Source: Lachnospiraceae bacterium (lineage in GTDB: Bacteria > Bacillota > Clostridia > Lachnospirales > Lachnospiraceae). From it: 33,799 nt of DNA. Every line of letters starts with the position of its first letter. The stretch's first letter is position 1. The DNA is taken from NCBI GenBank assembly GCA_017458765.1, contig JAFSZZ010000053.1, positions 1-33,799 on the forward strand, given 5' to 3'. Below the pieces are notes generated by a model. It was not told the origin of the DNA and made no database searches. It was given only the letters and a program-made list of their open reading frames with translations. Positions 1 to 33,799 of the stretch are shown here, piece after piece. Made by a program: the position numbers and the translations under genes.

Positions 1-651
1 CTTAATTCCAGAAGGGTTGAAGAGATTAAAAGCTTCTTAAGCCGCCAAAAGGATACCTATCGGACACCCTATGAAAAACATCCCAAAGACAGGAGACGAC
101 AGTGTGTCTTCGGCGGTACATCCAATAAAATGGAGGTTCTCCCAATGGACAAGAGCGGTAACAGACGTATCATTCCGATCGAAACACATATGGATAAGGC
201 CGAGGTTCATATTTTGGATAATGAGCACGACTCCCGCGAATACATTCTTCAGGTATGGGCTGAAATTATGGAAATATACAAAAGCGGCAGGTTTTCTCTT
301 ACACTTCCAAGACACCTGCAGGCTGAACTTGCAAAGTACCAGGAACGCTTTACTCCGGAAGATAACGATCAGGAGTCGATAGAAGATTTCCTTGCAAACA
401 CTCGTGAAAAATATGTATGCGTCAAGATGCTTGCATATGAAGCCCTGGGCTATTCGCAGTATGACCAGCTTAAGAAGAGCGACTGCAACAGGATCTCAGA
501 AATGATGCATCATTTCCCGGAATGGGAGGCTGTTGGAACACGAACTGTTTCAAAATACGGAAGAGTACGCGCTTGGAGACGAAAAGCTGATACATCATTG
601 GATGATGACTTTATAAAGGTCTCCGAACAAATGGAAATACCGTTCAAATAA
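1..651 (+). CDS. VapE-like phage/ICE replication helicase, C-terminal part (5' end outside window)
   Basis: The reading frame is open from base 1, so this is the last 216 residues of a longer protein. The N-terminal visible part reads FLSRQKDTYRTPYEKHP, then a basic stretch and CVFGGTSN, then GNRRIIPI. This matches the arginine-rich end of the P-loop ATPase domain in virulence-associated protein E (VapE) family proteins, where the arginines sense bound nucleotide. The rest, with REYILQVWAEIMEIYKSG and a winged-helix-like tail (about residues 80-205), fits the VapE C-terminal region. These proteins are encoded by satellites, prophages and integrative elements and act in element replication. 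A strong terminator and an integrase gene follow directly. On this replication arm the gene runs against the fork, unlike the host genes. The ATG at 130 is internal, not the start. The Walker motifs lie outside the window, so the assignment rests on the C-terminus only. Confidence 0.8.
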   Translation, partial: LNSRRVEEIKSFLSRQKDTYRTPYEKHPKDRRRQCVFGGTSNKMEVLPMDKSGNRRIIPIETHMDKAEVHILDNEHDSREYILQVWAEIMEIYKSGRFSLTLPRHLQAELAKYQERFTPEDNDQESIEDFLANTREKYVCVKMLAYEALGYSQYDQLKKSDCNRISEMMHHFPEWEAVGTRTVSKYGRVRAWRRKADTSLDDDFIKVSEQMEIPFK

Positions 652-673
652 CAAACCAGTAACTATAAACACA

Positions 674-739
674 GCAACCAAATGCGGCAACTAACCAAAA
701 GACTCTTTTGGAAGGTTGCCGTTGCTGGTTGCTTTTTTT
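674..739 (+). terminator. Rho-independent terminator after the VapE-like gene
   Basis: Three nested complementary arms form one long hairpin: GCAACCA (674-680) with TGGTTGC (726-732), CGGCAAC (685-691) with GTTGCCG (715-721), and CCAAAAGA (695-702) with TCTTTTGG (704-711). Seven T residues (733-739) follow. It separates the replication gene from the integrase gene, so the integrase is probably expressed independently or by read-through. Confidence 0.93.
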
Positions 740-758
740 GTATACAAGGAGAAATACA

Positions 759-2036
759 TTGACAAAAGTAAACAATGATGAGGAGGCTGTTATCGTTCTT
801 GATAACAATACCTCTTTACGCATGAGAGATATACAGTTATTATTGAACTGTGGTATGGGACCCGACAAGGTAGATGAAATGATTACAATGGCAAAACGAG
901 AATTCGTTATGTCCCATCATCCCAGAGATATCTTCCGATTGCCGCCTAGCAGCAGTTGGAAAAACGGATGTTACAAGACTTACGTCTATGCCGATTCAAA
1001 AAGAAAGGAGCTTACTGCCAACACAAAAGACAAACTGCTGGAAAAACTGTATGATTTCTATTATGAAGCAGAAAACAAAGCAAAAACTTTGGAACAGGTC
1101 TTCGAAATGTTCATGGATTATAAGCAAAACTGCCTGAACAGACGGGATAAGACGATAACTACCGATCGTAACCGCTTTAAGCACGTTCCCAAAGATTTGC
1201 TCGAAAAGAATATCAATGATATTACGGATGAAGATATCCGAAGATTCATTGTATCCAAGCTGCTTCCTGAGAATCCAAAACCTGAGTTTATTAAGAGGAT
1301 GATTCAGTCACTCGGAGCCGTTTTTGATTACGGTATCAAGAAGAAAATCTGTTTTGACAACCCTACCCGTTATATAGAAGCGCAGGATTACTATAAACAA
1401 TGTGACCAGGAGGTCAAAACGGATGAAGAAAAGGCTTTTTCAGCGGAGGAACTTGCCAGGATAACGGAGGATGCACAAAAGCATCTGGACAATCCCCGTG
1501 TGTTAATGTCCCTTCTTGCTAAAGAAACCGGCATGAGAGCCGGCGAATTGACAGCACTGCATGTCGAAGATATACAGGATGACTTCATCCATGTACACAG
1601 ACAGCAGATTAAGGTATCTGAAGGAAAACATAACAATCCGGTAGAGGTTGGTTATACAAAAGACGGGCGTATGCATCCGCACAACGGAAGGTTTATACCG
1701 ATAACGGAAGAGGCAAGACGTGTTATCGATATAGCTAAGGCTATTCCGGGAGATTCTCCGTATCTGTTTCATGAAAAAAACTGTTCGAAAATGATACCAA
1801 CGGACGGTTATATACAGAATCTGCGTAAGCGTTGTAGGCGGCTTGGATGTGTACCAACCAATAATCATGCCTTCAGAATGGCATTCAATTCAAGGCTTAT
1901 CGAATTGGGATTTTCTGCTTCAGACAGGGCATTGATCCTGGGACACGAGGTACAGACTAACGAGACGCACTATTCTTTGACGGACAAGAGGCGACTAAAT
2001 AATATAAAAGATCGCTTAATCAAAGAGGAGCCCTGA
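759..2036 (+). CDS. Tyrosine recombinase / integrase of a tRNA-Arg-targeted mobile element
   Basis: Site-specific recombinase that would integrate and excise the element through a covalent phosphotyrosine intermediate. The N-terminal third holds a core-binding domain (around residues 100-200, KTLEQVFEMFMDYKQNCL onwards). The catalytic domain shows the first Arg in KETGMRAGELTALH, the H-x-x-R box in HAFRMAFNSRL, LGHE as the second His box, and the nucleophilic Tyr in NETHYSLTDKRR. The start is probably the TTG at 759: AAGGAG at 746-751 lies 7 nt before it, whereas the upstream ATG at 708 lies inside the preceding terminator hairpin. From TTG the protein has about 425 residues, normal for ICE/phage integrases. 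The gene ends 14 bp from the 3' end of tRNA-Arg, and its stop codon sits in the loop of a hairpin that can terminate the tRNA transcript. Confidence 0.93.
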   Translation: MTKVNNDEEAVIVLDNNTSLRMRDIQLLLNCGMGPDKVDEMITMAKREFVMSHHPRDIFRLPPSSSWKNGCYKTYVYADSKRKELTANTKDKLLEKLYDFYYEAENKAKTLEQVFEMFMDYKQNCLNRRDKTITTDRNRFKHVPKDLLEKNINDITDEDIRRFIVSKLLPENPKPEFIKRMIQSLGAVFDYGIKKKICFDNPTRYIEAQDYYKQCDQEVKTDEEKAFSAEELARITEDAQKHLDNPRVLMSLLAKETGMRAGELTALHVEDIQDDFIHVHRQQIKVSEGKHNNPVEVGYTKDGRMHPHNGRFIPITEEARRVIDIAKAIPGDSPYLFHEKNCSKMIPTDGYIQNLRKRCRRLGCVPTNNHAFRMAFNSRLIELGFSASDRALILGHEVQTNETHYSLTDKRRLNNIKDRLIKEEP

Positions 2037-2046
2037 CCGGCTCCTC
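2018..2046 (-). terminator. Hairpin terminator for tRNA-Arg, overlapping the integrase stop
   Basis: On the minus strand GAGGAGCC, a 6-nt loop and GGCTCCTC form a perfect 8-bp stem (2025-2046), followed by TTTGATT. This lies directly downstream of the tRNA-Arg 3' end. The integrase TGA (2034-2036) begins in the loop. On the plus strand no T-run follows, so it serves mainly the tRNA. Confidence 0.7.
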
Positions 2047-2050
2047 AAAG

Positions 2051-2124
2051 CGTCCACGAGAGGATTCGAACCTCCGACCTTTCGCTTAGGAGGCGAACGC
2101 TCTATCCTGCTGAGCTACGTAGAC
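2051..2124 (-). tRNA. tRNA-Arg (anticodon CCT)
   Basis: On the minus strand the gene folds as a 74-nt tRNA. The acceptor arm is GTCTACG with CGTGGAC plus a G discriminator. The anticodon arm is TTCGC / GCGAA around the loop CTCCTAA, giving anticodon CCT, which reads AGG. The T arm GGAGGTTCGAATCCTC is standard. The 3' CCA is not encoded. The 3' half abuts the integrase gene, so this gene is the likely integration target of the mobile element on its left. Confidence 0.95.
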
Positions 2125-2149
2125 ATCCTATGCTGTAAGCACAATGAAG

Positions 2150-2178
2150 ATTATATATGCTTTTTATGAAAATATCAA
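2150..2178 (-). promoter_or_regulatory. Sigma-A-type promoter for tRNA-Arg
   Basis: On the minus strand a TTGATA -35 box (2173-2178), a 17-bp spacer and a perfect TATAAT -10 box (2150-2155) precede the tRNA 5' end at 2124. The predicted start near 2143 gives a short leader of about 20 nt. Confidence 0.8.
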
Positions 2179-2184
2179 GCACAA

Positions 2185-3084
2185 TCACTCAAAATTGACC
2201 TTTCCCTGCATCAGCACCGTTCCCTTAAAGCGGCGTCCTACCATAGGCTCTCCCAGAAGGTCTTTTTTATTGATGCTGATGTTCATCGCCATCCCGTTAT
2301 AGTTGATCGACAGTATGTATATCTCTTCTCCCGAATACGGATTTATCTCGATCGCATAATCCTCGATCTCTCCCATGATGGAATATAGATCGCATTCAAC
2401 CCCGTAAGGCATGAAATAAGATTCAACAAGAGTATACACGTCCTCATTACGTATCTTTTTTGATAACTGCGCGTAGGTATCTATATCATCAAGGGTAAGA
2501 CTTTCGATGGCATTTTCATCACCGTTTCGCGCTGCCATAAGAAGCTTATTGCGATTATTCGTATTCTTCTCGGTCTTAAGCTTTTCCTTCTTATCCTTCT
2601 TGATAGGCAGCATGACCATTCCGTTCATTGACATACCCGAAAAATTGACCGACATCTTCACATCCGAATCCGCTTCGGTGACTGCCATCTTCTTCATAAC
2701 ATCCACGGAATTCTGTATATCAAAAATAATGGTAACGCCTATCCTCGGATCATCGCATATACCCGCAAAATATTCCTGCGCCGCAAATCTCTCCATGCTG
2801 ACATATTCATTGGTACTGACGCTGTATGCCTTGCATATGGGGTAATAAAAATCCAAAGACAACTCGTTATCTTCATCAAATTCACCCCTTACGACAAGGC
2901 CTGTCGTCGGAGTGAAATATTTCACATATTCACATATAACACTGTTTCTGTCAGTTTCGATAAAATTCTTATCCGACGGTTCGGAGATCACCTTCTTGAT
3001 CAGTTCCATCAGATCCTTCTTTTTCTTAATATTTCCAAAACCGACCGCTCCAAGATATTGATGCAAACCGTTCTCCCTGATCAA
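2185..3084 (-). CDS. DUF3881-like protein of unknown function
   Basis: A 299-residue soluble protein with no signal peptide or membrane segment. It begins HQYLGAVGFGNIKKKKDLMELI, which I recall as typical of the DUF3881 family found mainly in Lachnospiraceae; this is from memory and could be wrong. A lysine/asparagine-rich linker (about residues 160-185, KKDKKEKLKTEKNTNNRNK) separates two mostly beta/alpha halves. The ATG overlaps the stop of the DUF4446-like gene by 4 bp (ATGA), so the two are probably translationally coupled in the parAB transcript. No catalytic motif is recognisable. It is the last gene of the minus-strand origin cluster before tRNA-Arg. Confidence 0.7.
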   Translation of the reverse strand: MIRENGLHQYLGAVGFGNIKKKKDLMELIKKVISEPSDKNFIETDRNSVICEYVKYFTPTTGLVVRGEFDEDNELSLDFYYPICKAYSVSTNEYVSMERFAAQEYFAGICDDPRIGVTIIFDIQNSVDVMKKMAVTEADSDVKMSVNFSGMSMNGMVMLPIKKDKKEKLKTEKNTNNRNKLLMAARNGDENAIESLTLDDIDTYAQLSKKIRNEDVYTLVESYFMPYGVECDLYSIMGEIEDYAIEINPYSGEEIYILSINYNGMAMNISINKKDLLGEPMVGRRFKGTVLMQGKVNFE

Positions 3085-3614
3085 TCGAATTTCGTACTGT
3101 CACCCTGAAGAGCCAGCATCAGGGCCTTTTTTTCTTCATCTCCAAGGGATATCGGTGACTCTCCGTCTATTATCTCCTTGGTATATACATAGCATCCGTC
3201 TGAACTGTGGACTGAGTTCAAGATAAACCCGGTCTTATTATCGTTAAGCAGTGCGATACTGAAGGAAAGCTTACCGCCCATTTCCTTGAACGCATCATAT
3301 TTAACGATTCCGACACGCTGATAGGTTTCCTTAAGATCATTGACGATGAGTGAGATATTATTACTGTTCCTCTCGGCAACTGTTTTAAGCCGGTCGATAT
3401 CGTCAAACAGTGCCATTATCTCCTCTTCCATGCTGGCCGCCTGGCGTCCCCGCATAAATACATCATAACTGGCTTTGAGTCTGCTGTATTTAAGCATCAA
3501 TGAAACAAGCATGATAAAAAGTATCAAAAATAATACAAATAGTACTGTAAACAAAACTCCGGGATCTGCATCCATCCCCAAAGCATTAAATAATTTACTG
3601 TTCATATTTATCAA
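3081..3614 (-). CDS. DUF4446-family membrane-anchored protein downstream of parB
   Basis: A 177-residue protein with one N-terminal membrane helix (LFTVLFVLFLILFIMLVSLML, about residues 21-41), a coiled-coil-prone segment (about residues 60-100), and a C-terminal domain with VGIVKYDAFKEMGGKLSFSIALLN. That last block is characteristic of DUF4446 proteins, which commonly sit beside parAB in clostridia. The TTG at 3614 overlaps the parB stop and has AAAGG 7 nt upstream; the ATG at 3605 is the alternative start but has no well-placed ribosome site. The function is unknown. The topology suggests a cytoplasmic domain tethered to the membrane, possibly linked to segregation or division, but that is inference from position only. 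Confidence 0.8.
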   Translation of the reverse strand: MINMNSKLFNALGMDADPGVLFTVLFVLFLILFIMLVSLMLKYSRLKASYDVFMRGRQAASMEEEIMALFDDIDRLKTVAERNSNNISLIVNDLKETYQRVGIVKYDAFKEMGGKLSFSIALLNDNKTGFILNSVHSSDGCYVYTKEIIDGESPISLGDEEKKALMLALQGDSTKFD

Positions 3615-4501
3615 TTTGCAGCCTTTACAAGAAGTTCTGCTATCCTTTCGAATTCGTTGGATGTATAATACTCTATCTCTATCTTTCCCTTGCTGTTATC
3701 CTTGGGTTTGATGCTTACTTTTGTTCCAAGAGCATTTTTGATCTTTTCTTCAAAATCTTTATATATGAATTCGTTCTCGAGCTTTTTGTCTCCCTTAACC
3801 TTCTTCTCTTTGGTCATTTCCTTGACTATCTTCTCGATGTCACGGACTGAAAGGTTCTCGTCAAAAACACGCTGGGCAACTGTGTACTGAAGCTCCTTAT
3901 CCTCGATCGCAAGAAGTGCTCTTGCATGTCCCTGCGTCAGCATTTCATTTATGAGCATCTGCTGTACTTCATCGCAGAGATTTAAAAGCCTCATTGAATT
4001 GGTGACCGTAGTCCTGCTCTTGCTTACGATCTCAGCCACTTCATCCTGCTTGAGATTGTATTTTTCGAGAAGCGTCTTATATGCCAGAGCTTCTTCTATA
4101 GGATTTAAGTCTTCTCTCTGGATATTCTCAATAAGAGAGATCTCTGCCTTTTCCTGCTCGGTAAATTCCCTTATACGTACAGGTACTTCCTTAAGACCTG
4201 CCTTCATCGCGGCCCGCCATCTGCGTTCACCGGCAACTATCTCATAATAGGTTCCCTGATCCTGGACTATGATCGGTTCGATTATCCCGTACTTCTTTAT
4301 AGAATCTGCGAGTTCCTGGAGTTTATCCTCATTAAAAGTCTTCCTCGGTTGATCCTTTCTGGGTTCGATCTTCGATATCTTTATCATCTTATCAGGTGAT
4401 GAAGCCTTCTTGTTTACATCTATCTCACTCTTAACATCAAGATCATCAAGCGGGATCAGGGCTCCCAATCCCTTCCCCAGGCCTTTTGCTTTTGCTGCCA
4501 T
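3611..4501 (-). CDS. parB: Chromosome partitioning protein ParB (Spo0J)
   Basis: CTP-dependent DNA clamp that loads at parS and organises the origin for segregation. The 296-residue protein starts KGLGKGLGALIPLDD, a typical ParA-stimulating N-terminus. The CTP-binding domain includes EIVAGERRWRAAMKAGL with the GERRWRA box (about residues 90-98) and ENIQREDLNPIEEA (about 125-138). The central helix-turn-helix (about 145-180, NLKQDEVAEIVSKSRTTVTNSMRLL) recognises parS. The C-terminal segment is the dimerisation domain. The ATG at 4501 is preceded by AAAGGAG. It lies 13 bp after parA and overlaps the next gene, so the four genes parA to the DUF3881-like gene look like one operon. Confidence 0.97.
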   Translation of the reverse strand: MAAKAKGLGKGLGALIPLDDLDVKSEIDVNKKASSPDKMIKISKIEPRKDQPRKTFNEDKLQELADSIKKYGIIEPIIVQDQGTYYEIVAGERRWRAAMKAGLKEVPVRIREFTEQEKAEISLIENIQREDLNPIEEALAYKTLLEKYNLKQDEVAEIVSKSRTTVTNSMRLLNLCDEVQQMLINEMLTQGHARALLAIEDKELQYTVAQRVFDENLSVRDIEKIVKEMTKEKKVKGDKKLENEFIYKDFEEKIKNALGTKVSIKPKDNSKGKIEIEYYTSNEFERIAELLVKAAN

Positions 4502-4514
4502 AATCGTCTCCTTT

Positions 4515-5291
4515 TTAACCTAACTTATCGTGAGCTATAAACTCTGCCGCCAGTTCCGAATATTTCTCTGCACCGACCGATCTCGGATCATACTGATCGA
4601 TCGACTTTCCATGACTCGGTGCTTCGGCAAGACGGATATTTCTCGGGATTATCGTATCATAAACATAGTATTTTACATTTTCCTTAACACTGTCTACTAC
4701 CTGCTGAGACAGATTGGTCCTTGAATCATACATCGTAAATACGATACCGTTTACTTCAAGTGAAGGATTGATCCTGCTCTTGACCATATTTATAGTCTTG
4801 ACTAACTGACTTAATCCCTCAAGAGCGTAATATTCACACTGGATGGGAACCAGTATCGAATCGGCAACTGTCATCGAATTTACCGTAAGGATATTAAGTG
4901 AAGGAAGACAGTCGATTATTATAAAATCATAATTATCCCTTATCCAGTCAACTTCTTTTTTGAGGATCGACCAGTTCTTTTCTATTCCGATAAGTTCTAT
5001 CTCAGCTCCGGCAAGATCGGCATTGGCAGGTATTACGGACAGGTTCTTCACTACATCCTTTATGATACAGTCATTTATATCATCGACCTCTCCTATCATA
5101 AGCTGATAAACCGTATTCAGTTCTTTCTCATCCTTATTGATACCAAAACCGCTGGTCGCATTTCCCTGAGGGTCACAGTCGATAAGTAATACCTTGCGTC
5201 CCTTCTTGGCCAGTGCGGCAGACAGATTGATAGCGGTAGTGGTCTTTCCGACTCCGCCCTTTTGATTAGCTATTGCAACAACTCTTCCCAT
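4515..5291 (-). CDS. parA: Chromosome partitioning ATPase ParA (Soj)
   Basis: Deviant Walker ATPase that works with ParB in origin segregation and, in Bacillus, regulates DnaA. The 258-residue protein opens [20 protein letters not shown], with KGGVGKTT as the deviant Walker A motif (about residues 10-17). [16 protein letters not shown] is the Walker A' block, and [18 protein letters not shown] the Walker B region. There is no N-terminal helix-turn-helix extension, so it is the short chromosomal type. The start has GAGGAG 5 nt upstream. A recognisable promoter lies at 5334-5362, and parS sites lie 137 and 184 bp upstream. Confidence 0.97.
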
Positions 5292-5333
5292 AATTCTCCT
5301 CTTCCAAAAAAGATTTTTATCAATCAGATATTT

Positions 5334-5362
5334 AGTATAGCCTATGGATTATAAAAATTCAA
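5334..5362 (-). promoter_or_regulatory. Promoter of the parAB operon
   Basis: Minus-strand TTGAAT (5357-5362), 17-bp spacer and TATACT (5334-5339), about 43 bp upstream of the parA ATG. This places it between parA and both parS sites, so spreading ParB could reach it. The rest of the 199-bp gap (5292-5490) contains the two parS sites and a half-site TGTTTCACG at 5392-5400. Confidence 0.65.
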
Positions 5363-5427
5363 TGTGAACCTGTGATCAGGATATGTTCGGATGTTTCACG
5401 CATCAGACACAATATATAGTCATTTGA

Positions 5428-5443
5428 TGTTTCACGTGAAACA
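5428..5443. promoter_or_regulatory. parS site (perfect palindrome)
   Basis: TGTTTCACGTGAAACA, identical to the established parS consensus to which Spo0J/ParB binds. It lies between parA and the coiled-coil gene. Confidence 0.96.
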
Positions 5444-5474
5444 TTATCTTGTGTATGTATCTGTAAAATATAAA

Positions 5475-5490
5475 TGTTTCACGTGAAACA
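5475..5490. promoter_or_regulatory. parS site (perfect palindrome), abutting a stop codon
   Basis: A second exact TGTTTCACGTGAAACA, centred 47 bp from the first. Its last base directly precedes the first base of the minus-strand stop codon of the 195-residue gene, so site and gene touch without overlap. Confidence 0.96.
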
Positions 5491-6078
5491 TTAATCATAA
5501 GTTTTCAATAAATTATCTATCGTTCTTCCAATATTCTTTATTTCCTGCTTTGCTCTGTCCGTATCACTGTCAAAAATTTTTAAGCATGTATCTATCTTAT
5601 GAGAGATACTTGTGAGTTTTTCCTTTGTACCATCCATATCATAATTTAGATTCAGATTATAAGTTACTGCATCTTCTACGTCATTCTCTTTTGATATGGC
5701 CGGTACCATATCATCCTCTATTTCCTTGTCACCATAGATGATATCATTTATATCCGGCTTTAATTCATTTTCAACTATCGGCTTAAGTTTCTCATAATAG
5801 TTATTGTAATAATCAAACTTTTCTTTGCTTTCTTCCAGTAATCTCTCCGTTGTCTCCAACTTTAACTTAAGATCTTCTATTGAATCGATCACGTTTTCAG
5901 ATGTCCTTGGAGAAAATAATTTTGAAGTATCTTCCATCCTTGAACTGTATTCTATACTTCTGTCCAATATTTCAATCTCGGCAGAATAATTATCTATTTC
6001 TATCTTGTACATATTCCGTTTGTCCGTAAAATCTTTATATATCTCTTCTATTACTTCTCTTACCGATAATATATTCAT
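5491..6078 (-). CDS. Uncharacterised coiled-coil protein between parS sites and rsmG
   Basis: A 195-residue soluble, acidic protein that I cannot assign to a family. It has no signal peptide or membrane helix. Residues about 20-110 are rich in heptad-like patterns (SIEDLKLKLETTERLLEESK), suggesting a long coiled coil; a short acidic linker follows (about 120-140) and then a second helical segment ending EIKNIGRTIDNLLKTYD. The ATG is preceded by AGGAG. The gene sits between rsmG and parA, where many Firmicutes carry noc, but there is no ParB-type CTP domain or helix-turn-helix, so it is not Noc. Its flanking by parS sites invites a link to chromosome organisation, but nothing in the sequence proves it. 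Confidence 0.75.
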   Translation of the reverse strand: MNILSVREVIEEIYKDFTDKRNMYKIEIDNYSAEIEILDRSIEYSSRMEDTSKLFSPRTSENVIDSIEDLKLKLETTERLLEESKEKFDYYNNYYEKLKPIVENELKPDINDIIYGDKEIEDDMVPAISKENDVEDAVTYNLNLNYDMDGTKEKLTSISHKIDTCLKIFDSDTDRAKQEIKNIGRTIDNLLKTYD

Positions 6079-6130
6079 TTTTTTCTCCTGATAAGAACAT
6101 TTAATAACTTCTATTTAAAATCCTGCAAAA

Positions 6131-6847
6131 TTATAACGGATCTTTTGCGGGTATTCCTGCTTTTCGCGGATATATATTACTTACCTGTTTTTTATTTGTT
6201 ATCATAACAAATTTTCTTACTATATCTGTTTCCGGTAAAGTTATCTCTTTAACCGATGTGATTTCAGAGCCCAAAGTTCTGACCGCATTTTCGGATCCGT
6301 TTATCTCATCATCGGCTTTATCTGATTTGTATGAAACAAACATACCTCCCTTTTTCAAAAAGGGGATACAATACTCGCATAAGGTACTCAGGTTTGCAAC
6401 TGCTCTTGAAACCGAGAGATCAAAAGATGATCTGTATTTTTTTTCACGTGAAACATCCTCAGCTCTTCCATGGATACATTCTACATTATCAAGTCCCAGT
6501 TCATCGACTACAGTTTCAAGGAATCTTACTCTTTTATTCAGGGAATCCAGTAAAACGATCCTGCAATCCGGATTTAAGATCTTTATTGGTATACCAGGAA
6601 AACCTGCTCCAGTTCCCACATCTATTATTCTTATATCCTTGTTTAGATCTAACAGACTGCATATCAGAATACTGTCAATAAAATGTTTTCTTACAACATC
6701 TTCATAACCGTTTATTGCAGTAAGATTGATCTTTTTATTCCACTCTGTCAAAAGCTCATAATATGATCTGAACTGTTCTATCTGTTCATCATTATATTGA
6801 ATTTTCAATTTATCCAAAGAGTCTCTTAAAGGATCGTTTTGTTTCAT
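6131..6847 (-). CDS. rsmG: 16S rRNA (guanine-N7)-methyltransferase RsmG (GidB)
   Basis: Methylates N7 of the conserved G527 in 16S rRNA using S-adenosylmethionine; loss gives low-level streptomycin resistance in known species. The 238-residue length is typical. The N-terminus has YYELLTEWNKKINLTAI, the SAM-binding loop is IDVGTGAGFPGIPIKI (about residues 75-90), followed by LLDSLNKRVRFLETV and SRAVANLSTLCEYCIPFLKKGG, all RsmG hallmarks. The ATG has AAGGAG upstream. It lies 33 bp after mnmG. A near-perfect parS site lies inside the gene (6440-6455). Confidence 0.97.
   Translation of the reverse strand: MKQNDPLRDSLDKLKIQYNDEQIEQFRSYYELLTEWNKKINLTAINGYEDVVRKHFIDSILICSLLDLNKDIRIIDVGTGAGFPGIPIKILNPDCRIVLLDSLNKRVRFLETVVDELGLDNVECIHGRAEDVSREKKYRSSFDLSVSRAVANLSTLCEYCIPFLKKGGMFVSYKSDKADDEINGSENAVRTLGSEITSVKEITLPETDIVRKFVMITNKKQVSNIYPRKAGIPAKDPL
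6440..6455. promoter_or_regulatory. Near-perfect parS site inside rsmG
   Basis: TTTTTCACGTGAAACA differs from the 16-bp consensus at one base (T for G at position 2) and keeps the full TTCACGTGAA core. It lies about 1 kb from the intergenic pair, within coding sequence, as many chromosomal parS sites do. Confidence 0.85.
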
Positions 6848-6880
6848 ATATCTCCTTATGAAATTAAACTGTCCGAAGTT

Positions 6881-8755
6881 TTATAATTTCCTTGATTTCA
6901 GATAAACAAGAAGAACAGATATATCGGCGGGGCTGACTCCGGATATCCTTGATGCCTGACCTATTGATACCGGAGCATATGATATAAGTTTCTGCCTTGC
7001 CTCATTTCTTAATCCGTTTATATCATTGTAATCTATATCTTCAGGTATCTTCTTTACTTCCATCTTCTTAAAAGCTTCAACCTGTTTTATCTGCTTTTCA
7101 ATATAACCTGCATATTTTATGTTTATATTTACCTGCTCTTTTACATCATCCGGCAGGTCCTGTCTTTTTTCATCTATCGGCTCTATCATGAAATAATCAA
7201 GTTCCGGACGGCTTATCAGTTCATACAATGAACTTCCGGAGCCTAATGCGGTACTGTTATTTTCTATAAGAAATTCCGTTACTTTTTTTGAAGTACCTAC
7301 ATAGGTATTCTTAAGCCTTTCAGTTTCTTCATCAATGAGTTTCTGCTTTAGGACTGTTTTATCATATTCTTCCTTTGACACAAGTCCTACTTCATAACCG
7401 ATCTTCCTTAGTCTCAGATCTGCATTGTCCTGTCTTAACAGTAATCTGTATTCGGCTCTTGAAGTCATCATCCTGTATGGCTCATGATTTTCCTTTGTAA
7501 CAAGATCATCAATTAGTACACCGATATATCCCTGTGATCTGTCGATCGTTATCTTCTCACGACCAAGTACCAACATCGCAGCATTTATCCCTGCGACAAG
7601 TCCCTGTGCCGCTGCTTCCTCATAACCGGAACTTCCGTTAAACTGACCGCCGGCAAACAGGTTCTTTATCTTTTTGAATTCCAAAGTAGGATATAACTGT
7701 CTCGGATTTATACAGTCATATTCTATCGCATAAGCATTCCTTACTATCTTACAGTTTTCAAGTCCGGGAACAGTCCTGTACATTGCTACCTGTACATCTT
7801 CAGGCATTGATGAAGACATGCCGCCTATGTAAACTTCATTAGTCGACAAACCTTCCGGTTCGATAAACAACTGATGTTTATCCTTATCCGCAAATCTTAC
7901 AACTTTATCTTCTATCGAGGGACAATACCTCGGACCCGTACCTTCTATAACTCCTGCGTAAATAGGAGATCTGTCAAGGTTATTCCTTATTATCTCATGT
8001 GTCTTCTCATTGGTATATGTAAGATAACATTTTACCTGTTCCTTCTGGATTGAATCGGGATCCGTTGAAAATGAAAACGGTACTATCCTTTCATCTCCGA
8101 GCTGTTCAGTCATCTTGGAATAATCTACAGTCCTGCCGTCCATCCTTGCCGGAGTACCTGTCTTAAACCTTACAAGTTCTATCCCGGCCTTTTCAAGAGA
8201 CTCAGTCAGATAGTTTGCTGCCTGAAGTCCGTTAGGTCCTGTATGGGTTATCGCTTCTCCGCATAAACATCTTGCCCTTAAATAAGTTCCAGTACATAAA
8301 ACAACTGCTTTTGCATGATATATACCCCCCGTATATATCTTTACACCTGAAACTTCATTTTTATCTTTTAGTATCAATTCTGATACTTCTGCCTGCTTTA
8401 TCGTAAGATTATCCTGATTTTCCAAGACCTGCCTCATTGTTTTTGAATATTCGGCTTTGTCTGCCTGTGCTCGCAGTGAATGAACCGCAGGACCTTTCGA
8501 CCTGTTAAGCATCTTTGACTGGATGAAGGTCTTGTCGATATTTTTACCCATCTCTCCGCCAAGTGCATCCAATTCCCTTACGAGATGTCCTTTCGAACTC
8601 CCTCCTACGCTCGGATTACAGGGCATTAACGCTATGCTGTTTACACTCACCGTAAAAACTATTGTCTTAAGACCGAGCCTTGCACATGCAAGAGCGGCTT
8701 CACAACCTGCATGCCCTGCACCTACTACGGCAACATCATAGGATTCTTCAAACAT
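6881..8755 (-). CDS. mnmG: tRNA uridine-34 5-carboxymethylaminomethyl synthesis enzyme MnmG (GidA)
   Basis: FAD-dependent partner of MnmE in forming cmnm5U34 in the wobble position of certain tRNAs. From the ATG at 8755 the protein has 624 residues, the usual length. Seen: dinucleotide fold [16 protein letters not shown] at the N-terminus, [46 protein letters not shown] with the catalytic Cys, [20 protein letters not shown] binding FAD, and [16 protein letters not shown]. The C-terminus, with [18 protein letters not shown], is the MnmE-contacting helical domain. The GTG at 8761 is in frame, but GAGGTG is better placed for the ATG at 8755. mnmE lies just upstream in the same operon. Confidence 0.98.
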
Positions 8756-8794
8756 ATCCACCTCTGCAATATGAAGTAACCTTATACATATGAA

Positions 8795-10171
8795 CTATTT
8801 TCCCATACAGAATTTGGAAAATATCTCATCCACTATATCATCTTCAACCTTTTCACCGATCACTTTTCCAAGGCTCTCATAAGAATTCATAAGATCTATG
8901 GATAAGAAATCCTCGGCATATCCTGCTGATATCCCATCCAAAACCGCTTTAACCGAATTTATTGCATCATCTATCAGGAACAGATGACGTTCGTTTGTGA
9001 TGATGACTTCATCATTATATCCAATCTTTCCGGAAATAAACATTTCCTCTATCTTTTCCTTAAATTCATCTATCCCGCTTTCATCCTTGGCAGAAACAGA
9101 CATTACATACTTATCCGTATATTTTCTTACTTCTTCTGTCTTTGTTTTAACCGGAAGATCACTCTTATTTAAAAGTATGATCGCATTTTTATCCCTGATC
9201 CTGTCGAATAACTTTATATCCTGTTCATCTATAGGAACGGATGAATCCATCATCATCAGTATAAGATCTGCCTCATCGGCATATTTATATGCGCGTTCGA
9301 CTCCTATTTTTTCGATAACATCGTCAGTATCCCTGATACCTGCAGTATCTATAAGTTTAAGTGAAAGATTTTTAATCTTTATATCCTGCTTAAGTATGTC
9401 TCTTGTTGTACCCGCAATATCCGTAACAATAGCAGCTTCCTCTCCGGTAAGTATGTTAAGCAGGGAAGACTTACCCACATTTGGTTTTCCTATTATTACC
9501 GTCTTAATGCCTTCCGATATAATCTTTCCTTCACTAAACGAACTCTTCATTGATATAAGCTCTTCAAGTATCTTTCCGGCTTTTTCCTTTAATTCATCAT
9601 AATATCCTTCAAGATCATAATGTTCCGGATCATCAAGAGCGGCTTCTATATAGGCTATCTCATATTTTATCCTGTCCCTTATCCCCTTTATCTTCTCATA
9701 AAGCTTTCCGGTAAGCTGCTTTATCGAATTGTTCAGAGCATATTCATTCTTTGAATTTATAACATCTATTACTGCCTCGGCTTCGGACAGATCCATCCTT
9801 CCGCCCAAAAATGCTCTTTTTGTAAATTCACCCGGTTCGGCAATCCTTGCACCGTTCTTTACGACCGTATCAAGAATACGCCTCATAACAAGGTTTCCGC
9901 CATGGCAGTCTATCTCTATTGTATCTTCCGTTGTAAAACTCTTCGGAGATTTAAGCGCTATAAGCAGAACTTCATCTATTATCTCATCACCGTCTTTTAT
10001 GAATCCGTAATATACCCTGTGAGAATCAAATCTCTCTGTTTTTTTTCCGGATCCTGTAAAAAAGATCTTAGATGCTATCTCAAATGAAGAATCACCGCTT
10101 ATCCTTATTATCCCTATACCTGCATTGTTCATCCCTGTGGATATGGCAGCGATAGTATCCGATACAAACAT
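8795..10171 (-). CDS. mnmE: tRNA modification GTPase MnmE (TrmE)
   Basis: GTPase partner of MnmG. The N-terminal folate-binding domain begins DTIAAISTGMNNAGIGIIRISG. The G domain carries GKPNVGKSSLLN (P-loop), GTTRD, DTAG and NKSD (G1 to G4). The C-terminus ends CMGK, matching the family's C-x-G-K with its essential Cys. The ATG at 10171 (458 residues) is preferred because GGAG lies 6 nt upstream and the protein then starts as relatives do; a GTG at 10192 and an ATG at 10183 are in frame upstream. A GC-rich inverted repeat (10193-10221) lies in the short gap after jag. Confidence 0.97.
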   Translation of the reverse strand: MFVSDTIAAISTGMNNAGIGIIRISGDSSFEIASKIFFTGSGKKTERFDSHRVYYGFIKDGDEIIDEVLLIALKSPKSFTTEDTIEIDCHGGNLVMRRILDTVVKNGARIAEPGEFTKRAFLGGRMDLSEAEAVIDVINSKNEYALNNSIKQLTGKLYEKIKGIRDRIKYEIAYIEAALDDPEHYDLEGYYDELKEKAGKILEELISMKSSFSEGKIISEGIKTVIIGKPNVGKSSLLNILTGEEAAIVTDIAGTTRDILKQDIKIKNLSLKLIDTAGIRDTDDVIEKIGVERAYKYADEADLILMMMDSSVPIDEQDIKLFDRIRDKNAIILLNKSDLPVKTKTEEVRKYTDKYVMSVSAKDESGIDEFKEKIEEMFISGKIGYNDEVIITNERHLFLIDDAINSVKAVLDGISAGYAEDFLSIDLMNSYESLGKVIGEKVEDDIVDEIFSKFCMGK

Positions 10172-10246
10172 TTTATGCTCCATATACAACACAGTCCGGT
10201 CATTATCAAAACAACCGGACTTGTTACGATTCTTAATTTATTAAGA

Positions 10247-10960
10247 TCATTTATTAAGTGTTATCACTACTCTCCTGAACGGTTCTTCACCCTCACTGTG
10301 AGTACTTACATACTTATCATTCTGAAGTGCAGAATGGATGACTCTTCTCTCATAAGGATTCATGGGTTCAAGTGTAACCGGTCTCTTAGTCCTCTTTACC
10401 TTATATGCAAGATTTTTTGCAAGGTTTTCAAGAGTATCCTTTCTTCTCTTCCTGTAATTCTCCGTATCTACCTTAACTCTTATATATTCATTGCTTCCTT
10501 TATTTACTACAAGGCTTGTAAGATATTGCAGTGAATCCAGTGTCTGCCCTCTCTTTCCGATAAGAACACCCATCTCATCTCCCGATAATTCTATGTTCAT
10601 ATCGTTTCCGATCTGTTCTACCTTAACATTTACGTCAAGTTTCATAGCCTTGAAGACTTTATCAAGGAATTCCTTGGGATCGTTTGCCGTCTCTGCTTTT
10701 ACTGCAGGAGCAGCACTTTCCTTCTTATCTTCCTTTTTCTCACTTACACTTTCCTTAACTGCAGAACTTTCTTCCTTTTTACTGTTTTCATCAAGTATCC
10801 TTGCTTTTATCAGAGCAGGTTTTGTACCCAATCCCAAAAATCCCGATGATCCTTTATCGATCACTTCATAATCGAGTCTGTCGCTTGTTACCGTAAATTC
10901 CTGACATGCCTCGGTTATCGCATCATCAACCGTCTTTCCGCTGAACTCCTTGTAATCCAT
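10247..10960 (-). CDS. jag: RNA-binding protein Jag (KhpB/EloR)
   Basis: RNA-binding regulator that in other Firmicutes pairs with KhpA and affects cell elongation. Three parts are visible in 237 residues: the Jag-N domain (1-52, with YEVIDKGSSGFLGLGTKPA), a low-complexity Lys/Glu/Ser/Ala linker (about 55-90), a KH domain with GVLIGKRGQTLDSLQYL (about 130-150), and an R3H domain with MNPYERRVIHSALQND (about 200-215). AGGAGG precedes the ATG. It follows yidC by 20 bp, the usual spoIIIJ-jag order. Confidence 0.96.
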   Translation of the reverse strand: MDYKEFSGKTVDDAITEACQEFTVTSDRLDYEVIDKGSSGFLGLGTKPALIKARILDENSKKEESSAVKESVSEKKEDKKESAAPAVKAETANDPKEFLDKVFKAMKLDVNVKVEQIGNDMNIELSGDEMGVLIGKRGQTLDSLQYLTSLVVNKGSNEYIRVKVDTENYRKRRKDTLENLAKNLAYKVKRTKRPVTLEPMNPYERRVIHSALQNDKYVSTHSEGEEPFRRVVITLNK

Positions 10961-10980
10961 CTATCTATCCTCCTGTTTAC

Positions 10981-12288
10981 TTATTTCTGATTATTCTCAT
11001 TATACTTTCTTACCATATTTGCTTTGGCCGCAAGACTTCCCGGCTTGTTTCCCGAATTATAAAATTCGGTATTCTTCTTTATATCTTCTTCCTTATTATC
11101 ATCATTCTTTACTATCGCTTTTGTACTTATCTTTGCATTGCTCGCAAGGCCGGATGCTTCACGCATGTTCTTCATCTTCTCCATCTTTGCCTTTGCTTTA
11201 TCCGCATTTTTCTCAATTACTTCATCAATATCCATCTTATCGATATGCTTATTTATCACTACCTGCTGGATACTCCTTACTATGGCACCCGCTATCCAGT
11301 ATATACCCATACCTACGGGGAGAGAAAAACAGAAAACCGCAGACATTATAGGCATCATCACGTTCATGGACTTCATAGAAGCCGCCATCGTATTCTGCTG
11401 GTCGTTCGGATTTGTTTCGGGCTGCGGCATGAGTTTTGTATTAAGCCACTGTGTAAGCGCCGAAAAAATCGGTATGAGCAGAGCTCCCAGCATAAGCCCG
11501 AAATGATGGTTTGTCATTCCGTCCCTGAAATAATATGTAGGAGAATTGGCTATGTTAAGCCCTAAGAAACTGTTGTATTTTTCAAAAATATCAAAGGCTC
11601 CCGTATGAAGAGCATTTGTTATTTTATCAGCTAACTCGGGAAAATTGCCCGGAGCATAAATATTATGCCATTCCGAGGTAGTAGCCTTATTTAATACATC
11701 GATGAAAGTATTCTTAAGATATGTAGGATCTCCGCTTGTAAAAAGTTCATTCGTAAACTGTTTACTGAATCTTGTCGCCTGGGCAAAATTATCCTTGTTC
11801 TGGATAAAATCGGTACTTCCTTTTAATGTGATGAATTCATCAACAAAGGGTGAAAATCCTTCTTTAACTTTTGTAACATATGCGGGAATATTATCTATTA
11901 CCCTGTAAAGAGCAAATAAGATAGGCATCTGGATTATCAGCTGTAAACAGCTGCCGGTAGGAGAGGTCCCGTATTTTGCATATACTGCCTTGGTCTCCTC
12001 ATTCATCCTCATCATTGATTCATTATCTTTTTTACCCTTATACTTAGCCTGGATAGCCTGAATCTCCGGATTCATCTTAGCAGAGAGCTTTGAAAACTTC
12101 TGCTGTCTTATTGTAAGCGGCATCAATATAAGATAGATAACTATCGTAAATAAGATGATGGCAAGACCGATATTCGGAATACCTATCTTATCGAGCATTA
12201 TAAATATGCCGTTCATGATGATTCCGAGCAGCTTGGCTATAGGACCAAGTATAACTCCGTCATTTTGTGTAAGGATCACACTGTACAA
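10981..12288 (-). CDS. yidC: Membrane protein insertase YidC (SpoIIIJ/OxaA)
   Basis: Inserts and folds membrane proteins, alone or with SecYEG. Membrane segments: about residues 13-35, IGLAIILFTIVIYLILMPLT (about 41-60), GSCLQLIIQMPILFALYRVI (about 112-131), LMLGALLIPIFSALTQWL (about 268-285) and VMMPIMSAVFCFSLPVGMGIYWIAGAI near 311-337. The third and fourth are separated by an unusually long soluble stretch of about 130 residues. The C-terminal tail is lysine-rich. At 435 residues it is longer than Bacillus SpoIIIJ and has no lipobox Cys at the N-terminus. The TTG start is chosen because AGGAGG lies 8 nt upstream; no suitable ATG is nearby. Confidence 0.95.
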   Translation of the reverse strand: MYSVILTQNDGVILGPIAKLLGIIMNGIFIMLDKIGIPNIGLAIILFTIVIYLILMPLTIRQQKFSKLSAKMNPEIQAIQAKYKGKKDNESMMRMNEETKAVYAKYGTSPTGSCLQLIIQMPILFALYRVIDNIPAYVTKVKEGFSPFVDEFITLKGSTDFIQNKDNFAQATRFSKQFTNELFTSGDPTYLKNTFIDVLNKATTSEWHNIYAPGNFPELADKITNALHTGAFDIFEKYNSFLGLNIANSPTYYFRDGMTNHHFGLMLGALLIPIFSALTQWLNTKLMPQPETNPNDQQNTMAASMKSMNVMMPIMSAVFCFSLPVGMGIYWIAGAIVRSIQQVVINKHIDKMDIDEVIEKNADKAKAKMEKMKNMREASGLASNAKISTKAIVKNDDNKEEDIKKNTEFYNSGNKPGSLAAKANMVRKYNENNQK

Positions 12289-12357
12289 TTTAAAATCCTC
12301 CTGAATACCGGCATTTAAAATCTTTTTTTAACAGACCTTTTATGCCTTCATTAATGA

Positions 12358-12567
12358 TCATGGAACAGGATCATATCCTCCCTTTGAGAAAGGATTACAC
12401 CTGATTATTCTCCATATTGCCAAAATACTTCCTTTCAAAGCACCGTATTTTTCTATAGCCTCAAGACCATATTGGGAACATGACGGAATATAAGGACATT
12501 TTGTCCTCTTAAGACATGAGATATATTTCTGATAAAACCTTATCAAACCGATCAGTATTTTCTTCAT
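12358..12567 (-). CDS. yidD: Membrane protein insertion efficiency factor YidD
   Basis: Small membrane-associated protein that assists YidC-dependent insertion. The 69 residues contain the family signature from [20 protein letters not shown] to [14 protein letters not shown], with conserved Cys residues, and end with [17 protein letters not shown]. Its place between rnpA and yidC is the standard order. Confidence 0.96.
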
Positions 12568-12593
12568 ATATATAAACTGTATTAACAGCCGTC

Positions 12594-12935
12594 TTATCTG
12601 TCTTTATAAATCCCGTGAAGCTTTGAAAGATGCAGCAATGCCGATTCTACATTATAAAAACCTAAATCAGCCGCACCGCTGCGTGCTATGACTACGATGT
12701 CCAAACCACTATTAAACATCTCTTCGTGTAGTCTGTAACTTTCCTTAACAAGTCTCTTTATCCTGTGTCTTATAACACTGTTTCCAACTTTTTTGCTGAC
12801 CGAAACTCCGATTCTGTTCTTATCCGTACTGTTTTCAAATACATACATTATAAAGAATCTGTTTGCTTTAGATTTTCCCTTAGAATATACATTTTTAAAA
12901 TCTGTATTATTCTTCAAAGAATCCGTAAATATCAT
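12594..12935 (-). CDS. rnpA: Ribonuclease P protein component
   Basis: Protein subunit that binds the 5' leader of pre-tRNA and assists the RNase P RNA. The 113 residues include the start [17 protein letters not shown], the conserved RNR-like motif as [19 protein letters not shown] (about residues 50-68), and [14 protein letters not shown] lies 8 nt before the ATG. It follows rpmH by 68 bp, with a weak hairpin between them. Confidence 0.96.
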
Positions 12936-12973
12936 TATAAACTCCGGTCAGTATATAAATACTGTTATTCGTC

Positions 12974-13007
12974 TAAAAGAGAAATAGACCACATTTCTGC
13001 GGTCTAT
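12974..13007 (-). terminator. Weak hairpin/attenuator between rpmH and rnpA
   Basis: On the minus strand ATAGACC and GGTCTAT form a 7-bp stem (12984-13007) followed by the T-rich TTCTCTTTTA. The rpmH stop codon lies within the stem. It could partly terminate or process the transcript and so keep L34 output above RnpA output. Confidence 0.5.
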
Positions 13008-13138
13008 GCTGATAATCTTTTTCTTCCCTTTAATCTTCTGGAAGCCAAAACTTTTCTTCCGCCCGGAGTACTCATTCTACTTCTAAATCCATGAACCTTG
13101 GATCTCTGTCTCTTCTTTGGTTGAAATGTCATCTTCAT
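13004..13138 (-). CDS. rpmH: 50S ribosomal protein L34
   Basis: A 44-residue basic protein beginning [20 protein letters not shown] and continuing [20 protein letters not shown], an unmistakable L34. A full AAGGAGGT ribosome site (13147-13154) lies 8 nt before the ATG. The promoter is at 13227-13255 and the leader carries a stem-loop. It is the first gene of the leftward origin operon. Confidence 0.98.
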
Positions 13139-13168
13139 GATAAGGCACCTCCTTCTGTATTTAGTATG

Positions 13169-13199
13169 TTAACTATCCCGGATTTCGGGATAATGTTAA
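13169..13199 (-). promoter_or_regulatory. Stem-loop in the rpmH 5' leader
   Basis: TATCCCG (13174-13180) and CGGGATA (13186-13192) form a 7-bp stem with a 5-nt loop, extended by TTAAC/GTTAA outside. It lies in the 5' untranslated region 15 bp before the Shine-Dalgarno sequence, with no T-run. A role in mRNA stability or L34 control is possible but unproven. Confidence 0.55.
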
Positions 13200-13226
13200 G
13201 GTATGCTATTTGAAAACGTCTTTACA

Positions 13227-13255
13227 ATTATATTAGAAAGAAAATTTTGAGTCAA
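13227..13255 (-). promoter_or_regulatory. Sigma-A-type promoter of the rpmH operon
   Basis: Minus-strand TTGACT (13250-13255), 17-bp spacer, perfect TATAAT (13227-13232). The implied transcript has a leader of about 80 nt. Confidence 0.85.
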
Positions 13256-13283
13256 GCAAAAATGCCCATAATTTACATAATAT

Positions 13284-13380
13284 TTTTCCACATTTTGTGA
13301 TTAGTTATTAACAGGTATGTTTATAACTGTGGATAAATTTAATAAAATCAATAAAAAACCTGTTTATAACCTTATTAACA
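13284..13380. other. oriC, upstream DnaA-box cluster
   Basis: Within the 406-bp rpmH-dnaA gap there is one exact DnaA box TTATCCACA (13328-13336, minus), one TTTTCCACA (13284-13292, plus), and four copies of the variant TTATWAACA: 13305-13313 (+), 13318-13326 (-), 13361-13369 (-) and 13372-13380 (+). Two boxes (13318 and 13328) are spaced exactly 10 bp, one helical turn. The genes diverge from here in both directions, as expected at a replication origin. The rest of the gap (13381-13544) is AT-rich and holds the dnaA promoter region. Confidence 0.85.
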
Positions 13381-13462
13381 GCATATCTAAAATGTATTAA
13401 ATTTTATACATTTTCATATTTTTAAAATATTGCCAAAAACACAATATACATTACAAAAAGGT

Positions 13463-13496
13463 TTGATAAATATCTATATTTGGTATAAGATATAAT
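13463..13496 (+). promoter_or_regulatory. Probable dnaA promoter region
   Basis: A perfect TATAAT (13491-13496) and an overlapping TATAAG (13484-13489) lie about 50 bp before dnaA. TTGATA (13463-13468) is 22 bp from the first and 15 bp from the second, so neither pairing has ideal spacing and the exact -35 is uncertain. Confidence 0.45.
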
Positions 13497-13559
13497 AGAC
13501 TGTGATTAACGTAAGAGGCTCTTAAATCAAATTAAGGCTGCCTCATGAGGTATACCACG

Positions 13560-14921
13560 ATGGAAGAATTAATAAACAAATGGGAAGAGATTAAAGCATC
13601 CATCCAAAAGGAATATTCTCTTTCGGACATATCGTTTAAGACCTGGATACTGCCTCTTGATATATATGAAGTAAATGATGATGTCATTACTATACTCATA
13701 CCGTCAGACAAGGCCCAGTCTATCAACTATATCAGCAACAAATATTATCTTCCTATCAAGGTAAGCATATCTGAAGCCCTGCATAAGGAATGTGATATAA
13801 AGTTCATACTTGAAAAGGATATTTATCCGGATCAGGATAAATCTTCGGCTCAGGTTCCCGCCAACAATGTTTTCTATGAAAATTCAAACCTGGAACCTAA
13901 GTATAATTTTGATACCTTTGTAGTAGGCAGCAACAATAATCTTGCTCATTCGGCAGCTCTTGCAGTAGCTGAAACACCGGGTGAAGTATATAATCCTCTT
14001 TTCCTTTACGGAGGAGTAGGTTTAGGTAAGACACATCTCATGCATGCTATAGGGAATTTCATAATAAAAAATAATCCCTCATCAAAAGTAATGTATGTGC
14101 CCAGCGAGATATTTACAAATGAAGTTGTTGAAGCCATGAGGATAGGTAAGGATTCCCAGGAGGCTATCAACAAGTTCAGGGAAAAATACAGAAACATAGA
14201 TGTTTTTCTCATAGATGATATACAGTTTATAATAGGAAAAGAAAGAACCCAGCTTGAATTTTTCAATACCTTTGAAAAGCTCTATCAGGATAATAAACAG
14301 ATAGTAATATCCTCTGATAAACCTCCAAAGGATATGGCAATCCTCGAAGAAAGATTAAGATCAAGGTTCAACTGGGGACTTACAATAGATATACAGTCTC
14401 CCGATTATGAGACCAGAGTAGCTATCCTTAAGAAGAAAAGAGAATTAAGCGGCTATAACATAAGTGATGAAGTTATAGATTATGTTGCAAAGAACGTTAA
14501 TTCAAATATAAGGGAACTTGAAGGATCATTAAATAAGTTAAATGCTTATTATATTTTGGGAGACAAACACGAAATAACGGTAGATAAGGCAAAAGATGCC
14601 CTTAAGGATATAATATCTCCAAATACTCCAAATAAGATAACTCCCCAGCATATAATGGATGTAGTATGTGAACATCTCAATATAAAACCTGAGGAGATTA
14701 AATCAAAGAAGCGTAATGAAGAGATAGTCATTCCAAGACAGATAGTAATGTATCTGTGTTCAAAATATACAGACTGTTCATCAACAAAGATAGGAGAATT
14801 CTTAGGTAAGGATCATTCAACTGTTCTCCACGGTGTTTCCAAGATGGAAGCCGATCTTCAAAATGATGAAAATATAAAGAACAAGGTTGATATTATAATA
14901 AAGAAGCTTAATGTTAATTAG
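13560..14921 (+). CDS. dnaA: Chromosomal replication initiator DnaA
   Basis: AAA+ ATPase that binds DnaA boxes and melts the origin. Domain I starts MEELINKWEEIKASIQKEYS. Domain III carries LYGGVGLGKTHLMHAIGN (Walker A), DVFLIDDIQFI (Walker B) and LEERLRSRFNWGL (sensor/arginine region). Domain IV ends with LGKDHSTVLHGVSKME, the DNA-recognition helix; the usual DHTTV is DHSTV here. From the ATG at 13560 the protein has 453 residues and begins as relatives do, with GAGG 9 nt upstream. The ATG at 13545 is an in-frame alternative that has AAGG 7 nt upstream, so the start is not fully settled. Both flanking gaps hold DnaA boxes. Confidence 0.98.
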   Translation: MEELINKWEEIKASIQKEYSLSDISFKTWILPLDIYEVNDDVITILIPSDKAQSINYISNKYYLPIKVSISEALHKECDIKFILEKDIYPDQDKSSAQVPANNVFYENSNLEPKYNFDTFVVGSNNNLAHSAALAVAETPGEVYNPLFLYGGVGLGKTHLMHAIGNFIIKNNPSSKVMYVPSEIFTNEVVEAMRIGKDSQEAINKFREKYRNIDVFLIDDIQFIIGKERTQLEFFNTFEKLYQDNKQIVISSDKPPKDMAILEERLRSRFNWGLTIDIQSPDYETRVAILKKKRELSGYNISDEVIDYVAKNVNSNIRELEGSLNKLNAYYILGDKHEITVDKAKDALKDIISPNTPNKITPQHIMDVVCEHLNIKPEEIKSKKRNEEIVIPRQIVMYLCSKYTDCSSTKIGEFLGKDHSTVLHGVSKMEADLQNDENIKNKVDIIIKKLNVN

Positions 14922-14923
14922 TT

Positions 14924-15106
14924 TGTTTATATATTATTGATAATGATGTTAATAAGGTGTTTATATAAAAATATTTATAATAAATAAAAAATTTTTTTAT
15001 CCGGATTTTCCATTATAATAAACACTTATATTATTGATAATTTTTCCCTCAACCGTGCCAATTAATGTTGTTATAAACATTTAAACACATATTATTAGTA
15101 TTACTG
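14924..15106. other. oriC, downstream region: DnaA boxes and AT-rich unwinding element
   Basis: The 222-bp dnaA-dnaN gap holds exact TTATWAACA boxes at 14947-14955 (-) and 15071-15079 (+), and two one-mismatch copies TGTTTATAT at 14924-14932 and 14958-14966. An almost pure A/T tract (about 14961-14999) is a candidate DNA unwinding element. Thirteen bases after the last box, TTA TTA GTA TTA CTG (15092-15106) resembles the DnaA-trio array that guides strand loading in Bacillus. The functional roles are inferred from sequence and position. Confidence 0.7.
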
Positions 15107-15143
15107 AAAATATATTATTTATCTATTAAGAGAGGATCCTGTC

Positions 15144-16247
15144 ATGAAGATAGTATGTTCAAAATCTGAATTATTAAACGGTGTACAGATAGTGTATAAG
15201 GCTGTTCCAAGCAAGACAACAATGACTATACTTGAATGCATACTCATTGAAGCAACAGACGGAAGGATAAAGCTTACGGCCAATGATACGGAACTTGGGA
15301 TAGAGACTTATATAGAAGGTAATATTATAGAAGGAGGAAGCATATGTATAGATGCCAGGATGCTGCAGGAAATAGTAAGAAAGCTTCCCGATAATGATAT
15401 TACCATAAATATTGATAATAATATGGAAGCTGAGATAACCTGTGAAAAGGCAAGATTTAACATAAACTGTAAATCTGCCGATGATTTTTCCTATCTTCCA
15501 CAGCTTGAAAAAGAAAATCCTCTGATAGTATCACAGTTTACCATAAAGGAAGTTATAAGACAGACCATATTTTCAATAGCTCCCGATACCGAACCAAATA
15601 AGATGATGACCGGTGAACTGTTTGAGATAAAACAGAATAAGTTAAGGATAGCTTCTCTTGACGGACACAGGTTATCCATAAGGAATATAGAACTTAACAA
15701 TGATTATGAAGATAAGAGAGTCATAGTTCCGGGCAAGACATTAAATGAGATAAGCAAGATAATATCCGGTGATTCGGATAAGGATATATCTATTTATTTT
15801 ACAAAGAATCATATAATATTCGAATTTGATGAGACTGTTGTTGTTTCGAGGCTTCTTGAAGGTAAGTATTTTAATATAGATCAGATGCTTACCAGTGATT
15901 ATGAGACTAAGTTCATCATTAACAAAAAGGAATTTATAGAATGTATAGACAGATCCCTTCTTCTTATAAAGGAAGGGGATAAAAAGCCGTTGTCAATAGA
16001 TGTTACCGATAATAACATTGCGGTTAAGATAAATTCTTCTTTAGGTAAGCTTGATGAAGATATAGATATTGAGAAAACAGGCAAGGATGTTAAGATGGGC
16101 TTTAATCCTAAGTTTATCCTTGATGCCCTGCGTGTTATAGACGAAGAAAGTGTAAGCTTTTATATAGTAAATGCAAAGGCTCCATGTTTTATAAGGGATG
16201 ATGAAGGAAGTTATATATATCTGGTTCTTCCCGTAAATACAAGATAG
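15144..16247 (+). CDS. dnaN: DNA polymerase III sliding clamp (beta subunit)
   Basis: Ring-shaped processivity clamp. The 367-residue length and three-domain plan are normal. Seen: KIVCSKSELLNGVQIVYKAV at the start, GSICIDARMLQEIVRKLPDN, FTIKEVIRQTIFSIAPDTE opening domain 2, and the C-terminus SYIYLVLPVNTR matching the family's YLxMPMRL-like end. GAGG lies 8 nt before the ATG. It begins the co-directional dnaN-yaaA-recF-gyrB-gyrA run; only 8 bp separate it from yaaA. Confidence 0.97.
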   Translation: MKIVCSKSELLNGVQIVYKAVPSKTTMTILECILIEATDGRIKLTANDTELGIETYIEGNIIEGGSICIDARMLQEIVRKLPDNDITINIDNNMEAEITCEKARFNINCKSADDFSYLPQLEKENPLIVSQFTIKEVIRQTIFSIAPDTEPNKMMTGELFEIKQNKLRIASLDGHRLSIRNIELNNDYEDKRVIVPGKTLNEISKIISGDSDKDISIYFTKNHIIFEFDETVVVSRLLEGKYFNIDQMLTSDYETKFIINKKEFIECIDRSLLLIKEGDKKPLSIDVTDNNIAVKINSSLGKLDEDIDIEKTGKDVKMGFNPKFILDALRVIDEESVSFYIVNAKAPCFIRDDEGSYIYLVLPVNTR

Positions 16248-16255
16248 GTTAATAT

Positions 16256-16458
16256 ATGACGGATATAAAGATTAAGGATGAACATATAAAGTTAGGCCAG
16301 CTTCTTAAACTTGCCGGTCTTGTTGATTCGGGACTTGAAGCAAAGATAGAGATAAATGAAGGAAACGTTACCCTTAACGGAAATGTTGAGACACAACGCG
16401 GAAAAAAAGTTTATCCCGGTGATGTTGTAAAGTTTAAAGGTGAGGAAATAAGGGTTTT

Positions 16459-16462
<4 letters not shown>
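16256..16462 (+). CDS. yaaA: S4-domain RNA-binding protein YaaA (RlbA)
   Basis: A 68-residue S4-like RNA-binding domain, with IKLGQLLKLAGLVDSGLEAK and VTLNGNVETQRGKKVYPGD. The family is found between dnaN and recF in most Firmicutes, and Bacillus YaaA is linked to ribosome assembly. Its stop overlaps the recF ATG by 4 bp, indicating translational coupling. Confidence 0.94.
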
Positions 16463-19478
<3,016 letters not shown>

Positions 19479-19491
19479 AGGAGCCATATAA

Positions 19492-22101
19492 ATGGACGAT
19501 AAGATTTTTGATAAGATCCATGAGGTCGATCTTAAGAAAACAATGGAGAGCTCATATATAGACTATGCGATGAGCGTTATCGCGGCAAGAGCTCTTCCGG
19601 ATGTAAGGGACGGAATGAAGCCGGTCCAGAGGCGTATATTATATGCCATGTCGGAACTTGGCAACTATCCCGATAAACCTCACAGAAAATGCGCACGTAT
19701 CGTCGGTGATACAATGGGTAAATATCATCCCCACGGAGACAGCTCTATTTACGGTGCTTTGGTAAATATGGCTCAGGAATGGTCGATGAGATGTATCCTC
19801 GTTGACGGTCACGGTAATTTCGGTTCGGTCGATGGTGACGGTGCTGCTGCCATGCGATATACGGAAGCAAGGCTCAGCAAGATATCAATGGAAATGCTTG
19901 CGGATATAGGCAAGGATACTGTTGATTTCATACCTAACTTTGATGAAACGGAAAAAGAACCCACTGTTCTTCCCAGCAGATTTCCGAACCTTCTGGTAAA
20001 CGGTACCACAGGTATAGCGGTAGGAATGGCTACCAATATCCCTCCTCATAACTTAAGCGAGATAATAGCGGCGGTTGTAAAGATGATAGACAACCGCATA
20101 GAGGAAGGCAGGGGTACTGATATTGAGGAACTTCTCCCGATAGTAAAGGGGCCTGATTTTCCTACGGGGGGTGTGATACTTGGTACCCGAGGCATAGAAG
20201 AAGCCTACAGGACGGGACGGGGCAAGATAAGGGTAAGGGGCGTTACCGATATCGAGACAATGCCAAACGGCAAGAGCCGGATAATAATAACCGAGCTTCC
20301 TTATCTTGTAAACAAGGCAAAGCTTATCGAGAAGATAGCTGAACTTGTCAAGGAAAAGAAGATCGACGGCATCACGGACTTAAGGGATGAGTCGGACCGT
20401 GAGGGTATGCGTGTTGTTATTGAATTAAGACGCGATGTAAATGCGAATATCATACTTAACCAGCTTTACAAGCATACCCAGCTCCAGGATACCTTCGGTG
20501 TTATAATGCTCGCTCTTGTAAATAACGAGCCGAAGGTAATGGGTATTATCGAGATACTCGGACAGTACCTCAAACATCAGGAGGATGTAGTTACAAGACG
20601 TACCAAATACGATCTTAACAAGGCTGAAGAGAGAGCCCATATTTTGGAAGGCCTGCTCATAGCCCTTGATAATATCGATGAAGTGATCAAGATAATACGC
20701 GGATCCAAGACCGTTGCCGAGGCAAAACAACAGCTTATTGACAGATTTGCCTTAACGGATGCACAGGCTCAGGCGATCGTTGATATGAGGTTGCGTGCAC
20801 TGACAGGCTTGGAAAGAGAGAAGCTTGAAGAAGAATACGCGGAACTTCAGAAGAGGATAGCAGAATTCAAGGCAATACTTGCAGATGAGAAGCTGCTCCT
20901 TGGAGTGATCAAAAAGGAAATATTGATAATTTCCGATAAATACGGGGATGAGAGACGTACAAAGATAGGCTTTGATGAATTCGATATCACCATGGAAGAT
21001 CTTGTACCCAAGGAAAATACAGTTATAGCGATGACTTCACTCGGCTATATAAAGAGGATGACTGTAGACAACTTTAAGTCCCAGCACCGCGGAGGCAAGG
21101 GAATTAAGGGTATGGCTACCATAGAGGATGATTATATAGAAGATCTCCTTATGACGATGAGCCATGACTATATCATGTTCTTTACCGATAAGGGAAGGGT
21201 TTACAGGCTTAAGGCTTACGAGATACCGGAGGCAGGACGAACCTCAAGAGGTATCGCTATAATTAACCTGTTACAGTTATCTCCCGGTGAGAAGATAAGC
21301 GCGATAATCCCGATAAAGGAATATGATGAGAACAGGAACCTGTTCATGGTCACCAAGAAGGGAATAGTAAAAAAGACCAATATAATGGAATACGTAAATA
21401 TACGTAAGAACGGTCTTATCGCCATAAATTTACGTGATGATGATGAACTCATAGAAGTAAAATCAACAGATGCGGATACTCATATCTTCCTGGTAACGAA
21501 GAACGGTATATGTATAAGGTTTAAGGAAACAGACGTAAGGTGTACCGGTCGTTCGTCAATGGGCGTTAAGGGTATGAACTTAAGCGATGATGATGAGATA
21601 GTCGGAATGCAGTTAGATCACCAGGGAGATACGCTTCTCATTGCTTCGGAAAAGGGATACGGCAAGCGCACCAGGATCGATGAATTTACCGTACAGCACC
21701 GCGGCGGCAAGGGCATCAAGTGTTATAAGATCTTGGATAAGACAGGCTTTGTCGTAGGTGTAAAGGGAGTAAACGAGAATCATGAGATCATGATGATAAC
21801 TACGGAAGGTACGATCATCCAGATACCTATGAAGGATGTTTCGATACTCGGAAGAAATACGTCGGGTGTTAAGCTCATAAATCTTGATGATAAGGTAAAG
21901 GTTGCCAAGATAGCCAAGGTACGTGAGAAAGTATCGGACGGAGTTAACGAAACGGATGATGATGATATCGAAGAGATCTCAGATAACGGAAATTCACCAA
22001 TGGTGATCGTCCATGATGAAGTCGAGCTTCCCGGAGATTTAAAAGACATCGATGATACGGAAGATCCTGATGAAGAAGAAAACGGTGATGATGAAGAATA
22101 A
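19492..22101 (+). CDS. gyrA: DNA gyrase subunit A
   Basis: DNA-cleaving subunit of gyrase. The 869 residues include the catalytic Tyr123 in [30 protein letters not shown], and a beta-pinwheel C-terminal domain carrying the GyrA box as QHRGGKG (near residues 523-529, with a second copy QHRGGKGIK near 736-744). A long acidic tail follows (about 815-869, rich in Asp/Glu), a feature known to modulate DNA wrapping in other gyrases. The quinolone-determining region reads [10 protein letters not shown], so the usual acidic residue (E. coli D87) is Gly88. AAAGGAG precedes the ATG. A strong terminator ends the operon. Confidence 0.98.
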
Positions 22102-22132
22102 ACTTCTCATAAATGCATGATCATCAAAATTT

Positions 22133-22164
22133 AAGGGGTAAATATTGATTATTTACCCCTTTTA
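22133..22164 (+). terminator. Terminator of the gyrBA operon
   Basis: AAGGGGTAAAT (22133-22143) pairs with ATTTACCCCTT (22151-22161), an 11-bp stem with a 7-nt loop running into TTTT. Confidence 0.93.
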
Positions 22165-22170
22165 TAACAG

Positions 22171-22186
22171 AAATACCGGGGTATTT
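22171..22186. promoter_or_regulatory. Inverted repeat upstream of the fumarase genes
   Basis: AAATACC-GG-GGTATTT is a perfect 7-bp inverted repeat about 50 bp before the fumA start and just after the gyrBA terminator. It could be an operator. I see no convincing -35/-10 pair here, so the promoter of the fumarase genes is not located. Confidence 0.4.
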
Positions 22187-22236
22187 ATAGACCGGGAATG
22201 ACACAGACAGTATACGGGCAGGCTGGGAATCGGAAA

Positions 22237-23079
22237 ATGAGAGAGATAGAAGTAAGGGAAATAACCGAAAACATAAAAGAAATGTGCATTGAAGCCGTAC
22301 ATTTTCTTACGGATGATATGAAGGAAGCCCTGTTAAGTGCCAAAAAAAGTGAGGAATCTCCGCTCGGACGAAAGATACTGGAACAGTTGGAAGAAAATCT
22401 TGCCATCGCGGGTGAGGATATGATCCCTATCTGCCAGGATACCGGTATGGCGGTGATCTTCCTTGAAATAGGGCAGGATGTCCATTTTACCGGTGGATCT
22501 TTGAAAGATGCGATAAATGAGGGTGTAAGACAGGGTTATACGGAAGGTTTTCTTCGCAAGTCAGTGGTATCCGATCCAATAATTAGGGAAAATACAGGGG
22601 ATAATACACCTGCGGTGATCCATTATGATATAGTGCCGGGTGATAAGGTAAGGATCACGGTCGCACCCAAGGGTTTTGGGAGCGAAAATATGAGCAGGAT
22701 ATATATGTTAAAGCCTGCCGACGGGATAGAAGGTGTCAAGGAAGCGATCTTAAGCGCGGTAAGGGAAGCGGGTCCGAATGCCTGTCCGCCGATGGTCGTA
22801 GGTGTAGGTATCGGTGGAACCTTTGAAAAATGCGCGTATTTGGCCAAGAAAGCCCTGACCCGTCCGGTAAATGAACGCTCGAAGACGGAATATGTTGCAA
22901 AGCTTGAAGAGGAAATGCTAGATAAGATAAACAGATCCGGCATAGGTCCCGGCGGTCTCGGAGGTTCGACCACAGCATTTGCGGTAAATATCGAGACATA
23001 CGCAACCCATATCGCCGGGCTTCCCGTAGCTGTAAATATCTGCTGCCATGTAAACAGGCATGCAGTAAGGGAATTATAG
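22237..23079 (+). CDS. fumA: Class I fumarate hydratase, alpha subunit
   Basis: Iron-sulfur subunit of a two-subunit class I hydro-lyase interconverting fumarate and malate. From the ATG at 22237 the protein has 280 residues and begins MREIEVREITENIKEMCIEA, as relatives do; an ATG at 22198 adds 13 unusual residues and has no ribosome site. Three Cys expected to ligate the [4Fe-4S] cluster are visible in PICQDTGMAVIF, GPNACPPMVVG and FEKCAYLAKKAL. SGIGPGGLGGSTTAFAVN is also typical. The beta subunit follows 56 bp downstream. A tartrate dehydratase is the main alternative because the two share the fold; fumarase is likelier for an anaerobe of this type. Confidence 0.9.
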   Translation: MREIEVREITENIKEMCIEAVHFLTDDMKEALLSAKKSEESPLGRKILEQLEENLAIAGEDMIPICQDTGMAVIFLEIGQDVHFTGGSLKDAINEGVRQGYTEGFLRKSVVSDPIIRENTGDNTPAVIHYDIVPGDKVRITVAPKGFGSENMSRIYMLKPADGIEGVKEAILSAVREAGPNACPPMVVGVGIGGTFEKCAYLAKKALTRPVNERSKTEYVAKLEEEMLDKINRSGIGPGGLGGSTTAFAVNIETYATHIAGLPVAVNICCHVNRHAVREL

Positions 23080-23135
23080 ATCAGTGAACCTCCATAGGGG
23101 AGACTCGCTGCATTATGGCATAAGAAGGATACAGG

Positions 23136-23687
23136 ATGGAAAAAAAGATAACGGCACCGATAGATGATAAAACCGCAAGAGAACTTAAGAGCGGAGACTA
23201 TGTATATATTACCGGGACTATTTATACGGCAAGGGATGCGGCTCATAAGAGGATGTATGAGGCTCTTGAAAAAGGTGAAAAGCTCCCGTTTGACGTTAAG
23301 GACAACGTGATCTATTACATGGGTCCTTCTCCCGCAAGGGAAGGGAGGCCCATAGGTTCAGCCGGTCCGACAACGGCAACGAGGATGGATAAGTATGCAC
23401 CGGCCCTTCTTGATCTCGGGCTTAAGGGAATGATAGGCAAGGGAAAACGCCGGCAGAACGTAAAGGATTCGATGATAAAGAACGGAGCGGTCTATTTTGC
23501 GGCAGTGGGTGGAGCCGGAGCCATACTGTCAAAATGTATCAGGGAATCCGAGGTCATAGCCTATGATGATCTTGGTACGGAGGCGATAAGAAAGCTTTAT
23601 GTTGAGGATTTTCCCGCTATTGTCGTGATAGACAGTGAAGGGAACGATCTGTATGAGACATCGGTGCTTGAATATAAAAAGGAATAA
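23136..23687 (+). CDS. fumB: Class I fumarate hydratase, beta subunit
   Basis: Partner of the preceding gene. The 183-residue domain carries GDYVYITGTIYTARDAAHKR, YYMGPSPAREGRPIGSAGP followed by TTATRMD, and GAVYFAAVGGAGAILSKCI, all conserved in the C-terminal domain of class I fumarases and in tartrate dehydratase beta subunits. The ATG has AAGGA upstream. The symbol follows the two-subunit convention and does not imply the E. coli FumB isozyme. Confidence 0.9.
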   Translation: MEKKITAPIDDKTARELKSGDYVYITGTIYTARDAAHKRMYEALEKGEKLPFDVKDNVIYYMGPSPAREGRPIGSAGPTTATRMDKYAPALLDLGLKGMIGKGKRRQNVKDSMIKNGAVYFAAVGGAGAILSKCIRESEVIAYDDLGTEAIRKLYVEDFPAIVVIDSEGNDLYETSVLEYKKE

Positions 23688-23697
23688 ACAGGCTTTA

Positions 23698-23726
23698 TTG
23701 ACAAAGCATAAAGCCTTTAGTATAAT
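23698..23726 (+). promoter_or_regulatory. Consensus sigma-A promoter of tRNA-Ser
   Basis: Perfect TTGACA (23698-23703), 17-bp spacer and perfect TATAAT (23721-23726), 48 bp before the tRNA. The -35 box lies in the loop of an 8-bp inverted repeat, AGGCTTTA (23690-23697) with TAAAGCCT (23709-23716), which starts 3 bp after the fumB stop. Confidence 0.92.
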
Positions 23727-23774
23727 TACGTTTGTCGGATTTTGACGATATATTGTTTTTAAGTTCAGCATTAA

Positions 23775-23862
23775 GGAGAAATACTCAAGAGGCTGAAGAG
23801 GCGCCCCTGCTAAGGGTGTAGGTCGGGCAACCGGCGCGAGGGTTCAAATCCCTCTTTCTCCG
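23775..23862 (+). tRNA. tRNA-Ser (anticodon GCT)
   Basis: An 88-nt class II tRNA. The acceptor arm is GGAGAAA with TTTCTCC plus a G discriminator. The anticodon arm CGCCC / GGGTG surrounds the loop CTGCTAA, giving anticodon GCT, which reads AGC/AGT. The long variable arm typical of serine tRNAs follows, then a T arm with GGTTCAAATCC. The 3' CCA is not encoded. Confidence 0.96.
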
Positions 23863-23865
23863 TTT

Positions 23866-23906
23866 AGCTTCATCATAAATCTTAGGGTTTCTGATGGAGC
23901 TTTTTT
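23866..23906 (+). terminator. Terminator of tRNA-Ser
   Basis: AGCTTCATCA (23866-23875) pairs with TGATGGAGCT (23892-23901) in a 10-bp stem with one G-T pair, then T5. It ends only 41 bp before the next gene. Confidence 0.93.
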
Positions 23907-23947
23907 GTTAGCATTTAGCGGTCAAAAGGACAAAAGAACAGGCGATC

Positions 23948-25489
23948 ATGATAAATATAGTAGAAATGCTCGAAAGAGCTGCTTCAAAATACGGTGAAAA
24001 GGTAGCATTTTCTGATCCCGATAAGGAGATAACGTTTTCAGGGCTTAGGGAAATGGCACTAAGAACCGCAGTATGTTTAGCCGATATGAAGGGCAGGGAC
24101 AGATTAAAGCCCGGATCGGCCGTTGCTTTTTACATGGAAAAGAGCGTAGATGCGCTCATCGTTATGTTTGCCGGGATGTATCTTGGGGATTTCTACAGTT
24201 TTATTGATATAAGACAGACGGCAAACAGGGCAGAGAGCATAATCGACGTACTTGAGCCTGAATTCATAATAACTGATGAAGCAAATAAGGATGCTCTTTG
24301 TGATCTTAAGCTTTCGGATCAAAATAGGAAGAACATCGTTCTGATCCCGCATCTTCTTAAGGAAGCGCGGGAAACTGCTATTGATCGGGAATTCCTTGAT
24401 AAGATAGGAAGGGATTTTTATGATAAGATGCCCTTATATGTGAACTTTACGAGCGGCAGTACCGGAGTCCCTAAGGGTGTGGTTGTCGGACATGCTTCCG
24501 TTATTGAGTTTATCAGTGAATTTACGAAAGTTTTTGACATAACTTCCGAGGATATACTTGCGAACCAGGCCCCGTTTGATTTTGATGTCTCCGTTAAGGA
24601 TATATACAGCGGCCTTTATACCGGGGCAAGGGTTGCTCTCATACCAAGGGAATATTTCTCAAATCCTACCGTACTTATGGATTATATCTCGGATAACAGG
24701 GCTACCGTGCTTATCTGGGCAGTATCGGCCATGTGCTTTGTATCGATAATGAACGGGCTTGAATACAGGAACCCCGAAACCGTCAGACAGGTGATGTTCT
24801 CGGGTGAACTTATGCCGGTGAAGCAGCTTAACAAATGGAAGAAATATCTTCCCGATGCAAGGTACGTTAATCTGTACGGACCGACTGAGATAACCTGTAA
24901 CTGTACCTATCATATACTTGACCGTGAATATGAAAAGGATGAGGTCATCCCGATAGGTATCCCTTTCAGGAATGAAAAGGTCTTTTTGCTTGATGAAGAT
25001 GATAAGGAGATAACGTTACCCGGTATAGAGGGTGAGATCTGTGTGAGCGGTTCCTGCCTTGCCCTCGGATACTATAAAGATGATAAAAAAACAGCTGTAA
25101 GTTTTGTGCAGAATCCATTAAATAACAGGTACGCAGAAACTATATACAGGACCGGAGATCTCGGTAAATACGATGATACAGGAGTGTTATTTTATACCTC
25201 GCGCAAGGATTTCCAGATAAAGCATATGGGCCAGAGGATAGAACTTTCGGATATCGATGTATCGGCCATGTCGGTGGACGGAGTGTCAAGGGCATGCAGC
25301 ATATATGATGACAAGCATAAGAAGATCATCCTTTTTTATACCGGCGATATAGAGAAGGATGAAATGGCGGAGAAAATACGGAAGAAGCTGCCGCCGTTCA
25401 TGCTCCCGTCAAAAACTGTGAAGCTTGATGATCTTCCGCTTAACAAAAATGGCAAGATTGACAGGAATGCGTTAATGCAGATAAAATAA
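23948..25489 (+). CDS. DltA-like amino acid:carrier protein ligase (AMP-forming adenylation domain)
   Basis: Stand-alone adenylation enzyme, 513 residues (DltA about 500). It should activate an amino acid with ATP and load it onto a carrier protein. Core motifs are intact: TSGSTGVPKG (168-177), FDVSVKD with Asp213, which in DltA/NRPS enzymes binds the alpha-amino group, YGPTE (310-314), RTGDLG (401-406), FQIKHMGQR (422-430) and the catalytic Lys503 in NKNGKIDR. The pocket region WAVSAMCFVSIMNG (257-270) does not follow the DltA pattern that places Cys near residue 269, so D-alanine should not be assumed. No promoter is visible in the 41 bp after the tRNA-Ser terminator. The decarboxylase and carrier genes follow on the same strand. 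TIGR03098-type exosortase-associated ligases are the other close comparison. Confidence 0.88.
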   Translation: MINIVEMLERAASKYGEKVAFSDPDKEITFSGLREMALRTAVCLADMKGRDRLKPGSAVAFYMEKSVDALIVMFAGMYLGDFYSFIDIRQTANRAESIIDVLEPEFIITDEANKDALCDLKLSDQNRKNIVLIPHLLKEARETAIDREFLDKIGRDFYDKMPLYVNFTSGSTGVPKGVVVGHASVIEFISEFTKVFDITSEDILANQAPFDFDVSVKDIYSGLYTGARVALIPREYFSNPTVLMDYISDNRATVLIWAVSAMCFVSIMNGLEYRNPETVRQVMFSGELMPVKQLNKWKKYLPDARYVNLYGPTEITCNCTYHILDREYEKDEVIPIGIPFRNEKVFLLDEDDKEITLPGIEGEICVSGSCLALGYYKDDKKTAVSFVQNPLNNRYAETIYRTGDLGKYDDTGVLFYTSRKDFQIKHMGQRIELSDIDVSAMSVDGVSRACSIYDDKHKKIILFYTGDIEKDEMAEKIRKKLPPFMLPSKTVKLDDLPLNKNGKIDRNALMQIK

Positions 25490-25504
25490 CACATCTGTAT
25501 ATAG

Positions 25505-25542
25505 ATTAAATAACACTACAAATAAAATATTAAATAACACTA
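25505..25542 (+). repeat. Tandem 14-bp direct repeat between ligase and decarboxylase genes
   Basis: ATTAAATAACACTA occurs at 25505-25518 and 25529-25542 (24-bp period). A 13-bp match, ATTAAATAACACT, recurs inside the decarboxylase gene at 26493-26505. The second copy ends 4 bp before the AAGGTG ribosome site of the decarboxylase. Confidence 0.85.
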
Positions 25543-25557
25543 TTGCAAGGTGAAGAA

Positions 25558-26754
25558 ATGCTGAAAAATACTGTATTACAGAGCATTGCCGAAGAATATG
25601 GTACACCCTCATTTCTCTTTGATGCGGATGAGCTGAGAGAGAGGGTTAAGATGATAAAGGACATCTTATGCGAGGGCGGAGAGAATATAGGACTCTGCTA
25701 TTCGATCAAGGCCAATCCTTTTCTGATCCCTTCGCTCATCGATGTTGTGGATATGCTGGAAGTATGTTCACCCGGTGAGTTGAAGATCTGTAAGTCATAT
25801 AAGGTTCCTGCAGAAAAGATAATATATTCGGGTGTCCATAAGGAAGAAGAAGATATAAGGGAAGCTGTCGGATATGGTGCTGCGATACTTACAGCAGAAT
25901 CCGTGAGGCATTATGAGCTTATAAAACTTGCTGCTTCCAATTTAGGTGCAAAGGTAAGGGTTATCCTCCGCCTTTCATCCAAAAGCCAGTTTGGCATGTC
26001 ACTTGAGGATATAGAGCAGATCCTAAAGACAAATAAGGATGACGAACATATTGAAATAGAAGGACTCCATTATTTTGCGGGCACCCAGAGAGTAAAGCTT
26101 AAGCATCAGAGGGAAGAGCTTAAAATGCTTAAGGATGTGTTTGATTCACTTCGTGAAAGATACGGCCTTCCTCTTTCATGGTTTGAATATGGTCCGGGCC
26201 TTTCCTACCCTTATTTTGAAGGGGATGATCATAACGATACCCTAAGACCTGTTAAGGAACTTGCCGGTGATCTTAGGGAGGCAGCAGGCGGATGCTCTCT
26301 TACGGTAGAGATGGGAAGGTTTATCGCCAGCAGCTGCGGATATTACCTTACCAAAGTCTGTGATGTGAAGAGATCGTATGATAATAATTGGGTGATCTTA
26401 GATGGCGGGATAAACCATGTCAATTACCTGGGACAGATGATGGGAATGAAGACACCTGTTATAATAACACTTCCGCACGATAGTGAAAAGGAATTAAATA
26501 ACACTTCTGAACAGCAGGAAACCCAGACTTTATGCGGCTCTCTGTGTACCACCAATGACGTTATCGTCAGAAGTTACAAGGGTAATGAACTAAATATCGG
26601 AGATGTACTTGTTTTCTGTAATATAGGAGCTTATTCCATAACCGAAGGGTTAAATCTTTTCCTCAGCAGGAATATGCCTGTTGTTTTGATAAGAAGGGAT
26701 GGTATAATCACTAAGGTAAGGGATGTTTTCGAAACATGGAAGCTTAATTCATAA
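25558..26754 (+). CDS. PLP-dependent decarboxylase, fold type III (DapDC/BtrK-like)
   Basis: Pyridoxal-phosphate enzyme of the alanine-racemase-fold decarboxylase group, 398 residues from the ATG at 25558 (AAGGTGA upstream; the TTG at 25543 is less likely). PLP-binding Lys51 lies in YSIKANPF. Also seen: EVCSPGELK (68-76), GLHYFAGTQ (169-177), VEMGRFIASSCGYY (250-263), DGGINHV (282-288), SLCTTND with the catalytic Cys330, and GAYSITEG (357-364). FAGTQ replaces the HIGSQ of lysine-pathway diaminopimelate decarboxylases and, with the LCTTND form, resembles the BtrK/exosortase-associated (TIGR03099) branch, which acts beside an AMP ligase and a carrier protein. So it is probably not LysA. A hydrophilic segment at 308-324 (ELNNTSEQQETQ) looks inserted. 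Its substrate is unknown. Confidence 0.88.
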   Translation: MLKNTVLQSIAEEYGTPSFLFDADELRERVKMIKDILCEGGENIGLCYSIKANPFLIPSLIDVVDMLEVCSPGELKICKSYKVPAEKIIYSGVHKEEEDIREAVGYGAAILTAESVRHYELIKLAASNLGAKVRVILRLSSKSQFGMSLEDIEQILKTNKDDEHIEIEGLHYFAGTQRVKLKHQREELKMLKDVFDSLRERYGLPLSWFEYGPGLSYPYFEGDDHNDTLRPVKELAGDLREAAGGCSLTVEMGRFIASSCGYYLTKVCDVKRSYDNNWVILDGGINHVNYLGQMMGMKTPVIITLPHDSEKELNNTSEQQETQTLCGSLCTTNDVIVRSYKGNELNIGDVLVFCNIGAYSITEGLNLFLSRNMPVVLIRRDGIITKVRDVFETWKLNS

Positions 26755-26816
26755 TATTAAAGATATCACCGGTTCATCCTTAAAGGTTGGAACGGGAATC
26801 TTGGAAAGAGGTATTA

Positions 26817-27038
26817 ATGGAAGAATTATTGGAATTACTCAAAGATGTAAGGGATGATGTTGATTTTGAGAACTGTACCGATCTTATCGACGGCAAGATA
26901 TTAAGTTCATTTGATATCATCCAGATCATAAGCGTTATTGATGAGGAATATGATGTTGCGGTTCCCGCGACCGAGATAATACCTGCCAATTTTAACAGTG
27001 CGCAGGCTATCTACGACATGATACAGAGGCTTAAGTAA
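26817..27038 (+). CDS. Acyl/aminoacyl carrier protein (phosphopantetheine-binding)
   Basis: A 73-residue four-helix carrier protein. DLIDGKILSSFDIIQII (22-38) is the phosphopantetheine site; Ser31 is the expected attachment residue. The usual Asp before it (DSL/DSF) is Ser30. DEEYDVAVPATEI and NFNSAQAIYDMI are typical of carrier proteins paired with stand-alone adenylation enzymes. The ATG at 26817 has AGAGG 5 nt upstream; the in-frame TTG at 26787 lacks a ribosome site. Located 62 bp after the decarboxylase and ending at a bidirectional terminator, it is the likely acceptor of the ligase's amino acid, comparable to DltC or BtrI. Confidence 0.9.
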   Translation: MEELLELLKDVRDDVDFENCTDLIDGKILSSFDIIQIISVIDEEYDVAVPATEIIPANFNSAQAIYDMIQRLK

Positions 27039-27058
27039 GGTTTTATTGTATGAAAAAT

Positions 27059-27090
27059 GCCGGTATAACGGCTGTCAGTCGGATACCGGC
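27059..27090. terminator. Shared bidirectional terminator of the convergent operons
   Basis: GCCGGTAT (27059-27066) pairs with ATACCGGC (27083-27090). On the minus strand TTTTT follows after one or two bases (27053-27057 in plus coordinates); on the plus strand the following bases are AGATGTTTT. The minus-strand stop codon of the SGNH gene (27075-27077) lies in the loop. Confidence 0.85.
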
Positions 27091-27989
27091 AGATGTTTTA
27101 TGAGTTCTTTTGTATAAACCCTTCGTCCTTCACCGGACATATGGCTCATATCCTCATAATAATCAGGATTACGGTTATCAAAATCCACATCGTGCGCAAG
27201 TATATACGGAGCGTCAAGATCGTCCATCATCTTAAGGAAGTAGTCATGATATTCCCGGTATTTGGGATCATCTTCCAATCTGTAATAATGAGGACATTCA
27301 AGGAAAATGAAATCCTGCCCGTCTCTCCTGCATTTTTCGATAACTTCCTTAACGGCGTCTGCCTGGGCTTCTATCAGTACCGAATCACTTATATCAAACT
27401 CTTCGTTTTCAAGGAATTCCTTACCCGAAGACGGAGTGTCGTCTGTCTTGGCTCCTTTGTAATACCTGGTCGAATAGAAGCGTTCAGTGACCGGATACGT
27501 TATAAGGTCATCCATTCCCGAAGTCACGAAATACTCATACATTATCGATAGATCGGTATTCCCGACACTTTTAAGCTTTTCCCAAAGAGCCTTTTTTCCT
27601 TCAAAGGACAGATCCCATATAACCCTTGAATCCGACAGTTTTACTTCTTCGGTAAGCATAAGGGGATCGAGCTCGAATACCATCAGCTTATGATCATTGT
27701 CAGATCTCTTTTTGATCTCATCGTATTGGATATCCGTAGCTGCATACTGGTTTCCTCCATATGAGATTATATATGCCCGGTTATCGAAGGCTTTATCCAG
27801 TTCGTGGATATCCAGGTTACTGCGGAATGTTGATGAGCCGATAAGCAGGATATCAAGGTCTCCTTCCATTATGGCGGCCCTTATTCCCCTGTTCCCGATC
27901 GGGATCTCACATGAATATACATTTTTAAAAGCCACGGCTGCACATATTATGATAAGAGCAGCTGACAGCGTGATCAGGATCTTTTTCAT
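27075..27989 (-). CDS. DltD/SGNH-hydrolase-like membrane-anchored protein
   Basis: A 304-residue protein with an N-terminal signal anchor (KKILITLSAALIIICAAVAF, residues 2-21) and an extracytoplasmic domain. LLIGSSTFRS (48-57) supplies a nucleophile-like Ser53 as in the GSSE motif of DltD, and YYEDMSHMSGEG (277-288) gives Asp280 and His283 in the D-x-x-H arrangement of SGNH enzymes. FELDPLML and FIFLECPHY fit the central strands. In Dlt and alginate acetylation systems such proteins work with an MBOAT to place an acyl group on a polymer outside the membrane. The MBOAT gene is directly upstream in the same orientation (104-bp gap without clear signals). The ATG has AAGGA upstream. Confidence 0.78.
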   Translation of the reverse strand: MKKILITLSAALIIICAAVAFKNVYSCEIPIGNRGIRAAIMEGDLDILLIGSSTFRSNLDIHELDKAFDNRAYIISYGGNQYAATDIQYDEIKKRSDNDHKLMVFELDPLMLTEEVKLSDSRVIWDLSFEGKKALWEKLKSVGNTDLSIMYEYFVTSGMDDLITYPVTERFYSTRYYKGAKTDDTPSSGKEFLENEEFDISDSVLIEAQADAVKEVIEKCRRDGQDFIFLECPHYYRLEDDPKYREYHDYFLKMMDDLDAPYILAHDVDFDNRNPDYYEDMSHMSGEGRRVYTKELIKHLPVSD

Positions 27990-28093
27990 TTTATCTATCC
28001 TTTTTTCTCTCTGTTTAGGCCTTAATGCTCCGGGTCAGTATCAAAAACAACTCAGAGATGCATTACTATCAATTTATCGTACTTAATACTCTC

Positions 28094-29521
28094 TTAAAAT
28101 GCCTGATACATGAAGTTTGACTGACCTGCCACACCGAAAAGGGACATCACGATCAGCATTCCGGCAGCATAAACATATCTGTGTTTTGTAAAAGCTTCCT
28201 CATTTTTCTCCTTACAGAGCTCAACTATGAACAGACCGGTAATAAGCACCGAAAGTATTATGACAGAAGCCGCAGCCTGGTTGCCGTTACCGAACGGTAC
28301 AAGAGAAGCCGTTATGGTGGAAGCATTTATCCTTGTCGTTGTGAAGATATTCTTATATATCGCAAACGCATCCTTAAGGCTGTGCGCCCTGAACATCACT
28401 TCACCGAACAGAACTATGATAAAGGTGCGAAGTGTCTGGAAGATCTTAATGAATACATTTTCATCGTTCCAGTGGATCGCGGTCCTGATTTTTTTCATAT
28501 ATGACATTGTGCATACGGAAAACAGCATGATGATCGCAAAATACACGCCCCAGCCGATATAGACGTCTTCCGCTCCGTGCCAGATGCCGGTCACTATCCA
28601 TACGAGTATAAGGGGAAGCACGGTACGCAGGTTTCCTTTTTTAGCCTTTGGGAATATCTTACCTAAGAACTTCGAGGCTTTACGGTTCCAGCCCGATGTC
28701 ACCGCGGGCATCATGAGATGCTCCTTGAACCATTCATTAAGGGAAATATGCCAGCGTCTCCAGTATTCCTGGATATTTCTTGAAAAATACGGGCGTTTGA
28801 AGTTCTCGGCCAATCTGATATCGAGCATCTTGGATATACCGCAGACGATATCCATGTATCCGGAAAAATCGGCATAAAGCTCGACAGCATAGAAGAAGAC
28901 CGCAATGATGAGAGTAAGCCCGCCGTAATTTTTCGGTGATGAAAATACGGTATCAACATAATAGGTAAGCCTGCCGGCGATCACCAGTTTCTTGAACAGT
29001 CCTTTGATCACCCTGTATCCGCCCGATCTTATATTATCCATCTTAAATTCGTGAGGTGAGATCAGCTGTTCCTTCATATCCTGATATGTTCCGATAGGCC
29101 CCTGTGTTATCTGAGGGAAATATGAGATAAACAGCGCGTAGTGAAAGAGATTCTGCTCAGGTTCTATCTTCTTTCCCATGCAGTCATGTGCATAACCGAG
29201 TGTCATGAAGGTGTAGAAGGATATCCCGAGAGGGACTATCAGAGAATGGACATTAAAGTAGACACTGTATCTGAAAACAATAAGTATGCCAAGATTGACT
29301 ATAAGGGTCATGATCCAGTGAGATCTTGACGGCTTTTTCATCAAGGCCCAGGTAGTCACAATGGAAACTGCGATAAACACTATATAAACCGGTCTTACCC
29401 ATGCATAGAATACGATACTGCCAATGAGCAGTACCTTCCACTGATGTTTGGGACTTATCCTGTAATAGGTAATGAGGAGTATTATTATGAAAATAAGAAA
29501 AGGAAATGAAATAAGGCTCAT
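28094..29521 (-). CDS. MBOAT-family O-acyltransferase (DltB/AlgI-like)
   Basis: Polytopic membrane enzyme, 475 residues and roughly 10-12 helices, that passes an acyl group across the membrane to an extracellular acceptor. Family marks: YFPQITQGPIG (134-144), YADFSGYMDIVCGISKML (216-233), EYWRRWHISLNEWF (252-265) with His258, and VTGIWHGAEDVYIGW (310-324) with the proposed catalytic His315. The C-terminus ends MYQAF, close to the aromatic tail of DltB-type proteins. The ATG has AAGGGA 7 nt upstream and a strong promoter at 29553-29582. Pairing with the SGNH gene and with a ligase, decarboxylase and carrier set opposite suggests transfer of an aminoacyl-type group, though ordinary acetylation cannot be excluded. 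Confidence 0.93.
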   Translation of the reverse strand: MSLISFPFLIFIIILLITYYRISPKHQWKVLLIGSIVFYAWVRPVYIVFIAVSIVTTWALMKKPSRSHWIMTLIVNLGILIVFRYSVYFNVHSLIVPLGISFYTFMTLGYAHDCMGKKIEPEQNLFHYALFISYFPQITQGPIGTYQDMKEQLISPHEFKMDNIRSGGYRVIKGLFKKLVIAGRLTYYVDTVFSSPKNYGGLTLIIAVFFYAVELYADFSGYMDIVCGISKMLDIRLAENFKRPYFSRNIQEYWRRWHISLNEWFKEHLMMPAVTSGWNRKASKFLGKIFPKAKKGNLRTVLPLILVWIVTGIWHGAEDVYIGWGVYFAIIMLFSVCTMSYMKKIRTAIHWNDENVFIKIFQTLRTFIIVLFGEVMFRAHSLKDAFAIYKNIFTTTRINASTITASLVPFGNGNQAAASVIILSVLITGLFIVELCKEKNEEAFTKHRYVYAAGMLIVMSLFGVAGQSNFMYQAF

Positions 29522-29552
29522 TTCTGTATCCCTTCATAAATATAGTAAATTG

Positions 29553-29582
29553 ATTATAGTGTTTTTTCCGTGTTTGTGTCAA
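29553..29582 (-). promoter_or_regulatory. Consensus promoter of the MBOAT-SGNH operon
   Basis: Minus-strand perfect TTGACA (29577-29582), 18-bp spacer, perfect TATAAT (29553-29558), giving a leader of about 25 nt. With a shared terminator at 27059-27090 it defines a two-gene transcript running against the replication fork. Confidence 0.88.
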
Positions 29583-29620
29583 ATCTCCGGGATGAAGCAG
29601 GCATGTTTAAGCAGTCATTC

Positions 29621-29703
29621 TCCCGGCAGGACATCGTTTTGCTTGCATATAGCAGTTTAATTTTATAAAATTGTCTTTAGTAACTGCCGGGAACGGCGTT
29701 TTT
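29621..29703 (+). promoter_or_regulatory. Leader of the YfhO-type gene with competing hairpins
   Basis: TCCCGGCAG (29621-29629) is complementary over 9 bp to CTGCCGGGA (29684-29692). The right arm also forms a small GCCG-GGAA-CGGC hairpin (29686-29697) followed by GTTTTT, a miniature terminator 12 bp before the ATG. A possible promoter, TTGCTT (29639-29644), 17 bp, TTTATA (29662-29667), lies between the arms. This could be an operator pair or an attenuator, depending on where transcription starts. Confidence 0.4.
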
Positions 29704-29714
29704 ATGAGGAAAAC

Positions 29715-32312
29715 ATGAAAAGATTCTTATATGAAAAAAGAAGGATACTGTGCCCCCTGTCCGCATTCATTATCCCTGTGGCTGTTATGGTGTTTATCAG
29801 TATCCTGTCGGGTTTTTATCCATTCGGGCATACTTCGATACTCATGGCGGATATGAGGTATCAGTTCGTCGATTATTTTGGGTACATGAAGCAGATATTC
29901 TTCTCAAATGATACCTATTTCTACAGTTTTTCCAAGACCTTTGGCGGAGATATGGCAGGACTTGCCGCATACTACTGCAACAATCCCTTCCTTGTTTTCC
30001 TGCTGTTTGTTCCGAATGACCTGCTTCCCGGAGGGATCCTCATCATGATGATCGTGATGCTCGGTCTCATCGGGCTTAGCTTTAATATCTTTCTTACAGA
30101 GATTTACGGGAGCCGATATACTACACTCATCTTTTCGACGGCTTATGCCTTTATGGGATATCTCATGGGATATTTCAACTGCGTACAGTATTTCTTCAAT
30201 ATAATGATACTACCGCTTGTCATGCTCGGTATATACCGTACGATCAAACAGGAAAGACCCAGTTACCTCTATATCATATCTCAGGCGCTCTCGATCTTCT
30301 CATGTTATTACATCGGATATATGATCTGTATCTTCTCCGTATGCTTCTTCATCTACATTTACTTTACGGAAAATACGGATATCAGGCATTTATTCGATAT
30401 CAAAGGAATAAAAAGACATATAAGACCGGTCATCGCATTTATATGGACATCAATTCTTGGTGTCTCATTATCTGCGGTAAGCCTGCTGTGTGCCGTCATT
30501 TCGCTAAGGGGACAGAGCAGCAGGAAACACATTCCTCTTTCCATAAAGGGTAATTTCAATATCACGGAAGTATTTTCCGGTATGTATTCAACGGCATTTA
30601 AGGGAAATGTTTCGGACGGTCTCCCGCTCATCTATTCCGGTGCGGTCGCCTTTATCTTTATCATATTTTTCTTCTTTGGCAGGACGGTGAGCAGGCGGGA
30701 GAAGATCATTTCCGGATCCGTATTTTTGTTCCTTATCCTCGGATTCTATGTTGATTTTCTCAATGTATTCTGGCATGGATTTTCATACCCGATAGGCTTC
30801 CCTTACAGGGAATCGTTCCTCTTTAGTTTCTGGGTGTTATTTTTAGCATATAAATGCTTTGTAAACATAGAAGATATCAGCAATAAGCAGATCATCATCA
30901 CAAGTCTCATATATGTTATTTATTCATTATACATGTGTGTTATTTTAAATGAGAATGTAGGGATCCGGCAGGTAATAATAACAGGTGTATATATAATTAT
31001 CTCATTTATATTGATCCTTCTTTACAGAAAGAAGGAACTGTTTGATCTGATCATGCCGGCATTCTTATTCCTCACCTTATTCGACGTATCTTACAATGCC
31101 TACATATCTCTTAATGCATATTTTCCGGATAAAGAAAATGACAGGGATATCACAATAGAAGCTTTTAAGGATTTCGTTGACGAAACATCTGCGATAGTGG
31201 GGCATCTTAAGGAAGAGGATAAGGATCTGTACCGTATAGAGAAGCTGTACAGGCGAAGCAACAATGACGCAATGCTAATAGGCTATAACGGATTATCGCA
31301 TTTTTCCTCCTGTGAGACTGAACTTGCGAGAAGGTTTATGGGAACCCTGGGCTTTAGGGATAACGATAACTGGGCTTTTTACGGTGAAGGCAGCACAACC
31401 TTTGCCGATTGTCTCATGGGGATGAGATACATGCTGTCCCAGTATGATGAAACGCCGAAACCATACAGCAATATATACAGTTATAATGACAAAAATGTAT
31501 TTTATAATCCGTATGCGCTTCCCCTCTGCTTTGTAATGGATGATACAGCCGTCTCCCTGGAACCGTCGGGATACGGTAAATTTTCCTATCAAAATGCACT
31601 TGCGAGAAGTTTTGGTTATGATGGAGATGATATTTACAGGCCCGTTGCGGGTGTTGAGGAAACACAGTACAATCTTGAAAAGAACGGCAATACATATACC
31701 GTTAAGGATAAAAATTCCGAAGCATACATTGAATACAGCTTCGAAAACCAAAGTGATGATTTCATGTTCATGTACTTTGATGCGGATGGTCTGCAGGATA
31801 CAAATATCGTGATAAACGGCCTTGAAAAGCAGCCGTATTTTACCTCTTACGGCTGGAGCATAAGGGAACTCGGATATTTTCCCGTCGGTGAAAAGGTTAA
31901 TGTCCGTATATATGCCTTGCAGGATGAGATCACGCTTAACGGATACGAATTCTGTTATGAAGACAAACAGGCGATAGCAGCATGGTATGAGGCGGCAACA
32001 CAGAACGAATGTAAGCTGATAAAGCAGACAAGCTCCCATCTTACGGGTACCGTCAATACAAAAGAACAGCAGGAACTTGTTTTTTCATTTCCTTATGATG
32101 AAGAATGGCGGGTGTATGTTGACGGACAGAGAGCCGAAAACAAAATGGCGGCAGCAGGTCTGTTATGTGTTGATATAGGCAAAGGTACTCATACGATAGA
32201 ACTTAAGTATATTCCGAAAGGTTTTGTTATCGGGCTCCCGGTAAGTATTATGGCCTTTTTGGTTTTACTGGTCATTCCTGTTATGCAAAAACGCAGAAAA
32301 AACGTGATGTGA
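29715..32312 (+). CDS. YfhO-family membrane glycosyltransferase
   Basis: Large GT-C-type membrane protein, 865 residues. About 13 N-terminal membrane helices run to about residue 465. SILMADMRYQFVDYFGYMKQ (about 41-60) holds the first-loop Asp and Gln-Tyr typical of YfhO; SYPIGFPYRESFLFSFW is another conserved loop. An extracytoplasmic domain follows (about 470-835), ending EEWRVYVDGQRAENKMAA and LKYIPKGF, then a last helix (about 838-858) and a basic tail. In Bacillus and Listeria, YfhO-type proteins transfer a sugar from an undecaprenyl-phosphate carrier to lipoteichoic acid, working with CsbB-type enzymes; such a partner follows here. GAGG lies 6 nt before the ATG. The acceptor in this organism is unknown. 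Confidence 0.9.
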   Translation: MKRFLYEKRRILCPLSAFIIPVAVMVFISILSGFYPFGHTSILMADMRYQFVDYFGYMKQIFFSNDTYFYSFSKTFGGDMAGLAAYYCNNPFLVFLLFVPNDLLPGGILIMMIVMLGLIGLSFNIFLTEIYGSRYTTLIFSTAYAFMGYLMGYFNCVQYFFNIMILPLVMLGIYRTIKQERPSYLYIISQALSIFSCYYIGYMICIFSVCFFIYIYFTENTDIRHLFDIKGIKRHIRPVIAFIWTSILGVSLSAVSLLCAVISLRGQSSRKHIPLSIKGNFNITEVFSGMYSTAFKGNVSDGLPLIYSGAVAFIFIIFFFFGRTVSRREKIISGSVFLFLILGFYVDFLNVFWHGFSYPIGFPYRESFLFSFWVLFLAYKCFVNIEDISNKQIIITSLIYVIYSLYMCVILNENVGIRQVIITGVYIIISFILILLYRKKELFDLIMPAFLFLTLFDVSYNAYISLNAYFPDKENDRDITIEAFKDFVDETSAIVGHLKEEDKDLYRIEKLYRRSNNDAMLIGYNGLSHFSSCETELARRFMGTLGFRDNDNWAFYGEGSTTFADCLMGMRYMLSQYDETPKPYSNIYSYNDKNVFYNPYALPLCFVMDDTAVSLEPSGYGKFSYQNALARSFGYDGDDIYRPVAGVEETQYNLEKNGNTYTVKDKNSEAYIEYSFENQSDDFMFMYFDADGLQDTNIVINGLEKQPYFTSYGWSIRELGYFPVGEKVNVRIYALQDEITLNGYEFCYEDKQAIAAWYEAATQNECKLIKQTSSHLTGTVNTKEQQELVFSFPYDEEWRVYVDGQRAENKMAAAGLLCVDIGKGTHTIELKYIPKGFVIGLPVSIMAFLVLLVIPVMQKRRKNVM

Positions 32313-32329
32313 CCGGTTTTAACCTGACA

Positions 32330-32465
32330 AATGTTTTATCTTTAAGACAGGAACCGAGGCAATAAACCGGTGAAAATCCGGACTGAGGCAAACCTTATGT
32401 CAGAGGGTTGTTGATTTTTATCCCGCATGCTATTATATGAAGGTGCTGGGATTAAATCTGGATCG
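32330..32465 (+). promoter_or_regulatory. Structured leader of unknown type before the GT2 gene
   Basis: The 173-bp gap after the YfhO-type gene contains CCGG-TGAAAAT-CCGG (32369-32383) flanked by two GAGGCAA copies, and downstream an imperfect stem ATCCCGCA / TGCTGGGAT (about 32421-32454). The GGTGAAAATCC core recalls cobalamin riboswitches, but the conserved GCCACTG box and the remaining helices are not evident. I record it as a structured leader candidate without an assigned class. Confidence 0.35.
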
Positions 32466-32485
32466 GATATGATGCGGAGGTTTAC

Positions 32486-33430
32486 ATGGAAAGTTACAAG
32501 TTATCTATAGTAGTTCCTGTATATAATGAGGAAAACGGTATAGAGCCGTTCCTTGAAAGAACCGAGAAAGTCGTGGATGAGCTCGGCTGTGATTACGAGA
32601 TCATTTTCAGTCTTGATCCTTCAACCGACAGGACATATGAGGTAATAAAGGAAAATATGAAGAGAAATCATCATATCAAACTTATTACCATGAGCCGCCG
32701 TTTCAGGCAGGCTGCCGCTACTATGGCAGGAGTGCTCAACTGTTCAGGAGATATCTGCGTGGTCATAGACGTAGATCTTCAGGATCCGCCAGAGGTTATC
32801 ACGGAACTTGTGGAGAAGTGGCAGGAAGGATATGATGTGGTCTATGCCCAGCGCATTGACAGGCAGGGTGAGACTAAGATAAGGAAGCTTATCGACCTTA
32901 CTGCTTACAGAGTGATCAATTTCCTGTCCGATGTGGAGATCCCTGTTGATACGGCAGATTTCAGGCTTATTAACAGGCGTGTCATAGAAGAGATAAGGAA
33001 AATGCCCGAGACCAACATGTTCTTCCGCGGAATGGTCTCATATGTAGGATTTAAGCAGACTGCGGTAAGATACCACAGGGAAGCAAGGGAAGCGGATGTG
33101 AGCAAGTACAACCGTCTCTGGGGTGAGTTCAGGATGGGTTTTCACGGTATATTCTGCTTTTCCAGCAAGCCGCTTGAATACGTGACCTTCCTTGGAGGGT
33201 TTATGACGGGCTTCGGTGTTCTGCTTTCATGTATCTGTTTCTTTGAGAAGGTCATACTCAGAAAGGCAAAGACGTTGGTGTCCGGCCTTACGGCACTTAT
33301 CTGGTTCATCGGAGGACTTAATGTATTCGTGTCCGGTCTTTTAGGTGAATATATAACCAGGATATATGATGATGTTAAGGGCAGACAGAGATTCATCATA
33401 GATGAGTTTGACGAGAATAAAAATGATTAG
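32486..33430 (+). CDS. Undecaprenyl-phosphate glycosyltransferase, GT2 family (CsbB/GtrB-like)
   Basis: Transfers a sugar from a nucleotide donor to undecaprenyl phosphate on the cytoplasmic face. The 314 residues begin LSIVVPVYNEENGIEPF, with the metal-binding DxD-type motif in VVIDVDLQDPPEVI (about residues 92-105) and QRIDRQGETKIRK (about 122-134), followed by two C-terminal membrane helices (about 232-255 and 269-290) and a cytoplasmic tail ending GRQRFIIDE. This topology and length match CsbB, GtrB and DpmI-type enzymes. The partner that uses the lipid-linked sugar outside is probably the YfhO-type protein encoded just upstream, as in the known CsbB-YfhO pair. GGAGG lies 7 nt before the ATG. 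The sugar cannot be read from the sequence. Confidence 0.93.
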   Translation: MESYKLSIVVPVYNEENGIEPFLERTEKVVDELGCDYEIIFSLDPSTDRTYEVIKENMKRNHHIKLITMSRRFRQAAATMAGVLNCSGDICVVIDVDLQDPPEVITELVEKWQEGYDVVYAQRIDRQGETKIRKLIDLTAYRVINFLSDVEIPVDTADFRLINRRVIEEIRKMPETNMFFRGMVSYVGFKQTAVRYHREAREADVSKYNRLWGEFRMGFHGIFCFSSKPLEYVTFLGGFMTGFGVLLSCICFFEKVILRKAKTLVSGLTALIWFIGGLNVFVSGLLGEYITRIYDDVKGRQRFIIDEFDENKND

Positions 33431-33470
33431 ATCCTTCTATATATAAATAGTAAGAATAAGATCTATCGGA

Positions 33471-33511
33471 TGAGGGGCATGCCGGAGTAAGCGGTAAGGT
33501 CCCTTATTTTT
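33471..33511 (+). terminator. Terminator after the GT2 gene
   Basis: TGAGGGGC (33471-33478) pairs with GTCCCTTA (33499-33506) with two G-T pairs, with an inner GCC/GGT possibility, followed by T5 (33507-33511). It isolates the surface-polymer genes from the rRNA promoter. Confidence 0.75.
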
Positions 33512-33594
33512 GCCACAAGATATGGTGCCGTATATCTCCTAAAAGTATAAATATGGTATATGAAAAATAAAAAAAATTTTTTGGAAAAAAGCCC

Positions 33595-33623
33595 TTGACT
33601 TAAGTATTTAGGCGTGTTAATAT
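33595..33623 (+). promoter_or_regulatory. rRNA operon promoter
   Basis: TTGACT (33595-33600), 17-bp spacer, TAATAT (33618-33623), about 150 bp before 16S rRNA. The preceding A/T tract (33561-33590) could act as an UP element. TATTGT (33621-33626) is an alternative, less well spaced -10. Confidence 0.7.
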
Positions 33624-33685
33624 TGTAAAGCTGTCGCTGATAAATGGCAGCAGGAACCTTGAAAATCTAATAGTATAAACCATCC

Positions 33686-33760
33686 CTGAAAAATTTCATT
33701 ACATTTTTTCAGAACGAAACCTAAAGTAAATTTAGGACAAAGGATAAGCTAGCTTATCCT
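33686..33760 (+). repeat. Three successive stem-loops in the 16S rRNA leader
   Basis: CTGAAAAA (33686-33693) pairs with TTTTTCAG (33705-33712); CCTAAA (33720-33725) pairs with TTTAGG (33731-33736); and AGGATAAGCTAGCTTATCCT (33741-33760) is a perfect 20-bp palindrome. They precede the mature 16S 5' end by 14-90 bp. Upstream, CCTTGAAAATC (33657-33667) resembles a boxA-like antitermination element of clostridial rRNA leaders. I see no coding sequence in 33431-33774. Confidence 0.8.
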
Positions 33761-33774
33761 GAGAATCAAACATT

Positions 33775-33799
33775 ATAATTGAGAGTTTGATCCTGGCTC
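33775..33799 (+). rRNA. rrs: 16S ribosomal RNA, first bases only
   Basis: AGAGTTTGATCCTGGCTC (33782-33799) is the universal 5' sequence of 16S rRNA at E. coli positions 8-25, so the mature 5' end is near 33775. The gene continues beyond the window. Confidence 0.96.

What the first reader, a model, noticed from the sequence alone, without database searches (positions are those of the whole stretch)
23948..29521. Dlt-like surface-acylation system with a built-in carrier-linked amino acid decarboxylase
Seen: an AMP-forming ligase with all core motifs, a PLP fold-III decarboxylase, a carrier protein, an SGNH/DltD-like protein and an MBOAT, with nothing else between them. Known: DltA/C/B/D load D-alanine on a carrier and esterify it to teichoic acid; in butirosin synthesis BtrJ loads glutamate on the carrier BtrI and BtrK decarboxylates it while bound; exosortase loci carry the same ligase, decarboxylase and carrier trio (TIGR03098/TIGR03099). 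Inferred: here the trio feeds an MBOAT/SGNH export pair, so a surface polymer would receive a decarboxylated amino acid (an omega-amino or amine-type ester) rather than D-alanine. I know of no described pathway with this full set.
Basis: partly seen in the sequence, partly recalled or inferred. Interest (0 to 1): 0.88.

Follow-up and report, generated by a model that had tools for sequence, protein, structure and literature searches.

The report
Surface acylation operon with carrier decarboxylase
A gut-type bacterium carries a small gene set that appears to load an amino acid onto a carrier protein, trim off its carboxyl group there, and pass it through the membrane onto a surface polymer, a variation on the known D-alanine system that tunes the charge of bacterial cell surfaces.

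Summary
The five genes are real and recur together beyond this window. In relatives (Lachnospiraceae, Erysipelotrichaceae, Coriobacteria) the usual form is one operon: ligase, decarboxylase, carrier, MBOAT, SGNH. Here the last two genes are turned round and end against a shared hairpin. It is not a true Dlt system: no part reaches the Dlt family cut-offs, and DltA, DltX and DltD were not found over threshold in this genome. It looks like a hybrid: the MBOAT ends in a fused FxYxxF acyl-shuttle motif, as in acetyl-CoA-using PatA types, yet sits with a Dlt-type ligase and carrier. The decarboxylase is not the cell's LysA; its family's best solved match is BtrK, which works on a carrier-bound amino acid, and it shares the CT..D motif of BtrK and VinO. 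Most likely an acidic amino acid is loaded, decarboxylated on the carrier (to beta-alanyl or 4-aminobutyryl) and esterified to a surface polymer. Substrate, product and acceptor are inferred. Against tight coupling: the decarboxylase is missing beside 13 of 80 such ligases, and sister operons with other ligase pockets lack it. The ligase pocket loop also looks like alpha-activation, which would forbid this route. New variant of a known kind.

The parts
23948..25489 (+). AMP-forming amino acid:carrier ligase (DltA-like, 513 aa); ten-residue pocket code DVKSMSLCNK
   Evidence: AMP-binding 1.4e-60; DltA TIGR01734 246.5 bits against cut-off 559.85; code
24584..24598 (+). ligase pocket D213..K217: Asp at the amine-binding position (235 of GrsA) and Lys at position 239, where DltA has Met
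   Evidence: D213 in 99 and K217 in 99 of 101 ligase rows with a decarboxylase in the locus (the other two Ile and Arg; three rows repeat a genome); Met in 7 of 8 DltA rows
24875..24901 (+). ligase YGPTEITCN: beta13-beta14 loop of full length, unlike the short loop of VinN-like ligases
   Evidence: alignment with the VinN-like proteins of L215 and L216
25558..26754 (+). fold III PLP decarboxylase (398 aa from ATG 25558; longest frame begins TTG 25543)
   Evidence: PF02784 and PF00278; family profile best PDB match BtrK 213.8 bits, best DapDC 172.6
26545..26559 (+). decarboxylase CTTND loop (own LysA: CESGD; VinO-like: CTPGD; BtrK: CTPED)
26817..27038 (+). acyl carrier protein, DltC-like (73 aa); longest frame begins TTG 26787
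   Evidence: DltC NF003464 4.7e-5, below its cut-off; family profile best PDB matches DltC
26907..26909 (+). presumed phosphopantetheine attachment Ser
   Evidence: invariant in 26 of 26 carriers aligned
27049..27102 (.). strong hairpin between the convergent units, probable two-way terminator
   Evidence: -23.5 kcal/mol, z -3.98, 0 of 200 shuffles as good
27075..27989 (-). SGNH/DltD-like protein (304 aa; hydrophobic N-terminus by look)
   Evidence: weakly related to the SGNH gene of the operons elsewhere (24.6 bits, 1.6e-6; 39.9 bits); family profile in PDB: DltD E 0.008, AlgX 0.23
27831..27833 (-). GxS serine (S53), presumed nucleophile; C-terminal His (H283) at 27141-27143
   Evidence: G51, S53 and H283 invariant in 17 of 17
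28094..29521 (-). MBOAT acyltransferase (475 aa)
   Evidence: PF03062 8.1e-17; tree: inside the main group of ligase-linked MBOATs, far from three DltBs
28577..28579 (-). MBOAT His of GIWHG (H315)
   Evidence: invariant in 21 of 21
28097..28114 (-). C-terminal FMYQAF acyl-shuttle hexapeptide with Tyr472
   Evidence: strict F.Y..F tail in 74 of 99 ligase-linked MBOATs including this one, in 8 of 8 other MBOATs of this genome and in 0 of 3 DltBs; a looser Tyr pattern, drawn up after seeing the failures, in 97 of 99
29553..29582 (-). perfect sigma-70-type promoter match (TTGACA-18-TATAAT) before the MBOAT-SGNH unit

Best explanation
A carrier-fed surface acylation module. The ligase adenylates an acidic amino acid, most likely aspartate or glutamate through its side-chain carboxylate, and loads it on the carrier (inferred). 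The decarboxylase removes the alpha-carboxylate while the amino acid hangs on the carrier, as BtrK and VinO do, leaving an omega-aminoacyl thioester, beta-alanyl from Asp or 4-aminobutyryl from Glu (inferred). The MBOAT passes the acyl group across the membrane to the Tyr of its own C-terminal FMYQAF tail, and the SGNH protein takes it on its serine and esterifies a hydroxyl of an extracellular polymer (mechanism taken from DltB/DltX/DltD and PatA/PatB; only the motifs are shown here). The polymer would gain a free amine, as with D-alanine, but without the alpha-carbonyl next to it. The acceptor is not shown; a teichoic-type or other glycan polymer is a guess.
For: Operon conservation: of the 35 decarboxylase loci L049-L083, 33 hold the ligase, 32 the carrier, 26 the MBOAT, 25 an SGNH gene and 22 all five (the two weak LysA-like loci L084 and L085 were dropped); 49 of 80 further loci hold all. 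Ligase precedes decarboxylase on one strand in 33 of 34 and 66 of 67 loci with both, median gap -4 bases by longest-frame starts; in the window it is about 68 bases. Own genome has a separate true LysA, 383 bits over cut-off 298. The decarboxylase family is closest in the PDB to BtrK, then 6knh/6knk (6knk is SbnH per PMC7857480, passages), then DapDC. CT..D motif shared with VinO-like enzymes beside methylaspartate mutase genes. Lys or Arg at ligase position 239 in 101 of 101 rows with a decarboxylase, though Lys is also common in decarboxylase-free relatives. The pocket code differs from DltA. Carrier Ser, MBOAT His and Tyr, SGNH GxS and His are intact. Tree: the window MBOAT is in an 8-row group, support 100, in which every member adjoins such a ligase, two of them (L103, L104) in co-directional operons.
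Against: The ligase keeps D213 and a full-length beta13-beta14 loop, which normally mean alpha-carboxylate activation; VinN, which takes its substrate as a beta-amino acid, has a shortened loop (PMC11253843, passages). An alpha-thioester could not lose that carboxylate. Thirteen of 80 loci lack the decarboxylase (one, L133, is cut just after the ligase); in 2 of the 13 genomes it lies elsewhere, in operons of its own, and in the other 11 nothing better than E 8.9e-20 at 27% identity was found, while 3 of 3 control genomes rang below 1e-90. The label changes 7 times on the ligase tree. In the family sample 4 genomes with this ligase class lack it. The pocket class arose once, so its link to the decarboxylase has no independent replicates. 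In this genome another MBOAT-SGNH pair (C196) fits the operon profiles better (577 and 205 bits) than the window pair (396 and 40). The window pair is a separate transcript. The FxYxxF tail is shared by the other MBOATs of this genome, so it does not itself show carrier use. No substrate, product or polymer was measured.
Confidence: 0.52

Rival explanations
1. The ligase loads an acidic or other amino acid through its alpha-carboxylate and the MBOAT/SGNH pair transfers it undecarboxylated; the decarboxylase does something else, such as supplying or removing a free amino acid or amine.
For: D213 and the full-length loop fit alpha-activation; operons with the same pocket but no decarboxylase exist; the wider family lacks it.
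Against: Decarboxylase closest to carrier-acting BtrK; CT..D motif; ligase and decarboxylase genes touch or overlap in most operons. A free beta-alanine supply by PanD does not explain the decarboxylase-less genomes: PanD in 3 of 13 (one a weak two-piece match) against 3 of 16 with the decarboxylase.
Confidence: 0.27
2. Aspartate is loaded by its alpha-carboxylate and the PLP enzyme removes the beta-carboxylate, giving alanyl-carrier: D- or L-alanylation by another road.
For: The pocket code DVKS[ML]SLCN shares 4-5 of 9 positions with the serine code as I recall it, with Lys added, which could fit alpha-Asp binding (code; comparison recalled).
Against: No fold III enzyme known to me does beta-decarboxylation; the relatives described in PMC7857480 (passages) do alpha-decarboxylation.
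Confidence: 0.08
3. The trio makes a precursor for another pathway (natural product or capsule N-acylation) and the MBOAT/SGNH pair is an ordinary acetyl-CoA-fed O-acetyltransferase that only happens to lie beside it.
For: Genes converge here; fused-tail MBOATs are said to use acyl-CoA (PMC12148441, passages); loci L139, L172 and L176 hold the trio without an MBOAT in the stretch.
Against: Operons with all five genes in 22 of 35 family loci and 49 of 80 others; no neighbour family outside the five recurs in more than 12 of 116 loci; the window-type MBOAT is in co-directional operons in L103 and L104.
Confidence: 0.09
4. A plain D-alanylation (Dlt) system in divergent form.
For: Among the best profile names are DltA, DltC, DltB and DltD.
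Against: All below the family cut-offs; pocket Met to Lys; no DltX; decarboxylase present; where true DltA occurs it stands in its own place with DltB.
Confidence: 0.04

Closest known systems
Dlt D-alanylation system (DltA, DltB, DltC, DltD, DltX)
   Same: AMP ligase, small carrier, MBOAT, SGNH protein; likely acyl-Tyr then acyl-Ser relay
   Different: different ligase pocket, extra decarboxylase, no DltX found and the FxYxxF shuttle fused to the MBOAT, all scored parts below Dlt cut-offs
PatA/PatB and AlgI-type MBOAT-SGNH O-acetyltransferases
   Same: fused C-terminal FxYxxF tail on the MBOAT, SGNH partner
   Different: those are described as acyl-CoA fed and lacking a carrier (PMC12148441, passages); here a ligase and carrier stand in the operon
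VinN/VinO/VinL (vicenistatin) and FlvN (fluvirucin)
   Same: AMP ligase, PLP decarboxylase and stand-alone carrier; decarboxylation on the carrier (PMC11284099, passages and section 5)
   Different: feeds a polyketide synthase; VinN has a short pocket loop with Lys/Arg that the ligase here lacks
BtrI/BtrJ/BtrK (butirosin)
   Same: decarboxylase of the same subgroup working on glutamyl-carrier (PMC7857480, passages)
   Different: antibiotic pathway; BtrJ is, from recall, an ATP-grasp ligase of another fold
Exosortase-associated ligase and decarboxylase TIGR03098/TIGR03099
   Same: same enzyme kinds
   Different: scores far below both cut-offs; no exosortase found in this genome

Membership tests
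Dlt system | ligase is a DltA equivalog (TIGR01734, 559.85 bits) | tested here: not met
   246.5 bits; none in own genome at 1e-120
Dlt system | D-Ala pocket as in DltA rows (DLMSLCTVA in 6 of 8) | tested here: not met
   DVKSMSLCN
Dlt system | MBOAT is a DltB equivalog (TIGR04091, 375 bits) | tested here: not met
   152.2 bits; three DltBs branch off far away in the tree
Dlt system | separate DltX microprotein and DltD | tested here: not met
   PF12459 no hit; PF04914 one hit below cut-off at another locus (C172, 20.4 of 22.7 bits) in own genome
Dlt system | D-alanine ester on teichoic acid | not testable with these tools
   needs chemistry
MBOAT-SGNH polymer acyltransferases | MBOAT His and C-terminal FxYxxF Tyr; SGNH partner with GxS serine and C-terminal His | tested here: met
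   the literal DxxH of SGNH enzymes is in the window protein but its Asp is not conserved in place across the family
MBOAT-SGNH polymer acyltransferases | donor (CoA or carrier) | not testable with these tools
   carrier gene linked
BtrK/VinO-like carrier-acting decarboxylases | fold III PLP enzyme with catalytic Lys and Cys and CT..D loop rather than CE..D | tested here: met
   K56, C335, D339 invariant in 22 of 22, T336 in at least 90%; CTTND
BtrK/VinO-like carrier-acting decarboxylases | acts on aminoacyl-carrier | not testable with these tools
   inferred
LysA diaminopimelate decarboxylase | TIGR01048 over 297.9 bits | tested here: not met
   170 bits; the true LysA is elsewhere in the genome
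VinN-type beta-amino acid ligase | shortened beta13-beta14 loop with K330 and R331 | tested here: not met
   full-length loop ITCN
Exosortase trio | TIGR03098 592.35, TIGR03099 478.45, exosortase present | tested here: not met
   179.1 and 173.5 bits; PF09721 not found in own genome

The most novel reading that the evidence does not exclude
Gut Lachnospiraceae and relatives hold a whole diversified family of carrier-fed, PatA-type MBOAT-SGNH surface acylation operons. Their ligases carry several distinct pocket codes, so different bacteria, and even one genome with two systems, would decorate surface polymers with different activated acids. One branch adds on-carrier decarboxylation to make omega-amino esters, the first decarboxylative surface acylation.
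Probability: 0.48. Interest if true: 0.85.

Novelty: new variant of a known kind. Interest (0 to 1): 0.72.

Why it matters
Esterified amino acids set the charge of Gram-positive surfaces and their tolerance of host cationic peptides (established knowledge); only D-alanine (Dlt) and glycine (AlmE route) carrier systems are familiar to me. True DltA reaches 1e-120 in only 7 of 150 sampled Lachnospiraceae genomes, while this ligase family is in 64 of 150 at 1e-70, so it may be how many gut commensals do the job, by a chemistry that none of my ten paper searches brought up. If the carrier is indeed the donor, it also breaks the rule that MBOATs with a fused shuttle tail have no carrier, and its ligase codes make the substrates directly testable.

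Tried and rejected
Chance neighbourhood was rejected by conserved synteny. LysA identity was rejected. PanD supply as explanation of decarboxylase-less genomes gave no contrast. A strong contingency between ligase pocket class and decarboxylase (32 of 41 against 1 of 36 loci; 33 of 37 against 1 of 26 genomes, Fisher p about 2e-12) was downgraded: the pocket class changes once on the tree, so there are no independent replicates, while decarboxylase linkage changes 8 times, nearly always without a pocket change. In that count the weak LysA-like hits of G108 and the second one of G126 were left out, the ligase fragment of G016 was not fetched, some loci are cut by contig ends (L285, L287, L293), and the IAR class was put with the decarboxylase group after seeing it. 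I had first hoped that Lys at position 239 marks the decarboxylase; the DAK class has the Lys without the decarboxylase in 17 of 18 loci, so it does not. The window MBOAT is not the own-genome MBOAT closest to the operon profile (396 bits against 577 for C196); a tree was therefore made, which still places it in the main ligase-linked group. The 80 loci were picked by two short ligase patterns, one of which contains the TCNC stretch of the pocket, so constancy of C317 and N318 in them is partly by construction, and they are the best 80 of 586, close to the window's branch.

Papers seen in part: PMC11284099 (passages and section 5), PMC7857480, PMC11253843 and PMC12148441 (passages only). Most subscription papers are not in the library.
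Full report
What is there. The window lies in a draft genome (G000:C164, 2.61 Mb in 198 contigs) whose nearest named relatives in the ligase search are Lachnospiraceae MAGs (81% ligase identity), close to the replication origin (dnaA, dnaN, an SMC/RecF-type gene, gyrB and gyrA at 13.5-22.1 kb). Five genes fill 23.9-29.5 kb. On the + strand are an AMP-forming ligase, a fold III PLP decarboxylase and a carrier; on the - strand an MBOAT followed by an SGNH/DltD-like protein. The two groups converge on a hairpin that none of 200 shuffles matches, and a perfect promoter match sits before the MBOAT. A tRNA-Ser lies just upstream of the ligase. Likely starts are ATG 25558 for the decarboxylase and ATG 26817 for the carrier.

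Is the set more than chance? I searched 150 genomes of the family, one per genus code, for the decarboxylase. Thirty-six match at 1e-20, own genome included; one of them (G108) is only a weak, LysA-like match. Of the loci fetched I dropped the two weak ones (L084, L085). In the 35 others, L049-L083, 33 have the ligase, 32 the carrier, 26 the MBOAT, 25 an SGNH gene of one of two related clusters, and 22 all five; several of the rest are cut by contig ends. The usual order is ligase > decarboxylase > carrier > MBOAT > SGNH on one strand. Of these 49 hold all four partners within 8 kb of the ligase; of the 43 with 6 kb on both sides 31 do, 5 more lack only the decarboxylase, and 40 have both MBOAT and SGNH. 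For scale, own genome has 9 MBOAT matches in 2.6 Mb. Ligase precedes decarboxylase on the same strand in 33 of 34 and 66 of 67 loci that have both, with a median gap of -4 bases by longest-frame starts; in the window the gap to the likely ATG is 68 bases.

Which known things it is not. The ligase scores 246.5 bits on DltA (cut-off 559.85), the MBOAT 152 on DltB (375), the carrier 17 on DltC TIGR01688 (52). DltX was not found in the genome and DltD only below its cut-off at another locus. DltA reaches 1e-120 in only 7 of 150 family genomes, 4 of them over cut-off, not in this one; two of the seven (G082, G090) also have the decarboxylase operon. The exosortase-type ligase and decarboxylase models are missed by far and no exosortase was found. 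The cell's own LysA is a different gene.

The transfer half. The carrier has an invariant Ser (26 of 26) and its profile finds DltC first in the PDB. The MBOAT profile finds only DltB in the PDB. It has the invariant His (21 of 21) and ends in FMYQAF. A strict F.Y..F tail is in 74 of 99 ligase-linked MBOATs, the window included, against 0.6% of shuffled sequences; a looser Tyr pattern, which I drew up after seeing the failures, is in 97 of 99, the two misses being a cut contig (L110) and an odd frame (L130). Three true DltBs of relatives lack it, but all 8 other MBOATs of this genome have it, so it marks the PatA-like type and not carrier use. PMC12148441 (passages) describes two types: DltB, carrier-fed with a separate DltX shuttle peptide, and PatA-like MBOATs, CoA-fed with the shuttle peptide fused on. 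The operons here join a carrier and ligase to the fused type. In a tree of 110 MBOATs, 93 of the 99 ligase-linked ones form one group together with two others of this genome (C196, which has its own carrier, and C158), apart from three DltBs and six other MBOATs of this genome; six ligase-linked ones fall outside (one each of L108, L110, L112 and L156, two of L113). The window MBOAT is in an 8-row subgroup (support 100), all beside such a ligase, of which L103 and L104 are co-directional (quick tree, SH-aLRT only, long-branch warning for DltB). In the SGNH alignment G51, S53 and H283 are invariant in 17 of 17, the Asp before the His is not fixed in place, and the window protein is only 12-17% identical to the typical operon SGNHs, 77% to its two near relatives. 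The relay Tyr then Ser is inferred from the literature.

The activation half. The decarboxylase family profile scores BtrK 213.8, 6knh 178.7 and the best DapDC 172.6 bits in the PDB. The window protein is about 30% identical to VinO-like proteins beside VinN-like ligase and methylaspartate mutase genes on Streptomyces plasmids (L215, L216) and 21% to own LysA. The loop after the conserved Cys is CTTND here, CTPGD in VinO, CTPED in BtrK, CESGD in LysA. The trio decarboxylases aligned also lack a stretch before QFG, 14 columns long in VinO and 11 in LysA. VinN loads 3-methylaspartate and VinO acts after loading (PMC11284099, passages). By analogy this enzyme decarboxylates on the carrier. The ligase pocket reads DVKSMSLCNK; six of eight DltA rows read DLMSLCTVAK. 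Lys (99) or Arg (2) stands at position 239 in all 101 ligase rows with a decarboxylase (three rows repeat a genome); a carboxylate partner is a natural reading, but the DAK class has the same Lys and, in 17 of 18 loci, no decarboxylase. Asp at position 235 and the full-length pocket loop are features of alpha-activation, and VinN differs in just that loop. I therefore hold the side-chain-loaded Asp/Glu reading at moderate confidence only. Two decarboxylase-linked ligases (L061, L063) have Ile instead of that Asp and keep an Arg at 239, which favours carboxylate recognition over alpha-amine recognition in that branch.

The wider family. Own genome holds a paralogous ligase (C188, 45% identical, code DAISIGIGVK) and a second carrier-MBOAT-SGNH set (C196), with no second decarboxylase found. 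A search with that paralog found the family in 64 of 150 genomes at 1e-70. Of 77 ligases read, those with the DVK..CN or IAR codes are next to a decarboxylase in 32 of 41, all others in 1 of 36. Of the 34 loci fetched for the other codes, 22 show carrier, MBOAT and SGNH genes in the same stretch and none a decarboxylase. So the decarboxylase is an add-on of one branch. This is one evolutionary event, not replicated evidence. Within the branch the decarboxylase is missing from 13 of the 80 named-genome loci; L133 is cut just after the ligase; 2 of these 13 genomes have it elsewhere with its own carrier and MBOAT, 11 show nothing better than 8.9e-20 at 27% identity, though many are draft MAGs, and the label changes 7 times on the ligase tree. 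The module can thus probably run without decarboxylation in some lineages, which suggests that loading and transfer are the core and decarboxylation adjusts the charge of the group.

Verdict. It is a new variant of carrier-based surface acylation. Shown: gene set, synteny, family assignments, motifs, no true Dlt found. Inferred: substrate, on-carrier decarboxylation, carrier as donor of the MBOAT, acyl-Tyr and acyl-Ser relay, acceptor polymer.

Noticed in passing
window 29715-33430: YfhO-like membrane protein (1.2e-166) and a PgfS-like family 2 glycosyltransferase directly beyond the MBOAT gene, resembling surface-polymer or protein glycosylation pairs.
   Followed up: no
window 708-2124: Phage-type integrase gene next to tRNA-Arg(CCT) at 2050-2124: possible integrated element at the left end of the window.
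   Followed up: no
L203 (G000:C196) 982-3806 and L086 (G000:C188) 1359-2864: Second, decarboxylase-free system in the same genome: carrier, MBOAT and SGNH on one contig and a paralogous ligase on another.
   Followed up: partly
L113, L114, L118: One ligase-decarboxylase-carrier trio with two or more MBOAT-SGNH pairs on the same stretch, as if one loading unit served several acceptors.
   Followed up: no
L139, L172, L176: Trio without an MBOAT in the stretch; in L139 and L172 among sugar-cluster-like genes (dehydrogenase, DegT-like aminotransferase, epimerase-like and a second decarboxylase-like gene, judged by look at the sequence only).
   Followed up: no
L049 6713-10057: Decarboxylase frame of 1114 aa continuing into a low-complexity stretch, a membrane segment and a transglutaminase-like end (by look only); fusion or assembly artefact not tested.
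   Followed up: no
L067, L071, L077, L079: Response-regulator and sensor-kinase-like genes (by look) directly after the operon; the response-regulator group occurs beside 12 of 116 loci.
   Followed up: no
G000:C153: Open frame of 5648 aa with several adenylation domains: a large NRPS-like protein in this genome.
   Followed up: no
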